DNA from: Kushneria avicenniae
GTDB lineage: Bacteria > Pseudomonadota > Gammaproteobacteria > Pseudomonadales > Halomonadaceae
Assembly: GCF_900112585.1 (NCBI RefSeq)
Contig: NZ_FOLY01000003.1
Span: 1 to 64,000 of the forward strand
Length of the DNA: 64,000 nt
Direction of reading: 5' to 3'
The first letter of the stretch is position 1, and each line of letters opens with the position of its first letter. Both the position numbers and the translations under genes were made by a program. The notes beneath the pieces are model-generated. The model was not told the DNA's origin and did not search any database. It was given only the letters and a program-made list of their open reading frames with translations. Positions 1 through 64,000 of this stretch are shown piece by piece.

Positions 1-2
1 GT

Positions 3-695
3 CTGTTTGCACTGCAGCGCTTTATCCCGCATCTGACCCGCTCCAGCCTGCATCGTCTCTATCAGCGCCATGACATCAGCCGGTTGCCACGTGAACCCCG
101 GCCACAAACAAACGCTCAGGCGTTCCGCGAATATCCGATCGGCTATCTGCATCTTGATATCTGTGAAGTCCGCACCGGCGAAGGCCGGGCCTATCTGTTC
201 GTGGCGGTGGATCGTACCTCCAAATTTGTTCATGCCCGGCTTTATCAGAAGGCCAATCGCGAGCAGGCTGCCACATTTCTGGAAGACGCCGTGCAGCAGC
301 TGCCTTACCGGGTGCATACGGTGCTGACCGATAACGGCACACAGTTTGCCAAACGCCGCGGCACCGAAGCCTATAAGCCGCATCGCTTTGATGTGGTCTG
401 CCGTGAACACGGCATCGAGCACCGCCTGACTCGCCCCTTCCATCCGTGGACCAATGGTCAGGTGGAACGGATGAACCGAACCCTCAAGGACGCCACTATC
501 CGCAGCTTCCACTACGCCACGCTCGAGGAGCTGGCAGAACACCTGAAGGACTACCTGTGGGCCTATAACAGTGCCCGGCCGTTACGCTCTTTGAAGGGCA
601 AAACACCCATCGGATTTATTCTGGAAAGATGGCAGGATGACCCGGACAGGTTCCATCAAAACCCGAACCATTACTTCCCGGGACCAAATATCTAG
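3..695 (+). CDS. IS481-family transposase, C-terminal part (5' end outside window)
   Basis: DDE integrase-core transposase of the IS481 family. The frame is open from base 3, so the N-terminal helix-turn-helix part lies outside the window; about 230 residues are visible. A TTG at 84 is not the real start. All three catalytic acids are visible: Asp in LHLDICEV, Asp in VLTDNGTQF and Glu in WTNGQVERMNRT. The C-terminus (HYFPGPNI) matches the usual end of the family, so the protein is not visibly truncated at its 3' end. The last base of the TAG stop (695) is already the first base of the adjoining IS5 element, which therefore inserted exactly at the stop codon. Confidence 0.88.
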   Translation: MFALQRFIPHLTRSSLHRLYQRHDISRLPREPRPQTNAQAFREYPIGYLHLDICEVRTGEGRAYLFVAVDRTSKFVHARLYQKANREQAATFLEDAVQQLPYRVHTVLTDNGTQFAKRRGTEAYKPHRFDVVCREHGIEHRLTRPFHPWTNGQVERMNRTLKDATIRSFHYATLEELAEHLKDYLWAYNSARPLRSLKGKTPIGFILERWQDDPDRFHQNPNHYFPGPNI

Positions 696-1596
696 GTTCT
701 GTCTGAAAAGTCATGACTGCTACGCTGCCCCTGTTCACCGAACAGGAGACTGGCATGGCAGGCCGCTACGAGCTTTCCGATCAGCGCTGGCACATGATCG
801 AGGACATCGTTTCTCCCCCGCAGACCATGGGGCGCCCGCGCAGGGATGATCGACAGATGCTCAATGGTATTCTCTGCTCAGGGGCACAGTGGCGCGATCT
901 GCCGGAGCGTTACGGGCCATGGAAGACCGTTTATCAACGTTTCCGACAATGGCGCGATGACGGTACCTTCGACCAGATCCTGACGCGCCTGCACCTTCGT
1001 CTGCGAGAAGACGGTTATATGGATCTCGACACCTGGATGGTGGATTCCACCTCCATTAGAGCGACCCGGTCGGCCAGCGGTGCCGGCAAAAAGGGGGATC
1101 GCTAGAACCGCTGGATCATGCCCTCGGTCGCAGTCGTGGCGGTCTAACCACGAAGATACACCTGCTGTGCGATAGCTGCGGATTTCCCATCACCTTCTCC
1201 CTGTCAGCAGGTCAGCGCGCCGACTCGACCCACCTGACTGACCTGCTCGGGCAGGTCCGGTTGCCGGGTCGTTCCGGCCGCCCTCGAAAGCGCAGCCGCT
1301 ATCTCGTGGCAGACAAGGGCTACGATAGTGATGCATTGCGACGCTACTGCACGCGTTACGGCATGCGTCCGATCATTCCCCGACGCCGTATGCATCGCCG
1401 CCCACGCCCGGGGTTGCCGCATCAGTTCGACCGGCCAAAATATCGTCAGCGCAATGTAGTAGAGCGGCTGTTCGGCTGGCTCAAGGAAAAGCGCCGGTTG
1501 AATACCCGTTACGACAAGCTGGCCAGCAGCTTCAGGGCCATGGTGACACTGGCCTGTATCGAGCGATGCATGAGAGCCGACTTTTCAGACAGAACC
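695..1596 (+). mobile_element. Complete IS5-type (IS427-like) insertion sequence, 902 bp
   Basis: The element is bounded by perfect 18-bp inverted repeats: GGTTCTGTCTGAAAAGTC at 695-712 and its reverse complement at 1579-1596. TA flanks both ends (693-694 and 1597-1598), consistent with insertion into CTAG with a 2-bp TA duplication, as is usual for IS427-like members. It carries a two-frame transposase. The left flank is the end of an IS481 transposase gene and the right flank is the end of a ycaO remnant. Confidence 0.9.
755..1105 (+). CDS. IS5-type transposase, orfA
   Basis: N-terminal half of the IS5/IS427 transposase, starting MAGRYELSDQRW. The ATG at 755 is preferred over an in-frame ATG at 713 because AACAGGAG lies just upstream and 713 falls at the edge of the terminal repeat. 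It contains the DUF4096-like region (GAQWRDLPERYGPW) and the first catalytic Asp (WMVDSTSIRATRS). The frame stops at 1103-1105, right after the run A5G5 at 1088-1097. A -1 slip there joins it to orfB, the normal expression mode of this IS group. Confidence 0.85.
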   Translation: MAGRYELSDQRWHMIEDIVSPPQTMGRPRRDDRQMLNGILCSGAQWRDLPERYGPWKTVYQRFRQWRDDGTFDQILTRLHLRLREDGYMDLDTWMVDSTSIRATRSASGAGKKGDR

Positions 1597-1599
1597 TAG
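1096..1599 (+). CDS. IS5-type transposase, orfB (read by -1 frameshift)
   Basis: Catalytic C-terminal half of the transposase. It is open in the -1 frame relative to orfA, beginning after the A5G5 slip site (GGSLEPLDHALGRSRGGLTTK). It holds the second Asp (VADKGYDSDALRR) and the Y-R-E/K region (NVVERLFGWLKEKRRLNTRYDK), so the element looks catalytically intact. The stop TAG at 1597-1599 lies outside the element, in the flanking target sequence, so the C-terminus depends on the insertion site. No own ribosome-binding site is evident, consistent with frameshift expression. Confidence 0.82.
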   Translation, partial: GSLEPLDHALGRSRGGLTTKIHLLCDSCGFPITFSLSAGQRADSTHLTDLLGQVRLPGRSGRPRKRSRYLVADKGYDSDALRRYCTRYGMRPIIPRRRMHRRPRPGLPHQFDRPKYRQRNVVERLFGWLKEKRRLNTRYDKLASSFRAMVTLACIERCMRADFSDRT

Positions 1600-1868
1600 G
1601 CATAAAGTCTCTTGTAGCTGGTAAATAGGCGCTGGTGCCGATCGAGACCGTCCAGGTTCATACCGGTCTCGGTAAGGCCATAAAAGCGCACATCGCCGTA
1701 GGCCGAGCCGACCGCGGCGAGAATCTTCTCCTCGCCAAACATGCGCGAGAGGTTCCTGTAGTAGTCCTCGAACTCGAGTTCGTCATCGAGGGCGATCTCA
1801 AGCACCGCGGTGAGCGCCTGATAGAACAGACCGCGGTCGCAAGTGATGTGGTTGTACTGCAAAAACAT
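1596..1868 (-). pseudogene. Remnant of a second ycaO-type gene (C-terminus only)
   Basis: About 90 residues that align with the last ~95 residues of the intact OsmC-YcaO protein at 4089-6281 (shared stretches include DRGLFYQALTAVLEIALDDE and NLSRMFGEEKILAAVGS). The two differ at many positions in protein and DNA, so this is a diverged paralogue remnant rather than a recent copy. All upstream domains (OsmC, YcaO kinase-like core) are missing; weak similarity extends only to about 1890, beside the phoD stop. At the 3' end the last residues are replaced by IS5: the stop TAG reads across the IS boundary. No function is expected. Confidence 0.85.
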
Positions 1869-1921
1869 CCGCGGGCGATCACGTTGAGCATCCAGCGATT
1901 CAGTCGGCGGCCAAGTGGTGG

Positions 1922-3505
1922 TCAGGCGCTGGCAACGCGAGCTTCCGGGGCCAGCACCTGGGTGTGCAGCGTTTGACCGTCGCTGTCCTTCAACCGAACC
2001 GTCAATGTTTCACTGTCGCCATCCAGATCGACCTGTCCGAAGAACTGATAACCGGCCGAAGGCGGTAGATTCGACTGCCCTTCCGGCGGCGCCTTGTGGA
2101 AAACCACTTCCGGGCCGAAGGTGGCATCCATCTCGCTGGGGCCGAAGGTGCCGGCATGGAGTGGCCCGCTGACGAACTCCCAGAACGGCTTGAACTGTTT
2201 GAACGCGGCGCGCTCCGGGGCGTAGTGGTGCGCGGCGGTGTAGTGCACGTCAGCGGTGAACCAGACCACATTCTGAACATTGTCATCGCGGATCGCCTGT
2301 AGCAGCCGGGCGATCTCCAGCTCGCGCCCCAGCGGCTGACCAGGGTCATTGTTGGCGATCGCCTCGAAGTGGTCACCATCCGGGACCACCATGCCGATGG
2401 GCATGTCGGCGGCGATGATCTTCCAGGTCGCAGTCGAGTCATTGAGTGCCTGACGCAGCCAGCGAAACTGGTTCTCGCCGAGAAACGCTGTCGCGTCCGA
2501 GGCATCCGACTGCAGATTGGGGCTGTTGGGGCCACGGTAGCTGCGCATGTCGAGCATGAAGACCTCCATGCCCGGGCCGTAGGAGAAGCGCCGATAAATG
2601 CGCTGTTGCGCCTCGGCGGACATGCGAATCGGCATGTACTCGACAAATGCCTGACGGGCACGGGCCGAAAGCAGGGCCACGTTTTTCTCGGTGTAGCGGT
2701 CGTCGTCGAGGATCTCCTGCGGATACCAGTTGTTGACCGTTTCGTGGTCATCCCACTGCGCCAGTATCGGCACCTCGGAGGCAAAGCGGCGGAAGTTGGC
2801 ATCAAGGTGGTTGTAGGCGTGCTGGCCGCGGTATTCGGCCAGCGTCTCGGCCACCTTCTGCTTGGCCGGCGTCATCAGATTGCGCCAGGTGCCGCCATCG
2901 GGCAGTGCCACCTCGGCCGTCAGCGGACCATCGGCATAAACGCTGTCGCCGGAATGGATGAAAAAATCCGGCTGGACCTGGCGCATCGCCTCCCAGGTAC
3001 GCATGCCGCCGCGGGATTCGTCGATGCCCCAGCCCTGACCGACCACGTCGCCGGACCAGACGAAGCGCAGGTGTCGCGGCGTGGTTGGCGGCAGGCGTAG
3101 TTGCCCTGTCACCGGCTCGCTCACCGCACGCTCATCGCCGAGCGTGGCGAAGCGCACACGGTAGTGAATCTGATCCATACCGCCCAGACCGGTGGCGTCG
3201 ATCCTGCCGATCAGATCACTGCCGGGCAGGACATCGACGGGCGCAAGCTGACGCACGCCGCGAAACCCGGGATTGTCGGCGACCTCGACCAGCATCCGTG
3301 AGGGTTGGCTCGCCCGTCCCCAGAGCATGGCTCGGTCGGGGAGTACATCGCCGCTCATGACGCTACCTTCAACGCTCGGGCGCCGGCCTTCGGCGAGCAC
3401 GATCGCCGGCGCGCCAAAAAGCGCCATCCCTGCCAGGCCAGCGCCCATCTGTCCGCTGGTGATCAGGAAATCGCGTCGCGTCAGAATCCGGGAAGGCTTC
3501 GTCAT
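1922..3505 (-). CDS. phoD: PhoD-like alkaline phosphatase / phosphodiesterase, Tat-exported
   Basis: Periplasmic phosphoester hydrolase of the PhoD family (527 aa, normal length). A twin-arginine signal is visible at residues 8-14 (LTRRDFL) followed by a hydrophobic stretch ending near residue 38. Metal-binding motifs of the family are present: SGDVVGQGWG (about 151), HSGDSVYADG (about 184), QWDDHETVNNW (about 250) and a late ADVHYTAAHHY. The role is phosphate release from external phosphodi/monoesters, usually under PhoB control; I did not find a clear Pho box. The gene stands alone, between the ycaO remnant and a divergent small gene. Confidence 0.88.
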   Translation of the reverse strand: MTKPSRILTRRDFLITSGQMGAGLAGMALFGAPAIVLAEGRRPSVEGSVMSGDVLPDRAMLWGRASQPSRMLVEVADNPGFRGVRQLAPVDVLPGSDLIGRIDATGLGGMDQIHYRVRFATLGDERAVSEPVTGQLRLPPTTPRHLRFVWSGDVVGQGWGIDESRGGMRTWEAMRQVQPDFFIHSGDSVYADGPLTAEVALPDGGTWRNLMTPAKQKVAETLAEYRGQHAYNHLDANFRRFASEVPILAQWDDHETVNNWYPQEILDDDRYTEKNVALLSARARQAFVEYMPIRMSAEAQQRIYRRFSYGPGMEVFMLDMRSYRGPNSPNLQSDASDATAFLGENQFRWLRQALNDSTATWKIIAADMPIGMVVPDGDHFEAIANNDPGQPLGRELEIARLLQAIRDDNVQNVVWFTADVHYTAAHHYAPERAAFKQFKPFWEFVSGPLHAGTFGPSEMDATFGPEVVFHKAPPEGQSNLPPSAGYQFFGQVDLDGDSETLTVRLKDSDGQTLHTQVLAPEARVASA

Positions 3506-3677
3506 GCGTGTTCTCCTCTCGCGTTATGGTGGATCAGTATCGAGAAGCGCAGACTAATGGCGTTCAATGACAGCCCAATGACCCCTTGATGGAAAAACCG
3601 TGGTCAGGGTCAGCAGTTAATCGAAAGACAGCGGCAGAGATTTAACGGCAGCTCGATGCACAGGAAAACTCATCAGA

Positions 3678-4019
3678 ATGTTTTTCAAATCATTGAAAGT
3701 ATTGCTTTATATCGTGATCGGACTTCTAGCGCTCATCGGACTCATGACGGTATTGATCATTGCTGGAGTGGTGCTGTCGGGCTATGCCGATACCGGCCAC
3801 GACTGCGCTGACCGCTCTGATGCACAGGTCAAAAGGGATCTCGAGGCCTACGCGTCGAGGCATCCGGAGTCTTTCAGTATGGAGGGCTATCGTATGCTGG
3901 GAGAGCGACGCTATACCGAGTCAAAGCGCGGCGATATTCTGGCGATTCCCTTCGAGACAACAAGCGGCAGATTTACAGGGCTTTTGACCTGTCAGGGTCA
4001 CGTAGAGCTTAGCGGCTGA
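3678..4019 (+). CDS. Small membrane-anchored protein of unknown function
   Basis: 113-residue protein with one N-terminal transmembrane segment (about residues 7-36, strongly hydrophobic) followed by a polar domain of about 75 residues with two cysteines (TGHDCADRS and LLTCQGH) that could form a disulfide outside the membrane. The start ATG at 3678 has AGGAAAA upstream at a slightly long distance. I recognise no family. It is transcribed away from phoD and towards ycaO, with a strong hairpin just after its stop. Confidence 0.65.
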   Translation: MFFKSLKVLLYIVIGLLALIGLMTVLIIAGVVLSGYADTGHDCADRSDAQVKRDLEAYASRHPESFSMEGYRMLGERRYTESKRGDILAIPFETTSGRFTGLLTCQGHVELSG

Positions 4020-4057
4020 CGCCCGGATCAGTATTCAGAATCCATCGAATCGATGAT

Positions 4058-4082
4058 GGGCCCGCCCTGATGGGGCGGGCCC
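4058..4082. terminator. GC-rich hairpin between convergent genes
   Basis: Perfect 10-bp stem GGGCCCGCCC/GGGCGGGCCC with a 5-base loop, placed between the stop of the small membrane gene (+) and the stop of ycaO (-). No T-run follows on either side, so it may act with Rho or as an RNA 3'-end stabiliser. Confidence 0.6.
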
Positions 4083-4088
4083 GCCACC

Positions 4089-6281
4089 TCAGGCCTTCGC
4101 CGCCCGCCAGGCATGGAGCTTCTTGTAGCTCGTCACCAGGCGCTGGTGCCGGTCAATGCCTTCAAGATGCAGGTTGGTCTCGGTGAGGCCATAAAAGCGC
4201 ACGTCGCCGTTGACCGAACCCACCGCGGCAAGAATCTTCTCTTCGCCGAACATGCGCGAGAGGTTCCTGTAGTAGTCGTTGAACTCCAGCTCGTCATCCA
4301 GCGCGATCTCGAGCACGGCGGTGAGCGCCTGATAGAACAGACCGCGGTCGCGGGTGTTGTCGTTGAACTGCAAAAACATCTGCGTGCGGTCGAGCGCGTC
4401 CTCGTACTGGCCGAGTGCGAGGCTGATGAGCAGCTTCAGCTCGGCAATCGTCAGCTCCGACCAGACGGTGTTGTCGTCGAACTCGACGCCGATGAGCGTG
4501 ACAATCTTCATCTGCTCGTCGAGCTCGCTCTCTTCCAGCCGCGCCAGCAGGTCCGCGAGCTGCTCATCCTCCAATGCGTGCAGGTTGAGGATGTCTTCGC
4601 GGTAGTTGAGCGCCATGTTGGTGTTGTCCCACACCAGATCATCCACCGGATACACCTCGGAGTAGCCCGGCACCAGAATGCGGCACACCGGCGCGCCCAG
4701 GTCCTCATGGTGGGTGACATACGCCTCATGGCCGTCTTCCGCCAGGATGCCGAACAGCCGCTCAGCTTCCTCACTCGTGTCGCCGGAGAAATCCCAGTCG
4801 CAGAACTCGACGTCCGCGCGGGCGCTGAAAAAGCGCCAGGAGACCACACCGGAGGAGTCGATGAAGTGCTCAACGAAGTTGTTCGGCTCCGCCACCGCCT
4901 GCGAATTAAAGGTCGGCTGGGGCAGATCATCCATGCCCTCGAAGCTGCGGCCCTGCAACAGCTCCGTCAGGCTGCGCTCGATGGCGACCTGAAGGCTCGG
5001 ATGCGCGCCGAAGGAGGCAAACACGCCGCCGGTGCGCCGGTTCATCAGGGTCACGCACGCCACCGGGTAGCGCCCACCAAGGGAGGCATCCTTCACCAGC
5101 ACCGGGAAGCCCTGGGCTTCCAGCGCATCGATGCCGGCCTTGATGCCGGGATAGCGCGCCAGCACGTCTTCCGGCACGTCCGGCAGGGCGATCTCCTGCT
5201 CGATGATCTGGCGCTTCACCGCTCGCTCGAAGATTTCCGACAGGCACTGCACCTGCGCTTCTGCCAGCGTGTTGCCCGCACTCATGCCGTTGCTGAGAAA
5301 CAGGTTCTCGATCAGATTCGATGGGAACCAGACGGTCTCGCCGTCCGAATGACGCGTGAACGGCAGCGCGACAATGCCGCGATCGGCGCGGCCGGAGTTG
5401 GTGTCGATCAGGTGCGAGGCGCGCAGCTCATCATCCGGGTTGAAGATGTCGAGGCAGTGGTCATCCAGCAGCCCTTCCGGCAGGGCGTCCTCCGGGCCCG
5501 GCTGGAACCAGCGCTCATTCGGGTAGTGCACGAAATCGCTATCCGCGATCTCGGGGCCGAAGAACTGATCGTTATAGAAGAAGTTGCACGACAGACGCTC
5601 GATGAACTCGCCCAGCGCCGAGCACAGCGCGGCTTCCCTGGTGGCTCCCTTGCCGTTGGTGAAGCACATCGGCGAGGCTGCATCGCGGATGTGCAGTGAC
5701 CAGACGTTGGGCACGATGTTGCGCCACGAGGCGATCTCGATCTTCATCCCCAGGCGCTCGAGAATGCCGGTCATGTTGGCAATGGTCTGCTCCAGCGGCA
5801 GGTCCTTGCCCTCGATCCAGGTGCTCTCCCCTTCACCCTCCTTTCCCGCCATGCCGCCCATCAGCAGCGCCTGGGCGTCCTCATCGATGTTATCGACCAC
5901 CTCGATCTGGAACTCGGGGTTGTTCTGGATCACCCGCTTGACCGAGCAGCGCTCGATCGAGCGCAGAATGCCGGTGCGGTCCTTCTCGGAGATGTCCTCC
6001 GGCAGCTCGACCTGAATGCGGAAAATCTGGTTGTAGCGGTTGTCCGGATCGACGATGTTGTTCTGGGAGAGCCGGATGTTCTCGGTCGGGATCTCGCGGG
6101 CGTTGCAGTACACGCGCACGAAATAGGCCGCGCACAGCACGGTGGAAGCCAGAAAGTAATCGAACGGACCGGGCGCGGAGCCATCGCCCTTGTAGCGAAT
6201 CGGCTGGTCGGTGATGACGGTGAAGTCGTCGAACTTTGCCTCCTGACGGAGGTTGTCGAGATAGTTGACCTTGATTTCCAT
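4089..6281 (-). CDS. ycaO: OsmC domain-YcaO fusion protein
   Basis: 730-residue protein. Residues 1 to about 140 form an OsmC-like domain (FDDFTVITDQP, GPFDYFLAST). From about 165 on it matches YcaO (VPNVWSLHIRDAASPMCFTNGKGAT, ALGEFIERLSCNFF, FERAVKRQIIEQEIALP), with a helical C-terminal extension of TPR-like character. E. coli YcaO (586 aa) lacks the OsmC part and is linked to beta-methylthiolation of ribosomal protein S12; YcaO proteins use ATP to activate amide backbones. The fused layout occurs in other gammaproteobacteria (from memory). The family's OsmC reactive cysteines are not obvious beyond VLCAAYF, so peroxidase activity is doubtful. A diverged remnant of a second copy lies at 1596-1868. 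Confidence 0.85.
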   Translation of the reverse strand: MEIKVNYLDNLRQEAKFDDFTVITDQPIRYKGDGSAPGPFDYFLASTVLCAAYFVRVYCNAREIPTENIRLSQNNIVDPDNRYNQIFRIQVELPEDISEKDRTGILRSIERCSVKRVIQNNPEFQIEVVDNIDEDAQALLMGGMAGKEGEGESTWIEGKDLPLEQTIANMTGILERLGMKIEIASWRNIVPNVWSLHIRDAASPMCFTNGKGATREAALCSALGEFIERLSCNFFYNDQFFGPEIADSDFVHYPNERWFQPGPEDALPEGLLDDHCLDIFNPDDELRASHLIDTNSGRADRGIVALPFTRHSDGETVWFPSNLIENLFLSNGMSAGNTLAEAQVQCLSEIFERAVKRQIIEQEIALPDVPEDVLARYPGIKAGIDALEAQGFPVLVKDASLGGRYPVACVTLMNRRTGGVFASFGAHPSLQVAIERSLTELLQGRSFEGMDDLPQPTFNSQAVAEPNNFVEHFIDSSGVVSWRFFSARADVEFCDWDFSGDTSEEAERLFGILAEDGHEAYVTHHEDLGAPVCRILVPGYSEVYPVDDLVWDNTNMALNYREDILNLHALEDEQLADLLARLEESELDEQMKIVTLIGVEFDDNTVWSELTIAELKLLISLALGQYEDALDRTQMFLQFNDNTRDRGLFYQALTAVLEIALDDELEFNDYYRNLSRMFGEEKILAAVGSVNGDVRFYGLTETNLHLEGIDRHQRLVTSYKKLHAWRAAKA

Positions 6282-6439
6282 GAGGCAGAACCGGATTGGT
6301 GACGGGTGTCGCGCTGGGCGAATTGCCCGCCATTATCCGGATTTGGAGAGGGTGTGTCTTGGGTAAGGCAATGATTGCTTAATGCGCCATGTCAAAGACA
6401 TAAAACACGAAACTTTTTATAGAATTATAACCCATTTAT

Positions 6440-7480
6440 TTAAAGCTCTTGCCTTTTATCTTTATATTCGAGCGTCGAAGTGTCATATACAGGCTTGCTT
6501 AGCTCCAAATTTGACACCACTTGCTTTATATCTTTCTCTTCAATGCGCTCAAGAAAAATACTCCACAGCCTATGTCGAGTTTCTAAGTCCAAAACCCCAT
6601 CCATACCTATTTGATCGTTACCAAACAACATTGCATAACCAACAAGCAGGTAACGCATCTTTACTCTTTTTAGGCTTGGAAATTTGTTCCACACATCCCC
6701 AGGAGAATAAAACTGAGCTTTAGTGGTCAACGTTAGAAGCCCATTATTAGCATATTCTCTAAAAACGGCTTCAAATCTGTTCTCAACCAGCTTTCCATCT
6801 ATCTCTTTGGCAATTACCTCTATCTCATTAAGAAAAGCAAGAATTTGCACAACACTGTAATTATCAATCCCTTTTTCTTGGCGTATCTTTAAAGAAAGAT
6901 AGAGATCATCATCCTTAATAAAGGCAGGATACAACGAGTGATAGATAGCTTCCCAATGTTTATCTATATTGAATACGGTTTGATTCGCTCTCAGACTAGA
7001 CGAAAGGCCGAAGGGTACCATTGACCTTGAAATCCTTGGCCCCCATTTTACTTTCCTTCTTAAGCTTGACCCCATCTCAACCTTTTTATCTTTTTCGACA
7101 TCGTAATAAACCACCAACCCTCTATTTTCTATATATGCCTCTCCAATGACTATACCTACGCTCAGCGACCACTCTCCGACAGTTATTACCCAATCACCTT
7201 CTTTTATAGAAAAGATGAATTTTTTTATTTGATTAAAACTTGCTGACTCTGCTCGTTTGCTGGACTTATTTTCTTGGCGCTTTTTAGAAACTGTATCTTT
7301 TAACCAGCCCTCTTCTGGAGCAAAAAGCTCACAATCTTCTACCGCAACCCCTAAATCATTTAAATGACCTAATGCCATAAGATCATTCTTAACAAAATGA
7401 TCGTAATAGCGCCCACCTTCCGCCCTTACCACCCAGTATCTTCTTCCATCAGGAACTTCATATATTTTCATAACATTCAT
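6440..7480 (-). CDS. AT-rich orphan gene with N-terminal PUA/EVE-like domain; candidate defence protein
   Basis: 346-residue protein in DNA clearly richer in A/T than its surroundings, with different codon use (many AAA, TTT, ATA), a sign of recent transfer. Residues about 12-190 look like the PUA/EVE-like reader domain found at the N-terminus of Mrr-type restriction endonucleases: YWVVRAEGGRYYDHFVKN, KEGDWVITVGEWSLSVGIVIGEA, LRRKVKWGPRISRSMVPFGLSSSLR, QTVFNID. Such domains bind modified bases. The C-terminal ~150 residues are mostly helical and unrecognised; I see no PD-(D/E)xK, HNH or ATPase motif. No partner gene adjoins it. A start at the ATG at 7471 is also possible; neither has a good ribosome-binding site. 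The domain call is from pattern recognition and unverified. Confidence 0.6.
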   Translation of the reverse strand: MNVMKIYEVPDGRRYWVVRAEGGRYYDHFVKNDLMALGHLNDLGVAVEDCELFAPEEGWLKDTVSKKRQENKSSKRAESASFNQIKKFIFSIKEGDWVITVGEWSLSVGIVIGEAYIENRGLVVYYDVEKDKKVEMGSSLRRKVKWGPRISRSMVPFGLSSSLRANQTVFNIDKHWEAIYHSLYPAFIKDDDLYLSLKIRQEKGIDNYSVVQILAFLNEIEVIAKEIDGKLVENRFEAVFREYANNGLLTLTTKAQFYSPGDVWNKFPSLKRVKMRYLLVGYAMLFGNDQIGMDGVLDLETRHRLWSIFLERIEEKDIKQVVSNLELSKPVYDTSTLEYKDKRQEL

Positions 7481-7532
7481 TGCTCGACTGAAATAAAATT
7501 TTTAATGATTTGCCATAGCCGTAAAACAGAGC

Positions 7533-7622
7533 GCCCACCAAAATAAAAATATTATATTTTAGGAACATTAAAAAAAACAATCTCTTATGCTGTCATGAGT
7601 CAACAAACAGTGCCCACCAAAA
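7533..7622. repeat. 11-bp direct repeat pair at the edge of the AT-rich islet
   Basis: GCCCACCAAAA occurs at 7533-7543 and again at 7612-7622, in similar context (ACAG just upstream of both). The second copy overlaps the 3' T-run of the hemB terminator; the first lies inside the AT-rich islet. It could be a trace of insertion at the terminator. Confidence 0.4.
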
Positions 7623-7641
7623 ACCGCGCCGAAGCGCGGTT
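7619..7641 (-). terminator. Rho-independent terminator of hemB
   Basis: On the minus strand an 8-bp stem AACCGCGC/GCGCGGTT closed by a stable TTCG tetraloop ends in a run of T (7619-7623). It lies about 30 bases after the hemB stop. Confidence 0.85.
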
Positions 7642-7672
7642 CTAGTCTCAATCACTCAATAACGGATCGACC

Positions 7673-8647
7673 TTACAACCCCTCCTCCAGCAGCTGCGGG
7701 GCGAAGTAGGTCATGATGAGATCGGCGCCGGCGCGGCGCATGGAGCCGAGCGTTTCGCGCACGACGGCGGATTCGTCGATCACGCCCTGTTGGGCAGCGA
7801 ACTTGATCATCGCGTACTCGCCGCTGACCTGGTACGCCACCAGCGGCAGCAGGCTGTTGCGGCGGATATCGGCCATGATGTCGAGATACGCCAGCGCCGG
7901 TTTGACCATCAGAAAATCTGCGCCTTCGGCTTCATCGGCGAGGGATTCCCTGAGCGCTTCGCGGCGGTTCATCGGGTCCATCTGGTAGGTCTTGCGATCG
8001 CCTTTCAGCTCGGTGCCGGCGGCTTCGCGGAACGGGCCGTAAAGTGCAGAGGCAAGCTTTGTGGAGTACGCCATGATGGGGATGTCGGTAAAGCCCGTTT
8101 CATCCAGCGCTTCGCGGATCGCGGCGACCTGGCCGTCCTGCGCGGATGATGGCGCGATGATGTCGGCGCCGGCCTTCGCGGCCTGCACGGCCTGAATGCC
8201 GAGGTTTTTGATGGTGAGGTCGTTGTCGACGGTGTTGCCTTTCAAAATGCCGCAGTGGCCGTGGCTGGTGTACTCGCAAAAGCAGATGTCCGGAATGACC
8301 ACCAGCTCCGGGGCGGCCTCCTTGATGATGCGCACCATGCGCGCCACCATGCCGTCTTCCTTCAGAGCGTCGCTGCCGGTCTCGTCCTTGTGATGGGAAA
8401 TGCCGAACGGCATGATGCTTCTCAGCCCCAGCGCGCTCAGGCGCCGGGCTTCTTCCCCCAGTCTGCTTTCCGGAATGCGAGACTGCCCCGGCATGCCTTC
8501 AATGGGCGTGAACTCATCGGTGTCTTCCTCGACAAAAATCGGATAGACCAGATGTTCTGCCTTGAGGGAGGTTTCCCGCACGATGTCGCGAAGGGCGTCG
8601 CTCGAGCGCAGGCGACGAAGACGGGCCTGCGGAAACTGGGCCGACAT
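7673..8647 (-). CDS. hemB: Delta-aminolevulinic acid dehydratase (porphobilinogen synthase)
   Basis: Condenses two 5-aminolevulinates to porphobilinogen in cytoplasmic haem synthesis. 324 aa from the ATG at 8647, chosen because CAAGGAGCGCCC precedes it and because the family starts here; the frame stays open upstream to 8779 but that 44-residue extension is not conserved. Zinc cysteines C122, C124 and C132 ([14 protein letters not shown]) mark the zinc-dependent type; the Schiff-base lysines are K197 (MAYSTKLAS) and K249 (LMVKPALAY). Monocistronic, with its own terminator. hemN, another haem gene, lies far away at 48.3 kb. Confidence 0.95.
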
Positions 8648-8806
8648 GGGCGCTCCTTGAGATGGATGTCTGATCCCTTGAGTATAACGCTGCCACCGGT
8701 AACGGTCAGGGCATGCGGACGATACGCCACAGGAGTTTCCCGCCATGCCGACCAGGAGACTATGCTCAGGGCACAACATGAGGCCTGACAGGGAAGCGTA
8801 ATTTCA

Positions 8807-10108
8807 ATGAGCACCGGGCAGTACGGCACCGAGACAGACAATGATGGCGATAACAGCGCCGAACAGGCACGCAGCCGCACTTCCAGTTCCGGCGAGGAAC
8901 ACGACCCTCGCCCGGTCTGGACCCTCGGCCTTTTGCCGGCACCGGAGCTGCCGGAGCGCATTATCGAGAACATCAAGGCGTCGCTGATCAAACGACTGGA
9001 AAACCAGATTTCCAGCGAGGTGCAGTGGCGGCTGGAAGTCCAGGTCGACCCACTGGTCGGCGCCGACGACAAGGGCGAGGATATTCTCGATCAGGCAACA
9101 TCGCTCAAGTCCTCGAGCGGCTGGCGCTATGCGGTCTGCATCACGGACCTGCCCCTGTTTCGCGGGCGCCAGCTTGTCATCGCCGAGGCCAGTCAGGCGC
9201 GTGGCGTGGCGCTTTTATCACAGCCGGCACTGGGTGCCTCGCCAATGACACGGCGTGTGGAAGAGGCGATCGTTCAACTGGTCAGCGAGCTGCATTTCGG
9301 CAGCTCGGAAGAGGGCCGGGCCAACGCTCAGCAGTATCACCACAAGGACAGCACCCATCGTCGCCGCAATGCCCGCGAGCTGGTAGGCAGGCGGCTGTCG
9401 GAATGGATTGCCCCCATCGCCAGGCTCAATGTCGATGACGACCAGCATCGCATTGATGTGCGTTTCGTCTCGAAGTTTCGCCCGACCGGCGACATCAAGC
9501 TGATCGGCGGTATGGTACGCGCCAACCGGCCATGGACCATCTTTCCTGCCTTTCGACGCATCGGCGTGGCGGCATTCGCCACCGGCGCCTACGGCATGAT
9601 TTTCACCTCGATGTGGCGATTGGCCGACAGCTATGAACCGTGGCGGTTTGCGGCCATGATGCTTGCCTCGCTGATCGCGATGACCCTCTGGATCATTGTC
9701 GATCACAATCTGTGGGAGCCGCTGCGCCACAAAAATGCCTTTCCGAACGCTGGCCTCTATAACCTGGCAACCACTTTTACGCTCGGCATCGGCGTACTGT
9801 TCTATTACGTCACGCTGTTTATTTTGTTTTTCCTGTGTGCGTGGCTGCTCGTGCCGCCCGCCGTGATGGGCCAGACCCTGGGCCACGAGGCTGGCTGGTT
9901 ACAGTTTCTGTCGCTGGCGTGGCTGGCAGCCTCGATGGGCACCATCGGCGGTGCGCTTGGCTCGGGGCTGGAAAGCGATGAAACCGTACGAAGCGCCACC
10001 TACGGCTATCGCCAGCAGGCTCGCCAGCAGCATGTCAAGGCATTGACGGACAGTGACAGCCAGGAATCTTCAAACGAACAAGGCGCGCGCCACCAGGACC
10101 GTTCATGA
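8807..10108 (+). CDS. Integral membrane protein of unknown function
   Basis: 433 residues. The first ~35 are acidic/Ser-rich and probably disordered. A soluble alpha/beta region follows (PVWTLGLLPAPELPERIIENI, WRYAVCITDLPLFRGRQLV, HRRRNARELVGRRLSEWIAP). Then about four to five transmembrane segments lie between residues ~245 and ~390 (for example FAAMMLASLIAMTLWIIV and ITLFILFFLCAW-like stretches), and a polar tail ends the protein. Start ATG 8807 follows CAGGGAAGCG. It is divergent from hemB and converges on lldD with only 23 bases between stops. Similar proteins in databases carry misleading folate-enzyme names (from memory); no folate-enzyme motif is visible, so I leave function open. Confidence 0.7.
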   Translation: MSTGQYGTETDNDGDNSAEQARSRTSSSGEEHDPRPVWTLGLLPAPELPERIIENIKASLIKRLENQISSEVQWRLEVQVDPLVGADDKGEDILDQATSLKSSSGWRYAVCITDLPLFRGRQLVIAEASQARGVALLSQPALGASPMTRRVEEAIVQLVSELHFGSSEEGRANAQQYHHKDSTHRRRNARELVGRRLSEWIAPIARLNVDDDQHRIDVRFVSKFRPTGDIKLIGGMVRANRPWTIFPAFRRIGVAAFATGAYGMIFTSMWRLADSYEPWRFAAMMLASLIAMTLWIIVDHNLWEPLRHKNAFPNAGLYNLATTFTLGIGVLFYYVTLFILFFLCAWLLVPPAVMGQTLGHEAGWLQFLSLAWLAASMGTIGGALGSGLESDETVRSATYGYRQQARQQHVKALTDSDSQESSNEQGARHQDRS

Positions 10109-10131
10109 TCGGGCACTGGTAGCCCTCGGGC

Positions 10132-11286
10132 TCAGGGATTTGACGTTTCCAGCGCACTGACCAGCGCATTCTGATCGATTTCGGCAATCGAGCGCTTGCT
10201 GGTCAGCGTCATCGCGACCCGCATCTCCTTTTCAAACAGATCGAGCAGGTTGGCCACGCCGGCCTCCCCGGCGGCCGCCAGCGCAAAGATCCACGAGCGC
10301 CCCAGCATCACGGTATCGGCACCAAGGGCGAGCATGCGCACCACGTCCAGGCCATTGCGCACGCCGGAGTCGGCCAGAATCTTCAGCTCGCCGCTGACGG
10401 CGTCTGCGACCGGTGGCAACGCACGGGCGCTGGAGAGCACGCCGTCAAGCTGTCGGCCACCGTGATTGGACACCACGATACCGTCGGCACCGAAGCGCAC
10501 CGCATCGCGAGCGTCGTCGGGGTCGAGAATGCCCTTGATGATTATGCTCCCCTTCCAGAACTCGCGAATCCACTCCAGATCCTTCCACGAGATCGCCGGG
10601 TCAAAATTCTTGCCCAGCCAGCCAATGTAGTCCTCGAGTCCGGTCACCTGCCCTCTATATTCGGAGATATTGCCCAGATCATGCGGGCGGCCATGCAGGC
10701 CGACATCCCAGCTCCACTGCGGATGCAACGCTGCCTGAAGCATGCGGCGCTGAGCGGCAAACGGCCCGCTCATGCCGGAGTGCGCATCACGATAGCGCGC
10801 GCCGGGCGTGGGCATATCCACCGTAAAGACCAGCGTGCGCACGCCCGCCGCCCAGGCCTTTTCCAGCGCGTGCTGCATGAAGCCGCGATCCTTGAGCACG
10901 TAGAGCTGGAACCAGAGAGGCTGTTCGCTGGCGCGGGCCACCTCATCGATCGGGCACACCGACACCGTCGACAGGGTAAAGGGAATGCCTTTCAAGGCAG
11001 CCGCGCGGGCGGCCTGCACCTCGCCGCGGCGGGCATACATCCCGGCCAGCCCTACCGGCCCCAGCGCCACCGGCATGGCAAGCTTGCGGCCGAAAAGCTC
11101 GGTGCCAAGCGAGAGCTCCGACATGTCGGTCAGCACGCGCTGACGCAGGGCGATGTCGCTCAGATCGCTGACGTTGCGCGCCAGCGTGTGCTCGGCATAG
11201 GAGCCCCCGTCAGCATAGTGAAACAGAAACGGCGGCAGCCGACGTCGAGCGGCGCGACGATAGTCCGTGGAGGCGGAGATGATCAT
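10132..11286 (-). CDS. lldD: L-lactate dehydrogenase, FMN-dependent (quinone-linked)
   Basis: Membrane-associated flavoenzyme oxidising L-lactate to pyruvate and passing electrons to quinone. 384 aa from ATG 11286 ([15 protein letters not shown]), which aligns with the E. coli LldD start; the open frame reaches 11340 but reads through a terminator-like hairpin. Hallmarks include [46 protein letters not shown], the substrate/FMN motif [11 protein letters not shown] and [15 protein letters not shown]. It is the last gene of the rhamnose cluster: L-lactaldehyde from the RhmA aldolase becomes L-lactate through AldA and pyruvate here. Its ribosome-binding site is weak (AGGT). Confidence 0.93.
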
Positions 11287-11301
11287 GGAAATACCTGCAT
11301 G

Positions 11302-11364
11302 AAAAAGCCCGCGATCCTGTCGGGGGCCACCCTCGACCAATCGAGGGCGGCGGTGCTCGCGGGC
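11302..11364 (-). terminator. Branched hairpin plus T5 directly before lldD (terminator or attenuator)
   Basis: On the minus strand GCCCGCGA (11364-11357) pairs with TCGCGGGC (11314-11307), enclosing a second perfect 7-bp hairpin CCCTCGA/TCGAGGG with a 4-base loop (11330-11347). A T5 run follows (11306-11302), then only 15 bases to the lldD ATG. It would terminate aldA transcripts, leaving lldD to read-through or attenuation control. Confidence 0.6.
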
Positions 11365-11422
11365 GTTGCTGAATGTCCGAACGCGGCGTCTTGATCAGGC
11401 CGCCTGGCCAACGAGGGTAGGC

Positions 11423-12865
11423 TCAGGTCTCGATGTAGGCCACATGGGTACGCGTGTACTCATAGAGACCGTGCTTGCCATCGGCGCCCCCGATGCCCGA
11501 CTTGCCGGTGCCGGCATGAAAGCCCTGCATCGCCTCGAAGTTCTCGCGGTTGACGTAGGTCTCGCCATACTCCAGCTCGCGCACGGCCTTCATCGCCTGT
11601 GTCAGGCTGCGGGTATAGATCGAAGAGGTCAGGCCATAATCGGAATCGTTGGCAAGCGCGATGGCCTCGTCAAGATCCTCGACAATCTGGATCGGCAGCA
11701 CCGGGCCAAAGATCTCGTCTTTCATGACCGCCATGTCGGCGGTGCAATTGCCGAGCACGGTCGGCTCGTAGTGATAGCCCTGACTGACGTCGGCGACCCG
11801 GCCGCCGGTCAGCACATCGGCGCCCGCCTGCCGGGCCGAATCGACCATGGCGGCGACCTTGTCCAGCCCGGCCTGGTTGATCAACGGGCCCATATCGACC
11901 GACGCATCGGCGCCCGGGTCACCGTAGGTGGTGGCCTGCATCGCCTCGGCCATCTTCTGCTGGAAGGCCTCGGCCACACCGCGCTGCACATAGACGCGCT
12001 CGGCGCAGTTGCAGACCTGGCCGTTGTTGATCACGCGGGAATCCTTGATCGCCCTGACGGCCAGATCGAGATCGGCGTCGTCGAGCACGATCGCCGGTGC
12101 CTTGCCGCCCAGCTCCAGATTCACCTTGGTGATGTGGTCGGCAGCGTTGTGCATGATCGCCGAACCGGTCGCGACGCTGCCGGTGAAGCTGATCATGTCG
12201 ACATCGCGGTGTCCGCTCAGCGCACTGCCGGTCGTTTTGCCGCCACCGGAGATGACATTGAACACGCCTTTGGGCAGATCGATGCCGTCAAGCAGTTTCG
12301 TGAACTCGAAACAGTTGTCGGGCGTCTCCTCACTGGGCTTGATCACGATGGTGTTGCCGGTCACCAGCGCCGGCGCCATCTTGCGGGCGATCAGAAAGAA
12401 CGGGAAGTTCCACGGCAGAATGCCGGCAATCACGCCCAGCGGCTTGCGAAACAGAAAGATGTTTTCATTGGGGCGGTCGCTCTCGATGATCTCGCCTTCA
12501 ATGCGGCGGGCCCACTCGGCCATGTAGTCGAGATAGTCGGCGGTAAAATTGACCTCCGTTTCCGCCAGCGCGCGCACCTTGCCCTGCTCGGCAACGATGA
12601 TGGCGGCGAGATGATCCACCTCGCCGCGAATCCTGTCGGCCAGCGTATGGAGATATCCGGCACGCTCGATGGCCGGCTTTTTCGCCCATTCCTTTTGCGC
12701 TGCGCGGGCGGCCTCGACCGCACGCTGGACATCCTCGGCACCGGACTCGGGTGCCCGGGACAGCAGCGCGCCGGTGGCCGGGTTGTAATTGTCGCGCAGC
12801 TCGCCCCTCGCCGAGTCGACGAAGGCACCGTTGATGTAGTTCTGATAGGTCTTGACGTTGCTCAT
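11423..12865 (-). CDS. aldA: Lactaldehyde/glycolaldehyde dehydrogenase (NAD)
   Basis: NAD-dependent aldehyde dehydrogenase, 480 aa, closely matching E. coli AldA along its length (FTADYLDYMAEWARR, GEIIESDRPNENI, GILPWNFPFFLIARKMAPAL, YVNRENFEAMQGFHAG). The catalytic Cys is in NNGQVCNCAERVY and the general-base Glu in LELGGKAP. In this cluster it should oxidise L-lactaldehyde, released by the 2-keto-3-deoxy-L-rhamnonate aldolase, to L-lactate for LldD. Start ATG 12865 follows a GGGAGAGCG ribosome-binding site. It is followed by the hairpin that separates it from lldD. Confidence 0.92.
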   Translation of the reverse strand: MSNVKTYQNYINGAFVDSARGELRDNYNPATGALLSRAPESGAEDVQRAVEAARAAQKEWAKKPAIERAGYLHTLADRIRGEVDHLAAIIVAEQGKVRALAETEVNFTADYLDYMAEWARRIEGEIIESDRPNENIFLFRKPLGVIAGILPWNFPFFLIARKMAPALVTGNTIVIKPSEETPDNCFEFTKLLDGIDLPKGVFNVISGGGKTTGSALSGHRDVDMISFTGSVATGSAIMHNAADHITKVNLELGGKAPAIVLDDADLDLAVRAIKDSRVINNGQVCNCAERVYVQRGVAEAFQQKMAEAMQATTYGDPGADASVDMGPLINQAGLDKVAAMVDSARQAGADVLTGGRVADVSQGYHYEPTVLGNCTADMAVMKDEIFGPVLPIQIVEDLDEAIALANDSDYGLTSSIYTRSLTQAMKAVRELEYGETYVNRENFEAMQGFHAGTGKSGIGGADGKHGLYEYTRTHVAYIET

Positions 12866-12896
12866 TGTTCGCTCTCCCTGAAGTGATGAAACGCCG

Positions 12897-14174
12897 TTAT
12901 GCCGGTACAGCAGGCGCGGCGGCCGATGAACGTTTCAGCGCCAGAATCAGCCCGGCACCGAGGATGGCGATGGCGGCCAGCGTTAACAGCCCCGCCGTCT
13001 GACTGGAGAAGAATTCATCGGCGTGCACCCGAATCATGGGCGCCAGAAAACCCCCGACAGCGCCAAACAGATTGACGAAGCCAATCCCGGCCGCCAGCGC
13101 CGTGCCCGAGAGCAACTGGGTCGGCATGGTCCAGAAGACCGGCTGCACGGCGATGAAACCGGCCGCAGCGACGCACAGGGCCACCATCGCCACCAGTGGT
13201 GACACCAGCCCGGACACGCCAATGCCCACGCCCGCCGCCAGCAGGGTGACAGCTGCAATATTGCGCCGCTCGCCCAGCCGGTCCGACAGTCTGGGGATGT
13301 ACCAGGTCCCGACCAGCGCGGCGACCCAGGGGATGGCGGCCACGAGCGAGGCGGTAAAACCGACCTTCGATCCCATCAGCGCGGCGACCTGAGTCGGCAG
13401 GAAAAAGATCAGCCCGTAGACCGCAATCTGGATCGTCATGTAGATGATCGCCAGATGCCAGATGCGCGGGGTTCGTACCGCCTCCCGAATGCTGCCGGTG
13501 GCGGCGTCACGGCGCTCACTGTCCAGTTGCGCCTTGAGCGCCTGCTTCTCATCTCGGGTGAGAAAGCCAGCCTTGTCAGGGGTATCCACAAGCCAGAGGA
13601 AGGTAAACAGGCCGGCGACGACGGCCATCAGCCCCTCGATCATGAACATCCAGTACCAGCCGGGATGACCGAGAAAGCCGTGCATTTCAAGCAGTGCCCC
13701 GGACAACGGCGAACCAAACGTCAGCGCCAGCGGCGCCCCCATGTAGAAAAGGCCCATGATCCCGGCCCGCTTGTCACGCGGAAACCACAGCGAGGTGAGA
13801 TAGATCATGCCGGGAAAAAAGCCGGCTTCCACGGCGCCGAGCAGAGTACGCACCAGCAGGAATTTCACCTCGGTATCGGCAAACGCCATACTGGCGGACA
13901 AAAGCCCCCATAGCACGGTGGTGGTGCCGATCCACTTCTTTGCGCCCCAGCGATACATGATCAGGTTGGCCGGCATCCCCAGCGCGGCGTAGAGCACGAA
14001 AAAGATCCCGGCGCCGAGGGCATAGGCTTCGTTACTCAGGCCCGTATCGAGCTGATAGGCCTCCTTGGCGAAACCGATGTTCGAGCGGTCCAGGAACGCC
14101 AGGACATACAGGGCCAGCATGAAGGGCACCAGCCGATAGCGATTTTTGGTCACCGCAGTGTCGAGCGCCGTCAC
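12897..14174 (-). CDS. MFS transporter, anion:cation symporter (ACS) type, probable sugar-acid carrier
   Basis: 425-residue, 12-helix permease. The start is GTG (14174), supported by AAGGAG 7 bases upstream; no in-frame ATG fits. Family marks are DRSNIGFAKEAYQLDTGLS in the first helix/loop, RWGAKKWIGTT after helix 2, and GAVEAGFFPGMIYLTSLWFPRDKRA. ACS members usually carry hexuronates, aldonates or aromatic acids. Position between aldA and the rhamnonate aldolase suggests uptake of L-rhamnonate or a related aldonate, giving the cluster a second entry besides RhaT. Substrate is inferred from context only. Confidence 0.8.
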   Translation of the reverse strand: MTALDTAVTKNRYRLVPFMLALYVLAFLDRSNIGFAKEAYQLDTGLSNEAYALGAGIFFVLYAALGMPANLIMYRWGAKKWIGTTTVLWGLLSASMAFADTEVKFLLVRTLLGAVEAGFFPGMIYLTSLWFPRDKRAGIMGLFYMGAPLALTFGSPLSGALLEMHGFLGHPGWYWMFMIEGLMAVVAGLFTFLWLVDTPDKAGFLTRDEKQALKAQLDSERRDAATGSIREAVRTPRIWHLAIIYMTIQIAVYGLIFFLPTQVAALMGSKVGFTASLVAAIPWVAALVGTWYIPRLSDRLGERRNIAAVTLLAAGVGIGVSGLVSPLVAMVALCVAAAGFIAVQPVFWTMPTQLLSGTALAAGIGFVNLFGAVGGFLAPMIRVHADEFFSSQTAGLLTLAAIAILGAGLILALKRSSAAAPAVPA

Positions 14175-14260
14175 ATTGTGCTCCTTGTCATCTCGGAATC
14201 CCTCCGTTCAGCACCGAAGCGCTGCGATGTTTGAGCCGTTATCCAGGCAAAACGCCCGGC

Positions 14261-15064
14261 TCAATAGGTTGGCCGCGACGCCGTTTCGGCGGCCGATCCC
14301 ACAGAGGTGTGTCGACGCGCCGTGGCCACCGCGCTGTCGCGCAGCATCGAGATATCGATACCGGTGGCGATGAAATCGAAACCGTCTTCGCCGTAGCGAC
14401 GCGCATCCGCCTCGGCCGGCGCCAGAATGCCGGCCGGTTTGCCCGCCTGTTTCGTGGCGCTCAGCGCCCGGGCGATCAGGGTCTGGACAGCGTCGTGATT
14501 GGGATCACCGGGATGGCCAACGCTGGCCGAGAGATCGGCCGGGCCGACGAAGACCGCATCAATTCCGTCGGTGGCCGCGATGGCCTCGGCGTTGTCCACC
14601 CCGGTGCGGGATTCGATCTGGACGATCAGGCAGATGTCATCGCGGGCATTGGCCTGATAGTCCTCGACGGCGCCCCAGCGCGCCGCGCGGATCAGCCCGC
14701 CGCCCACCCCTCGAAAGCCGGCCGTGGGATAGCGGGTGGCAGCCACCAGCGCTGCCGCCTGCTCGGCGGTCTCGACCATCGGAATCATCAGCGTCTGGGC
14801 GCCGATATCCAGCAGCTGCTTGATCAGCGCCGGGTCGTGATTGACCGCGCGCACGATCGGGGCCGGATCATAGGCGGCGATCGCCTGCAGCTGGCTCAGG
14901 ATCGTGGGCACGGTATTGGGGGCGTGCTCGCCGTCGATCAGCAGCCAGTCGAAGCCGGTCGTGGCCATGATCTCGGCGATATAGGCACTGCCGGTGCCCA
15001 GCCAGCACCCGTAGCGCGGGGTACCGGTCAGCAAGGCAGTGAAAGGGTTACGGGGGTGTTCCAT
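14261..15064 (-). CDS. rhmA: 2-keto-3-deoxy-L-rhamnonate aldolase (HpcH/HpaI family)
   Basis: Class II, metal-dependent aldolase cleaving 2-keto-3-deoxy-L-rhamnonate to pyruvate and L-lactaldehyde. 267 aa, very similar to E. coli RhmA/YfaU: GCWLGTGSAYIAEIMATTGFDWLLIDGEHAPNT-type N-terminus, LIKQLLDIGAQTLMIPMV, TRYPTAGFRGVGGG, QIESRTGVDNAEAI, FVGPADLSASVG. His in DGEHAPN is the probable base; Glu in QIESRTG and Asp in GPADLS bind the metal. Start 15064 follows GCGGAGTCTC. It ends the carbon-skeleton part of the rhamnose route; its products go to central metabolism and AldA. Confidence 0.92.
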   Translation of the reverse strand: MEHPRNPFTALLTGTPRYGCWLGTGSAYIAEIMATTGFDWLLIDGEHAPNTVPTILSQLQAIAAYDPAPIVRAVNHDPALIKQLLDIGAQTLMIPMVETAEQAAALVAATRYPTAGFRGVGGGLIRAARWGAVEDYQANARDDICLIVQIESRTGVDNAEAIAATDGIDAVFVGPADLSASVGHPGDPNHDAVQTLIARALSATKQAGKPAGILAPAEADARRYGEDGFDFIATGIDISMLRDSAVATARRHTSVGSAAETASRPTY

Positions 15065-15081
15065 GATAGAGACTCCGCGAA

Positions 15082-15852
15082 TTACTGCAGATTGGCGAAC
15101 AGGCCACCGTCGACCAGCAGCGCCGCGCCGGTGACGTACTGGGCCAGATCAGAGGCCAGAAAGACCGCCGGCCCGGCCAGGTCATCGGGCGTGCCCAGCC
15201 GGCCCAGCGGCGTTCGGCCCTCCATGTAGGCACGCTTGTCCGGATCGGCGAGATCGTCGCGATTGATGTCGGTTTCGATGGTGCCGGGCAGCAGCGCGTT
15301 ACAGCGGATGCCGTGCGGCCCGAGGGCGATGGCGGTGGACTGCATCAGCGACAGCACGCCCGCCTTGGTGGGCGTGTAGTGGGTCTGCATGCCGCCACCG
15401 ACCAGCGCCGAGATCGAACTGACCGCGATGATGGCCCCGCCGTCGCCCTGTTTGACCATCTGATTGGCCGCGGCCTGCACGGCGAAGTAGGCGCCGTTAA
15501 GGTTCACATCGACGGTTTTGAGATAGGTCTCCCGCGGCATGTCGAGAAACGAATGAAACGGACAGATACCGGCGTTATTGATGAACGTGTCGAGCCGGCC
15601 GAAGGCCGAGACGGCGGCTTCGACCAGCCGCTCACCGGTCTCGGGGTCTTCGGCGGAAGCGGCCACCCAGGTCGATCTGACGCCCAGCGCGGCGATCTCA
15701 TCCGCCGTGGCTGCCAGCGCCTCGCGCGACTCGGCCGTGTCCTCGGCACTGATCGCCACGTTGGCGCCATGCTCGGCACATTTCAGCGCGATGGCGCGGC
15801 CGATGCCTTTGGAGCCACCGGTGACAAACACATTTCGATCCTTGAGCAACAT
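15082..15852 (-). CDS. Short-chain dehydrogenase, probable L-rhamnose 1-dehydrogenase
   Basis: 256-residue Rossmann SDR. The cofactor loop is TGGSKGIGRA (about 11-20), the structural motif is NNAGIC, and the catalytic Tyr/Lys pair is YTPTKAG with Ser in AVSSISALVGG. In this gene set it fits the first step, oxidising L-rhamnose at C1 to L-rhamnono-lactone with NAD(P). Sequence alone cannot separate it from other sugar dehydrogenases (for example L-fucose dehydrogenase), so the substrate is assigned from the neighbours. Start 15852 has CTAGGAGAGAACATC upstream. It lies 11 bases after the rhaT stop and is clearly in the same operon. Confidence 0.85.
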   Translation of the reverse strand: MLLKDRNVFVTGGSKGIGRAIALKCAEHGANVAISAEDTAESREALAATADEIAALGVRSTWVAASAEDPETGERLVEAAVSAFGRLDTFINNAGICPFHSFLDMPRETYLKTVDVNLNGAYFAVQAAANQMVKQGDGGAIIAVSSISALVGGGMQTHYTPTKAGVLSLMQSTAIALGPHGIRCNALLPGTIETDINRDDLADPDKRAYMEGRTPLGRLGTPDDLAGPAVFLASDLAQYVTGAALLVDGGLFANLQ

Positions 15853-15863
15853 GATGTTCTCTC

Positions 15864-16922
15864 CTAGCGCAGATAGTTACCGAAGCCGACCATGGCGACC
15901 GAGACCAGAATGATGCCAATGCCGGTGATCAGCACTCGGCGGTTGGCCGCGGAGGTGCCGCGCCACTCCTTGAAGAACAGCCCCCACAGGTTGGAGATGA
16001 TGATGATGAACGACATGTGCAGCACCCAGGAGCTGGCATCGTTGTCCAGCCGGGACTCGCCCATGCCGTAGAAGAAGAACTGCAAAAACCAGATCGTGCC
16101 GGCCACGGCGCACAGCAGATAGTTACGCAAGAGCGGCGAGTCGGTATTGATATAGTCGCCGTAGCTGCGGTTGCGAATGTTCATCGCGACACACCAGAGG
16201 GCGTTGGTGGTCAGCCCGCCCCACATGATCACCATGAAGGTCACGTTGTTCTGGAACAGCGAGTTGGCCCCGCTGGCCAGCGCGGCCTCGGCCAGCGGAT
16301 GGCCGGCGTTGATGCCCCAGTTAAAGGCCGCAGACAACACGCCCGAGATGATGGCCACGACCAGCCCCTTGCCGAGCGAGAACTCGGCCACACCGGCGTA
16401 CTTGTCGGCATCGGAGACTTCTTTCTCCTTCATCATGCCGGCACGCCCGCATACCGCGATGCCGATCAGGGACACCGCCACCCCGCCCAGCACCAGCAGG
16501 CCGCCGGTGGTGGAGAACATATGGCTGAGCGTGCCGGTAGTGTCATCGGTGAACAGATCGCGATAGAGCGGCGGCATCAGGGCGCCAAAGGTCGAGGTCA
16601 GCCCCATCACGATCGACATGCCCAGACTCAACCCCAGGTAACGCATGGTCAGGCCAAAGGTCAGCCCGCCAATGCCCCACAGCACGCCAAACAGATAGGT
16701 CCAGAAGAGGGTCGACGGCGACGCCTCGGCCAGAATCGCGCCGAAGCCCGGTACCGTCAGCACCGCCGCCAGCCAGGGCACCAGAAGCCAGGAAAAGAGC
16801 CCGCCGAGAATCCACAGACTCTCCCAGGACCAGCGCTTGACCTCCTTGTAGGGGATATAAAAGCTGCCCGCGGCAAGACCGCCGATGAAATGCAGCAGTA
16901 CCCCCATCATGATGATGCCCAT
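15864..16922 (-). CDS. rhaT: L-rhamnose:proton symporter
   Basis: 352-residue inner-membrane permease of the RhaT family with about ten hydrophobic segments. Conserved blocks shared with E. coli RhaT include KEVKRWSWESLW, LFGVLWGIGGLTFGLTMRYLGLSLG, GLVVAIISGVLSAAFNWGINAG, WFLQFFFYGMGESR and SWVLHMSF. It brings L-rhamnose into the cytoplasm with protons. Start ATG 16922 is preceded by AAGGAGGCGTC; an ATG four codons later lacks such a site. It sits within the rhamnose operon between the lactonase and the dehydrogenase. Confidence 0.93.
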   Translation of the reverse strand: MGIIMMGVLLHFIGGLAAGSFYIPYKEVKRWSWESLWILGGLFSWLLVPWLAAVLTVPGFGAILAEASPSTLFWTYLFGVLWGIGGLTFGLTMRYLGLSLGMSIVMGLTSTFGALMPPLYRDLFTDDTTGTLSHMFSTTGGLLVLGGVAVSLIGIAVCGRAGMMKEKEVSDADKYAGVAEFSLGKGLVVAIISGVLSAAFNWGINAGHPLAEAALASGANSLFQNNVTFMVIMWGGLTTNALWCVAMNIRNRSYGDYINTDSPLLRNYLLCAVAGTIWFLQFFFYGMGESRLDNDASSWVLHMSFIIIISNLWGLFFKEWRGTSAANRRVLITGIGIILVSVAMVGFGNYLR

Positions 16923-16958
16923 GACGCCTCCTTGTTGTGTTGTTCGGTCGTTCGGGAT

Positions 16959-17864
16959 TTAAGGATTGGCCGCGTCGATGCGATAGACATGACGTGCATT
17001 GTCGGCAAACAGCGCATCACGCTCGGCAGCACTCACGCCGCCGACAACCTCGGCGTAGGCGCGCCAGATGTCGGCATAGCCGGCGTAGAGACCGTCGACC
17101 GGATAGTTCGAGGCAAACAGACAGCGCTCAACGCCGAACGTATCGATGGCCTGAAGGATCAGCGGCCGAATACTGCCGGGTGTCCAGTCGTGATCGAGCA
17201 TGCCGAAGCCGGAGAGCTTGATCGCCACGTTGGGCCGCGCTGCCAGCGCCGTCAGGCCATCGCGCCAGGCGCGCCAGCCGGCCGGGGTGGTGCGATCGAC
17301 ATACATGCCGGCGTGATTGATCACGAAGGTCACATCCGGAAAGTCTGCAGCCAGCTGTGCGGCGGCCGGCATCTGACCCGGATAGAGCTGCAGGTCGAAG
17401 GAGAGGCCATGCTCGGCCAGCAGGGCAAAACCTGCCCGCCACTCGGGCTCGCGCATGTAATGGCGCCCGACGTAGTCATAGAGTGGATCGGCATGGACGT
17501 TAAGAATCTGACGCACCCCCCGCACCCGATCGCAGGCGGCCATCTGGCGTGAAATCATCTCGTGGGCGTTCGGAGCCGACAGATCGGCCCCGACGACGAG
17601 GGCGCCAATCAGGTCAGGTGCCCCCGCCTCATTGGCCAGCCCCGTCAGCCACTGCGTCTCCCTGAGCGGATCGGTGGCGTCGGCCTCGATATGCACCACG
17701 GCTTCGATGTCGATATCACCGGCACCCGCCAGCAGTTCGGCGGGGCCGAAGTCGCGAGCCATGGGCGAATAGTCGCCGAGCAGATTGGGCTGCGGGGTCT
17801 CCAGCCACGGCTGGATGCCCAGATCGAGCTGCCAGAAATGGACGTGGGGATCAACGACGCGCAT
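16959..17864 (-). CDS. Amidohydrolase-family lactonase, probable L-rhamnono-1,4-lactonase
   Basis: 301-residue TIM-barrel amidohydrolase (amidohydro_2 family). Metal and substrate motifs are DPHVHFW at the N-terminus, HIEADATDPLRE, FVINHAGMYVDR (His after strand 5) and FASNYPVDGLY (Asp after strand 8). Start ATG 17864 (MRVVDPHVHFW) is chosen over the open frame to 17897 because GGAGG precedes it and the family begins at this motif. It hydrolyses the lactone made by the SDR to L-rhamnonate for RhmD. Related enzymes act on L-fuconolactone; rhamnono-lactone is inferred from RhaT, RhaM and RhmD next door. Overlaps the end of rhaM by 14 bases. Confidence 0.87.
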   Translation of the reverse strand: MRVVDPHVHFWQLDLGIQPWLETPQPNLLGDYSPMARDFGPAELLAGAGDIDIEAVVHIEADATDPLRETQWLTGLANEAGAPDLIGALVVGADLSAPNAHEMISRQMAACDRVRGVRQILNVHADPLYDYVGRHYMREPEWRAGFALLAEHGLSFDLQLYPGQMPAAAQLAADFPDVTFVINHAGMYVDRTTPAGWRAWRDGLTALAARPNVAIKLSGFGMLDHDWTPGSIRPLILQAIDTFGVERCLFASNYPVDGLYAGYADIWRAYAEVVGGVSAAERDALFADNARHVYRIDAANP

Positions 17865-18189
17865 CGTTGGCCTCCTCGTTGAGCGTAAACACCTCATCCA
17901 GCCCTACCGCGATCGGCGAGGCATCGTCATGGGTCGCCATGAGGTCGGCCATGTGCTCCCACCAGCGCTGCATGACCGGCAGCTCGGGCAGCGCATCGAC
18001 GCGATGGTCATCGTCGAGCTGCATCACGGCGAACAGATGGCACGACTGTGGATCGAGAAAGATGCGATAGTCCCGCACGCCGGCCGCGCGCAGGGCGCCC
18101 ACCAGTTCCGGCCAGATCTCGTCGTGACGACGCCGGTATTCGGCCTCCTGGCCGGGGTTCAGCGTCATGCGAAAGGCGCGCAGCGTCAT
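17851..18189 (-). CDS. rhaM: L-rhamnose mutarotase
   Basis: 112-residue alpha/beta ferredoxin-like protein interconverting the anomers of L-rhamnose so that the dehydrogenase receives its preferred form. It aligns with E. coli RhaM: AFRMTLNPGQEAEYRRRHDEIWPEL, RIFLDPQSCHLFAVMQ, QRWWEHMADLMATHDDASPI, EVFTL. The family's catalytic His is in RRRHDEIW. Start 18189 has CGGAGGCTCTC upstream; the longer open frame to 18351 is a shadow over rhmD. Its stop overlaps the lactonase start, implying translational coupling. Confidence 0.93.
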   Translation of the reverse strand: MTLRAFRMTLNPGQEAEYRRRHDEIWPELVGALRAAGVRDYRIFLDPQSCHLFAVMQLDDDHRVDALPELPVMQRWWEHMADLMATHDDASPIAVGLDEVFTLNEEANDARR

Positions 18190-18205
18190 GAGAGCCTCCG
18201 AAGCA

Positions 18206-19390
18206 TCAATGCGTGTAGGGCCGGGCCAGGGTGCTGTCCGGATTGAGGCGCACCCCGAAGCCCGGCGCGTCGAGTTTCGAGGCCCGCATGCGCCCGTTTT
18301 CCGGCACGGGCTCATCCAGCAGCAGCGGGTTGAACATCGGCACGACCTCATCGGCCTGCGGCGCCATCATCAGAAATTCGGCGAAGGGGCTGTTGGTGCG
18401 GGTCACCACGAAGTGATAGCTGTAGACGGAAGAGCCGTGCGGTACGACCAGGGTGTTATGGGCATCCGCCAGAGCAGAAATCTTCACCAGCTCGGTAACA
18501 CCGCCACACCAGCCGACATCGGGCTGGATGATGTCGCAGCAGCCCATCTCCAGCAGCATGCGAAAGCCCCAGCGGGTGGCTTCATGCTCGCCGGTGGTGA
18601 CCAGCATGCCCGCCGGAACACTCTTTTTGAGCGCGGCATACCCCCAGTAGTCATCCGGCGGCAGTGCCTCTTCGATCCACTTGAGACCGTGCGCTTTCGC
18701 GCCCTGTGCCAGCCGGGTGGCATAGTCAAGATCCAGGCTCATCCAGCAGTCGAACATCAGCCAGAAGTCGTCACCAACGCGCTCACGCATGTCGGCCAGC
18801 TGGGCGAGGTTTTTCTCAAGGCCCGCATCACCCTCGGCGGGGCCATGCTTGAGGGGCATCTTGCCGCCGATAAAGCCCATCTTCTGCGCCAGGTCAGGAC
18901 GCGCGCCGGTGGCGTAGAACTGCAGCTCATCGCGGACCGGACCGCCCAGCAGGGCATGTACCGGCTCATCACGAATCTTGCCCAACAGATCCCATAGGGC
19001 CAGATCGACACCGGAAATGGTGTTGAGCACCACGCCCTTGCGGCCGTAGAACAGCGTGGCGTGAAACATCTGATCCCAGATCTTCTCGATGTCGGTGACA
19101 CGCTGCCCCTCGACGAATCGGGCCAGGTGTTTTTCGACGATAAAGGCACCGATCTCGCCGGCGGTGGTCACGCCGAATCCCACCGTGCCATCGCTGGCCT
19201 CGACCTCGACCACCAGTGTGCCCAGCACGTTGAGACCGAAGCTGCGACGCGTCATGCGGTAGTCGGGGTACTTGCTCATGGGCGTCGAGATCTGGCTGTC
19301 GATCCAGTGACCTTCGCCCTGATCGTGATAGTCGGCGCCACCGCCACGAACGGTGTAGGCACGTATCTGTTTGATGGTGGGCATCGACAT
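18206..19390 (-). CDS. rhmD: L-rhamnonate dehydratase (enolase superfamily)
   Basis: 394-residue enolase-superfamily enzyme dehydrating L-rhamnonate to 2-keto-3-deoxy-L-rhamnonate with Mg2+. It follows E. coli RhmD closely: [63 protein letters not shown], the metal-binding Asp in [10 protein letters not shown], Glu in [11 protein letters not shown] and [10 protein letters not shown], and the catalytic His in [12 protein letters not shown]. It is the first gene of the operon running rhmD-rhaM-lactonase-rhaT-SDR-rhmA-MFS-aldA-lldD, and is divergent from the LysR regulator. A weak site (AAAGGGAAATGCC) precedes the ATG. Confidence 0.94.
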
Positions 19391-19646
19391 GGCATTTCCC
19401 TTTTGAAGTCCGAATCAGAGACAAAAAAGGAATACCGGGAAATGCAAAGACTGGCTAATGCAGGCTACGGCGCTTTCGATACCCTTTGGTTATCACACCG
19501 CGAGAAGCGCTCCATACCGGTAACCCTGCGTTTTAGCTGATAAAAGAAGTGTACATCGCCTGGACCAATGTCTTATGGCCGGAAGCTGCCATGCGCCTGC
19601 GTTATCAATACGCTGTCACCAATGATGGCTCAGGAGGAGATCTCAC
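19391..19646. promoter_or_regulatory. Divergent promoter region, rhamnose operon / LysR gene
   Basis: 256 bases without a gene. It contains an imperfect palindrome GATACC-CTTT-GGTTATC (19478-19494), a plausible LysR-type site, and a second GGTAACC further right (about 19519-19525). These are visual matches only. The LysR gene has a strong ribosome-binding site (CAGGAGGAGATCTCAC). Confidence 0.4.
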
Positions 19647-20648
19647 ATGTCGGAGACGCACAGGCAGGCCGCACTGCTCAATCGTCTGCGTTACAAGCAT
19701 CTGCGTCTGATGGCACTGCTGGACGAGCAGCGCAATCTGCATCGGGTGGCCGTGATTCTGAACATGTCGCAGCCGGCCGCGACACGCATGCTGCACGATA
19801 TCGAAAATATCTTTGCCTGCACGCTGTTCGAGCGCACGCCCCGCGGTGTCCAGCCAACCGATACCGGGGAGGTGCTGATCGAGTTTGCCCACGGCGCGCT
19901 CAATCGCCTGGATCGCTGCGCGACCTCGCTGCAGCGTCATCAGCTGGGCGATCAGGGGCAACTCGCCATTGGGGCGGTGATGGGGGCTGCGCCGGATCTG
20001 GTGGCGGAAGCTGTCATCGAACTCAAGCGTCAGCGTCCGCTGCTTCAGGTACGACTGCTGGGCGAAACCAGTGACCAACTGGTCGAGCTTTTGACGCAAA
20101 ACCGGATCGACATGGCGATTGCCCGTCATGTCACGGCACTACAGCACAACCTGTTCGATTTTGAGCCGCTGGGCAATGAGCGCATGCTGGCCGTCGTGCG
20201 TCAGGGACATCCTCTGGCTGGCGCTGGAAAAGTGGCACTGGCAGAGACGCTGGAGCAGTGGCCGTGGATACTTCAGCCGATCGAGAGCCCGGCCCGGCAG
20301 GCACTGGAGAAGGAGTTCGAAATGGCAGGGCTGATGTCACCGCGCGATATCATTGAGTGCGGCTCCATTTTTGCTGCCCTGCAGCTGGTCCGGTGCAGCG
20401 ACAGCATTCTGGTCATGGCGGAGTCGGTGCTGCGCGATTACCTGCATACCGGCATGATCATCCCCCTGCCGCTGTCGCTGGGTCGAACGCTGCCGCCCTA
20501 TGGCATCATGACGCGGCGGGAAGAGCCGTTGAGCGAGCCGATGCAGCAGCTCTGCGCTCATCTGCGCTCGATCGCGGCCCGCCGGGAGCGCTCGACGCTG
20601 GCGCTGGACAGCTCCCATCCAGTGCCTTTCACTGCCAGTAGCCAGTAA
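19647..20648 (+). CDS. LysR-type transcriptional regulator, probable rhamnose-operon regulator
   Basis: 333 residues. An N-terminal winged helix-turn-helix spans about residues 15-75 (LRLMALLDEQRNLHRVAVILNMSQPAATRML, ERTPRGVQPTDTGEVL), and a C-terminal LysR substrate-binding domain follows (GQLAIGAVMGAAPDLVAEAV, MAIARHVTAL). It belongs to the GbpR/sugar-type branch by appearance. It is divergent from rhmD with a 256-base intergenic region, the classic position for a LysR regulator of the neighbouring operon; the inducer could be L-rhamnose or a pathway acid. Known rhamnose regulators are more often AraC or DeoR types, so this assignment rests on position. Confidence 0.8.
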   Translation: MSETHRQAALLNRLRYKHLRLMALLDEQRNLHRVAVILNMSQPAATRMLHDIENIFACTLFERTPRGVQPTDTGEVLIEFAHGALNRLDRCATSLQRHQLGDQGQLAIGAVMGAAPDLVAEAVIELKRQRPLLQVRLLGETSDQLVELLTQNRIDMAIARHVTALQHNLFDFEPLGNERMLAVVRQGHPLAGAGKVALAETLEQWPWILQPIESPARQALEKEFEMAGLMSPRDIIECGSIFAALQLVRCSDSILVMAESVLRDYLHTGMIIPLPLSLGRTLPPYGIMTRREEPLSEPMQQLCAHLRSIAARRERSTLALDSSHPVPFTASSQ

Positions 20649-20717
20649 TGGAAAAGACACGCCCCGAATACCGTAAGCCCTGCATACTTTTTTGCCCACT
20701 GACTGTCGGAGCCCCTC

Positions 20718-21470
20718 ATGGCACAGCTGACCTGCCGCTTCGCCTCGCAGATTCTCGACATCACGCTGTCTCTCAATGCCATCGTTCCCGAACATGCCCG
20801 GGAACCGTCCCCCGTGCTCTACCTGCTGCATGGCCTGTCCGACGACGATAGTGCGTGGCAGCGTTTCAGTGCCATCGAGCGCTATGCCGAACAGTACGGC
20901 ATTGCTGTGATCATGCCGCAGGTGGGGCGAAGCTATTACACCGACATGGCGTATGGACCAGACTGGTATCGGTTTTTGAGCGAAGAACTGCCGGTCATCA
21001 GCGAGCGACTGTTTCCAATCTCGACCCGTCGGGAGGATACCTTTGTGGTCGGCCATTCCATGGGCGGCTATGGCGCCTTCAAGTGGGCACTGCTCGAGCC
21101 CGAGCGCTTTGCCGCGGCTGCCAGCCTGTCAGGCTCGCTGGACATCGTGGCCGTGGGCCAGCGCGAGACGCCGCCACCGGAGTATCCGCTGATCTTTGAT
21201 GGCTCTCCTGCCGGCACCGATGATGACCTGTTTGAACTGCTCAAGCGCTACGCGACGCCCTGCGCCTGTCAGCCAGCGCTGTTTCAATGGTGCGGTCAAC
21301 AGGACTTCTTATATGAAGTGAACCTGCGCTTTCGTGATGCTGCTCGCGACAGCGCACTGGCGCTGGACTGGTACGAGAGCCCCGGCGATCACCAGTGGCG
21401 TTACTGGGACCGTCAGATACAGCGGGTGCTCAAATGGCTGCCGATCCACCACTCGCCCTTGCATCGTTGA
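20718..21470 (+). CDS. Esterase of the EstA / S-formylglutathione hydrolase-like family
   Basis: 250-residue alpha/beta hydrolase (esterase D family). The oxyanion region is LYLLHGLSDDD, the nucleophile is S114 in VGHSMGGYGAF, Asp is in CGQQDFLYEVN and His in SPGDHQWRYW, so the triad is complete. Similar proteins hydrolyse short-chain acyl esters (tributyrin-type) and some deacylate sugars. No signal peptide, so it is cytoplasmic. Start ATG 20718 follows CGGAGCCCCTC. It lies 69 bases after the LysR gene on the same strand and has its own terminator; a link to rhamnose use is possible but not shown. Confidence 0.82.
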   Translation: MAQLTCRFASQILDITLSLNAIVPEHAREPSPVLYLLHGLSDDDSAWQRFSAIERYAEQYGIAVIMPQVGRSYYTDMAYGPDWYRFLSEELPVISERLFPISTRREDTFVVGHSMGGYGAFKWALLEPERFAAAASLSGSLDIVAVGQRETPPPEYPLIFDGSPAGTDDDLFELLKRYATPCACQPALFQWCGQQDFLYEVNLRFRDAARDSALALDWYESPGDHQWRYWDRQIQRVLKWLPIHHSPLHR

Positions 21471-21530
21471 CACCTTAAAGATGCCCTTTTTCAAGACGCC
21501 CTTTCAAAAACACGGCCCCCGTCAGAAACA

Positions 21531-21557
21531 CGACACCCGGCACGTAGCCGGGTGTCG
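21531..21557 (+). terminator. Hairpin after the esterase gene
   Basis: Perfect 11-bp stem CGACACCCGGC/GCCGGGTGTCG with a 5-base loop, 60 bases after the esterase stop. The downstream T content is low (TAGTCTTC). Confidence 0.65.
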
Positions 21558-21604
21558 TAGTCTTCAGGGCAGTATGTCCATTAACGTTCGGTGATCACCA
21601 ACGT

Positions 21605-21763
21605 TTACTGATAACCGCGGTGGAACGTTTCACCCTGACCACCAGCATAAGCGTCTTCCACGGCCTCCATGAAGTGACCGCTGTTCGCCGAAACCCCCAT
21701 GGCGGCAAAAACAGCAAGAACAGCCAGCGCAGTCACGACAAAATAAACAATCAGAATTCCCAT
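21605..21763 (-). CDS. 52-residue single-span membrane protein
   Basis: A short open frame on the minus strand starting ATG at 21763 with a good ribosome-binding site (CAGGGAGCACCGCT) and ending TAA at 21605. It encodes MGILIVYFVVTALAVLAVFA then a polar tail with HFMEAVEDAYAGG and ending HRGYQ. The first ~25 residues form one transmembrane helix. The site, hydrophobic N-terminus, and sensible codon use support a real gene; the family is unknown to me. It is convergent with the esterase across the hairpin at 21531-21557. Confidence 0.6.
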   Translation of the reverse strand: MGILIVYFVVTALAVLAVFAAMGVSANSGHFMEAVEDAYAGGQGETFHRGYQ

Positions 21764-22404
21764 AGCGGTGCTCCCTGGTAGCGATTATCACGCGTCTCGA
21801 TACTGCCCTGCCCATTATTTGTTTGTTCTTTCTATTACAAGGGCAAACAACCTTTTATAATTTTATATGCAAGATCCACGATGTACCGTACTAAAATCAG
21901 TTGTCGATTGTTGTTAATCAAGAGCAAAAAGTCGTTTGAAATTCAGCGCTCGTCATACAATCGACACAATCATCATGCCTTACATTATTCGTCAACGGGA
22001 TTATCCGATGGTCTACAAAAAGTAATGAAATGTAATTATGCTCAGGCGCTTGAAAACCCAGCCATGACGCCTGAAATCGCGGTTTCTGGAGGATCTCTCT
22101 TGGGCGAAAGGCCGATAGGACGTTCGTCTTTATTTTATAAAAAACTGATTAAACAGCGCTTCAAGGCTTCTCGCCCTGACCGTCATCAACACTTTAAATG
22201 CAGCCTTTTTGATATTTAAAACACACCTCTCAGTCTTTTTATCGACGCACAATATTGCATAGATAAACCTGCCTAATAAAACGATATTACCGTTCACATC
22301 CGAATAAAAAATTGCAGCCTGCACCGACAGCCCTGCCGGCCTGCAACCACCTGATGTTTTAAAACGTGATCAATTAATAAAAGCAACACATTCAGGAATG
22401 GATC
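21764..22404. other. 640-base AT-rich leader upstream of the sugar transferase
   Basis: This stretch is clearly more AT-rich than its surroundings and holds no frame I can support; a 112-codon frame at 21881-22219 has no ribosome-binding site, odd composition and no recognisable motif. Near 22312-22346 TTGCAG and CTGCAA form the arms of a long inverted repeat. Probably promoter and untranslated leader of the following gene; I did not find a JUMPstart (ops) element. Confidence 0.45.
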
Positions 22405-23691
22405 ATGGACATGACAACACGACCGATACGAGGCAACCACCGGCACTCGCTGTGGTATGAGCGCATTCTCTTGAGCTTTCGGGTTCACTACCTTCTCGGG
22501 CTGACGCTGACTTCCCTGCTGCCGGCCCTGTGGAGTCGTGAGTGGCACGGCTCATCGGTGGAAGGCATGGGGACCAGTACTGCCATGCTGGCCAGCGCCG
22601 TCGCCTGGATGGTGGCGTTTCGCGCCGTGCATCAACTTTCCCGGCATCCGGGTGCCGACCCCTGTATGTATGTTTTCCCCGTGGTCACGGCTGTTTATCT
22701 ATCAATACTGGCGCTGCTGGAGCTGATGGCCATCCCCTTTGACCTGATACAACTGCTGATGTCAGGCGTGCTCGCCCTATTATGCGGCTGGGTCGGCTAT
22801 CGGATCACGCGACGCTATCGTCGACGCAAGATGGCGCTGGTACCGCTGGGCAATATTCGGGAATGGTTCAGTCATCAGGACATTGATCAGCGCTGGCTGT
22901 CAGAACCGGGCCTTGACAACCTGCGCGTGGATGGCGTGATCGTGGATCTCTCCTGCGATTTAAGCGATGAGTGGCAGCGCTTTCTGGCCGACTGCACCAT
23001 CAAACGCATTCCAGTGCATGATGCTCGCCGTTTTGGCGAGGCCTTCACCGGGCGTATCGGCCTCGATCAGATTCATGCCAATCGCTATGGCTCGCTGATG
23101 CCCAGAACCAGCTATGAGCTTTTCAAGCGACTGGCCGATATTCTTGCAGCGCTTTTGATGCTGCCGGCAGCGCTGCCGATCATGGGCGTGGCCGCCATAC
23201 TGATCAAGCGTAACGACCCGGGTCCAATCCTGTTTCGCCAGCGCCGTTCGGGCTTTCAGGGCGAGGAGTTCGACGTCTACAAGATGCGCAGCATGTATGT
23301 GAACCCGGATGATGTTCGCCCTACCCAGGAGGGCGATGACCCGCGCATCACGAAGGTCGGCAAATATCTGCGCAAGTACCGCATCGATGAGCTGCCTCAG
23401 CTTTTCAACGTGCTCAAGGGCGAAATGAGTCTGATCGGCCCGCGTCCCGAGACGCCGGCACTGACCGAGGCCTACGAGCGCGACATTCCGTTCTTTCGCT
23501 ATCGCCATGTGGTCAGACCCGGCATCTCCGGCTGGGCGCAGGTCGAGCAGGGCTACGCCTCGGAAGTCGAAGGCTCGCGCATCAAGCTCGAATACGACTT
23601 TTACTATATCCGCAACTTCTCGTTCTGGATGGACCTGCTGGTCGTGATTCGCACCATTCGTACTGTCTTCACCGGCTCCGGGTCGCGCTGA
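22405..23691 (+). CDS. Undecaprenyl-phosphate sugar-1-phosphate transferase (WcaJ/PssY-like)
   Basis: 428 residues. Four transmembrane segments fill the first ~135 residues; a further membrane hairpin comes before the catalytic domain (KRLADILAALLMLPAALPIMGVAAI, about 235-265). The catalytic C-terminus has the bacterial sugar transferase motifs GPILFRQRRSGFQGEEFDVYKMRSM, KVGKYLRKYRIDELPQLFNVLKGEMSLIGPRPE and RPGISGWAQV. It transfers a hexose-1-phosphate from a UDP-sugar to undecaprenyl phosphate, starting an exopolysaccharide repeat unit. No other polysaccharide genes adjoin, so it is an isolated initiating transferase. AGGAATGGATC precedes the ATG. Confidence 0.9.
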   Translation: MDMTTRPIRGNHRHSLWYERILLSFRVHYLLGLTLTSLLPALWSREWHGSSVEGMGTSTAMLASAVAWMVAFRAVHQLSRHPGADPCMYVFPVVTAVYLSILALLELMAIPFDLIQLLMSGVLALLCGWVGYRITRRYRRRKMALVPLGNIREWFSHQDIDQRWLSEPGLDNLRVDGVIVDLSCDLSDEWQRFLADCTIKRIPVHDARRFGEAFTGRIGLDQIHANRYGSLMPRTSYELFKRLADILAALLMLPAALPIMGVAAILIKRNDPGPILFRQRRSGFQGEEFDVYKMRSMYVNPDDVRPTQEGDDPRITKVGKYLRKYRIDELPQLFNVLKGEMSLIGPRPETPALTEAYERDIPFFRYRHVVRPGISGWAQVEQGYASEVEGSRIKLEYDFYYIRNFSFWMDLLVVIRTIRTVFTGSGSR

Positions 23692-23744
23692 TCCTGATTT
23701 GATTCATACAGGTTATAGCCAACAGGATATGGTCGACACATGAA

Positions 23745-23767
23745 AAGGCCCGCCAATGGCGGGCCTT
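23745..23767. terminator. Bidirectional terminator between sugar transferase and tctA
   Basis: 10-bp stem AAGGCCCGCC/GGCGGGCCTT with a 3-base loop. On the minus strand it continues into TTTT, on the plus strand into TTGTTG. It lies between two convergent genes. Confidence 0.8.
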
Positions 23768-23789
23768 GTTGCGTTGAAAGCCACAGGCA

Positions 23790-25298
23790 TCAGGGACTGG
23801 CCGGCACCACGGCACGGCGTCGGCGCCAGCCGCGATACATCGGCAGCACCACCATCAGCACTACCAGCGCCCAGCCCCCCCAGGTGATCGGGCTCGACCA
23901 CAGAATCGATAGCTCACCGTTGGAGATCGACAGCGCACGACGCAGGTTCTGCTCCATGATGCCGCCCAGGATAAAGCCCAACAGCACCGCGGAAAGCGGA
24001 AAGTCGAACTTGCGCAGGATATAGCCCACCACGCCGATCACGATCATCAAAAAGAGATCAAAGGTGGTGGCATGCACCCCATAGACCCCGATGGCGGTCA
24101 CGATCGCGATGCCCGGCACCAGCGCCCAGTAGGGCACGGCCAGAATTTTGGTGAACACGCGGATCAGCGGAATGTTCATCACCACCAGCATGACGTTGGC
24201 AATAAACAGCGAGGCAATCAGCCCCCAGACCAGCTGCGGGTCGGTCTGAAACAGCAGCGGACCGGGCGTGATGTTGTAAAGCGTCAGCGCCCCCAGCATG
24301 ACCGCCGTGGTACCGGAGCCGGGCACGCCCAGCGTCAGCATTGGTACCATCGAGCCGCATGCTGCGGCACTGTTGGCGGTTTCCGGCGCGGCCAGACCGC
24401 GCAGATCACCTTCGCCGAAGCGGTTGTCACGCGTGGCCATGCGCTTTTCGCTCATGTAGGCCACGGCACTGGCCATCGTTGCTCCAGCACCCGGCAGAAT
24501 CCCCATGAAAAAGCCGACGACACCGCTACGAATGACCGTCCATTTGACCAGCATGGCCTCTTTGGCATTGAACAGCATTCGACCGCTGGTCTTGAGCGCG
24601 CTCTGGCCGTAATAGGTACGCTCGAGCAGCACCAGAATTTCGCTGATGCTGAAAAGCCCGAGCACCAGCACCACGAACTGGATGCCATCCGCCAGCCCCA
24701 GCGCCCCAAAGGTAAAGCGATAGACACCGCTGTTGGCATCAATGCCGACGCAGGCCAGCAGCAGGCCGATCAGCGAGGCCACGGCCGTTTTCATCGGCTT
24801 GTTACCGGCCATGCCCGCCAGACAGGCAATGGCAAACACCATCATCACGAAGTATTCGGCCGGGCCGAACGCCACCGCCCATCTGGCCAGCAGCGGTGCG
24901 AAGATGGTCACACCAATGGTGGCGATCAGTCCGCCCATGAAGGAGCCTGCCGCCGAGATGGACAGTGCAATGCCGCCCTTGCCCTGACGCGCCAGCGGGT
25001 GGCCATCCAGGGCGGTCATGACCGCCGAGGCCTCACCGGGAATGTTCAAAAGAATCGACGAAATACGCCCGCCGTACTCACAGCCCAGATAGACGGCCGC
25101 CAGCAGAATCAGCGAGGTTTCCGGCGGCAGACCGAGCGCAAAGGCGATCGGAATCAGAAGCGCCACGCCGTTGATCGGTCCCAGCCCCGGCAGCAGGCCG
25201 ACGACGGTGCCGATCAGCGTGCCGCACAGGGCCGTCAACAGGTTCAGCGGCGTGGTCGCCACGCCAAACCCCTGGCCCAGATATCCCAGTGTTTCCAT
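23790..25298 (-). CDS. tctA: Tripartite tricarboxylate transporter, large permease subunit
   Basis: 502-residue membrane protein with about eleven or twelve helices. Family motifs are visible: GTLIGTVVGLLPGLGPINGVALLIP near the N-terminus, AAVYLGCEYGGRISSILLNIPGEASAVMTALDG, and GILPGAGATMASAVAYMSEKR plus VPGSGTTAVMLGAL in the middle. It is the main translocating subunit of a TTT system driven by ion gradients, working with TctB and the binding protein TctC. Gene order tctC-tctB-tctA on the minus strand, with tctDE divergent, is the classic layout. Substrate (citrate-like or other carboxylate) cannot be read from sequence. Confidence 0.92.
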   Translation of the reverse strand: METLGYLGQGFGVATTPLNLLTALCGTLIGTVVGLLPGLGPINGVALLIPIAFALGLPPETSLILLAAVYLGCEYGGRISSILLNIPGEASAVMTALDGHPLARQGKGGIALSISAAGSFMGGLIATIGVTIFAPLLARWAVAFGPAEYFVMMVFAIACLAGMAGNKPMKTAVASLIGLLLACVGIDANSGVYRFTFGALGLADGIQFVVLVLGLFSISEILVLLERTYYGQSALKTSGRMLFNAKEAMLVKWTVIRSGVVGFFMGILPGAGATMASAVAYMSEKRMATRDNRFGEGDLRGLAAPETANSAAACGSMVPMLTLGVPGSGTTAVMLGALTLYNITPGPLLFQTDPQLVWGLIASLFIANVMLVVMNIPLIRVFTKILAVPYWALVPGIAIVTAIGVYGVHATTFDLFLMIVIGVVGYILRKFDFPLSAVLLGFILGGIMEQNLRRALSISNGELSILWSSPITWGGWALVVLMVVLPMYRGWRRRRAVVPASP

Positions 25299-25301
25299 GG
25301 T

Positions 25302-25760
25302 TCAGACTCCCAGTCCTGACAGTACGCCCAGCGGCAGCGGCACATCCAGCAGCCGGTCAAACAGACCGTAAAAGGCCAGTGCCATGACGGCGGCGGTGAT
25401 CACGCTGGTTACCCAGCGCCCGTTGTAGAGCCGGCACATGGCGATGGCGAAGAGAAAGGCCGAGACCACAAAGCCCAGCTTTTCAAAGAAAAACGCAAAC
25501 AGGGACAGCGCCAGTACGCACAGCACCAGCCGTCCCAGCACCTGCCGGGTCAGCGGGGTATCGGCGTTTTCCTCTGCCATGTGCCCCGGGCGGATAATCA
25601 GATAGACCGTACCGGCCGCCAGCAGGGCCAGCAGCAGCAGCGGGAAGGCGCGCGGGCCGACCGGCTCATAGGAAAAGGGCGCCTCATAGGTGGTGGTGGC
25701 GTAGGCCAGCACCGCATAGACGACCAGCAGGGCCGTCAGGAAAAGACGTTGATAGATCAT
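25302..25760 (-). CDS. tctB: Tripartite tricarboxylate transporter, small permease subunit
   Basis: 152-residue protein with four hydrophobic segments, the usual TctB size and shape (PVGPRAFPLLLLALLAAGTVYL, KLGFVVSAFLFAIAMCRLYNGRW, GLFDRLLDVPLPLGVL are family-like). Start ATG 25760 (MIYQRLFLTAL) has GGAGCCTGCC upstream; the frame is open to 25796 but without a site. Only three bases separate its stop from the tctA start. Confidence 0.88.
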   Translation of the reverse strand: MIYQRLFLTALLVVYAVLAYATTTYEAPFSYEPVGPRAFPLLLLALLAAGTVYLIIRPGHMAEENADTPLTRQVLGRLVLCVLALSLFAFFFEKLGFVVSAFLFAIAMCRLYNGRWVTSVITAAVMALAFYGLFDRLLDVPLPLGVLSGLGV

Positions 25761-25826
25761 GGCAGGCTCCGGACAGACAGCCGGCAGCGCAGACAACCCG
25801 ACAGGCTGCCTGCGCTGCAGTCGATG

Positions 25827-26837
25827 TTACTGGACCAGACCGAACTGACCGGCCAGCTCGCGGTATTCACCCACGCGCTTTTTGACGTAGGCGTCGAGCT
25901 CATCACCGGTCATTGCGAAGGGATAGAGCTCGCGGTTTTCACGCAGTTTGGCGAAGTCATCGGAGGCCAGCAGCTTGTCAAAGGCGTCCTTCCACCAGTT
26001 GTAGGCGTCATCGCTGACCTTCGGCCCGACATAAAAACCGCGGATCACCGGCCACTGCACGTCATAGCCCTGCTCGATCGCAGTGGGAATGTCACCGGTG
26101 ACCTCGCCGGGCAGGCGCTCTTCGGAGAACACGGCGAGAATGCGCATGTCACCGCTTTGCACGTGCGGCACGGAGTCAGCGATATCGGTACTGGCGACCT
26201 GGATATGCCCCCCCAGCAGGGAGGTGGCCAGCTCGCCGCCGCCTTCCATCGCCACATAGCGCATCTTTTTCGGGTCGATACCGGCCGCCTTGGCCAGCAG
26301 CGCGGTCTGCATCCAGTCCTGACCACCGACCGAGCCACCGGCACCGATCACCACTTTGCTCGGGTCCTTGCGCAGCGCCTGCACCAGGTCATCAAGATTC
26401 TTGTAGGGGGAATCGGCGCGCACAGCCACCGCACCGTAGCTGGTGCCCACAGCGGCCAGCCAGCGTACGGCGCTCTCGTCAAAGCGGCCGAACTTGCCCT
26501 GGGCCAGATTCAGAAGCGAACCGCTGGACCAGGCCACAATGGCGTTGTCATCCGAGGGGCGCTGGGCCACCACCGTGTTGTAGGCCACTGCCCCAACACC
26601 GCCGGGCATGTAGGTCACACGCATCGGCGTGGAGAGGATGCCCTCCTCGACCAGCGCGCTCTGGGCCAGCTTGCAGGTCAGGTCAAAACCGCCGCCGGGG
26701 GCGGCAGGCGCAATACACTCGGGCCTTTTGGGCTCGTCTGCGGCATGGGCCTGAAGGGCAGCGCCCAGACTCAGGGCTCCCATCAGCGCCAGCGCCGCCA
26801 TGCGTCCCTTGCCGAAAGTACGTCGCGTCATTGTCAT
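25827..26837 (-). CDS. tctC: Tripartite tricarboxylate transporter, periplasmic binding protein
   Basis: 336-residue extracytoplasmic receptor (Bug/TctC family). Signal peptide at about 1-32 (MTMTRRTFGKGRMAALALMG, cleavage after AHA); the Arg-Arg-x-Phe motif could also be read by Tat. Family features: IAPAAPGGGFDLTCKLAQSAL near the mature N-terminus, VAYNTVVAQRPSDDNAIV, VIGAGGSVGGQDWMQTALLAKAAG and the late helix KRVGEYREL. It delivers the carboxylate to TctBA. AGGAACAGCC precedes the start. Its promoter region carries the 12-base tandem repeats at 26882-26917, 45 bases upstream of the ATG. Confidence 0.92.
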   Translation of the reverse strand: MTMTRRTFGKGRMAALALMGALSLGAALQAHAADEPKRPECIAPAAPGGGFDLTCKLAQSALVEEGILSTPMRVTYMPGGVGAVAYNTVVAQRPSDDNAIVAWSSGSLLNLAQGKFGRFDESAVRWLAAVGTSYGAVAVRADSPYKNLDDLVQALRKDPSKVVIGAGGSVGGQDWMQTALLAKAAGIDPKKMRYVAMEGGGELATSLLGGHIQVASTDIADSVPHVQSGDMRILAVFSEERLPGEVTGDIPTAIEQGYDVQWPVIRGFYVGPKVSDDAYNWWKDAFDKLLASDDFAKLRENRELYPFAMTGDELDAYVKKRVGEYRELAGQFGLVQ

Positions 26838-26881
26838 GTTGGCTGTTCCTCACGTCTGTCCGGCCACTGGCCCGGAGCTTT

Positions 26882-26917
26882 TGTTATGTCACCTGTTATG
26901 TCACCTGCGAAGTCACC
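26882..26917. repeat. Three 12-bp tandem repeats in the tctC-tctD intergenic region, probable TctD site
   Basis: TGTTATGTCACC at 26882-26893 is repeated exactly at 26894-26905 and imperfectly (TGCGAAGTCACC) at 26906-26917. OmpR/PhoB-class regulators bind direct repeats at about one helical turn, and the divergent gene tctD encodes such a regulator. Read towards tctC the units are GGTGACATAACA. Confidence 0.6.
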
Positions 26918-27089
26918 GGTGCGTTGGTCGCCGGCCAGGGGGCGTGCATACTGTTGAGCCTGATCCATCCGGATCGACAGGAGCGGCAATGCCTGCACCG
27001 ATCGACGCGTGACGGTATTGACGGGCCCGGACTTCGCTTGCTGGCACGATAGCCCTGCAGGCTTTCAACAACCTTTCACGGGGGCGGCA

Positions 27090-27778
<689 letters not shown>

Positions 27779-27782
<4 letters not shown>

Positions 27783-29224
27783 AGACCAGTCTCTCGCCAC
27801 GCAGCCTGCGCGGGCGCCTGACCCGACGCATCGGCGCAGCACTGCTGTTGCTGATCGGTGTGGGCGTAGCCGGTGCCTGGCTGGACGCCTGGCGGGTGGC
27901 CAGCAGCGCCTATGATCGACCGCTTCTGATCGCGGCACGCGTGCTGGGCGACTCGCTGACCGTTCAGGATGGCGAGGTCCAGGTACGCATCTCGCGCGCC
28001 GTGCTCGACCCCTTCTCGCTCGACAGCGGCGGCAGCGCCTTTTATCAGGTGATTACGCCCGAACAGGGCTCGGTCGCGGGCTTTGAAGACCTGCCCGCCC
28101 CACCGTCTTCGGTGGCCATGACGACGCGATATCCGTCACTGGCGCGCTTTTATAATGCCACCTATGGCGGCCGCGACGTGCGCGTGGTGTCACTGCTGGT
28201 ACCGGTCAGCCAGCCGGGCTATCAGGGCATGGTCGAGATTCGGGTGGCCGAGCATCGCGACATTCACGCCCAGTTGATGCACGACCTGCTGGGCGATTCG
28301 CTGATACGTCTGACGCTCTTTGCCATCGGTGCCTTTATTCTCTTTTTACTGGCCATTGATGCGGCCCTGCGCCCGCTCAGACGGATCACCGACATGGTGG
28401 CCAGTCGCTCGCCGGACAATCTCGAGCCGCTACCCACCGAGAACGTGCAGCGGGAGGTTCGAGGCCTGATCGAGGCCATCAACCACCTGACCGCACGGCT
28501 TGATGACACCCTGCGCGCCCAGCGCGCCTTCGTGGCCGATGCCGCCCATGAAATTCGCACGCCGCTTTTTGCCCTGCGTGCCCGCCTGGAGCTGGGCATG
28601 CAGGCTCACGACAGCGACGCCCTGAGAGCCACGCTTGAAAGCGTCCAGCGCGACCTGGAAGCCCTGACGCTGCTGGCCAACCGGCTGCTGTCGCTGGCCC
28701 GGGTCGAAAACGATATTCGCCGACGTGATTTCGGCGTGCTGGATTTGAGCGAGACCGCGCGGGAATTCTGCATGAGCATGGTGTCGCTGGCCTGGCAGCG
28801 CGGGCTGACGCTGGCACTCGAAGCCGAAGATCCGGTGCGAGTGCATGCCGACAGCGCGCTGATCAACGAACTGCTGGCGATCGTGATCGGCAATGCCCAG
28901 GCCTATACGCCCGCTGGCGGCCATATCACCGTGCGCGTTCTGCCGGAGGCCGTCATCGAAGTCGAAGACGACGGTCCGGGCATTCCGGAAAGCGAGCGCG
29001 AGCGGGTATTCGAGCGGTTCTATCGTGCCCGGCAGACCGCACAGCCGGCCGAGGATTCCGATCGCGCCATCAGCGGTACCGGCCTCGGACTGGCGATTGC
29101 CCGCCAGATCTGTACGGCACTGGGGGCCGGCATTTCCCTTCATGAGGGGGCCTGCGGTGGCACGCTGGCCCGCGTGACGTTCAGGGTTGCCGTCCGGTCG
29201 CCGGCTCCTGGACTCAGGTCGTAG
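27779..29224 (+). CDS. tctE: Sensor histidine kinase of tricarboxylate transport
   Basis: 481-residue membrane histidine kinase. TM1 at about 18-35, a periplasmic sensor domain of ~130 residues (2CSK-N type: FYQVITPEQGSVAGFEDLP, SLARFYNATYGGRDVRVVSL), TM2 at about 175-197, HAMP, then the phospho-accepting His in FVADAAHEIRTPL. ATP-binding boxes follow: N in VIGNAQAYTP, G1 in VEDDGPGIP, F in FERFYRAR, G2 in GTGLGLAI. It phosphorylates TctD. ATGA overlap with tctD indicates translational coupling. Confidence 0.9.
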
Positions 29225-29277
29225 CACTAAAGCGCAATAGGCGCGCGCCCCACGAGAGCGCTAACCTGTCGAACGCA

Positions 29278-29293
29278 TTTGGATCGATCCAAA
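29278..29293. promoter_or_regulatory. Perfect 16-bp palindrome, probable LacI-family operator
   Basis: TTTGGATCGATCCAAA is a perfect palindrome with the CG centre typical of LacI-family operators. It lies 24 bases before the chosen lacI start, so it could give autorepression of the lacI-dctPQM unit. Confidence 0.65.
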
Positions 29294-29317
29294 AAGATGA
29301 TTCGACAGGACATCGAC

Positions 29318-30361
29318 ATGCCCCAGTCTGGAAAATCCGTCACGCTCAAGGATCTGGCCGCGCATGCCGGCGTCTCGCGCTCGACCGTCTCGCTGGTGCT
29401 GCAGGAGAGCCCGCTGGTGGCCGACAGCACCAGGACACGTGTAATGGCCGCCGTCGAGGCGCTGGGCTACGTCTATAACCGCGGCGCGGCCACCCTGCGC
29501 AGCGCCCGCACCGCCACACTCGGCGTAGTGGTTCACGATATCGCCAATCCCTTTTTCGGCGCCATGGTCGCGGGCATTGATGACACCCTGCAAAACGCCG
29601 ATCACGTCTCCTTTCTGGCAAGCTCCGGCGATGATCCGGCGCGTCAGGCGCGCCTGGTCACCAGGCTGCGTGAACAGCGCATCGATGCCCTGCTGCTCTG
29701 TCCGGCCGAGAATACCTCCAGCAGCCTGCTCGACACCCTTGACCGCTGTGGTCTGCCCTGCATCGAAGTGATGCGCCATGTCGGCGAGACGCCCCGCGGC
29801 CACTACGTCGGCGCCGACATTCGCGCGGGACTGGCCCGCGCCGTGTCGCACCTGGTCGAGCAGGGCCATCACCGCATCGCGCTTTTGACCGGCGCCGGCC
29901 ACAGCTCCGCCGACCGAGAACGCATGGCGGGGTATCAGCAAGCCATGGAGACGGCCGGTCTGGTCCCGGACATCCGCACCGGGCGCCACGATCTGACCCG
30001 TCGCGCCGGGCTTGAGCGCACCCTCGAGATCATGGCTGAACCTGTGCCGCCCACGGCGCTGATCTGTCACAACGACCTGATGGCACTGGGCGCCCTGCTC
30101 GCACTGGCGCGCCTGAACCTGACGCCGGGGCTTGACTGTGCGGTCATCGGCATTGATGACAGCGATGAAGCGGCGCTGAGCGAGCCGGCGCTGAGCAGCA
30201 TTGCCACGCATCCACACGCCATCGGCCGTGCCGCCGCCGAGCTGGCGCTGCAGTGTCTTGACCATCCCGGCCTCGAGCCGCAGCACCTCGTGCTGGAGAC
30301 CTCTCTTCACCTGCGCGCCAGCGCTGACCACTTCCTTCATCGTTCACGGGAGCCGTTATGA
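29318..30361 (+). CDS. LacI-family transcriptional repressor of the TRAP operon
   Basis: 347 residues from ATG 29318 (MPQSGKSVTLKDLAAHAG), chosen for the AGGA 9 bases upstream and because the alternative TTG at 29279 would fall inside the palindrome; ATG 29297 is also possible. N-terminal LacI helix-turn-helix (KDLAAHAGVSRSTVSLVLQ) and hinge (EALGYVYNRGAATLRS), then a periplasmic-binding-protein-like effector domain (GVVVHDIANPFFGAMVAGI, PTALICHNDLMALGALLAL). Its stop overlaps the dctP start (ATGA), so regulator and transporter are co-expressed. The effector is probably the transported compound, identity unknown. Confidence 0.88.
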   Translation: MPQSGKSVTLKDLAAHAGVSRSTVSLVLQESPLVADSTRTRVMAAVEALGYVYNRGAATLRSARTATLGVVVHDIANPFFGAMVAGIDDTLQNADHVSFLASSGDDPARQARLVTRLREQRIDALLLCPAENTSSSLLDTLDRCGLPCIEVMRHVGETPRGHYVGADIRAGLARAVSHLVEQGHHRIALLTGAGHSSADRERMAGYQQAMETAGLVPDIRTGRHDLTRRAGLERTLEIMAEPVPPTALICHNDLMALGALLALARLNLTPGLDCAVIGIDDSDEAALSEPALSSIATHPHAIGRAAAELALQCLDHPGLEPQHLVLETSLHLRASADHFLHRSREPL

Positions 30362-31374
30362 CGTCCTGTCTGTCTACGTTGCGCCGTAGCTTCCCGCTGC
30401 TGCTGGCGCTCATGTTTCTGGGCCTGTCGTTACTGGCCCCTTCCAGGGCTGGCGCACGCGAGCTGATCTTTGGCCACGGCGCAACCGAGGAGACCGCCTA
30501 TCACGCCAGCGCCGAGCGCTTTGGGGAACTGTTGAAGGAAAAGAGTAACGGCGAACTGAGCGTCAACATCTACAGCAATTCGGTGCTGGGCCATGAAACC
30601 GAGATGTTCGAGCAGCAGACCGCCGGAGCACTGGACTTCTCGATCGTCAATCCGGGGCTGATTTCGGAGTTTTCCCACACCGCCAGTATCTTCTCGATCC
30701 CGTTTCTCTATCGCGATATCGACCACTGGAAACACGTGCTCGACGGCGAAGCCGGCCGCGAAATCGCCCGGCGCATCGAGGCGGAAACCGGGGTAAAGGT
30801 GCTGGCCTACTACGGCGGCAGCACCCGTCAGATCGTCAGTACCCGGCCCCTGGAAAGCCTTGATGATCTCAAGGGCATGAAGCTTCGCACCAACCCGACC
30901 CGGCCGGTGGTCACCGCCTGGGCGGCGCTGGGCACCCGCCCCACGGTCATGGCCTATCACGAGATCTATACCGGGCTGCAGCTCGGCGCCATTGACGGGC
31001 TGCTCAACGAGGCCGAATGGATCTATCGCATGCGTTTTCACGAGGTGGCCTCCCACATCGGACTTTCCGAACACGACATTACCGTGCGGCTGCTGACCGT
31101 CTCGTCACAGACCTGGCAGTCGCTGACGCCCGAGGAGCAGCGTGAGGTGCAGGCCGCCGCCGATGAGAGCGAGCAGTACGCCCGGGACCTGCAGATTCGG
31201 CTGGACAAGGAATCCCGCGAGAAGCTCAAGGAGGAAGGTGCCACCTTCTATCCGATGGATCGCGAGCGCATGCAGGCGATGGTGGCCGAGCCGCTGGGTA
31301 AGGTGATCGACGACATGGGCCTGCGCGATCTTTACAACCTGATCATCAACACCGACCAAGGAGGCGCACCATGA
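30358..31374 (+). CDS. dctP: TRAP transporter periplasmic solute-binding protein (DctP)
   Basis: 338 residues with an N-terminal signal peptide (about 1-32, cleaved near SRAGA). DctP family: LIFGHGATEETAYHASAERFGELLKEKS at the mature start, NSVLGHETEMFEQQTAGALDF, and the carboxylate-binding Arg region DLKGMKLRTNPTRPVV followed by GLQLGAIDGLLN. The ligand is likely an organic acid such as a sugar acid, since TRAP systems bind carboxylates through that Arg. First transporter gene of lacI-dctPQM; starts within the lacI stop and ends overlapping dctQ by four bases. Confidence 0.9.
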   Translation: MTSCLSTLRRSFPLLLALMFLGLSLLAPSRAGARELIFGHGATEETAYHASAERFGELLKEKSNGELSVNIYSNSVLGHETEMFEQQTAGALDFSIVNPGLISEFSHTASIFSIPFLYRDIDHWKHVLDGEAGREIARRIEAETGVKVLAYYGGSTRQIVSTRPLESLDDLKGMKLRTNPTRPVVTAWAALGTRPTVMAYHEIYTGLQLGAIDGLLNEAEWIYRMRFHEVASHIGLSEHDITVRLLTVSSQTWQSLTPEEQREVQAAADESEQYARDLQIRLDKESREKLKEEGATFYPMDRERMQAMVAEPLGKVIDDMGLRDLYNLIINTDQGGAP

Positions 31375-31985
31375 GCGTTATCGCGGCCCTGGGCCGATTC
31401 AACCGCGGGCTTGAACGGCTGCTCAATGTGGTGCTGCTGATGCTGCTGGCAGGCTTTATCCTTCTGATCCTCTATCAGATCGCCAGCCGCAATCTGGGCT
31501 TTCTGCCCACGGTCTATGCCACCGAGGAACTCAGCCGCTTCGCCTTCCAGTGGATGATCCTGCTGGGCACCGCGATAGGCGTGCTGCATGCCGATCACTT
31601 CGTGCTCGAGGCCTTTGCGCGCCAGAGCGTCATGGGGCGCGTCACCCGGACGTTGCGCGATCTGGCCTGTTTGAGCGTGGGCGTTATCTTCATCGTCTTC
31701 GGCCAGGGGTTTGCACAGTCCGGCTTCAACCGCATTGCCAGTGCCTCGCAGCTGCCGATGGTCGTGACCTATTCGACCTTTCTGGTTTGCGGCGTGCTGA
31801 TCGTGCTGTTCAGCCTGCAGCGTCTTCTGCTGGGTGCGACCCGGGGGCTGGAGGCCATGGAGCGCGAGCTCGACACGCCCTCGAATATCGATGAGACGGC
31901 GCCGCCCACTACCGCTATCGACACCTCCATCGATACCTCTACCGACACCTCCACCGCCCAGAACTACCGGGAGAAACGCTCATGA
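31371..31985 (+). CDS. dctQ: TRAP transporter small membrane subunit (DctQ)
   Basis: 204 residues, four transmembrane segments typical of DctQ (VVLLMLLAGFILLILYQIASRN-like first helix, TEELSRFAFQWMILLGTAIGV second, then two more to about residue 150). The C-terminal 45 residues are polar and carry a repetitive Thr/Ser/Asp tail (IDTSIDTSTDTST) that is not part of the family core. It pairs with DctM and binds DctP. Start ATG 31371 overlaps the dctP stop and AAGGAGGCGCACC lies just before it. Confidence 0.88.
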   Translation: MSVIAALGRFNRGLERLLNVVLLMLLAGFILLILYQIASRNLGFLPTVYATEELSRFAFQWMILLGTAIGVLHADHFVLEAFARQSVMGRVTRTLRDLACLSVGVIFIVFGQGFAQSGFNRIASASQLPMVVTYSTFLVCGVLIVLFSLQRLLLGATRGLEAMERELDTPSNIDETAPPTTAIDTSIDTSTDTSTAQNYREKRS

Positions 31986-33289
31986 TGACGGCTGACTGGC
32001 TTTTTCTGCTGCCGTGGCTTTTGTTTGCGCTGCTGGGCGTTCTGATCATTCTGGGCGTGCCCATCGCCATGGCGCTGGTGCTGACCTCGTTTAGCGTGAT
32101 TGTTCTCGATCCACGCCTGACGCCATGGATCCTGTTTCAGCGCATGTACTACGGCATGGACTCCTTCGTACTGCTGGCCGTGCCGCTGTTTCTGCTGGCC
32201 GGCAATCTGATGAACGCCGCACGCATCACCGACCGCCTGATCACGCTGTGTCTCAATCTGGTGGGGCATGTGAAAGGCGCCCTGGCGCATGTCAATGTGC
32301 TGGTCAGCATGCTGTTTGCCGGCGTGTCAGGCTCCTCGACCGCCGACAGCGCCGGCATCGGCACGGTGCTGATTCCGGCGATGAAAAAGGAAGGCTATCC
32401 GGCGCACTTCAGCGTCGCGGTGACGGCGGCCTCCTCGGTGATGGGCATTATCATTCCGCCTTCGATCAACATGATTGTCTGGGGTGCGCTGACCAGCACC
32501 TCGATCGCGGGGCTTTTTCTGGGCGGCATCATCCCCGGCATCCTGATCGCCATCACCCAGCTTCTGATGAATCTGGGCTACGTGCGCCGCTACGACGTAC
32601 CCCGCCGTAAGCGCGCCACATTCAGGGAGATTCTGCACTCCGGCAAGGACGGCCTGCTGGCCGCCGGCATTCCGGTATTGATCATCGGCGGTATCACGCT
32701 GGGCATCATGACGCCGACCGAGGCGGCCGTAATGGCGGTGCTGTATGCGCTGGTGCTGGGCTTTGTGGTCTATCGCGAGCTGAGTTTCAAAAGCGTACTG
32801 GACGCCTCGACCGATACTGTCCGGCTCTGCTCGCTGTCGCTGTTCAGCCTGGTGGGGGCCGCCATCTTCGGTTATCTGATCAGCTTCTATCGCATTCCAC
32901 CACAGCTGATGGTGGGCGTAGAGATTACCGATCCGACGGTGCTTCTGATCGTGATCGCCGGCGTCATGCTGCTGGTTGGTACCTTCATGGATTCGCTGCC
33001 GGCCATGGCGATTCTGGCCCCCATTTTCCAGCCGCTGGCCGCCCATGCCGGCATCGATCCGCTGCAGTTCGGCGTCATCAGCGTCATGGCGCTGGGCCTG
33101 GGGTTGATCACGCCGCCCTATGGGCTGTGTCTGATGATCTCGGCCCGCATCGGCGGCATCCCGCTGTTAAAGGCACTCGGCACCACCATGCTCTATCTGC
33201 TGGTGATGCTGGGCGTGATCGCGCTTTTGATCATCTTCCCCGACCTGATCCTCTATCTGCCGAACACCTTCGGGCCCGACAGCGGCTGA
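31982..33289 (+). CDS. dctM: TRAP transporter large permease (DctM)
   Basis: 435 residues, about twelve hydrophobic segments. DctM/SiaM family motifs: GVPIAMALVLTSF, VPLFLLAGNLMNAARITDRLI, AGVSGSSTADSAGIGTVLIPAMKKEGY, ASSVMGIIIPPSINMIVWG, LGIMTPTEAAVMAVLYAL, and MALGLGLITPPYGLCLMI. It carries the substrate with sodium. Last gene of the lacI-dctPQM operon; ATGA overlap with dctQ. Confidence 0.92.
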   Translation: MMTADWLFLLPWLLFALLGVLIILGVPIAMALVLTSFSVIVLDPRLTPWILFQRMYYGMDSFVLLAVPLFLLAGNLMNAARITDRLITLCLNLVGHVKGALAHVNVLVSMLFAGVSGSSTADSAGIGTVLIPAMKKEGYPAHFSVAVTAASSVMGIIIPPSINMIVWGALTSTSIAGLFLGGIIPGILIAITQLLMNLGYVRRYDVPRRKRATFREILHSGKDGLLAAGIPVLIIGGITLGIMTPTEAAVMAVLYALVLGFVVYRELSFKSVLDASTDTVRLCSLSLFSLVGAAIFGYLISFYRIPPQLMVGVEITDPTVLLIVIAGVMLLVGTFMDSLPAMAILAPIFQPLAAHAGIDPLQFGVISVMALGLGLITPPYGLCLMISARIGGIPLLKALGTTMLYLLVMLGVIALLIIFPDLILYLPNTFGPDSG

Positions 33290-33344
33290 GCCACCCCGAG
33301 CCGGGCAGCTCGACCGCCTGCTCTCGAAGGCCATGCACAAAAAA

Positions 33345-33378
33345 GGGGCATCGGGCGTCTTTCGACACCCGATGCCCC
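33345..33378. terminator. Terminator between dctM and the NCS1 permease gene
   Basis: 15-bp stem with a single mismatch around a 4-base loop (arms 33345-33359 and 33364-33378). On the minus strand it is followed by TTTTTT, so it is a good terminator for the NCS1 gene; for dctM it lacks a T-run. Confidence 0.82.
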
Positions 33379-33396
33379 CATAGGACCCGCCCGCAC

Positions 33397-34857
33397 TCAG
33401 GAGCGTGAGGACACCGGCTTGCTGTCAGCGCCGCGACGCCACAGCCCGGACTGCCAGCCGTGCGCCAGCGCCGCCACACCACCGCCAAAGAAGACGGCAA
33501 AGCTGCTGATATCGCCCAGTGGCGCCAGACTGACCGGCACGCTTACCAGACCTCCGATGATGAGTGAACGCACCGCCACAGGATTGACGCCGCGCTGATA
33601 GTGATAGGTGCTGCCCTCCTCGGAGGAAAACAGCGCGTCGAGATCGATCTTCTGGCGGCGCACCTTGTAAAAGTCCATCAGGATGATGCCGTAAAGCGGC
33701 CCGATCAGACCGGCCAGCACCCCCACCGTGTAGTGGATCAGCTCGGGATTGTTGAACAGATTCCACGGCGTGAGAAAGATCGAGCCAACAGCCGCGATCA
33801 TGCCGCCCATGCGCCAGCTGATTTTTTCGGGGGCAACATGAGAAAAGTCGAACGCCGGCGCCACGAAATTGGCCACGATATTGATACCGATGGTGGCGGC
33901 CACGAAGGCAAAGACGCCCAGCACGGCGGCCGTGACGCTATCGATGCGCGCGACCGTCTCGATCGGATCAGTCAGCATCTCACCAAAGACCTGCGGCGTT
34001 CCGGAAACCACCACCACCGTGATGATGGAAAACACCAGGAAGTTGACCGGCAGCCCCCAGAAATTGCCGCGGCGAACCGACTTCTCGGTAGCGCAGTAAC
34101 GTGAGAAATCACCAAAGTTGAGCGTGGGCCCGGCGAAGTAACCGGCCACCAGCACGGCAGCGACCACCATTTCCCATAGCGCCTCGCCCCCGGTCAGCGT
34201 CTCGCTCGACAGCGACAGACTGATGTTGCTCGGACCTGCGCGCCAGACAATCCAGCCGGCAAGCGCAAACATGACGGCATATACCAGCGGGCCGGCCCAG
34301 TCGTTGAAACGGCGAATGGTGTCCATGCCGCGCCAGAAGACCAGCGCCTGGAGCACCCACATCAGTGCAAAGCAGAACCAGCCCAGCCCGGACAGACCGG
34401 CAAAGCTTGCATTGGTCCATGACTCGAGCCCCGGGAACCAGCGCAACAGCACCAGCAGCAGGGCGTTGGAGGCCAGCCAGGTCTGGATGCCATACCATAC
34501 AACGGCAATGAGTCCGCGAATGACAGCCGGCACGTTGGCGCCTTTCGTGCCGAAAGACATGCGACAGATCACTGGAAAGGGGACGCCCGTACGCTGGCTG
34601 GGCCGTGCGACTGCATTGGCAAAACACTGCACGACAAGAATGCCGACCAGCAGTGAAATCAGGACCTGCCAGCCCATCAGCCCAAGGCCAAACAGACTGG
34701 CGGCCAGCACGTAGCCCCCGACGCTGTGAATATCGGCCATCCAGAAAGCGAAAATATTATAGGCATTCCAGTCCTGCCGGGCCGGTGCCAGATCCTCGTT
34801 GTACAGGTGCGGATCGGGCGCGGCGGGCTGTTGCCCCTGTGTCCTGGTGCTGTTCAT
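33397..34857 (-). CDS. NCS1-family permease, probable allantoin/hydantoin/purine carrier
   Basis: 486-residue, 12-helix nucleobase:cation symporter. NCS1 marks are NEDLAPARQDWNAYNIFAFWMADIHSVGGY, GTKGANVPAVIRGLIAVVWYGIQTWLAS, GPTLNFGDFSRY and the late GPLYGIILMDFYKVRRQKIDLDALF. ATG 34857 is chosen since GGAGTCGCTC precedes it; ATGs upstream to 34947 lack such sites. Its neighbours (racemase, allantoinase, allantoate amidohydrolase) point to allantoin or a hydantoin as cargo. It is transcribed divergently from gntR, from a sigma-54-like promoter, with NtrC-type sites between, so nitrogen limitation should induce it. Confidence 0.87.
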   Translation of the reverse strand: MNSTRTQGQQPAAPDPHLYNEDLAPARQDWNAYNIFAFWMADIHSVGGYVLAASLFGLGLMGWQVLISLLVGILVVQCFANAVARPSQRTGVPFPVICRMSFGTKGANVPAVIRGLIAVVWYGIQTWLASNALLLVLLRWFPGLESWTNASFAGLSGLGWFCFALMWVLQALVFWRGMDTIRRFNDWAGPLVYAVMFALAGWIVWRAGPSNISLSLSSETLTGGEALWEMVVAAVLVAGYFAGPTLNFGDFSRYCATEKSVRRGNFWGLPVNFLVFSIITVVVVSGTPQVFGEMLTDPIETVARIDSVTAAVLGVFAFVAATIGINIVANFVAPAFDFSHVAPEKISWRMGGMIAAVGSIFLTPWNLFNNPELIHYTVGVLAGLIGPLYGIILMDFYKVRRQKIDLDALFSSEEGSTYHYQRGVNPVAVRSLIIGGLVSVPVSLAPLGDISSFAVFFGGGVAALAHGWQSGLWRRGADSKPVSSRS

Positions 34858-34937
34858 GAGCGACTCCATGAAGGATCGTTGCGCTGCCGCTGGCAGCCCT
34901 GCGATAGTCGGATGGCCGACATCGTCTGTCACCTTAT

Positions 34938-34947
34938 TCGTATACAA
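34938..34947. promoter_or_regulatory. GTATAC-centred operator half of a pair (GntR site)
   Basis: TCGTATACAA, differing in one position per arm from the perfect TTGTATACAA at 35250-35259. It overlaps the -12 side of the minus-strand sigma-54-like promoter of the NCS1 gene. Confidence 0.6.
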
Positions 34948-34958
34948 TCTCCGTGCCA
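34943..34958 (-). promoter_or_regulatory. Sigma-54-like -24/-12 element for the NCS1 gene
   Basis: Read on the minus strand: TGGCAC-GGAGA-TTGTA against the consensus TGGCAC-N5-TTGCA. The -24 half is perfect and spacing is correct; the -12 GC is GT here, so it may be weak. It lies 86 bases before the ATG. Confidence 0.5.
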
Positions 34959-35101
34959 GATTGATGCCAGCATCAACAAAAATTTGTTATCTGGCCACAA
35001 AACCTTGTTGTGGCGCGAGTTTTTGGCTAGCACATCAGAGCCGAAGTGAATTCGGAATACCGCATAAAACGACGACCAGGGTCTAAAAACCGCCCTGCCG
35101 A

Positions 35102-35118
35102 TGCACCATAAAAGTGCC
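35102..35118. promoter_or_regulatory. NtrC-type enhancer site 1
   Basis: TGCACCATAAAAGTGCC fits GCAC-N7-GTGC, the NtrC dyad (compare the E. coli glnA sites). Centre-to-centre distance to site 2 is 31 bp, three helical turns. Confidence 0.68.
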
Positions 35119-35132
35119 AAACCGTTTCGCGG

Positions 35133-35149
35133 CGCACCAAAAAAGTGCT
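35133..35149. promoter_or_regulatory. NtrC-type enhancer site 2
   Basis: CGCACCAAAAAAGTGCT again fits GCAC-N7-GTGC. With site 1 it forms the paired arrangement normal for NtrC oligomer binding, about 100 bp upstream of the plus-strand sigma-54 element. Confidence 0.68.
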
Positions 35150-35174
35150 CTTCGGGCTCGGATAGTGCATCCAT

Positions 35175-35191
35175 TGCACCATTTTGATAGC
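35175..35191. promoter_or_regulatory. Degenerate third NtrC-type site
   Basis: TGCACCATTTTGATAGC keeps the left half-site and spacer; the right half is decayed. It lies 42 bp, four helical turns, from site 2. Confidence 0.4.
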
Positions 35192-35234
35192 GTTTTTTAT
35201 TCATTCTCTGACCTCGACAAGCGTTTAAATGCAG

Positions 35235-35250
35235 TGGCATGGAAAATGCT
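35235..35250 (+). promoter_or_regulatory. Sigma-54-like -24/-12 promoter for gntR-racemase-allantoinase
   Basis: TGGCAT-GGAAA-ATGCT against TGGCAC-N5-TTGCT. The invariant GG and GC are present with the canonical ten bases between them. The predicted start point near 35261 lies about 43 bases before the gntR ATG, right after the operator. Confidence 0.6.
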
Positions 35251-35259
35251 TGTATACAA
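35250..35259. promoter_or_regulatory. Perfect palindromic GntR-type operator
   Basis: TTGTATACAA is a perfect palindrome adjoining the -12 element of the plus-strand promoter. The next gene encodes a FadR-class GntR protein, a group that binds short palindromes of this kind. Repression or anti-activation of RNA polymerase is expected. Confidence 0.65.
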
Positions 35260-35303
35260 TCCTCAAGGCAGCCATTCGACAGGAACAGCGTGACAGGAGC
35301 CTC

Positions 35304-36026
35304 ATGAACGATACTCGTCAGTTCCATCTGCTGGCCGGGCTCGCGACCGGGCGCGACGCCCGCAGCGATGACGCCATCTATCAGTCGTTGTGGGAAGCCA
35401 TCGTGGAGCATCGTCTTTCTCCTGGCGCCCGTCTGCCGGAAGACGCACTGGCTGGTGCCTTCGGGGTGAGTCGCACCATGATTCGCCGCGTGCTTCAGCG
35501 CCTGGCGCTGGAGCAGCTGGTGACGCTTCGCACTCATCGCGGTGCCCAGATCACCAGTCCCACTCCCAGCGAGGCACGCGATGTTTTCAGAGCACGCCGA
35601 CTGCTTGAAGGAGCATTGCTGACCGAGGTTGTCGGCAACATCAAACCTGCGGATCTACAGGCCCTGGCGCAGATTGCCGACCAGGAGCATCACGCATCAC
35701 GTGAACAGGCGATCCGTCTGTCGGCCCGCTTCCACACGCGACTGATGGCAATGGCCGGCAATGCGTCTCTGTCGGAGGCGCTGTCCCAGCTGATCTCGCG
35801 CACCTCGCTGATCATTGCCGTCTACGGTCGCGGCCAGGCCGGCTGCCCCTGTGAGCATCACACGCTGATCAAGCTGCTGGAGACCCATGATCTCGCCGCT
35901 CTTCAGAAATGGATGCATGAACACCTGACAGGCATCGAGGCGAGCCTTGATTTCACCGCCAGCGGTGATGCTCTGCCCGATTTCGAACACCTTTTTGGCC
36001 ACCATCGCGAGCAAAACGCGTCATGA
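35304..36026 (+). CDS. GntR-family (FadR/FCD subfamily) regulator of ureide use
   Basis: 240 residues from ATG 35304 (MNDTRQFHLLAG), which has CAGGAGCCTC upstream; the frame is open from 35229 but covers the operator. Winged helix at about 22-85 (AIYQSLWEAIVEHRLSPGARLPEDALAGAFGVSRTMIRRVLQRL), then a helical FCD ligand domain (FRARRLLEGALLTEV, RLSARFHTRLMAMAGN, CEHHTLIKLLETHD with metal-type His residues). First gene of the operon with the racemase and PuuE, joined by ATGA overlaps. It probably binds TTGTATACAA at its own promoter and the related site at the NCS1 promoter, with a ureide as ligand. Confidence 0.87.
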   Translation: MNDTRQFHLLAGLATGRDARSDDAIYQSLWEAIVEHRLSPGARLPEDALAGAFGVSRTMIRRVLQRLALEQLVTLRTHRGAQITSPTPSEARDVFRARRLLEGALLTEVVGNIKPADLQALAQIADQEHHASREQAIRLSARFHTRLMAMAGNASLSEALSQLISRTSLIIAVYGRGQAGCPCEHHTLIKLLETHDLAALQKWMHEHLTGIEASLDFTASGDALPDFEHLFGHHREQNAS

Positions 36027-36778
36027 CGTCTCATACCCCCACCATTTGTGTCATCAACCCCAACACCAGCACCGCCATGAGCGAGGGCATCGCCACCAGC
36101 GCCCGTCGAGTGTCTCGCGGCGAGATTCTCATGCACACCTCGCGCCATGGCCCGGCCAGTCTCGAAGGTCACTTTGACGAAGCCATCGCTGTGCCCGGAC
36201 TGCTGGAGCGCATCATCGAAACCGAAAATGGCGACACTCGCGTCAACGGCTACTTGATCGCCTGTTTCGGCGACCCGGGGCTGGCCGCGGCCCGCGAAGT
36301 AGCCTCGGTGCCCGTGATGGGTGTGGCCGAAGCCGGCATGCAGATGGCAGCCATGGTGGCGCGGCGCTTTTCGGTAGTCACCACGCTGGGGCGCACGCTG
36401 CCGATCGCCGAACGGCTGCTGCACGAATACGGCAAGCGCGAGCAGTGCGCCGGCCTGCACGCCTGTGAGCTGCCGGTGGCCGCCTTTGAATCCGAGGATG
36501 ACAGTGTCTACGAGACTCTGCTCGCTGCCTGCCGTGAAGCGCTCAAAACCGATGGCAGCGACACTGTCCTGCTGGGGTGTGCCGGCATGAGCGAGCTGGC
36601 CGAGCGTCTGGGCCAGGCCCTCGGCGTACCGGTCATTGACGGCGTCACCGCCGGAGTCGCCCTGCTGGAGGCGGTCAGCGCCACCGGCTACCCGGTGTCG
36701 AAGCACAACGACCGTGCCGTCCCGATCGCCAAGCCCATTCGCGGCGCCTTTGAACACCTGAGCCGGAGCATGTCATGA
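36023..36778 (+). CDS. Allantoin/hydantoin racemase (Asp/Glu racemase superfamily)
   Basis: 251-residue cofactor-independent racemase. The two catalytic cysteines are C81 (IACFGDPG) and C186 (LLGCAGMSEL); ICVINPNTSTAMS is the usual N-terminus. HpxA-type members interconvert R- and S-allantoin, hydantoin racemases act on 5-substituted hydantoins. The adjoining allantoinase and allantoate amidohydrolase favour allantoin. Start overlaps the gntR stop and its own stop overlaps the puuE start (both ATGA), so the three proteins are translationally coupled. Confidence 0.88.
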   Translation: MTSHTPTICVINPNTSTAMSEGIATSARRVSRGEILMHTSRHGPASLEGHFDEAIAVPGLLERIIETENGDTRVNGYLIACFGDPGLAAAREVASVPVMGVAEAGMQMAAMVARRFSVVTTLGRTLPIAERLLHEYGKREQCAGLHACELPVAAFESEDDSVYETLLAACREALKTDGSDTVLLGCAGMSELAERLGQALGVPVIDGVTAGVALLEAVSATGYPVSKHNDRAVPIAKPIRGAFEHLSRSMS

Positions 36779-37716
36779 GTCATGATCTTTATCTGGACCA
36801 CTACCCACGCGACCTGCGCGGCTACGGCGCCAACCCGCCGGACCCGAAATGGCCGGGGCGTGCCCGGGTCGCGGTGCAGTTCGTGCTCAATTACGAGGAG
36901 GGTGGCGAGAATAACGTGCTGCATGGCGATGCCCACAGCGAGACGTTTCTCTCCGACATCATCGGCGCCGCCCCCTTCCCCGACCGCCACATGAGCCTGG
37001 AGTCGCTCTACGAGTACGGTTCACGTGCCGGGGTCTGGCGCATCCTGCGCGAGTTCGAACGCCGTAATCTGCCGCTGACCGTGTTCGGCGTGACCATGGC
37101 CATGGCACGCTATCCCGAAGTAGTCAGCGCCTTTCAGGAAGCCGGTCACGAGATTGCCTGCCACGCCCTGCGCTGGATTCACTATCAGGACATGAGCCCC
37201 GAGAAAGAGCGCACCATGATGGTGCAGGCACTTGAGCTGCATCGTGAACTGACCGGAGAGCTGCCACTGGGATGGTATACCGGGCGAGACAGCCCTAATA
37301 CCCGCACGCTGGTCGGCGAGCATGAGCACTTCCTCTACGACTCGGATTATTACGGCGATGACCTGCCCTTCTGGACACAGGTCAGCAACGCCGAAGGCAA
37401 GACACGTGATCATCTGGTAGTGCCCTACGCCCTGGACACCAACGACATGCGTTTTGCCTCACCGGGCGGCTTCAACTATGGCGACCCGTTCTTCAACTAC
37501 CTGAAGGACGCCTTTGATGTGCTCTACGAGGAAGGCGCCGAGTCGCCGAAAATGCTCTCGATCGGCCTGCACTGCCGCCTGATCGGCCGCCCCGGCCGAT
37601 TCCGCGCCCTGCAGCGGTTCCTTGACCACATCGAAGCCCATGAACATGTGTGGGTCACGCGGCGCGTGGACATCGCCCGCCACTGGCATGAGCATCACGC
37701 CCCGGTCGGGCGCTGA
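36775..37716 (+). CDS. puuE: Allantoinase, PuuE type (polysaccharide-deacetylase fold)
   Basis: 313-residue metal-independent type allantoinase opening the hydantoin ring of allantoin to allantoate. It matches PuuE: YPRDLRGYGANPPDPKWPG, VQFVLNYEEGGENNVLHGDAHSETFLS, GSRAGVWRILREFERR, GHEIACHALRWIHYQDM, YTGRDSPNTRTLV and YDSDYYGDDLPFW. No signal peptide, so it works in the cytoplasm. It uses the product of the racemase and feeds AllC, encoded on the opposite strand at 41.1 kb. No uricase or PuuD-type genes are next to it, so the route seems to begin at imported allantoin. Confidence 0.92.
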   Translation: MSHDLYLDHYPRDLRGYGANPPDPKWPGRARVAVQFVLNYEEGGENNVLHGDAHSETFLSDIIGAAPFPDRHMSLESLYEYGSRAGVWRILREFERRNLPLTVFGVTMAMARYPEVVSAFQEAGHEIACHALRWIHYQDMSPEKERTMMVQALELHRELTGELPLGWYTGRDSPNTRTLVGEHEHFLYDSDYYGDDLPFWTQVSNAEGKTRDHLVVPYALDTNDMRFASPGGFNYGDPFFNYLKDAFDVLYEEGAESPKMLSIGLHCRLIGRPGRFRALQRFLDHIEAHEHVWVTRRVDIARHWHEHHAPVGR

Positions 37717-37734
37717 TTTTCGCCCGATCAACAG

Positions 37735-37755
37735 GCCCGCCCATTCGCGGCGGGC
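37735..37755. terminator. Short hairpin between puuE and the AEC gene
   Basis: 7-bp stem GCCCGCC/GGCGGGC with a 7-base loop between convergent stops; no T-run, so only a possible terminator. Confidence 0.4.
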
Positions 37756-38657
37756 TAGCCCATCAGCAGCATCCACAGCGGTAGCGTGCCGGCGGCCAGC
37801 AGCGTCGACAGGAAGATGCTGGCGCCCACGGTATGCTGCTCTTGCCCAGGACCGGCAAACGCCAGCACATTGACGCCGATCGGATTGGCCGCAGCCAACA
37901 CCAGTACGTGCAGTGCCATCGGCGACAGCCCCGGCATGAGACTGCCCAGCGCCAGCACCAATATGGGGAAAATGGCCAGTTTGCCGATGCAAATGGCCCA
38001 GATGGTGGGTGAGGTGCGAAGCCTGTAGCGCGTCAGTCCTACCCCGACCACGATCAGTGCGCACGGCAGCCCTGCCCGAGCCAGCCAGTCCAGCAATTGC
38101 CACAGGGGTTTTGGCAATCCGAGACCGGAGACATTGATCACAACGCCCAGCAACAGCCCCACCACGATCGGATTGGCCAGCGTCTTCAGAAGGCTCAGCA
38201 CACTCGGGCGCTGCTCGCGCCCCTGCCCCAGCGCGGCATACAGCGACTGGGTCGAAAAGAGTATCAGGCTGTGCACCGCCAGCAGGGCAAAGAGATAGAC
38301 CAGGCCCTCGTGACCAAACAGCGCCGTGACCAGCGGAATGCCGATCAGAACGTTATTGGAGTAGCTTGCGGCCAGCCCGATGGTAGAGGCTTCGCCCGTG
38401 CGCCGGCGCATCACGAGGTTGAAACCGGCAAACAGCAGCAGCGCCGGGATGAAATAGACCACCAGTAACAGCGGCGAGAGCGCATCGCCCAGCGGGGCGC
38501 GGGCGATACCGGTCAACAGCAGACAGGGCAGGAAAAGCTTGAAGGTGACCCAGGAGAGTCCCCCGGCGCTGGACGGCGTCAACCACTGCCGCCAGCCCAG
38601 CACATAGCCGATCACGATCAGCGTAAAGATGGGCAGGATCGCGAGTATGGCGGCCAT
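37755..38657 (-). CDS. AEC-family transporter (auxin efflux carrier type)
   Basis: 300-residue, ten-helix membrane transporter. AEC marks are ILPIFTLIVIGYVLGWRQWL at the N-terminus, SYSNNVLIGIPLVTALFG (conserved Asn), LKTLANPIVVGLLLGVVINVSGLGLP in the middle and AAANPIGVNVLAFA near the end. Family members carry small carboxylates such as malonate, malate or lactate. It sits between ureide genes on both sides; export or import of a pathway acid (for example glyoxylate or oxalurate) is possible but only inferred from position. ATG 38657 follows TCAGGAGTCCCC. Confidence 0.8.
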   Translation of the reverse strand: MAAILAILPIFTLIVIGYVLGWRQWLTPSSAGGLSWVTFKLFLPCLLLTGIARAPLGDALSPLLLVVYFIPALLLFAGFNLVMRRRTGEASTIGLAASYSNNVLIGIPLVTALFGHEGLVYLFALLAVHSLILFSTQSLYAALGQGREQRPSVLSLLKTLANPIVVGLLLGVVINVSGLGLPKPLWQLLDWLARAGLPCALIVVGVGLTRYRLRTSPTIWAICIGKLAIFPILVLALGSLMPGLSPMALHVLVLAAANPIGVNVLAFAGPGQEQHTVGASIFLSTLLAAGTLPLWMLLMG

Positions 38658-38770
38658 GGGGACTCCTGATGGTCATGTGTCCATGGCGCGAATGAAGTGG
38701 TGGGCGCCCGGGTAGCCTTGCATCATAACCACCGGGGCGCCGTGTGCCTATGCGTGCGCGTTTTCACCTT

Positions 38771-39955
38771 TCATGCGCCGTAAACGCCGGCCCGGGCGAT
38801 CAGATAGTGATCCTGCCCCGGCGCGCCCAGCAGCGACAGCCCCCAGGGCGCGTGACCGCCGCCCTTGCGATGATCGCTCAAAAGCGGCATGGAAAGCTGC
38901 GGCGCGCCCCACAGCCCGGCCAGCGCCGTCATGCCCATCAGGTTTTCGCGATAGGTTTCAAGTGGTCGGCCCGTCAGGCTCAGCAGCGGCGCAGCCCCCG
39001 GCGCGGTGGGCATCGCCAGCAGCTGGGCGCCATCATCGCTGATGGTGCGCAGCGCCTCGATGACCTCCTTCCGGGCCCTGAGTGCAGCCTGCTCATCCAG
39101 CTCGGAAAGTTGCGCGCACCACTGAAAGCGCGCCTTGATATCGCCCGCCAGCGACGGCTGCTCACGCGTGAGCCACTCGCCGTGCACCCGCCAGATATCA
39201 CGCCCCTGCAGCACTCGAAAAGTGTGACCCAGATGGGCCAGCCACTGGCTCGACAGCGACTGCACCAGCAGGTCCTGCCGCGCGCCAAGCGTATGGTGAA
39301 AACGCGAGGCCTCTTGCGACAGCGCCTCCGGCACCAGCAGCGTCATGACGCGATCGGGGGCGCTGCCCCGGGCGGCGGGCAGCAGCACGTCGGCCACGTC
39401 AGCCAGGGTGTCATGGTCGCGGCACATCCAGCCAACCGTATCAAACGACGGCGCCAGTGGCAGCAGGCCGTCACAGCTGATCGCCCCGTGCGAGGGGCGC
39501 AGCCCCCAAAGCCCGTTATAGCTGGACGGGATACGAATCGAGCCGCCGGTATCGGTGCCCAGCCCGATCTCGGCCTCGCCGCGCGCCACGGCAATCGCCG
39601 AACCGGAACTCGAGCCGCCCGGCAGGCGATCGGGCGCCTTCGGATTGATCGGGGTGCCGTAGTGCACGTTGGCACCATTGAGGCTGTAGGCAAACTCGTC
39701 GGTCTGGGTCTTGCCGACCAAAGGCGCACCGGCACTCAAAAGCGCCTGTACGCCGGGGGCGGTGCGCCGGGCCGGGGACTGCCTAGCCGCCCAGTCGGGA
39801 TTGCCCGCACCGGTGATCTCGCCTTCGATATCGAAAAGGTCCTTCACCGCCAGCCGCAGACCGACCAGCGGGCCACGCCCCATGGCAGGCGCGTTGCACT
39901 CGGAATGGCCCTTGACCCAGACGCTGCGATCCACGCGCTCGATGACATCACTCAT
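38771..39955 (-). CDS. Amidase-signature family hydrolase in the ureide cluster
   Basis: 394 residues; ATG 39955 (MSDVIERVDRSVW) is chosen for GGGAGAGCAC upstream, leaving out an 18-residue extension. The catalytic Ser-cisSer-Lys set is visible: Lys in LRLAVKDLFDIEG, cis-Ser in PGGSSSGSAIAVA and nucleophile Ser in TDTGGSIRIPSS. The C-terminal half is shorter than in GatA. The amide substrate is not readable. Its place downstream of pucG-allC-rpiR suggests a late ureide step such as hydrolysis of oxalurate, oxamate or allophanate; this is inference. Confidence 0.82.
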   Translation of the reverse strand: MSDVIERVDRSVWVKGHSECNAPAMGRGPLVGLRLAVKDLFDIEGEITGAGNPDWAARQSPARRTAPGVQALLSAGAPLVGKTQTDEFAYSLNGANVHYGTPINPKAPDRLPGGSSSGSAIAVARGEAEIGLGTDTGGSIRIPSSYNGLWGLRPSHGAISCDGLLPLAPSFDTVGWMCRDHDTLADVADVLLPAARGSAPDRVMTLLVPEALSQEASRFHHTLGARQDLLVQSLSSQWLAHLGHTFRVLQGRDIWRVHGEWLTREQPSLAGDIKARFQWCAQLSELDEQAALRARKEVIEALRTISDDGAQLLAMPTAPGAAPLLSLTGRPLETYRENLMGMTALAGLWGAPQLSMPLLSDHRKGGGHAPWGLSLLGAPGQDHYLIARAGVYGA

Positions 39956-40145
39956 GTGCTCTCCCTTGCCCGGCAGGCGCTGTTGGGGGTTTTCATGACC
40001 CCGTTGCAACCTTCATGCCAGAACAAGCGCGCCCCTACTCACTGGCGGCGCCGGGGCGCCCGGCGGTCATCGTTGAGCACCGGGCAGACCAGAGAAATGC
40101 ACACACTCGGTGCGCAGGAGATCCGGCGCGCTCTTTTGGAATGCA

Positions 40146-40173
40146 AAAGGGCGACCCGAAGGCCGCCCTTTTT
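40146..40173. terminator. Terminator after rpiR
   Basis: 11-bp stem with one mismatch around a CGAA loop (TTCG on the minus strand), with TTTT on the minus strand and TTTTT on the plus strand. It separates rpiR from the amidase gene, 23 bases after the rpiR stop. Confidence 0.75.
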
Positions 40174-40191
40174 GACCCCGCCGATAGCGCG

Positions 40192-41031
40192 TCAGGAGAG
40201 TTCGTCAAGGCTGGAGTAGAGCTCGCTGATGGCATCAATGCGCGCGCGCCCCTCACCCAGACGCCGGTGCAACAGCGCGTTGGCGAGCAGATTGATCAGG
40301 CTCATCACCGAGGTGTAGCTGTCAAAAGCCGAGACGCTGTCCAGCGGACACTCCAGCTGCCAGGTCGGCGAGACACCGGTGGCGGCCAGGGTAGGGTCGC
40401 CGATGACCAGCGTGTCCAGACCGCGATCGCCGAGCTGTGCGAGCAGGTTTGAAAAACCATTTGCCCGGCGTCGAAAGCCCATGACGATCGCCAGCGTTCC
40501 CGGCTTTACGCCGGCCAGCTCCTCGCCCAGTGACTGACCGGGCAGCGGTGCCAGACGCACGTCGGGCCGGATCTGGATCAGCTGCTGGCGCAGGTGCAGA
40601 GCCGGCGGATAGCCGTTGCGATAGCCGATCACCAGCACCTCGGGAGCGTGATCAAGTGCCTCGATCAGCGCATCAAAGGTCGCCGAATCGATGGCGGCCA
40701 GCATCTGATGGAGATTATCGCGCTCGCGCTCGAAATGGCGTTGAAAGCGCTCCAGCCCGCTGCCCAGCGCCGTCGAGTCCGTCACCAGCGGTACGCCGTG
40801 ATAGCGCAGCTCACGGGCGTGCTGTCTTACCTCGCTGAAGCTTGCAAAGCCCAGCCGTCGAAAGAGTCGGCTGACCGTGGCCTTGGAGACGCCGGTCAAC
40901 CGGGCGATTTCGGCGGCGCTGTAGATGGCCACGTCATCGAAGTGGTCGAGGATGAACCCCGCCACCTTCTGCTCGTTGGGGGTGAGCTGGTCAAACTGCT
41001 GGCGCAGCCGCTGTCCCAGGTGCTGATCCAT
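40192..41031 (-). CDS. RpiR/MurR-family transcriptional regulator
   Basis: 279 residues. N-terminal HTH_6 domain at about 1-77 (LTPNEQKVAGFILDHFDDVAIYSAAEIARLTGVSKATVSRLFRRLGF) and a C-terminal SIS domain at about 120-260 (EVLVIGYRNGYPPALHLRQQL, GTLAIVMGFRRRANG, SVSAFDSYTSVMSLINLLANALL). SIS domains usually bind sugar phosphates, but this type also occurs in ureide clusters. Lies between allC and the amidase gene on the same strand, so it probably governs pucG-allC and the amidase, as a second regulator beside GntR and NtrC. Confidence 0.87.
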   Translation of the reverse strand: MDQHLGQRLRQQFDQLTPNEQKVAGFILDHFDDVAIYSAAEIARLTGVSKATVSRLFRRLGFASFSEVRQHARELRYHGVPLVTDSTALGSGLERFQRHFERERDNLHQMLAAIDSATFDALIEALDHAPEVLVIGYRNGYPPALHLRQQLIQIRPDVRLAPLPGQSLGEELAGVKPGTLAIVMGFRRRANGFSNLLAQLGDRGLDTLVIGDPTLAATGVSPTWQLECPLDSVSAFDSYTSVMSLINLLANALLHRRLGEGRARIDAISELYSSLDELS

Positions 41032-41059
41032 GAGGGTCCCGAAAGATGGCGTAACATCA

Positions 41060-41085
41060 CGCCCGGGCTGTCTTCGGCCCGGGCG
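41060..41085. terminator. Hairpin between allC and rpiR
   Basis: 9-bp stem CGCCCGGGC/GCCCGGGCG with an 8-base loop. No T-run; it may damp read-through from allC into rpiR. Confidence 0.45.
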
Positions 41086-41102
41086 CGGCTCAGGGCAGGG
41101 GG

Positions 41103-42332
41103 TCAGTCCACCAGCGCAGCGACGGCGGTGCTCATGGCGTTGAGCGCGTCGTCCACGTCGCGGGCCTGGACCGACTCGTCGGGATGGTGACTGATACCGC
41201 GGTCGCAGCGCACGAACAGCATGCCGATATCACAGACCGCCGCCATTGCCATGCCATCGTGCCCGGCGCCGCTGGCCAGTCGCATCACCGGGACATTGTC
41301 GCTGCCAATGGCCGTCTCGATCGACGTCGACAGCGCCTCGACAAGCTTTGGTGAACAGGCGACCGCTGGTGCCGCATGGGTCTCGTGCCAGCGCCAGACC
41401 AGACCACGGGTCTCCCCGATGCGGTCACAGGTCTCGCGAATGGCGGCAAGCGTACGGTCGCGGTCCTCGTCGCGCTCGGCGCGAATATCAAGGCTCATGC
41501 GCACCTCGCCGGGAATGACGTTGACCGCGCCGGGAAAGGTCTCCAGCGAGCCAACCGTCGCGACGATGCCGGCGGCGCGTGCCAGCGTCTCGATGGCCAC
41601 CACCGCTTCGGCCGCACCACACAGCGCATCACGGCGCAGCGTCAGCGGCGTGGTACCGGCATGACCGGCCTCACCGCCGATCGTGATGCTGAAACGCCGG
41701 GCACCGGCAATTGCCGTGACCACGCCCAGTGAGCGGCGCTCGGCTTCCAGCACCGGCCCCTGCTCGATATGCGCTTCCAGATAGCCGGCCATGCTTTCGG
41801 GGGCACGGGCGGCCTCATGCACGCGCTCGGGGTCGAGACCGAAATCGAGGAACGCCTGGCGCAGGGTCACGCCGTCGCGGCCGACGATCTCCCACCACGC
41901 CGGATCCCAGGTACCGGCCACGGCGCGGCTGCCCAGAAGCGCCGTGCCGAACCGGGTACCCTCCTCGTCGGCAAAGGCCACCACATCCACCGAGCGTTTC
42001 GGACGCTGCCCGGCGGCGTTGAGACGCGCCGCTACGCCGATCGCCAGCAGCACGCCCAGAGGGCCATCAAAACGCCCGGCGTTGATGACGCTGTCACTGT
42101 GCGAGCCCAGCACCAGCGCCGCCAGTGACGGGTCGCTGCCTTCCAGCCGCCCCCACTGGTTGCCGGCAGCATCCTGCCAGGTCTGCATCCCGGCATCCTG
42201 CATCCACCGCGCCAGCTGCGCGTTGGCACGGGCGTGTTCCGGCGTCAGGTAGCAGCGCGTGAGCTGTCCTTCATCAGCCGAGATGGCAGCGAGCTGGTCA
42301 CAGGCCGCAACGATCGCTTCACCGTTATGCAT
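41103..42332 (-). CDS. allC: Allantoate amidohydrolase / N-carbamoylase (M20 family)
   Basis: 409-residue dimetal hydrolase of the AllC/hydantoinase-carbamoylase group. Metal ligands and motifs are GSHSDSVINAGRFDGPLGV, FADEEGTRFGTALLGSRAV, EAHIEQGPVLEA, GEAGHAGTTPL in the dimerisation domain, SGAGHDGMAMA and a late RGISHHPDE. It removes ammonia and CO2 from allantoate to give ureidoglycine. ATG 42332 fits better than 42347 because GCGGGGAATACCC precedes it; the start sits inside the end of pucG (8-base overlap). Some relatives act on N-carbamoyl amino acids or beta-ureidopropionate; PucG and PuuE next door support allantoate. Confidence 0.87.
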   Translation of the reverse strand: MHNGEAIVAACDQLAAISADEGQLTRCYLTPEHARANAQLARWMQDAGMQTWQDAAGNQWGRLEGSDPSLAALVLGSHSDSVINAGRFDGPLGVLLAIGVAARLNAAGQRPKRSVDVVAFADEEGTRFGTALLGSRAVAGTWDPAWWEIVGRDGVTLRQAFLDFGLDPERVHEAARAPESMAGYLEAHIEQGPVLEAERRSLGVVTAIAGARRFSITIGGEAGHAGTTPLTLRRDALCGAAEAVVAIETLARAAGIVATVGSLETFPGAVNVIPGEVRMSLDIRAERDEDRDRTLAAIRETCDRIGETRGLVWRWHETHAAPAVACSPKLVEALSTSIETAIGSDNVPVMRLASGAGHDGMAMAAVCDIGMLFVRCDRGISHHPDESVQARDVDDALNAMSTAVAALVD

Positions 42333-43566
42333 GGGTATTCCCCGCATGCTGCTGATAGTACTCGCGCGCAGCGCCCGCGCCGCTGCCGGCCGTGATGCTG
42401 ACGCCGGCCTGACGCAGTACTTCCTCGAGCGCGGAAAGCGTGGTCATGACGGTGTCGCGACGGGCGTTGTAGCCCATGGTGCCGATGCGCCAGATGCGAC
42501 CGTGCAGCGGACCGAAGGAGGTGCCGATCTCGATGGCGTAGTCTTCCAGCAGCGTGCGACGCAGCACTTCGCCCTCCACGCCGTCGGGAATGTAGATGCC
42601 GACCACATTGTTCATGCGATGGGCCTGATCACCGAACAGCTCAAGCCCCATGGCCGACAGCCCTGCCGTGAGCGCGCTGCCATGCAGGGCGTGCCGGGCG
42701 ATGGCCTGATCCATGCCTTCATTGACCAGCAGTCGGGCACATTCACGCGCGCCGTAGAGCATGCTGGTGGCTTCGGTATGGTGGTTCAGACGCGCTTCAC
42801 CCCAGTAATCAAGGATCATGCCAAGGTCGAAGTAGTTCGAGCGAATGCGCTCGCCCCGGCCACCGTCATGGCCAGTACCGACCAGACCGGCTTCAACGTG
42901 CGAGCGGGCGCGGATGCGCTCGACGGCGCGCGGCGACAGCGTCGTCGGTGCGCTGCCGGAGGGGCCGGCCAGGCACTTCTGCAGACCGGCGGTGACGGCG
43001 TCGAGCTGCCAGGCATCGGTGTCCAGCACGTTGCCCGCCAGCGAGGCAGTAGCATCGGTATAAAAGAGCACGTCATGCGCGCGGCAGATCCGGCCGATCT
43101 CTTCCAGCGGCTGGCACATGGTGGTCGAGGTATCGCCCTGCACCATGGCGAGTACCTTCGGATTCACCTCGCGAATGGCGGTTTCGACCTGCTCGGGCGT
43201 AAAGACCTCGCCCCACTCGACCTCGATGATGTGCACCTCGGCGCCGGCGCGTTCGGCGATTTCGCGCAGTAGATGGCCAAAGCGGCCGAACACCGGCACC
43301 AGCACCCGGTCACCCGGCTCGATCAGCGACACCAGAACGGCCTCGATGCCGGCGCGCGATGTGCCGTCAATCAAAAGTGTGGCGTCGTTTGTTGTGCGAA
43401 AGACCTCGCGATAGAGCGCCTGGGTATCGTTCATGCAGGCGGTCATCGCCGGGTCATACTGGCCGATCAGCGGTGCAGACATGGCGCGCAGCACGCGCGG
43501 GTCGGCGTTGATCGGGCCGGGGCCCATCAGAAGACGTGTGGGGGGATTGAAGGACTCAAGCGACAT
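42325..43566 (-). CDS. pucG: Ureidoglycine-glyoxylate aminotransferase type (class V, PucG-like)
   Basis: 413-residue PLP aminotransferase, fold type I. The PLP lysine is in TAGLQKCLAGPSG, the phosphate-binding loop is in DGTSRAGIEAVL, and FYTDATASLAGN holds the ring-binding Asp. It resembles B. subtilis PucG, which moves the amino group of ureidoglycine to glyoxylate, giving glycine and oxalurate. Close relatives are serine/alanine-glyoxylate aminotransferases; position before allC decides for PucG. ATG 43566 has GAGGTTGCCTGCC upstream; the TTG at 43575 is an unlikely start. First gene of pucG-allC. Confidence 0.85.
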   Translation of the reverse strand: MSLESFNPPTRLLMGPGPINADPRVLRAMSAPLIGQYDPAMTACMNDTQALYREVFRTTNDATLLIDGTSRAGIEAVLVSLIEPGDRVLVPVFGRFGHLLREIAERAGAEVHIIEVEWGEVFTPEQVETAIREVNPKVLAMVQGDTSTTMCQPLEEIGRICRAHDVLFYTDATASLAGNVLDTDAWQLDAVTAGLQKCLAGPSGSAPTTLSPRAVERIRARSHVEAGLVGTGHDGGRGERIRSNYFDLGMILDYWGEARLNHHTEATSMLYGARECARLLVNEGMDQAIARHALHGSALTAGLSAMGLELFGDQAHRMNNVVGIYIPDGVEGEVLRRTLLEDYAIEIGTSFGPLHGRIWRIGTMGYNARRDTVMTTLSALEEVLRQAGVSITAGSGAGAAREYYQQHAGNTHA

Positions 43567-43585
43567 GGCAGGCAACCTCGTTACG

Positions 43586-43656
43586 ATCGTTTCATAACGA
43601 TGCTATAGGAAACCATGGTTGCAGCGCGACCCCCTGATGATTGATTTTTATCATCA
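43586..43656. promoter_or_regulatory. Inverted repeats in the pucG / TAXI divergent promoter region
   Basis: ATCGTT-TCAT-AACGAT (43586-43601) lies 20 bases before the pucG ATG. TGATGAT-N8-ATCATCA (43635-43656) lies further out and contains TTGAT-TTTT-ATCAT, one base off the FNR/Anr consensus. Either could be an RpiR or Anr site; no NtrC or sigma-54 match was found here. Confidence 0.4.
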
Positions 43657-43819
43657 CCCCGGGGCCAGAACGCTGATCGAGCGAGCGCATCAAGCTTTTA
43701 TGAAACTTAACCTAGTAGGATGGTCGTTTTGCAGTGTCATGATTGCAGCAGTAACGTAGCGTCACCGGACAGGCGTTGCCTGTCACAAGGGATAACAAGC
43801 CATAAAAAGGAACCTTCCC

Positions 43820-44806
43820 ATGATCAAACGCCAGACGCTTACTGCAATGCTGTCAGCGACCGTCATGACGCTGGGGGCGCTCGCCATGTCTGCCACCAGC
43901 GCTCAGGCCGGCGAACAAAAGTTCATGACCATCGGCACCGGCGGTCAGACCGGCGTCTACTACGTGGTCGGACAGTCGATCTGTCGCTTCGTCAATCAGG
44001 GGGACAGCGGCTATCGCTGTAATGCCCCGTCGACCGGCGCGTCAGTGGCCAACGTCAACGGTATTGAAAATGGCGATCTGGATCTGGGCGTGGCCCAGTC
44101 CGACGTGCAGTACAACGCCTACAACGGTGAAGGCCAGTTCGAAGGCAAGGCCCATGAAGACCTGCGCAGCGTCTTTGCCATGCATGGCGAGCCGCTGACG
44201 CTGGTGGCCCGCGCCGATTCCGGCATCAAAACGCTGGATGATCTCAAGGGCAAGCGCGTCAACATCGGCAACCCGGGCTCCGGCAACCGTGCCACCATGG
44301 AAGTGGTGATGGCCGCCAAGGGCTGGACCACCAGCGACTTTGCGCTTGCCTCCGAACTCGACAGCGCCGAACAGGCGTCCGCACTGGCTGATAACAACAT
44401 CGACGCCATGGTGTTCGTCGCCGGTCACCCCAACGGTTCGATTCAGGAAGCCACCACTACCACCGATGCCCGCATCATTCCGCTTGACGGTGAAGTCATC
44501 CAGAAACTGGTCGAAGAACATCCCTACTACAGCTTCTATACCGTGCCCGGTGGCATGTACAAAGGCAATCCGGACGACGTGAAAACCTTCGGTGTCGGCG
44601 CGACCGTCGTCAGTTCCGAGAAGGTGGACAACGATCTGGTGTACGCCGCCGTCAAGGCTGTGTTCGACAACTTTGATCGTTTCAAGAAGCTCCACCCTGC
44701 CTTCTCCACGCTCGACCCCGAAACCATGGTCAATCAGGGCCTGTCGGCGCCGCTGCATGACGGCGCGAAGCGCTACTATCAGGAAAAGGGCTGGCTCAGC
44801 GAGTAA
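43820..44806 (+). CDS. TAXI-family TRAP solute-binding protein
   Basis: 328 residues with a signal peptide (cleavage after AQA, about residue 30). TAXI family: FMTIGTGGQTGVYYVVGQSICRFV, ARADSGIKTLDDLKGKRVNIGNPGSGNR, DNNIDAMVFVAGHPNGSIQEA, and VGATVVSSEKVDNDLVYA. TAXI proteins bind small acids or amino acids such as glutamate. AAAAAGGAACCTTCCC precedes the ATG. Its partner permease starts 134 bases downstream, after a hairpin. Divergent from pucG, so it may import an acid linked to the ureide pathway, though that is context only. Confidence 0.9.
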   Translation: MIKRQTLTAMLSATVMTLGALAMSATSAQAGEQKFMTIGTGGQTGVYYVVGQSICRFVNQGDSGYRCNAPSTGASVANVNGIENGDLDLGVAQSDVQYNAYNGEGQFEGKAHEDLRSVFAMHGEPLTLVARADSGIKTLDDLKGKRVNIGNPGSGNRATMEVVMAAKGWTTSDFALASELDSAEQASALADNNIDAMVFVAGHPNGSIQEATTTTDARIIPLDGEVIQKLVEEHPYYSFYTVPGGMYKGNPDDVKTFGVGATVVSSEKVDNDLVYAAVKAVFDNFDRFKKLHPAFSTLDPETMVNQGLSAPLHDGAKRYYQEKGWLSE

Positions 44807-44854
44807 GCCCGGCTGACCCGGGCCGCATCAATGGCGATACGGGTCACCCTTGAC

Positions 44855-44886
44855 GACGCAACGCCTCCATCCGGGGGCGTTGCGTC
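44855..44886 (+). terminator. Hairpin between TAXI binding protein and permease genes
   Basis: 11-bp perfect stem GACGCAACGCC/GGCGTTGCGTC with a 10-base loop followed by ATTT. It likely lets more binding protein than permease be made. Confidence 0.6.
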
Positions 44887-44940
44887 ATTTCCGATCCGGG
44901 CCTGTGCTCCGGAAAGGTATTGCCGCCAGAGGATGCGGAC

Positions 44941-47547
44941 ATGAACACAACTCCCTCTTCGACCGAACGCCCGGACGTGGATGCCAGAGAACTGGCCGCC
45001 GCGGCCGACACCGGTGGCCGCCAGCTGCAGGGGGCTGCCGCCCGCCTGCTGCTAATCGTGGCCGTGGCCTGGTCGCTGTTTCAGCTCTGGATCACCTCAC
45101 CGCTGCCCTATGCCCTGGGCTTCGGCGTTTTTGGCGCCACCGAGGCACGCTCGATCCATCTGGCGTTTGCGCTCTTTCTCGCCTTTCTCTCCTGGCCGGC
45201 GCTCAAGCGCTCGCCGAAGGATCGCATTCCGGTCACGGACTGGGTGCTGGCCTTTGTGGCCGCCTTTTGCGCGCTGTATATCTATCTGTTCTATGACCAG
45301 CTTGCCAATCGACCCGGCAACCCGATCACACAGGATGTGATCGTTGGCGTTGCCGGACTGATACTGCTGCTGGAAGGCGCGCGTCGGACACTGGGGCCGC
45401 CGCTGATGATCGTGGCGCTGGTCTTTCTGGGCTACTCGCTGGCAGGCCCGTACATGCCGGGCATGCTGGCCCACCGCGGCGTCAGCTTTGAGGCCCTGAT
45501 CAATCACCAGTGGCTGACCACCCAGGGGGTCTTCGGGATCGCGCTGGGGGTGTCCACAAGCTTCGTGTTCCTGTTCGTGCTCTTTGGTGCGCTGCTCGAC
45601 AAGGCCGGTGCCGGCAACTATTTCATCAAGGTCGCCTTCTCGATGCTGGGCCACTATCGAGGTGGGCCGGCCAAGGCGGCCGTAGTGGCCTCCGGGCTGA
45701 CCGGGCTGATCTCGGGCTCCTCGATTGCCAATACGGTCACCACCGGCACCTTTACCATTCCGATGATGAAGCGGGTCGGGTTCACCTCGACCAAGGCCGG
45801 TGCGGTTGAAGTCGCCTCCTCGGTCAACGGTCAGATCATGCCGCCGGTCATGGGTGCGGCGGCCTTTTTGATGGTCGAGTACGTCGGCATCCCCTATATC
45901 GAGGTCATCAAGCACGCCTTTTTGCCGGCGATGATCTCCTACATCGCACTGTTTTATATCGTTCATCTCGAGGCCATGAAGGCCGGTATGCAGGGACTCA
46001 AGAGCGCCAACCCACCGAAGCCCTGGCTTTTCAAACTGCTGGGATTTGCCACCGGTCTGGTCGGTCTGATGGCGCTCAGCGCTGCGGTTTATTACGGGCT
46101 GGGCTGGCTCAAGCCGGTGCTGGGCGACTCGACGCCCTGGGTGGTGTCGGTGGCGCTGGTGGTGATCTATGTCGCCCTCCTGAAGCTTGGCGCACGCTAT
46201 CCGGAGCTTGAACACGATACGCCTGACACCAGCATCACGACCCTGCCCCAGACGCGACCGACCGTCATGGTGGGTCTGCACTATCTGCTGCCGGTAGTGG
46301 TGCTGGTCTGGTGCCTGATGGTCGAGCGGCTCTCGCCGGGGCTGTCGGCCTTCTGGGCCACCGTTTTGATGATGGTCATCATGGTAACGCAGCGCCCGCT
46401 GAGCGCTCTTTTCCGCGGCCGGCTGGAGCTCGGCAACCACCTGCGCGAGGGGTTTATTGATCTGTGGAACGGGCTGGTCGACGGCGCGCGCAACATGGTC
46501 GGCATCGGCATCGCAACCGCCACGGCCGGTATCATCGTCGGCGCAGTGTCCCAGACCGGCGTCGGCCTGGTACTGGCCGATCTGGTCGAACATCTCTCCA
46601 TGGGCAGCCTGTTTCTGATGCTGCTGCTGACCGCCATCCTGAGTCTGATTCTGGGCATGGGCCTGCCGACCACCGCCAACTACATCGTGGTGTCGGCGCT
46701 GCTGGCGCCGGTCATTGTGCAGCTGGGCCAGCAGCAGGGGCTGATCGTGCCGCTGATCGCGGTGCATCTGTTCGTGTTCTATTTCGGCATCATGGCCGAT
46801 GTGACCCCGCCGGTGGGTCTGGCCTCCTTTGCCGCGGCGGCAATCTCGGGCGCCGATCCGATCCGCACCGGCTTCCAGGCCTTCTGGTACAGTCTGCGCA
46901 CGGCCGCCCTGCCGTTTCTGTTCATCTTCAATACCGACCTTTTGCTCATCAATGTCGATCTCTGGCACGGCATCATCATTTTTGTGGTGGCCACTGTCGC
47001 CATGCTGGTCTTCGCGGCGGCCACCCAGGGCTGGTTTGTGGTGCGCAACCGCTGGTACGACACCATCCTGCTGCTGCTGGTGGCCTTTACCCTGTTTCGC
47101 CCGGGCTTCTGGCAGGACATGATCGTCCCGCCGTATGAGGAGATACCGCCGGCGCAGTTTTCCCAGGCCTACGGCGAGCTGGGTGACCAACAGTCCATGC
47201 GCGTCGGCATTGAAGGGATCGACGACTACGGCGCGCCGATGAGCCTGATCATCGAAGTACCGGCCGTCGAGGGCGATGACGGTCAGGCACGGCTGGACAC
47301 TCTGGGGCTGACGCTTCGACAGGACGGTGATACCACGCTGGTGGACATGGTCGGCTGGGGGAGCCAGGCAAGCGAACTGGGCTTTGACATGGACCAGACG
47401 ATCACGTCGGTGGGCCTGCCCCGCGAACGATTTGCCAAGGAGTGGCTGTGGATACCGGCGCTTGCGGTACTGGCACTGATTATTTACTTGCAGCGCAGGC
47501 GTCGAACGGATCAGACTGATACACGTGCGGCATCAACGGCTTCCTGA
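44941..47547 (+). CDS. TRAP transporter permease, fused 4TM/12TM type
   Basis: 868 residues from ATG 44941 (AGAGGATGCGGAC upstream); a TTG at 44920 is not needed. The N-terminal ~190 residues give the small-subunit-like segment, then a DctM-type core (FVFLFVLFGALLDKAGAGNYFIKVAFSMLGHYRGGPAKAAVVASG, GSSIANTVTTGTFTIPMMKR, MGLPTTANYIVVSALLAPVIVQ, GIMADVTPPVGLASFAAAAISG). The last ~130 residues form an extra domain (DUF3394-like, LFRPGFWQDMIVPP onwards) ending in one more membrane helix. Works with the TAXI protein encoded just upstream. Confidence 0.9.
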   Translation: MNTTPSSTERPDVDARELAAAADTGGRQLQGAAARLLLIVAVAWSLFQLWITSPLPYALGFGVFGATEARSIHLAFALFLAFLSWPALKRSPKDRIPVTDWVLAFVAAFCALYIYLFYDQLANRPGNPITQDVIVGVAGLILLLEGARRTLGPPLMIVALVFLGYSLAGPYMPGMLAHRGVSFEALINHQWLTTQGVFGIALGVSTSFVFLFVLFGALLDKAGAGNYFIKVAFSMLGHYRGGPAKAAVVASGLTGLISGSSIANTVTTGTFTIPMMKRVGFTSTKAGAVEVASSVNGQIMPPVMGAAAFLMVEYVGIPYIEVIKHAFLPAMISYIALFYIVHLEAMKAGMQGLKSANPPKPWLFKLLGFATGLVGLMALSAAVYYGLGWLKPVLGDSTPWVVSVALVVIYVALLKLGARYPELEHDTPDTSITTLPQTRPTVMVGLHYLLPVVVLVWCLMVERLSPGLSAFWATVLMMVIMVTQRPLSALFRGRLELGNHLREGFIDLWNGLVDGARNMVGIGIATATAGIIVGAVSQTGVGLVLADLVEHLSMGSLFLMLLLTAILSLILGMGLPTTANYIVVSALLAPVIVQLGQQQGLIVPLIAVHLFVFYFGIMADVTPPVGLASFAAAAISGADPIRTGFQAFWYSLRTAALPFLFIFNTDLLLINVDLWHGIIIFVVATVAMLVFAAATQGWFVVRNRWYDTILLLLVAFTLFRPGFWQDMIVPPYEEIPPAQFSQAYGELGDQQSMRVGIEGIDDYGAPMSLIIEVPAVEGDDGQARLDTLGLTLRQDGDTTLVDMVGWGSQASELGFDMDQTITSVGLPRERFAKEWLWIPALAVLALIIYLQRRRRTDQTDTRAASTAS

Positions 47548-47717
47548 CCCGCTGGCGCCGCCCGTGCAGGTCCGGACGGCGCCGGCTACGATGCCCGACA
47601 GATCCTGTCAAAAAGATAAAAGTTTAAACCGCGCTCAACTTTTTAAAGGCAGGCTGTGGATTAATTGCTGTCATGAGCGTTAAATAGGACCAGATCAATA
47701 CCAATTCGAGGTGGACC

Positions 47718-48146
47718 ATGACCGGTGAAAGACCCAGGCGAATCGATGCGACCGATATCTACCACACGACCCGTGCGGTACGACATTGCAGTCTCGATCC
47801 TTCCATTCGCTGTCTGGCAGAGCTTCGCACCTCGCAGATCAACGGCGGCTGCGACAACTGCGAGAACCTGCGCGTCAGTGAAGCCGAATCACTGGGCATT
47901 GATGCCGACAAGATCCGCGAGCTGGCACGCTGGGCCGACTCCGACCGCTTCACCGCTCGCGAGCGCGCGGCGCTGGCCTGGTGTGAGTCCTTCACTCATT
48001 TCCGCCCGGTGGATGCCAGTACCCGCATGATGGCCATCAACACCTTCTCGCCGCGTGAACTGGCCGACCTGACCCTGGCCATCGAACTGACCAGTACCAT
48101 GTCGCGCGTGGCACGCCACATGGACAGCGAAGCTCGCGTGGGCTGA
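47718..48146 (+). CDS. AhpD-like / carboxymuconolactone decarboxylase-family protein
   Basis: 142-residue all-helical protein. The redox Cys pair is in INGGCDNCENLRVSEAESLG, with the general pattern CxxC plus a following Glu/Asn in place of the usual His. RFTARERAALAWCESFT and FSPRELADLTLAIELTSTMSRVAR are typical of the family. Such proteins use the Cys pair for peroxide reduction with a thiol partner. Monocistronic: no gene within 170 bases upstream, and hemN follows with its own promoter. GAGGTGGACC precedes the ATG. Confidence 0.8.
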   Translation: MTGERPRRIDATDIYHTTRAVRHCSLDPSIRCLAELRTSQINGGCDNCENLRVSEAESLGIDADKIRELARWADSDRFTARERAALAWCESFTHFRPVDASTRMMAINTFSPRELADLTLAIELTSTMSRVARHMDSEARVG

Positions 48147-48178
48147 CATGTCTTTCCGGTGGTCGCCACCGGCATGAT

Positions 48179-48192
48179 TTGATCTGGATCAG
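48179..48192 (+). promoter_or_regulatory. FNR/Anr box upstream of hemN
   Basis: TTGAT-CTGG-ATCAG matches TTGAT-N4-ATCAA at nine of ten defined positions. If centred at -41.5 the start point falls near 48227, 25 bases before the hemN ATG. An FNR-type gene lies directly downstream of hemN. Confidence 0.75.
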
Positions 48193-48251
48193 ACCTCGAA
48201 AGATACGATGCTCGTAGCATGGCGATATCACCGCCTGCCACGAGCATCGTC

Positions 48252-49664
48252 ATGTTGTCACCTGCCCCTCGACCCGATTGTCCCGCTGTTCCGTTCTCTC
48301 CGGACGCTGATCTGCTCAAGCGTCATGACGGCGCCGGGCCACGCTATACCTCCTATCCGCCGGCCACGGCCTTTACCGATCATTTCGGCTCTGAACAGCT
48401 GACCCGGGCACTGTCGCGCAGCAATGCCGGTGATCGCGGTCTGTCGCTTTATGTCCATATCCCCTTTTGCCGGCGCATCTGCTTTTACTGCGGCTGCCAC
48501 CGCATCGCTACCCGCCAGACGGCCATGGCCGAGCCCTATCTGGATCGGCTGACGCGTGAAATGACCCTGATCGGGCGTCACCTGGACAACCATCGTGTGG
48601 TCGAACAGCTTCACTGGGGCGGCGGCACACCGACTTTTCTGGACCTTGATCAGATGAGTCGGCTGATGGACCAGCTCGGTGCGCACTTCACACTCTCCAG
48701 TGCGCCGGAGCGTGACTTTGCCATCGAGATCGACCCCCGCGAGGCCAATATCTACACCCTGCGCCATCTACAGTCGCTGGGGTTCAATCGGCTGAGTCTG
48801 GGTGTGCAGGATCTGAACGTGCGGGTGCAGAAGGCCATTAACCGGCTCCAGCCGCGAGAGCTGAGCGAGAACCTCATCGACGAGGCCCATCGGCTCGGCT
48901 TTCGCTCGCTGAATCTGGACCTGATCTACGGCCTGCCGCATCAGAGCGTGGCCAGCTTTGCCGACACCCTGGACCAGGTGATCGACATGGCCCCGGCCCG
49001 ACTGTCAGTTTTCAACTATGCCCATCTGCCCGAGCGCTTTCTGCCCCAGCGGCGCATCAACAGCGCTGATCTGCCGGACACGGCCACCCGACTGGCCATT
49101 CAGTGCATGATGGTGGAGAAGCTGACACAGGCAGGTTACCTCCATATCGGCATGGACCACTTCGCCAGACCCGACGACAGCCTGGCCGTGGCGCAGCGCG
49201 AGGGAGAACTGCAGCGCAACTTTCAGGGCTATACCACCCACGCCCACTGCGACCTGGTCGGCCTTGGCGTATCGGCCATCAGCCAGATCGATGACGTTTA
49301 TGCCCAGAACACGACGCAGCTCGAGGGCTGGCAGGACGCCATCGACCACGGACGGCTGGCCACCTGTCGCGGCGTGCGGCTGAGCGGCGACGACCGCCTG
49401 CGCCGCGACGTGATCCATCGGCTCATGTGCGACATGCAGCTTGATTTCGACGCCATCGAAGCGAATTTCGGCATCGATGCGTCATACTATTTCGCTGATG
49501 TATTTGAAAGACTTGCCACCTTTCGACGAGACGGTCTCATCGAATATGATAAGAACCTGCTTATGGTAACCCCCATGGGGCGACTGCTGATCCGCCAGCT
49601 GGCCATGACCTTTGATGCGCATCTGCCGTCCGAACCACGGCAGCGGTTTTCGCGGATGCTCTAG
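48252..49664 (+). CDS. hemN: Oxygen-independent coproporphyrinogen III oxidase (radical SAM)
   Basis: 470-residue radical SAM enzyme converting coproporphyrinogen III to protoporphyrinogen IX without oxygen. The cluster motif is C73-x3-C77-x2-C80 with C82 next (FCRRICFYCGCH), and YTSYPPATAF, HWGGGTPTFL, GVQDLNVRVQKAINRLQP and YGLPHQ are conserved HemN blocks rather than HemW. ATG 48252 is preferred over 48219, which would lie in front of the transcription start predicted from the Anr box. The Anr-box, hemN, anr order suggests a low-oxygen unit in which Anr activates hemN. Confidence 0.92.
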   Translation: MLSPAPRPDCPAVPFSPDADLLKRHDGAGPRYTSYPPATAFTDHFGSEQLTRALSRSNAGDRGLSLYVHIPFCRRICFYCGCHRIATRQTAMAEPYLDRLTREMTLIGRHLDNHRVVEQLHWGGGTPTFLDLDQMSRLMDQLGAHFTLSSAPERDFAIEIDPREANIYTLRHLQSLGFNRLSLGVQDLNVRVQKAINRLQPRELSENLIDEAHRLGFRSLNLDLIYGLPHQSVASFADTLDQVIDMAPARLSVFNYAHLPERFLPQRRINSADLPDTATRLAIQCMMVEKLTQAGYLHIGMDHFARPDDSLAVAQREGELQRNFQGYTTHAHCDLVGLGVSAISQIDDVYAQNTTQLEGWQDAIDHGRLATCRGVRLSGDDRLRRDVIHRLMCDMQLDFDAIEANFGIDASYYFADVFERLATFRRDGLIEYDKNLLMVTPMGRLLIRQLAMTFDAHLPSEPRQRFSRML

Positions 49665-49781
49665 GCGTACGTTCCGGGCAGGGATCAACTGGCCGGCTCA
49701 ATGTTCGCCACTGGCACCAGGTGGCCGCGGATCCTGGTGAGCCCGCCACCTCACACCCATGCACAGGAGCCTGCCAGGCCA

Positions 49782-50525
49782 ATGAACACCTCTCATCTTC
49801 ACCGGACACGCTGCCAGACCTGCTCGCTGAGCTCGCTTTGTCTGCCGCTGTCCCTGTCATTTGATGATGTTGAGCAGTTCGACACCATTGTGCGCCGCCG
49901 TTCACCGCTGACACGCGGTGAGACCCTCTACATGCAGGGCGAAAAGTTTGAAAATGTTTATGCCGTGCGCAGTGGCAGCCTCAAGCAGACCATCATTGAG
50001 GCCAACGGCGAGGAGCAGATCACCAGCTTCTATCTCCCCGGCGAGCTGGTCGGCCTGGACAGCATCGACAGCGACACACACCCGGGCTTTCTGACGGCGC
50101 TGGAGCGCACCACGGTCTGTGAAATTCCCTTCAAGCGGCTGGAAAGCCTCTCGGAGCAGTTGCCGGAGCTGCGCCATCAGCTCTATCGCTGCATGAGCCG
50201 CGAGATTGTCGATGACCGTCGCCTGATGCGACTTCTATCCAGCAAGACGGCCGATGAGCGTCTGGCGAGCTTCTTTCGCAATCTGTCGGTGCGCCTTGAT
50301 CGCTGCGGCCACAGCGCCGTGCGCTTTCGCCTGCCGATGTCACGCAGCGATATCGGCACCCATCTGGGACTGGCCATCGAAACCATCAGCCGCGTACTGG
50401 GCCGATTCCAGCAGCAGGGACTGCTCAACATCCAGGGACGTCAGGTCGAGATTCTGGACATGGTGGCCCTGAGCGAGCGCGCGGGCATCGTCACTCCCTG
50501 CTGTGGCGAGCAGAAACACGCCTGA
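49782..50525 (+). CDS. anr: FNR/Anr-type oxygen-sensing Crp-family regulator
   Basis: 247 residues from ATG 49782; the frame is open from 49701 but without conservation. The [4Fe-4S] cysteines have the FNR spacing: C11-x2-C14-x5-C20 and the distant C113 (TTVCEIPF). Effector domain (cNMP-binding fold) at about 25-150, dimer helix, then the Crp-type helix-turn-helix with the FNR recognition helix (SRSDIGTHLGLAIETISRVLGRFQQQG); the E-x-x-S-R of this helix reads TTGAT half-sites. It probably controls the upstream hemN, whose promoter has a near-perfect box. Confidence 0.93.
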   Translation: MNTSHLHRTRCQTCSLSSLCLPLSLSFDDVEQFDTIVRRRSPLTRGETLYMQGEKFENVYAVRSGSLKQTIIEANGEEQITSFYLPGELVGLDSIDSDTHPGFLTALERTTVCEIPFKRLESLSEQLPELRHQLYRCMSREIVDDRRLMRLLSSKTADERLASFFRNLSVRLDRCGHSAVRFRLPMSRSDIGTHLGLAIETISRVLGRFQQQGLLNIQGRQVEILDMVALSERAGIVTPCCGEQKHA

Positions 50526-50549
50526 TTGCTGATGACGGGCCATAAACAA

Positions 50550-50576
50550 AAACGCCCCGATCGTGTCGGGGCGTTT
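50550..50576. terminator. Strong bidirectional terminator between anr and DUF488
   Basis: 11-bp perfect stem AAACGCCCCGA/TCGGGGCGTTT with a 5-base loop; A-run on the left gives T's on the minus strand, GTTTCGG on the plus. Confidence 0.82.
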
Positions 50577-50597
50577 CGGTATGCATGGCAGGCAGCT

Positions 50598-50999
50598 TCA
50601 GTGCGCCTCGGCGACCGCGATCGGCGCGCTGTCTGCACGTTCCTGTTGCAGCGCCTCGAGAATCACTTCGCGCAGGACAGGCAGATGCGAGCCTTCCAGA
50701 TCACGAACGGCACTGACCAGCGTCAGCCGGCTCTGACGCGCCTGATCCAGCAGCGGCTCAAGATCGCCCGGATTGAGCTCCAGACGATAGCGACGCTCGA
50801 AGGTCGTGCGATCAATGCGCCCACTTTCCCAGGCATGGCGCAACCGACGCGACGGCGCCACGGCGCGATACCATTGCTCGACCGAGAGTTCCTCTTCGCG
50901 CTTGCCGCGCGGCCAGACCTGATCCACCAGCCAGCGCGCCCCGTCCTGCTGGTTCGAGTGCTGATAGACGCGCTTGAGGCGGACATCGCCAATAAGCAT
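50598..50999 (-). CDS. DUF488-family protein
   Basis: 133 residues. The family is recognised by RVYQHSNQQDGARWLVDQVWPRGKREEEL near the N-terminus, VAPSRRLRHAW and a mid-region FERRYRLEL, and late LTLVSAVRDLEGSHLPVLREVI. The usual Cys in the LTLLYAAKD-type segment is Ser/Ala here. Biochemical function of DUF488 is not established. ATG 50999 aligns with the family start (GGGGGTAAT upstream); the open frame to 51065 is not conserved. Convergent with anr over the shared terminator. Confidence 0.8.
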   Translation of the reverse strand: MLIGDVRLKRVYQHSNQQDGARWLVDQVWPRGKREEELSVEQWYRAVAPSRRLRHAWESGRIDRTTFERRYRLELNPGDLEPLLDQARQSRLTLVSAVRDLEGSHLPVLREVILEALQQERADSAPIAVAEAH

Positions 51000-51187
51000 A
51001 TTACCCCCTGCAATGATGTTCCCGGACCCGAGGGCCCTTCTTCTTTTGAGGTGACAGCACGTCAAGAATACACCCGGTGCCAGGTCGTTTCACCCGCGAG
51101 GGACGGCGCGGCACAATCGCCCTGCCTTCCAATGTCTCATACCCGCCAACCATGCGGCTGATAGCGAATACAGGTCAGTGGCGGAGA

Positions 51188-52081
51188 TCACTCGTGCTGA
51201 CCTGCCCGGTCATGCCATGCCAGGATGGCCGAAAGTACCTCATCGGGGTACTCCTCGTGCACCGACAGTCGACCATGGGGCAGCGATACCATATCGATGC
51301 CGGGCAGCGTGCCCAGCGCCTTCATTTCGGCGCGGGAACGCGGCGGCATCCGTTCGCTCATGATCACAAGCGTTCGGGCGCTGGCCCCCTTGAGCGCGGC
51401 AACGCAGGCCTCGCGGCGATTGAAGGGGTCCACGGCGCCGGTTACAAAGCGTATCGAGCCATGACGCGCACCGGGCGTACGCGCCACCTGACGCTTGGCC
51501 GCCAGACGCTCGCCCGACAGCCAGTTCGGGGTGTCATAGACATGCTCGCCGGCCATACGGCGCAAAAACCAGTTGCTGACGTTGAGTCGATAGATCCCGG
51601 CGCCGATGACCGGGCGATCAAACCAGGCGCGCAGATGGCCGAACCACGGCTTGTGCTCGCCGGCCATGGTCGGAAGCGGCCCGCGCCAGGTGGGCGCAAT
51701 CAGCACCAGCCGGTCGGCAGCATCCGGATGCTGCTCCAGATGACGAATGACCATCCCGGCACCGTGGCCGGCCGCAATGATCATTTCGGGAAGAAAGACG
51801 ACCTCATCGAGCAGGTAGTCGATAAAGGCCGTCAGCATGCCCGGCTCGGCCTCCATGAAAGGTCGCGGGCGATCACCAAACCCCGGCCAGTCCACCGAAA
51901 CCGTTGTGAAACGCTCGGTCAGCCCCGCCTGCAGTGCATCCATTTCGTGACGCGTTGAAATGCTCGATAGCGCCGGCAGCAGCAGCACTTCCGGCCCCTG
52001 GCCGCGGCGGGTCATACCAACCTCGATGGTCATCCCGCCCCACGTCCAGTGCAGCGTCTCTTCTGTCACATCACTTTCCAT
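51188..52081 (-). CDS. Alpha/beta-hydrolase-fold protein without nucleophile Ser
   Basis: 297 residues from ATG 52081 (GGGAGCAGCAGC upstream; ATG 52126 is a weaker choice). The fold is shown by VLLLPALSSIS (oxyanion strand), TVSVDWPGFGDRPRP, the nucleophile-elbow stretch IIAAGHGAGMVIRHL, RLVLIAPTWRGPLP and a terminal HGRLSVHEEYPDEV. At the elbow the sequence is G105-H-G-A-G109, so Gly107 replaces the expected Ser. Asp (VTGAVDPFN) and His (PHGRLSVHEE) seem kept. It may be a non-enzymatic relative or use another mechanism. Substrate unknown; it stands alone. Confidence 0.72.
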   Translation of the reverse strand: MESDVTEETLHWTWGGMTIEVGMTRRGQGPEVLLLPALSSISTRHEMDALQAGLTERFTTVSVDWPGFGDRPRPFMEAEPGMLTAFIDYLLDEVVFLPEMIIAAGHGAGMVIRHLEQHPDAADRLVLIAPTWRGPLPTMAGEHKPWFGHLRAWFDRPVIGAGIYRLNVSNWFLRRMAGEHVYDTPNWLSGERLAAKRQVARTPGARHGSIRFVTGAVDPFNRREACVAALKGASARTLVIMSERMPPRSRAEMKALGTLPGIDMVSLPHGRLSVHEEYPDEVLSAILAWHDRAGQHE

Positions 52082-52273
52082 GCTGCTGCTCCCGTTGCCT
52101 GAATGCTGTTTGCTGACCCGCGTCATCCTTCACGGCCCATCCATCATGACACAGATCACCAGAACCGGCGGCGAGACGCCCGACCTCGCGCCCTGTCATC
52201 AGAACGTCATTGAATGGACACAAACTCGAATCGTCTTACGGGATTCAACAGCAATAACAATGGGGAGAACATC

Positions 52274-53008
52274 ATGCAGATGCTGGCGCTTTACAGTATC
52301 AAGGGCGGCGTGGGCAAGACGGCCTCCGCCGTTAACCTGGCCGCCCAAGCCAGCCTTAGCGGCCGGCGCGTACTGCTATGGGATCTGGACCCGCAGGCGG
52401 CCACCACCTTCTATCTGCGCAACAAGCCCCGAATACGCGGTGGCGGGGTCGAAAAGCTGGTCAAGGGCAAGGCCACACTGGAAAAGACCATCCGCGGCAC
52501 CGAGCTCGACCACCTGGATCTGCTGCCGGCCAGCCCTGAGGCCCGTGACATGGACATGCTGCTGGAGGGGCGCAAGGCAAGCCGCCTGCGCAAGATGCTC
52601 AAGCCGGTCAGCAACGATTACGATCTCGTCATTCTCGACTGTCCGCCGGGGTTGTCCACACTGTCAGAGCAGGTGTTTTCAAGCGTGGATGCCCTGCTGG
52701 TACCGGTCGTGCCCACGACGCTGTCGATGAGGACCCTGACCCAGCTGCAGCAGCATCTCGACGGCGAGCACATCACGACGCCGCTGTGGCCCTTTTTCAC
52801 TCTGGTGGATCGCCGCCGTAATCTACATCAGGAGAGCATGACAGGCTTTCACGAGCAGTGGCCCGCCCGACTGTCGGCCAACATCCCCTATGCCAGCGCG
52901 GTCGAGCAGATGGGCGTGCATCAGGCCCCCCTGACACAGTTCGCCCCGCGTACAGCCGCCGCCGTGGCCTACCGCAATTTATGGGAGGAGATTGCTGGAC
53001 GGCTTTAA
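52274..53008 (+). CDS. Orphan ParA-family ATPase
   Basis: 244 residues from ATG 52274 (GGGGAGAACATC upstream). Deviant Walker A of the ParA/MinD group: YSIKGGVGKTASAVNLA with the signature Lys10; Walker A' in LLWDLDPQAATTFYLR; Walker B in LVILDCPPGLST. There is no N-terminal helix-turn-helix, so it is of the small type, and no parB or positioning cargo gene is next to it. Such orphans place cellular machines or protein clusters; the cargo cannot be guessed from the surroundings (alpha/beta hydrolase on one side, DUF2780 on the other). Confidence 0.85.
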   Translation: MQMLALYSIKGGVGKTASAVNLAAQASLSGRRVLLWDLDPQAATTFYLRNKPRIRGGGVEKLVKGKATLEKTIRGTELDHLDLLPASPEARDMDMLLEGRKASRLRKMLKPVSNDYDLVILDCPPGLSTLSEQVFSSVDALLVPVVPTTLSMRTLTQLQQHLDGEHITTPLWPFFTLVDRRRNLHQESMTGFHEQWPARLSANIPYASAVEQMGVHQAPLTQFAPRTAAAVAYRNLWEEIAGRL

Positions 53009-53059
53009 GGCGCCCGGCATTGGGGCAATGCAGACCATTGCCCCGACGAACGCTTGATT

Positions 53060-53731
53060 CTAGCGCCCTGCGCCCCAGATACTGCCCAGTGAGCTCAGAA
53101 GATTACCGGACACGCCCTGACCGCCCAGATAGTTGAGCATGACCGGGGCAAACTGGCTGACCATGCCGGCATCCATGCCCAGCATGCTGAAGGCGCTCGA
53201 GGTCAGCGACGATGTGTTGCCGCTCTGGCCGCCACCCATGCCGGAGAGTTTCGACAGCATCGACTGGCTGCCGGACATCGCCTGAGCGCTGGAGAGCAGG
53301 CCATCCACACCCGGCGCCTGATTGGAGAGCTGGTTGAACTGATCGCTGCCCATCTGGCTCTTCGCTGCCGCCAGCAGCGCTGCCGAGCCGCCGATGGCCT
53401 GGGCCTGGCTGACCCCGAGCTGGTCGGTCAGCTGGCCAATCAGCTGCGACGCCTGCCCCAGATTGTTATTTGTCGTGCCCACCGCGGCCGCCTGTTGCTG
53501 ACGCGGCGCATTGTCCTGCCCCAGCAGTTGCCCCAGCTGCGAAGAGAGTCCCGAGCGGTTCTGCTGGCCCTGTTGTCCCTGCTGCACGGGCGTTCGTGTC
53601 TGCTGGCCCTGACCGTTCTGACTGTTCATCGCTTCCATGGCCTGATTGACGTCCCCCAGATTGAACGCCATGGCCGAGGTCGACAGACTGACCATCCCTG
53701 CGCTTGCCAGTATCGCGATTGTCCTTTTCAA
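53060..53731 (-). CDS. Secreted DUF2780-type protein, TTG start
   Basis: 223 residues. A TTG at 53731 gives KRTIAILASAGMVSLSTSAM as the residues after Met, a clean signal peptide with cleavage after SAMA; CAGGAGAGCAGCG stands in front of it, and no ATG fits. A Gln/Asn/Gly-rich linker (about 35-80) follows, and then the DUF2780 region (LIGQLTDQLGVSQAQAIGGSAALLAAAKSQMG, VDGLLSSAQAM, LSGMGGG, FAPVMLNYLGGQGV). The family is of unknown function; export to the periplasm is expected. Divergent from the MFS gene at 53949. Confidence 0.75.
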   Translation of the reverse strand: MKRTIAILASAGMVSLSTSAMAFNLGDVNQAMEAMNSQNGQGQQTRTPVQQGQQGQQNRSGLSSQLGQLLGQDNAPRQQQAAAVGTTNNNLGQASQLIGQLTDQLGVSQAQAIGGSAALLAAAKSQMGSDQFNQLSNQAPGVDGLLSSAQAMSGSQSMLSKLSGMGGGQSGNTSSLTSSAFSMLGMDAGMVSQFAPVMLNYLGGQGVSGNLLSSLGSIWGAGR

Positions 53732-53948
53732 CGCTGCTCTCCTGCCATGGACACGCCGGCAAACGGCGCGTCCGAAAGTGATCATCCCGAAAGGATTGGA
53801 CAGACACTTGCCATCCGGGTTCGGCCAACCCTGGCACAGCCGCCATACTTTTGCCGCAGCAACCACAAGCCTGCGCCATTTTATTCCGATCCCATGCGAC
53901 TCGCGCGCCGATCTGTACCAGGCTTGCGAGACAACAGGGAGTCCTCTC

Positions 53949-55151
53949 ATGTCCGGTTCTGGTACACCGATACAGCGCTCTCCGGGGCGGCTTTCATTTC
54001 TGCTGGTCACTTTCGCCTTTTTGATGGCCATGCTGGGCACCACCCTGCCCACGCCACTCTATCCGATCTATCAGACCCGGATGGATTATTCCCAGATCAT
54101 CATCACGGTGATCTTTGCTGCCTACGCCGTAGGCGTCATCGCGGCCCTGATCGGTTTTGGCAGCTGGTCGGATCAATTGGGCCGACGACGTCTTCTGATA
54201 GCAGGACTGGGGCTGGCAATCGTCAGCAATGTGGTCTTTCTCTCAAGCCCTCAGCTGGTCCCGCTGTTGATCGGCCGTCTGCTGTCGGGGCTGTCGGCCG
54301 GTATCTTTACCGGTACCGCCACGGTCGCGGTCATCGAACAGGCCCCGCCCGAGTGGCAAAAGGGCGCAACGCTGACCGCCACCGCCACCAACGTCATGGG
54401 ACTGGGGCTGGGCCCGCTGGTGGCGGGCGTGCTGGCGCAGTATGCGGTGTGGCCGCTGCATCTTCCCTACGCTCTGCACATCGTGCTGTGCCTGCTGGCC
54501 ATCATTGGCGTGTGGTGGGCGCCGGAGACCGTCGAACGCCCCGACCGGGTGCATCTCCATATCCAGCGCCTCGGCGTGCCCGATGAGGTGCGCGGTGTCT
54601 TCATACCGGCGGGGATCGCGGGCTTTGCCGGTACCGCCGTGCTGGGACTCTTTACCGCGGCCGCGCCATCGTTCGTTCAGAAGCTCCTCGAGATCGACAA
54701 TCTCGCCATGATCGGTGTGGTGGTCATCACGCTGTTTATCGCCTCGGCGCTCGGTCAGGCAGGCATGCGTTTTATTCCCGAGCGTCGACGTCTAATCATC
54801 GGCTGTCTGATTCTCGCCACGGGCGTACTGGTGGTCGGCAGTGCGATTGGTCTGGCCTCGCTCTGGCTAATGCTCATCGGGGCCGCCATTTCAGGCGCCG
54901 GCCAGGGGCTGACCCTGCGCGCAGGCCTCGGGGAAGTGGTAGGCGCCTCGCCGGCAGATCGCAAAAGCGAGGTCACCTCGACCTATTTTGTGGTGATCTA
55001 CGTGGCGATCTCGCTGCCTGTGGTGGGCCTGGGCGTCACGGCCGCACTGACCAGTCTGGTGGCCGCCGGCATTGTTTTCTCGGTGATTGTGGCGGCGCTG
55101 GCGCTGACGGCGATGGGCCTTTTGATCCGGCGCCAGCGCCGTGAAGGGTAA
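53949..55151 (+). CDS. MFS transporter (drug/metabolite efflux type)
   Basis: 400-residue 12-helix permease from ATG 53949 (ACAGGGAGTCCTCTC upstream); the longer frame from 53646 runs through the opposite-strand DUF2780 leader. MFS marks: GFGSWSDQLGRRRLLIAGLGLA (motif A between helices 2 and 3) and LIGRLLSGLSAGIFTGTATVAVIEQAPP (motif B/C area). Similar carriers are drug or sugar exporters; the substrate is unknown. Its end is 9 bases from the lctP stop on the other strand. Confidence 0.82.
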   Translation: MSGSGTPIQRSPGRLSFLLVTFAFLMAMLGTTLPTPLYPIYQTRMDYSQIIITVIFAAYAVGVIAALIGFGSWSDQLGRRRLLIAGLGLAIVSNVVFLSSPQLVPLLIGRLLSGLSAGIFTGTATVAVIEQAPPEWQKGATLTATATNVMGLGLGPLVAGVLAQYAVWPLHLPYALHIVLCLLAIIGVWWAPETVERPDRVHLHIQRLGVPDEVRGVFIPAGIAGFAGTAVLGLFTAAAPSFVQKLLEIDNLAMIGVVVITLFIASALGQAGMRFIPERRRLIIGCLILATGVLVVGSAIGLASLWLMLIGAAISGAGQGLTLRAGLGEVVGASPADRKSEVTSTYFVVIYVAISLPVVGLGVTAALTSLVAAGIVFSVIVAALALTAMGLLIRRQRREG

Positions 55152-55160
55152 TCCCCTGTT

Positions 55161-56777
55161 TCACATCAATGAAAGCACGAAGGTCCACAGGCAGGCATAG
55201 GCCAAAAGCGCCAGGCTGTAGCGCAGCGTGGCCCGCATGATGTCGGACTCCTGACCCACCAGCCCCACGGCGCCGGCGGCAATGGCGATCGACTGGGGTG
55301 ACACCACCTTGGCCATGCCCCCGCCACTCGTGTTGGCCGCCACCAACAGGGGCTGACTGGCCCCGATCTGCCCGGCCGTTACGGCCTGCAGGTGGGCAAA
55401 CAGGACATTGTTGTTGACCACCGAGCCGGTGATGAACACGCCCAGCCAGCCGATCACCGGGGAGATCAGCGGAAAGGCTCTGCCGGCTTCCGCCAGCGCC
55501 AGCCCCAGTGTTGACGAGGTGCCCGAGAAATTGGCCACATAGGCCACCGACATCACCAGACAGATGGTCGCCAGCGGTTTCCAGAGCTCGCGTGTCACGG
55601 TCAGCAGCTGGCCGGCACTCTGGCGCAGCGACAGGGTTTTCGAGGTCAGCGTGGTCACGATCACGGCAAGCAGTATGGCCGTACCCGACGCCCCCACCAG
55701 CTCGATCCTCCAGAGCGCCGCCAGCGAATGCGCCGCCGAGGCAATGGGCGGCAGCTCCTGCACCTGCAGATGAAGCCCCGGCATCGGCCACTGAATCACG
55801 GTGACTGCCAGCGCACCACCTGCAGCAAACAGGGCACGAAAGGCCGGCAGACTCCAGACCATGATGATGGCGGTCAGAATATAAAACGGCGACCAGGCCA
55901 GCAGAACCGCTGTTAGAGGCCAGCGTCTGGCACTGACCGGCGGCGCGCCGGGCTCGCGATAGACATGTGTCGGGCGCCAGAGACGCATGAACAGCGCCAG
56001 CGCAGCCATGGACAGCAGCGGCGGCACGATGTCCACCAGCTCCGGCCCCAGCAGGTAGAGCACCAGTGCCTGACTCCCCGAGAACAGTACGCCCACCAGT
56101 GTGACCACCGGCCAGGTCTGTTTCAGGCCGCGCCAGCCGTCCAGAATCATCACCAGCAGGGCCGGGATGAACAGCGTGGAAAGCTGCAGGATGGCGATCA
56201 GCATGGGCGCCAGCGCGCCGGTGGTCACGCCGCCCTGCTGCGCACCGACAATGATGGGAATGCCGATGGCGCCATAGGCGCCCGCCGCGGCATTGGACAC
56301 CAGGCACAGCATGGCGGCTCGGATCGGCTTGAACCCCAGCTCCACCAGCAGTGCAGCACAGATGGCAATCGGCACCCCAAAGCCTGCGGCACCTTCCAGA
56401 AAGCCCCCAAAGCAGAAGGCGATCAAGAGCACCTGGATGCGCTGATCCTCCGAGATGGTCGCAATGCTGCCGCGGATGATCTCGAACTTGCCACTCTTGA
56501 CCGCGATCCGGTACAGCCACACCGCCATCAGCACGATATAGCCGATCGGCCAGAGGCCATTGGCCATGCCATAGAGGGCAGCCATGACCGCCTTGTGCAG
56601 CGGCATGCCGAACAGCCACAGCGCCATGATCAACGACAGCCCCAGTGTCATGACCGCAGCCGTCAGCGCCTTGAGCCTGAATACCGTCAGGGCCAGTAAA
56701 AAAAACACCATGGGCAGGGCCGCGACAAGCGCCGACAACAGCGGCTGACCAAGGGGATTATAAATCTGTTGCCACAT
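55161..56777 (-). CDS. lldP: L-lactate permease (LctP family)
   Basis: 538 residues, at least twelve hydrophobic segments. It aligns with E. coli LldP over its full length: WQQIYNPLGQP, FCFGGFLEGAAGFGVPIAICAALLVELGFKP, SNAAAGAYGAIGIPIIV, GTSSTLGLALAEAGRAFPLISPVIGWLGVFITG and LLVAANTSGGGMAKVVSPQSIAIA. It imports lactate or glycolate with protons. The following gene upstream on the same strand, an LdhA-type dehydrogenase, together forms a small lactate unit. It is separate from lldD, which lies in the rhamnose operon. Confidence 0.92.
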   Translation of the reverse strand: MWQQIYNPLGQPLLSALVAALPMVFFLLALTVFRLKALTAAVMTLGLSLIMALWLFGMPLHKAVMAALYGMANGLWPIGYIVLMAVWLYRIAVKSGKFEIIRGSIATISEDQRIQVLLIAFCFGGFLEGAAGFGVPIAICAALLVELGFKPIRAAMLCLVSNAAAGAYGAIGIPIIVGAQQGGVTTGALAPMLIAILQLSTLFIPALLVMILDGWRGLKQTWPVVTLVGVLFSGSQALVLYLLGPELVDIVPPLLSMAALALFMRLWRPTHVYREPGAPPVSARRWPLTAVLLAWSPFYILTAIIMVWSLPAFRALFAAGGALAVTVIQWPMPGLHLQVQELPPIASAAHSLAALWRIELVGASGTAILLAVIVTTLTSKTLSLRQSAGQLLTVTRELWKPLATICLVMSVAYVANFSGTSSTLGLALAEAGRAFPLISPVIGWLGVFITGSVVNNNVLFAHLQAVTAGQIGASQPLLVAANTSGGGMAKVVSPQSIAIAAGAVGLVGQESDIMRATLRYSLALLAYACLWTFVLSLM

Positions 56778-56803
56778 GAGCCTTGCCTCCGGGGAAACAG
56801 GTA

Positions 56804-57823
56804 TTAGCGCGAGTCAGCGTTTCCCTGCATGAGGGCGTTGTCACAGGGGACGCCACGCGTCAGGCAGAGCAGATTATTGAGCGTGACCTGAGCGATCTCG
56901 CGCAGGGCCTCGGCCGTGAAAAAGCCCTGATGGCCGGTTACCAGCACATTGGGAAAGGTCATGAGCCGCGAGAAGACATCGTCATCAATGATCTCGGAGG
57001 AGTGATCCTGAAAGAACAGCCCGCTTTCCTGCTCGTAGACATCGATGCCCAGCGCGCCGAGCTGGCGCGACTTGAGCGCCTCGATCACGGCGCGGGTATC
57101 GATCAGTGCGCCGCGGGAGGTATTGATCAGCATCGCGCCCGGCTTCATGCGGGCAAGCGAGGCGTCATTGATCAGATGGTGGGTGGCCTCGAGCAGCGGG
57201 CAGTGCAGCGAGACGATATCGGACTGAGACAGCAGCGCATCCACCGTCACGATCTCGCCGAGGTCGGCAAAGGCCTCGGCAGGGAAGGGATCACTGCCCA
57301 GCACCCGGCACCCCAGTCCCTTGAAGATGCGCGCCGTGGCCAGACCGATACGACCGGTACCGACAATGCCGACCGTTTTGCCCTGTAGTGTCATGCCCAG
57401 CAGGCCATCAAGGGCGAAGTTGCCTTCGCGCACACGGTTGAAGGCGCGATGGGTATGACGGTTGAGGGTCATGGCCAGCGCCAGCGCATGTTCGGCCACC
57501 GCCTCGGGCGAATAGGCCGGTACCCGGGCAACGAAAAAACCGAGCCGTTCGGCGGCATCCAGGTCGATGTTGTTGAACCCGGCACAGCGCAACACGATCG
57601 CCTTCACCCCCATGTCCGCCAGCGCTTCGAGTACGCCCTCATCCAGCACGTCATTGACGAACACGCACACGGCGTCGCTGCCCTCGGCCAGTGCCGTGGT
57701 CTGCTGTGACAGGGCCACCCGCTGATAGATCAGCTCGAAGGGTGTATCGGCAAACCCTTCGAGCCGACCCTCTTCAAAAAAGCGTTCATCGTAGGGCTGG
57801 GCACTATAGAAGGTCACTTTCAT
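56804..57823 (-). CDS. ldhA: D-lactate dehydrogenase (NAD), LdhA type
   Basis: 339 residues from ATG 57823 (TGGAGTACTTC upstream; an in-frame GTG at 57835 is a poorer choice). D-2-hydroxyacid dehydrogenase fold with LRCAGFNNIDLDAAERLG and RVPAYSPEAVAEHALAL in the substrate domain, GIVGTGRIGLATARI NAD loop, Arg in INTSRGALIDT, Glu in GIDVYEQESGLFF and His in VTGHQGFFTAEAL. The close match to E. coli LdhA distinguishes it from phosphoglycerate dehydrogenase. It interconverts pyruvate and D-lactate; adjacency to the lactate permease gene, 26 bases on, supports a lactate role. Confidence 0.9.
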   Translation of the reverse strand: MKVTFYSAQPYDERFFEEGRLEGFADTPFELIYQRVALSQQTTALAEGSDAVCVFVNDVLDEGVLEALADMGVKAIVLRCAGFNNIDLDAAERLGFFVARVPAYSPEAVAEHALALAMTLNRHTHRAFNRVREGNFALDGLLGMTLQGKTVGIVGTGRIGLATARIFKGLGCRVLGSDPFPAEAFADLGEIVTVDALLSQSDIVSLHCPLLEATHHLINDASLARMKPGAMLINTSRGALIDTRAVIEALKSRQLGALGIDVYEQESGLFFQDHSSEIIDDDVFSRLMTFPNVLVTGHQGFFTAEALREIAQVTLNNLLCLTRGVPCDNALMQGNADSR

Positions 57824-58025
57824 GAAGTACTCCACATGGCGTCTGCTCTGACAGGTGATGGACTACGACTTTAGCAGGAGGCGCCGCAGCGATTTTGATG
57901 CAGGGCAAACGGCCAGAAAAAGGCACCCTTCACGCCACCATGAAACGGCGTAACATGATCTCTTGCCCGGCCCGGTTCTGAACGTTATTGATCCGATCAG
58001 ACGCTATCGACCCGAAGAGTGCCTC

Positions 58026-59786
58026 ATGCTGCAACCCGTATCCCGCCAGAGTGACCTGACGCTCGAGAAGACCGCCATTCCGCCACGCCCGGACAATGTC
58101 AGTACCTGGGCCCCGCTGTCGATTCCCGCCTTTCGCATCATCTGGATCGCCAACCTCTTCGCCAACCTGGGCGTCTGGGCGCAATCGGTGGCTGCGGCCT
58201 GGGTGGTGACCTCGGCTCAGTCCAGCCCCGTCATGGTGGCCATGATCCAAGTCGCCGCCGCCGCGCCGCTGGTATTGATGTCGATCGTGACCGGAGTGAT
58301 CGCCGACAACTACGACCGGCGCAAGGTGATGCTGTTCGGGCTGGCCATCGAGGTGCTGGGCGGGGTCTTTATCACCGTGATTGCGTTCATGGAGCTGCTC
58401 ACACCAACGCTTCTGATCGCCTCGATTTTGTGTGTCTCCGTTGGCGGGGCCATCACGACACCGGCCTGGCAGGCAGCCGTGAACGAGCAGGTGCCTCGCA
58501 ATCTGGTCAGCAGCGCCGTCCTGCTCAACAGCGTCAACTACAACGCCGCCCGCGCCATCGGCCCGGCCATCGGGGGCATGTTGCTGGCCGCGCTCGGGCC
58601 TGCCTGGATATTCCTGCTCAATGTCGTGTGCTTTTGCAGCCTGATCTGGGCACTGTGGCGCTGGCGACGCGCAGTGCCTAAAAAGCATCTGCCCCCCGAG
58701 CGGCTGTGGGAAGGGGTCAAGGCCGCCATCCACTTCACCCAGTACTCCAGCGTGACGCGCCTGATCATGCTGCGCTCGTTCATCTTCGGGATTTCGGCCA
58801 GCGCCATCTGGGCCCTGCTGCCGCTGCTGGCCCATGAGCACCCTGGCGGCAATGCCTCGCTGTATGGCTACATGCTGGGCGGGCTCGGCATCGGGGCGAT
58901 TGCCGCCAGTACGCTGGTCAATCGGGCTCGAAGGCGGCTGGGCAGCAGTCGCCTGATCAGTCTGGCGGCCATGACCCTGGGTGGGGTGATGCTGGTGCTG
59001 GGAGCAGTCGATGCGCTCTGGGCCGTGTTTCCGGCCCTGATCATTGGCGGCAGCTGCTGGATTGCCGCGGTCGCGTCCTACAACTCTTCCGTACAGGTGC
59101 TCGTGCCGGACTGGGTCAAGGCCCGCGCCCTGGCGCTCTATCAGACGGCGCTCTACGCCGGATTGACGATGGGCTCGTTTCTCTGGGGACATATGGCCGA
59201 GAGCCTCGATACGCAGATGGCACTGTTGATGGCCGGTGGCCTGCTGCTGGCATCAGCACTGGTGTTTTTGCCCTCGCGCCTGCCGGCGCTGGACAGCGAC
59301 AGCCTCATGGGCGCCCCGGAAACGCCGACCGAGGCGCCGGACTTCGAGTTTGACCCTGCCCGTGGCTCGGTGATGGTGACCATCGAATATCGCATTGATG
59401 CCGATCAGGTCCGCGACTTCGCCCGAGCCGTACGCGCACTGCGCCGGCTTCGACTGCGCAACGGGGCCAAACGCTGGTCACTGTATCGCGATGTGGAAGC
59501 GCGCGATCTATGGCAGGAGGTGTTTCTGGTGCCCAACTGGTTGCAGCATCTGCGCATGCAGGACCGCCAGACGCTGGCCGACCGCGCCATCATCGAACGG
59601 GTCACCGCCATGCATGTGGGCACCGAACCACCCCGCATCCGCCACGGCGTGAGCTATCGCACGGCCCGCTACGACAGCGAAGGCGCTGCCCTCAGGCCGG
59701 TGCAGACCACCGTTGAGGATGACCATGCGCCCTGGGCGCTTGAGGATCATCCCACGGCCCCTGACAGCGCCGCCTCCGGGCGTTAG
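58026..59786 (+). CDS. MFS_3-type exporter with C-terminal ABM-like domain
   Basis: 586 residues from ATG 58026. The N-terminal ~420 residues are an MFS core of the EntS/MFS_3 group (FRIIWIANLFANLGVWAQSVAAAWVVTSAQSSP, GVIADNYDRRKVMLFGLA, NSVNYNAARAIGPAIGGMLLAALG, VLVPDWVKARALALYQ). The last ~150 residues are soluble, with a ferredoxin-like fold resembling antibiotic biosynthesis monooxygenase domains (GSVMVTIEYRIDADQVRDF, WSLYRDVEARDLWQEVFLVPNW). This two-domain layout is known for MFS_3 proteins, but the role of the tail is unclear. Substrate unknown, siderophore or drug export possible. Confidence 0.83.
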   Translation: MLQPVSRQSDLTLEKTAIPPRPDNVSTWAPLSIPAFRIIWIANLFANLGVWAQSVAAAWVVTSAQSSPVMVAMIQVAAAAPLVLMSIVTGVIADNYDRRKVMLFGLAIEVLGGVFITVIAFMELLTPTLLIASILCVSVGGAITTPAWQAAVNEQVPRNLVSSAVLLNSVNYNAARAIGPAIGGMLLAALGPAWIFLLNVVCFCSLIWALWRWRRAVPKKHLPPERLWEGVKAAIHFTQYSSVTRLIMLRSFIFGISASAIWALLPLLAHEHPGGNASLYGYMLGGLGIGAIAASTLVNRARRRLGSSRLISLAAMTLGGVMLVLGAVDALWAVFPALIIGGSCWIAAVASYNSSVQVLVPDWVKARALALYQTALYAGLTMGSFLWGHMAESLDTQMALLMAGGLLLASALVFLPSRLPALDSDSLMGAPETPTEAPDFEFDPARGSVMVTIEYRIDADQVRDFARAVRALRRLRLRNGAKRWSLYRDVEARDLWQEVFLVPNWLQHLRMQDRQTLADRAIIERVTAMHVGTEPPRIRHGVSYRTARYDSEGAALRPVQTTVEDDHAPWALEDHPTAPDSAASGR

Positions 59787-59822
59787 GCTGTGCTGCCCTT
59801 CCCGCGATGACCGGAGCCCTGC

Positions 59823-61811
59823 ATGCGTGCTGACATGACCGCCGCCCACCACAGCCTGACCACGGTCTTCGGCCTTGAAGACTTTCGCGGCGGCCAGGCC
59901 CCGGTCATCGAGCGGGTACTGGCCGGGCGCTCCACGGCCGCCATCTTTGCCACCGGCGCCGGCAAGTCGTTGTGTTATCAGCTGCCAGCGATACACCTGT
60001 CCCATCTGACACTGGTGATCTCGCCGCTTCTGGCGCTGATGCAGGACCAGCTCGCCTTTCTGAAGTCCCGCGGTATCGCGGCTGAAAGCATCGACTCGAC
60101 CATGGACCGCGATGCCGTACGCGAGGTGATGACGCATGCCCGCCAGGGGGAACTGAAAATCCTGATGGTGTCGGTCGAGCGGCTGCGCAACGAACGCTTT
60201 CGCCACTTTCTCCATCAGATCCCGATCTCGCTGATGGTGATCGACGAGGCCCACTGTATCTCCGAGTGGGGCCACAATTTTCGCCCGGACTATCTGCGTC
60301 TGCCCGAGTACCAGCGCGAGTTCAATATTCCCCAGGCGCTGCTGCTGACTGCCACGGCCACGCCCGATGTCATCAGGGACATGCAGCGAAGCTTTGCCAT
60401 CGATCAGGGCGATGTCATTACCACCGGCTTTTATCGCCCCAACCTGAATCTGCAGGTGCGCCCGGTGGCACAGCCGCAGCGTCTTGACGCGCTGATCACA
60501 TGGCTGGCCCCGCAGCAGGTGGCGGGTCAGGAAGCGGCCACCATCATCTATGTCACCCTGCAGCAGAGTGCCGAGACGCTGGCGCGCGCCCTGTCGGCCC
60601 GAGGAATCGGGACGCGTGCCTATCACGCCGGCCTGGGCGCCGAGGCGCGCGACGAGATTCAGCAAGCGTTCATGCGCGGTGAAGTGCCGGTGATTGTGGC
60701 AACCATTGCCTTCGGAATGGGCATCGACAAGCGCGATATTCGCAACGTCGTGCATTTTGACCTGCCCAAGTCGATCGAAAACTACAGCCAGGAAATCGGC
60801 CGTGCCGGCCGTGACGGTGCATCCTCGACCTGCCTGATGCTGGCCGGTCGTGACGGGCTGGGCGTACTGGAGAATTTCACGCACGGCGACACGCCCGAGC
60901 GCGAGGGCATCCAGCGGGTACTGGAGGAGATCAGGGCGGCAGGGCAGACACCGGAGCGTCAGTGGCCGGTCGTGATGAATACGCTCTCGCGAGACAGCAA
61001 TATCCGGGCACTGCCGCTCAAGACCCTGCTGGTACGCCTTGAAATGCAGGAAGTGATCGCGCCCCGCTTTACCTATCTGGCCGAATATCGCCTGCGCTAC
61101 GTGCTGCCTCCGCAGGCGCTGGCGGCGCAGTTCGAAGGCGAGCGCGCAGGGTTTGTCCGGTTGATCATCGACAACATTCCCATGGCCCGCACCTGGGGAA
61201 CCGTGGATTTCGAACGCCTTCATCAGGCCGGGCTGGCCACCGGCATTGAAGCCACGCGCTCCCGCGTCATCACCGCGCTGGAATACTTTCAGGACAAGGG
61301 CTGGGTGGTGCTGGAGGGCAAGCGCATGACGGATGTCTTCGAAGTCTGCCAACCCGATATCGACCCACCAGGCCTGGCGCGCGAGCTGTACGACGGCTTT
61401 TGCCACCGCGAGCAGTCCGACATCGAGCGGCTATCAAAAATGCTGGCACTGTTTGAGACCGACACCTGCCTGTCCCGGCGCCTGGCGCTGCACTTTGGCG
61501 ATTCGCATGTGCCCGAGCGGTGCGGTCACTGCTCGGTGTGTGACGGTCATGTGGCCCGGCTGCCGGCCCTGCCGATCGCCACGCCGCTCGAGGAGATCGA
61601 CCTAGAGGCTCTGGCCGAGCCCTTCATCGAGCGTCATCAGGCGCACTTCCAGCGCCCGCCGACGCCGGAGCGGGTTGCGCACTTTCTCTGTGGGCTGGCC
61701 ATGCCGATATTTACCCCACTCAAGGTACGCGGGCTTGCCGCGTTCGGCGCGCTGGAGGGCTATCCGTACCCGCAGGTACGTGCCAGAACCGAACAGATTC
61801 TGACGGCATGA
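59823..61811 (+). CDS. RecQ-family DNA helicase
   Basis: 662-residue superfamily 2 helicase. Motif I is ATGAGKSLCYQLPA (43-56), motif II DEAH at 141-144 (VIDEAHCISEWGHNFRPDY, the aromatic-rich RecQ loop), motif III LTATATPDV, motif V/VI in VATIAFGMGIDKRDIRNVVHFDLPKSIENYSQEIGRAGRDG. A RecQ-type zinc region with cysteines is seen far later than usual (CLSRRL then ERCGHCSVCDG near residues 550-575) after a winged-helix region; no HRDC domain. This layout is that of RecQ-like helicases related to YoaA-free, long-linker types, not the canonical E. coli RecQ. Ends 7 bases before the deacetylase gene. Confidence 0.87.
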   Translation: MRADMTAAHHSLTTVFGLEDFRGGQAPVIERVLAGRSTAAIFATGAGKSLCYQLPAIHLSHLTLVISPLLALMQDQLAFLKSRGIAAESIDSTMDRDAVREVMTHARQGELKILMVSVERLRNERFRHFLHQIPISLMVIDEAHCISEWGHNFRPDYLRLPEYQREFNIPQALLLTATATPDVIRDMQRSFAIDQGDVITTGFYRPNLNLQVRPVAQPQRLDALITWLAPQQVAGQEAATIIYVTLQQSAETLARALSARGIGTRAYHAGLGAEARDEIQQAFMRGEVPVIVATIAFGMGIDKRDIRNVVHFDLPKSIENYSQEIGRAGRDGASSTCLMLAGRDGLGVLENFTHGDTPEREGIQRVLEEIRAAGQTPERQWPVVMNTLSRDSNIRALPLKTLLVRLEMQEVIAPRFTYLAEYRLRYVLPPQALAAQFEGERAGFVRLIIDNIPMARTWGTVDFERLHQAGLATGIEATRSRVITALEYFQDKGWVVLEGKRMTDVFEVCQPDIDPPGLARELYDGFCHREQSDIERLSKMLALFETDTCLSRRLALHFGDSHVPERCGHCSVCDGHVARLPALPIATPLEEIDLEALAEPFIERHQAHFQRPPTPERVAHFLCGLAMPIFTPLKVRGLAAFGALEGYPYPQVRARTEQILTA

Positions 61812-61818
61812 GGCCTGG

Positions 61819-62742
61819 ATGCGTCTGCCGCTGATTCATCACCCGGGCTATACGTTTGACTGGCCCGAACGCCATCCCTTCCCGATGGCCAAGTTTCGGG
61901 CCCTGCGCCAGAGGCTCTCGGCACTGGGCTTCGATGATGACCCGGTCATCGAATGGATCGCGCCAACCCCGCCCACCAGCCCCCAGCTGCTGCGGGCCCA
62001 TACGCCGGAGTATCTGCAGATCTTCTATCTGGGCGACAGCGACCCGAAGGCCAGACAGCGCAGCGGTTTTCCCTGGTCGCCGGCACTGGTCGAGCGCACC
62101 CTGCTGGAAGTAGGCGGCACACTGGCAACCCTCGAGGCCGCACTGAACACCGGGCTGGCCTGCAACACCGCTGGCGGCACACATCATGCCTATCCCGACG
62201 CGGCCAGTGGCTACTGCCTGCTCAATGATCTGGCCGTGGCTGCGCACGAGGCCATGGCGGTTTACGGCGTTCGAAAAATTCTGATCATCGACTGCGATGT
62301 TCATCAGGGCGATGGCACCGCGTATGCCTTCCGTCACGACCCCAGGGTGTTCACCTTTTCGATCCACGGGGCGCAAAACTTTCCGTTCACCAAGCGCCAG
62401 AGCGATCTGGATGTGGCCCTGCCCCGTGGGACAGGGAACGCGGCATACATGTCAGCCCTGGCGCAGCACCTGCCCTCCCTGTTCGAGCAGGTCCGCCCCG
62501 AGCTGGTGCTCTATGATGCCGGCGCCGATGTCCACTCAGGAGATCGACTGGGGCATTTTGAACTCGATGATGCGGGCATGACGCAGCGGGAGACGTATGT
62601 GCTGGAGCAGTGTCTGGCGGCGGGCGTCCCCACCGCCGCCGTGATCGGCGGCGGCTACGACCGTGACCTGGCCGCGCTGGCCGATCGCCATGCGCGGCTT
62701 CATTGCGTGGCCCGCTCATTATGGTTATCGCGTTTCGACTAG
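61819..62742 (+). CDS. Histone-deacetylase-family hydrolase (acetylpolyamine/lysine deacetylase type)
   Basis: 307-residue arginase/deacetylase fold protein. Active-site pair H122-H123 in GGTHHAYPDAASGYCLLNDLAVAA, zinc ligands in IIDCDVHQGDGTA (D160, H162) and YDAGADVHSGD, and the closing GGGYDRD. Bacterial members deacetylate small acetylated amines, acetoin-related or protein lysines; which is not readable. It follows the helicase gene by 7 bases, suggesting an operon. Its TAG stop shares the CTAG with the stop of the MFS gene on the other strand (4-base tail-to-tail overlap). Confidence 0.88.
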   Translation: MRLPLIHHPGYTFDWPERHPFPMAKFRALRQRLSALGFDDDPVIEWIAPTPPTSPQLLRAHTPEYLQIFYLGDSDPKARQRSGFPWSPALVERTLLEVGGTLATLEAALNTGLACNTAGGTHHAYPDAASGYCLLNDLAVAAHEAMAVYGVRKILIIDCDVHQGDGTAYAFRHDPRVFTFSIHGAQNFPFTKRQSDLDVALPRGTGNAAYMSALAQHLPSLFEQVRPELVLYDAGADVHSGDRLGHFELDDAGMTQRETYVLEQCLAAGVPTAAVIGGGYDRDLAALADRHARLHCVARSLWLSRFD

Positions 62743-63965
62743 CGGTCGGTAGACACACCCGAGCCCTGACGGTCCTTGAACAGCAGGGCAAACAGCACCA
62801 GCACACCCAGTGCAAAGAGCGACGGGAACAGCCAGATGGACTGCCAGTCGGTCGCGCCGGCATTGGCGAAATGCTCCGTGATCCAGCCCGCCACCTGGAA
62901 GCCGATCAGCATGCCCACCCCATAGGTCGCCAGGGTAATCATGCCCTGCGCCGAACTCTTGACGTGTTCGCCTGCCCGGGCATCGGTATAGATCTGCCCC
63001 GAGACAAAGAAGAAGTCATAGCACACGCCGTGCAGCGCGATCCCGACCAGCAGCATGAACGCCACCCCATCGGCATCGCCAAAGGCGAACAGCAGATAGC
63101 GCAGACTCCAGGCCAGCATGCCCACCAGCAGGGTCAGCTTGATCCCGAAACGCTTGATGAAAAGAGGCAGCAGCAGCATGAACAGCACTTCCGACAACTG
63201 ACCCAGGGTCATCTTGCCGGTGGGGTTGGTCATGCCGATGTCGGCCAGGAAGGGATTGGCGTTCTGGTAATAGAACGCCAGCGGGATACAGATCAGAATC
63301 GAGGCCACAAAGAAGATGGCGTAATGACGATCCCTGAGCAGTTTCAGGGCATCCAGACCCAGCACATCCCTGAGTTGTGACCCCCGCTCGGCACGCGGGG
63401 GCGTGGCCGGCAGCGTGAAGCTGTAAAGCCCCAGCAGCAGCGAGGCGATGGCACTCATCAGGAAGGTGTAACGCAGCGCGCCGGCTTCGATCGAGGCGCC
63501 CGAATCCCAGGAGAACACAAAGCTGATGACCAGACCGGCGATGATCCAGCCGATGGTGCCCCAGACACGTATGCGGGCAAATTCACGGGCCGGGTCGGTC
63601 ATCTGACGAAAGGAGACCGCATTGACCAGTGCCAGCGTCGGCATGTAAAGGATCATGTACAGCAGCACCAGCGGATAAAAGGCGGTGAAGTCGTCACTGC
63701 GATAGAGCGCGAACAGCAGCCCTGCGCCGGCCAGGTGCAGCACCCCGAGCAATCGCTCGGCATTGAAGTAGCGATCGGCAATCAGCCCGATGATGAAAGG
63801 CGCAATGATCGCTCCCCAGGACTGGGTCGAAAAGGCCATGCCGATCTGTCCGCCAGAGGCGCTCAGATTGCTGCCCAGGAAGGTGCCAAGCGTGACAAAC
63901 CACCCCCCCCATATGAAGAACTGCAGAAACATCATGATGCCGAGTCGTGAACGAAGCATTGTCAT
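62739..63965 (-). CDS. MFS nucleoside:proton symporter (NupG/XapB type)
   Basis: 408-residue 12-helix permease of the nucleoside:H+ symporter family. Marks include LQFFIWGGWFVTLGTFL in helix 1, GAIIAPFIIGLIADRYFNAERLLGVLHLAGA, NAVSFRQMTDPAREFARIRVWGTIGWI, FYYQNANPFLADIG and GIALHGVCYDFFFVSGQIYTD. E. coli NupG and XapB take up purine and pyrimidine nucleosides. Start ATG 63965 follows GGGGATCAGTCA; ATG 63959 is also possible. No nucleosidase gene is visible to the window end 35 bases beyond. Confidence 0.87.
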   Translation of the reverse strand: MTMLRSRLGIMMFLQFFIWGGWFVTLGTFLGSNLSASGGQIGMAFSTQSWGAIIAPFIIGLIADRYFNAERLLGVLHLAGAGLLFALYRSDDFTAFYPLVLLYMILYMPTLALVNAVSFRQMTDPAREFARIRVWGTIGWIIAGLVISFVFSWDSGASIEAGALRYTFLMSAIASLLLGLYSFTLPATPPRAERGSQLRDVLGLDALKLLRDRHYAIFFVASILICIPLAFYYQNANPFLADIGMTNPTGKMTLGQLSEVLFMLLLPLFIKRFGIKLTLLVGMLAWSLRYLLFAFGDADGVAFMLLVGIALHGVCYDFFFVSGQIYTDARAGEHVKSSAQGMITLATYGVGMLIGFQVAGWITEHFANAGATDWQSIWLFPSLFALGVLVLFALLFKDRQGSGVSTDR

Positions 63966-64000
63966 TGACTGATCCCCTCTACCTGCCCGCTCATGGGTTG

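Follow-up and report, generated by a model that had tools for sequence, protein, structure and literature searches.

The intergenic control region between a divergent NCS1-family permease gene and a gntR-racemase-allantoinase operon in the salt-loving Kushneria avicenniae is, in our judgement, probably a two-input nitrogen switch for ureides, a purine waste, with an NtrC enhancer, sigma-54-type promoters and gating by a GntR regulator. As we picture it, phosphorylated NtrC would bind a pair of dyads when nitrogen is low, and these would form one shared enhancer from which NtrC, by looping, would activate sigma-54 polymerase at two divergent promoters. One of these, a variant whose -12 reads TTGT, serves the NCS1 permease, and the other serves gntR-racemase-puuE. 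The GntR protein, which is of the FCD type, would block sigma-54 polymerase from TTGTATACAA operators until released by an inducer, for which allantoin or one of its derivatives is the probable candidate. Output would then require both low nitrogen and a ureide, and GntR would be autoregulated. We infer the binding, the looping, the repression and the inducer. The elements themselves are real and conserved and most likely function in this manner, once a decayed third dyad in the original prediction is removed and a third operator, lost in this genome, is added.

Layout and conservation of the control region

The window, meaning the whole stretch of DNA analysed, is the first 64 kb of one contig from a 3.6 Mb genome. 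The NCS1-family permease gene (33397-34857, minus strand) matches PF02133 at 286.5 bits and falls below the cut-offs of two allantoin permease models (261 versus 620 bits and 227 versus 800 bits). Its start is most likely the ATG at 34857, since the frame upstream carries stops in 8 of 9 readable relatives; a reading frame from a TTG at 34947 was rejected as too long on the same grounds. Facing the permease, gntR (35304-36026), a racemase gene (36023-36778) and puuE (36775-37716) all lie on the plus strand with 4-bp overlaps between neighbours. The regulator belongs to the FCD (FadR) subfamily of GntR proteins, with PF00392 at 59.1 bits (cut-off 27) and PF07729 at 58.7 bits (cut-off 24.3). HutC was considered as its identity and rejected, with TIGR02018 at 32.3 bits against a cut-off of 220 and an FCD domain present instead. 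The Asp/Glu/hydantoin racemase family protein (PF01177) we infer to be allantoin racemase-like, and the allantoinase PuuE matches TIGR03212 at 510 bits, over its cut-off. Beyond puuE are a carrier, an amidase, an RpiR-type regulator, an allantoate amidohydrolase and a class V aminotransferase. A GTTTC...GAAAC inverted repeat at 43577-43620, upstream of aminotransferase-allantoate amidohydrolase-rpiR, is kept in 5 of 5 aligned sequences and may be where the RpiR-type regulator binds.

Every position originally given for the dyads, the -24/-12 elements and the operators was correct on rechecking. Two GCAC-N7-GTGC dyads lie 31 bp apart as claimed, NtrC-type site 1 (TGCACCATAAAAGTGCC) at 35102-35118 and NtrC-type site 2 (CGCACCAAAAAAGTGCT) at 35133-35149. 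Two -24/-12 elements face outward. The one before the NCS1 permease (TGGCACGGAGATTGTA, 34943-34958, minus strand) has one mismatch to TGGCAYGN4TTGCW, its -12 reading TTGTA and not TTGCA, and the one before gntR-racemase-puuE (TGGCATGGAAAATGCT, 35235-35250, plus strand) also has one mismatch. A GTATAC-centred palindrome, the predicted GntR operator, is found at each -12 just as proposed: operator 1 (TCGTATACAA on the plus strand, 34938-34947) overlaps the permease -12 box, and operator 3 (TTGTATACAA, 35250-35259) adjoins the gntR one, its first base being the last of the -12 box.

Single motifs are weak evidence here, because their counts in the 64 kb window are near chance. GTATAC occurs 3 times versus 2.5 expected (at least 3 in 43 of 100 shuffles), GCAC-N7-GTGC 6 times versus 3.0 expected (matched by 7 of 100 shuffles), and the sigma-54 pattern with up to one mismatch 5 times versus 2.3 expected (matched by 2 of 100). 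Genome-wide, there are 109 GCAC-N7-GTGC dyads versus 88 in a reversed control, and 86 sigma-54 patterns with up to one mismatch, both promoters included, versus 30 in the control. Unlike the single motifs, the combination is not chance-like. A double dyad at 31 bp spacing with no mismatches occurs once in the 3.6 Mb genome, and with up to two mismatches at 4 places versus 1 in the control. Among the genome's TTGTATACNA matches, TTGTATACAA is the only full palindrome.

Comparison across relatives, which the original prediction had named as a check, came out in its favour. The divergent permease-gntR arrangement is present in 13 genomes (K. avicenniae and 12 relatives) and absent at the other 31 of 44 GntR matches, and every one of the 13 shows the control layout; because these genomes are related and fall into three genus-level groups, they do not amount to 13 independent trials. 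In all 13, operator 1 overlaps the -12 box of the minus-strand promoter, where GTATACAA is found and -12 is TTGTA, the permease -24/-12 has one mismatch, TGGCA at -24 keeps a fixed spacing to operator 1, and the plus-strand -24/-12 has no more than two mismatches. Dyad 1 is perfect in 12 of the 13, and dyad 2 keeps its left half, GCAC, better, the right half having decayed in most relatives. An alignment of 10 of the 13 genomes holds 8 conserved runs (at least 6 columns, at least 90% conserved). Five are named elements (GTATACAATC, GTGCCA, GCACCA, TGGCATG and ATGCTTGTATACAAT) and three lie in the permease leader at 34864-34903; column conservation is 46-50% in the spacers and 84% in the leader. 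The decayed third dyad that had been proposed at 35175-35191 did not survive this comparison: it is 47% conserved, as spacer is, and ranks 26th to 128th by the NtrC matrix described below, and we reject it as an NtrC site.

Outside this set, the permease (65%), racemase and PuuE are also syntenic in a genome from another family (L100), which carries two operators and three dyads of one mismatch each, with 32 bp between the first and the second; no sigma-54 match was found there at the threshold used. Within the set, L018 has a permease that is 75% identical but a GntR protein at only 49%, and yet retains a good part of the control layout.

The conserved permease leader (minus strand, 34864-34903) contains a GCTGCC-N3-GGCAGC hairpin at 34883-34897, a pattern found once in the window versus 0.02 expected, and the leader fold has a z of -2.4. 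The hairpin is present in 9 of the 13 genomes (L005-L013), with a varying loop and outside any conserved frame, and absent in L014-L016 and L018. The leader is perhaps a translational control element.

The predicted GntR operators and the proposed role of GntR

We searched for TGTATAC or GTATACA within 600 bp upstream at 68 GntR loci, that of K. avicenniae included. An operator was found upstream at 49 of the 68, whereas the controls gave 1 of 68 within the gene and 5 of 68 downstream. The frequency by GntR identity was 10/10 at 70% or more, 29/37 at 45-57%, and 10/21 below 45%, and operator-bearing loci include Rhodobacter-type ones at 41-43% identity. Some of the upstream operators are about 400-560 bp from gntR, and these distant ones may serve genes other than gntR. 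Loci that have the operator encode similar recognition helices, but so do several that do not; of the 37 loci at 45-57% identity, 8 have no operator despite a nearly identical helix. GTATAC and TTGTATACAA fit the palindrome consensus for FadR-subfamily operators, GTM-N0-1-KAC (PMC4494728). The association between operator and locus supports, short of proof, binding by the GntR protein encoded here. No ureide gene was seen at the five other TTGTATACNA places in the genome that might have pointed to a wider GntR regulon (ORFs judged by eye); one of these places precedes a GntR gene other than the present one (L055), and another is inside an ORF (L051).

A third, middle operator place lies beside NtrC site 2 at 35153-35163. 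GTATAC is present there in 10 of the 13 genomes, all of them among the 12 relatives, and is absent in K. avicenniae, where it has been lost, as well as in L008 and L012. Operator 3 is identical in L005-L014 (10 of 13) and absent in L015, L016 and L018. Operators turn over while operator 1 persists. The distance from operator 1 to operator 3 is 294-312 bp in L005-L014, with no constant phase. Distances from dyad 1 to the plus-strand promoter are 132-134, 124, 111 and 68 bp, steps of very roughly one turn, though the independent lineages are too few to make this a pattern.

We speculate that one 10-bp palindrome serves as both operator and permease -12 box, a possibility that we put forward tentatively. 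The change from C to T at -12 in 13 of 13 genomes would then come from the demand of the operator, and repressor and sigma-54 would compete for the same bases. Where the ancestral operator next to the NtrC site is present, the repressor would block the enhancer as well as the closed complex, and loss or gain of operators would tune which step is blocked.

These operators bear on a different role for the regulator, in which GntR, like HpxS, would repress without ureide and activate with it, the nitrogen input forming a separate layer. The gene order gntR-racemase-allantoinase is that reported for hpxSAB, and Klebsiella HpxS reportedly combines both roles, together with NAC; however, operators on or just after the -12 boxes occupy a position suited to blocking, and a second activator is unneeded because an NtrC-type enhancer is present. 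We consider a dual regulator of this kind unlikely. Within the NtrC-GntR switch that we prefer, GntR might nevertheless also activate.

In L017 and L019-L034 the GntR homologue occurs in a different neighbourhood; by eye, several of these loci have a cytochrome c-like frame upstream. A single GTATACAAT without a sigma-54 match is often found there, which represents a different promoter type with the same operator.

NtrC-type sites and sigma-54-type promoters

A scan with an NtrC matrix was another check that had been proposed, and we built one from all TGGTGCA-like sites upstream of glnA in 15 genomes (32 sites, 27 distinct). The dyads ranked first and third in the window with this matrix and second and third when it was symmetrised, site 1 being the higher in each case. 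Twenty shuffled windows gave means of 0-0.05 and 0.15 matches at dyad-level scores. The remaining top match, at 37210-37226, is inside puuE, leaving the dyads as the best non-coding matches in the window. The NtrC-type sites of glnA themselves show the 31 bp spacing in 9 of the 15 genomes and in 7 of 10 within the genus, that of K. avicenniae included; elsewhere the spacing is 30 in L139 and 17 in L140, L141 and L144, and a single site was found upstream of glnA in L142 and L143. The genome encodes NtrC and RpoN, which exceed their cut-offs at 741 and 445 bits respectively, and its ntrB promoter carries TGCACCACGAGGGTGCA and a sigma-54 match. Of the 5 perfect sigma-54 matches in the genome, one is located some 115 bp ahead of the rpoN match (G000:C15:111914-111929).

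The dyads could instead bind an enhancer protein or regulator other than NtrC. Five further proteins encoded here score 266-428 bits with the NtrC model, short of its cut-off, and the glnA matrix gives a poor fit to the dyads of L015, L016 and L018 (2.3, 5.3 and 8.0 for dyad 1). Against this stand the rank of the dyads among non-coding matches, the 31 bp spacing held in common with the genome's own glnA, and a left half that fits the published NtrC box TGCACCAnnnTGGTGCA (PMC8743547), and we regard another binding protein as very unlikely.

On the gntR side, the promoter has GG at -24 and GC at -12 with a spacing of 10 bp. The permease side has the -24 and the spacing, with GT in place of GC at -12 in 13 of 13 genomes, and because of this GT (TTGT) we call it sigma-54-like and not a strict member of the class. 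Of the outward-facing elements first described, the positions and orientation stand, the elements are conserved, and the permease -12 (TTGTA) is off consensus. Two one-mismatch matches to the IHF consensus are present on the minus strand, at 34977 and 35177. It is highly improbable that the promoters are of the sigma-70 type, GTATACAAT supplying the -10 region and the -24/-12 likeness being incidental: TATACA and TACAAT do look like a -10, a lone GTATACAAT without a sigma-54 match precedes gntR in many distant homologues, and the permease -12 is TTGT, but a strict-consensus search found no sigma-70 promoter and no -35 partner, TGGCA at -24 holds its spacing to operator 1 throughout, and the NtrC-type dyads are conserved.

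Returning to NtrC activation with GntR gating, the anatomy behind the original prediction was upheld by conservation, by the independent NtrC matrix and by the genes for RpoN and NtrC. What fell away was the remnant third NtrC site and a consensus -12 for the permease. Two features had no place in that prediction: the middle operator, which could not have been seen in this genome, and a sigma-54 site before the amidase gene.

A third sigma-54 site (TGGCATGAAGGTTGCA, 40005-40020, minus strand) precedes the amidase gene. It has no mismatches, is one of 5 such sites in the genome and is kept in all 4 sequences that were aligned. Upstream of it a GCAC-N7-GTGC dyad at 40099-40113 is also kept in 4 of 4, and scores weakly with the glnA matrix, ranking 30-128; no GTATAC was found near this promoter in the window. 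With a sigma-54 site and a dyad and without an operator, the amidase promoter is a natural comparison promoter.

Related systems and implications

The logic of the region is ordinary and resembles known systems, the closest precedents being Pseudomonas hutU and Klebsiella hpxSAB. The hutU promoter involves HutC, NtrC/CbrB and sigma-54: the GntR-family repressor covers the sigma-54 site in Pseudomonas aeruginosa (PMC12977541), and NtrC activates Pseudomonas hutU through two palindromic subsites far upstream (PMC8871633). The likeness lies in a GntR-family repressor at a sigma-54 site combined with distal NtrC sites. HutC, however, belongs to another GntR subfamily, and hutU concerns histidine where the present locus concerns ureides; here, moreover, the enhancer is common to two divergent promoters with an operator at each. 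In Klebsiella, hpxSAB reportedly has the order gntR-racemase-allantoinase, an allantoin-responsive GntR protein and a requirement for nitrogen limitation, and HpxS, reported to be both repressor and activator, reportedly acts with NAC at -35/-10. The likeness lies in this reported gene order, whereas NtrC-type and sigma-54-type sites and a divergent permease distinguish the region described here.

In Burkholderia cenocepacia H111, an ntrC mutant grows poorly on allantoin, with I35_1967 (GntR) down by log2 5.9, the urate oxidase I35_1963 by log2 3.4 and the deacetylase I35_1964 by log2 3.2 (PMC5491218). By locus number, I35_1967 is four loci from I35_1963. An NtrC-dependent GntR gene together with allantoin use makes this case similar, the likeness being one of growth and expression. 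The genome's own glnA shares NtrC-type sites 31 bp apart and a sigma-54 site (TGGCACGCTGCATGCA), but is driven in one direction and is without GTATAC upstream (0 of 15 glnA loci).

The wiring looks new, in that a single enhancer and an FCD-type GntR protein are combined with a divergent pair of sigma-54-type promoters, at one of which the operator is fused to the -12 box; we recognised no paper describing this arrangement in a literature search that covered few subscription papers. The region offers a compact, testable case in which one NtrC enhancer would serve two divergent sigma-54-type promoters, each gated by a FadR-type repressor. Related species supply natural variants, with two or three operators, with an operator on or off the -12 box, and with a nearby promoter that has no operator. 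Finally, the work proposes an operator for a group of GntR proteins often encoded beside allantoinase or racemase genes, which aids the annotation of purine-nitrogen metabolism.
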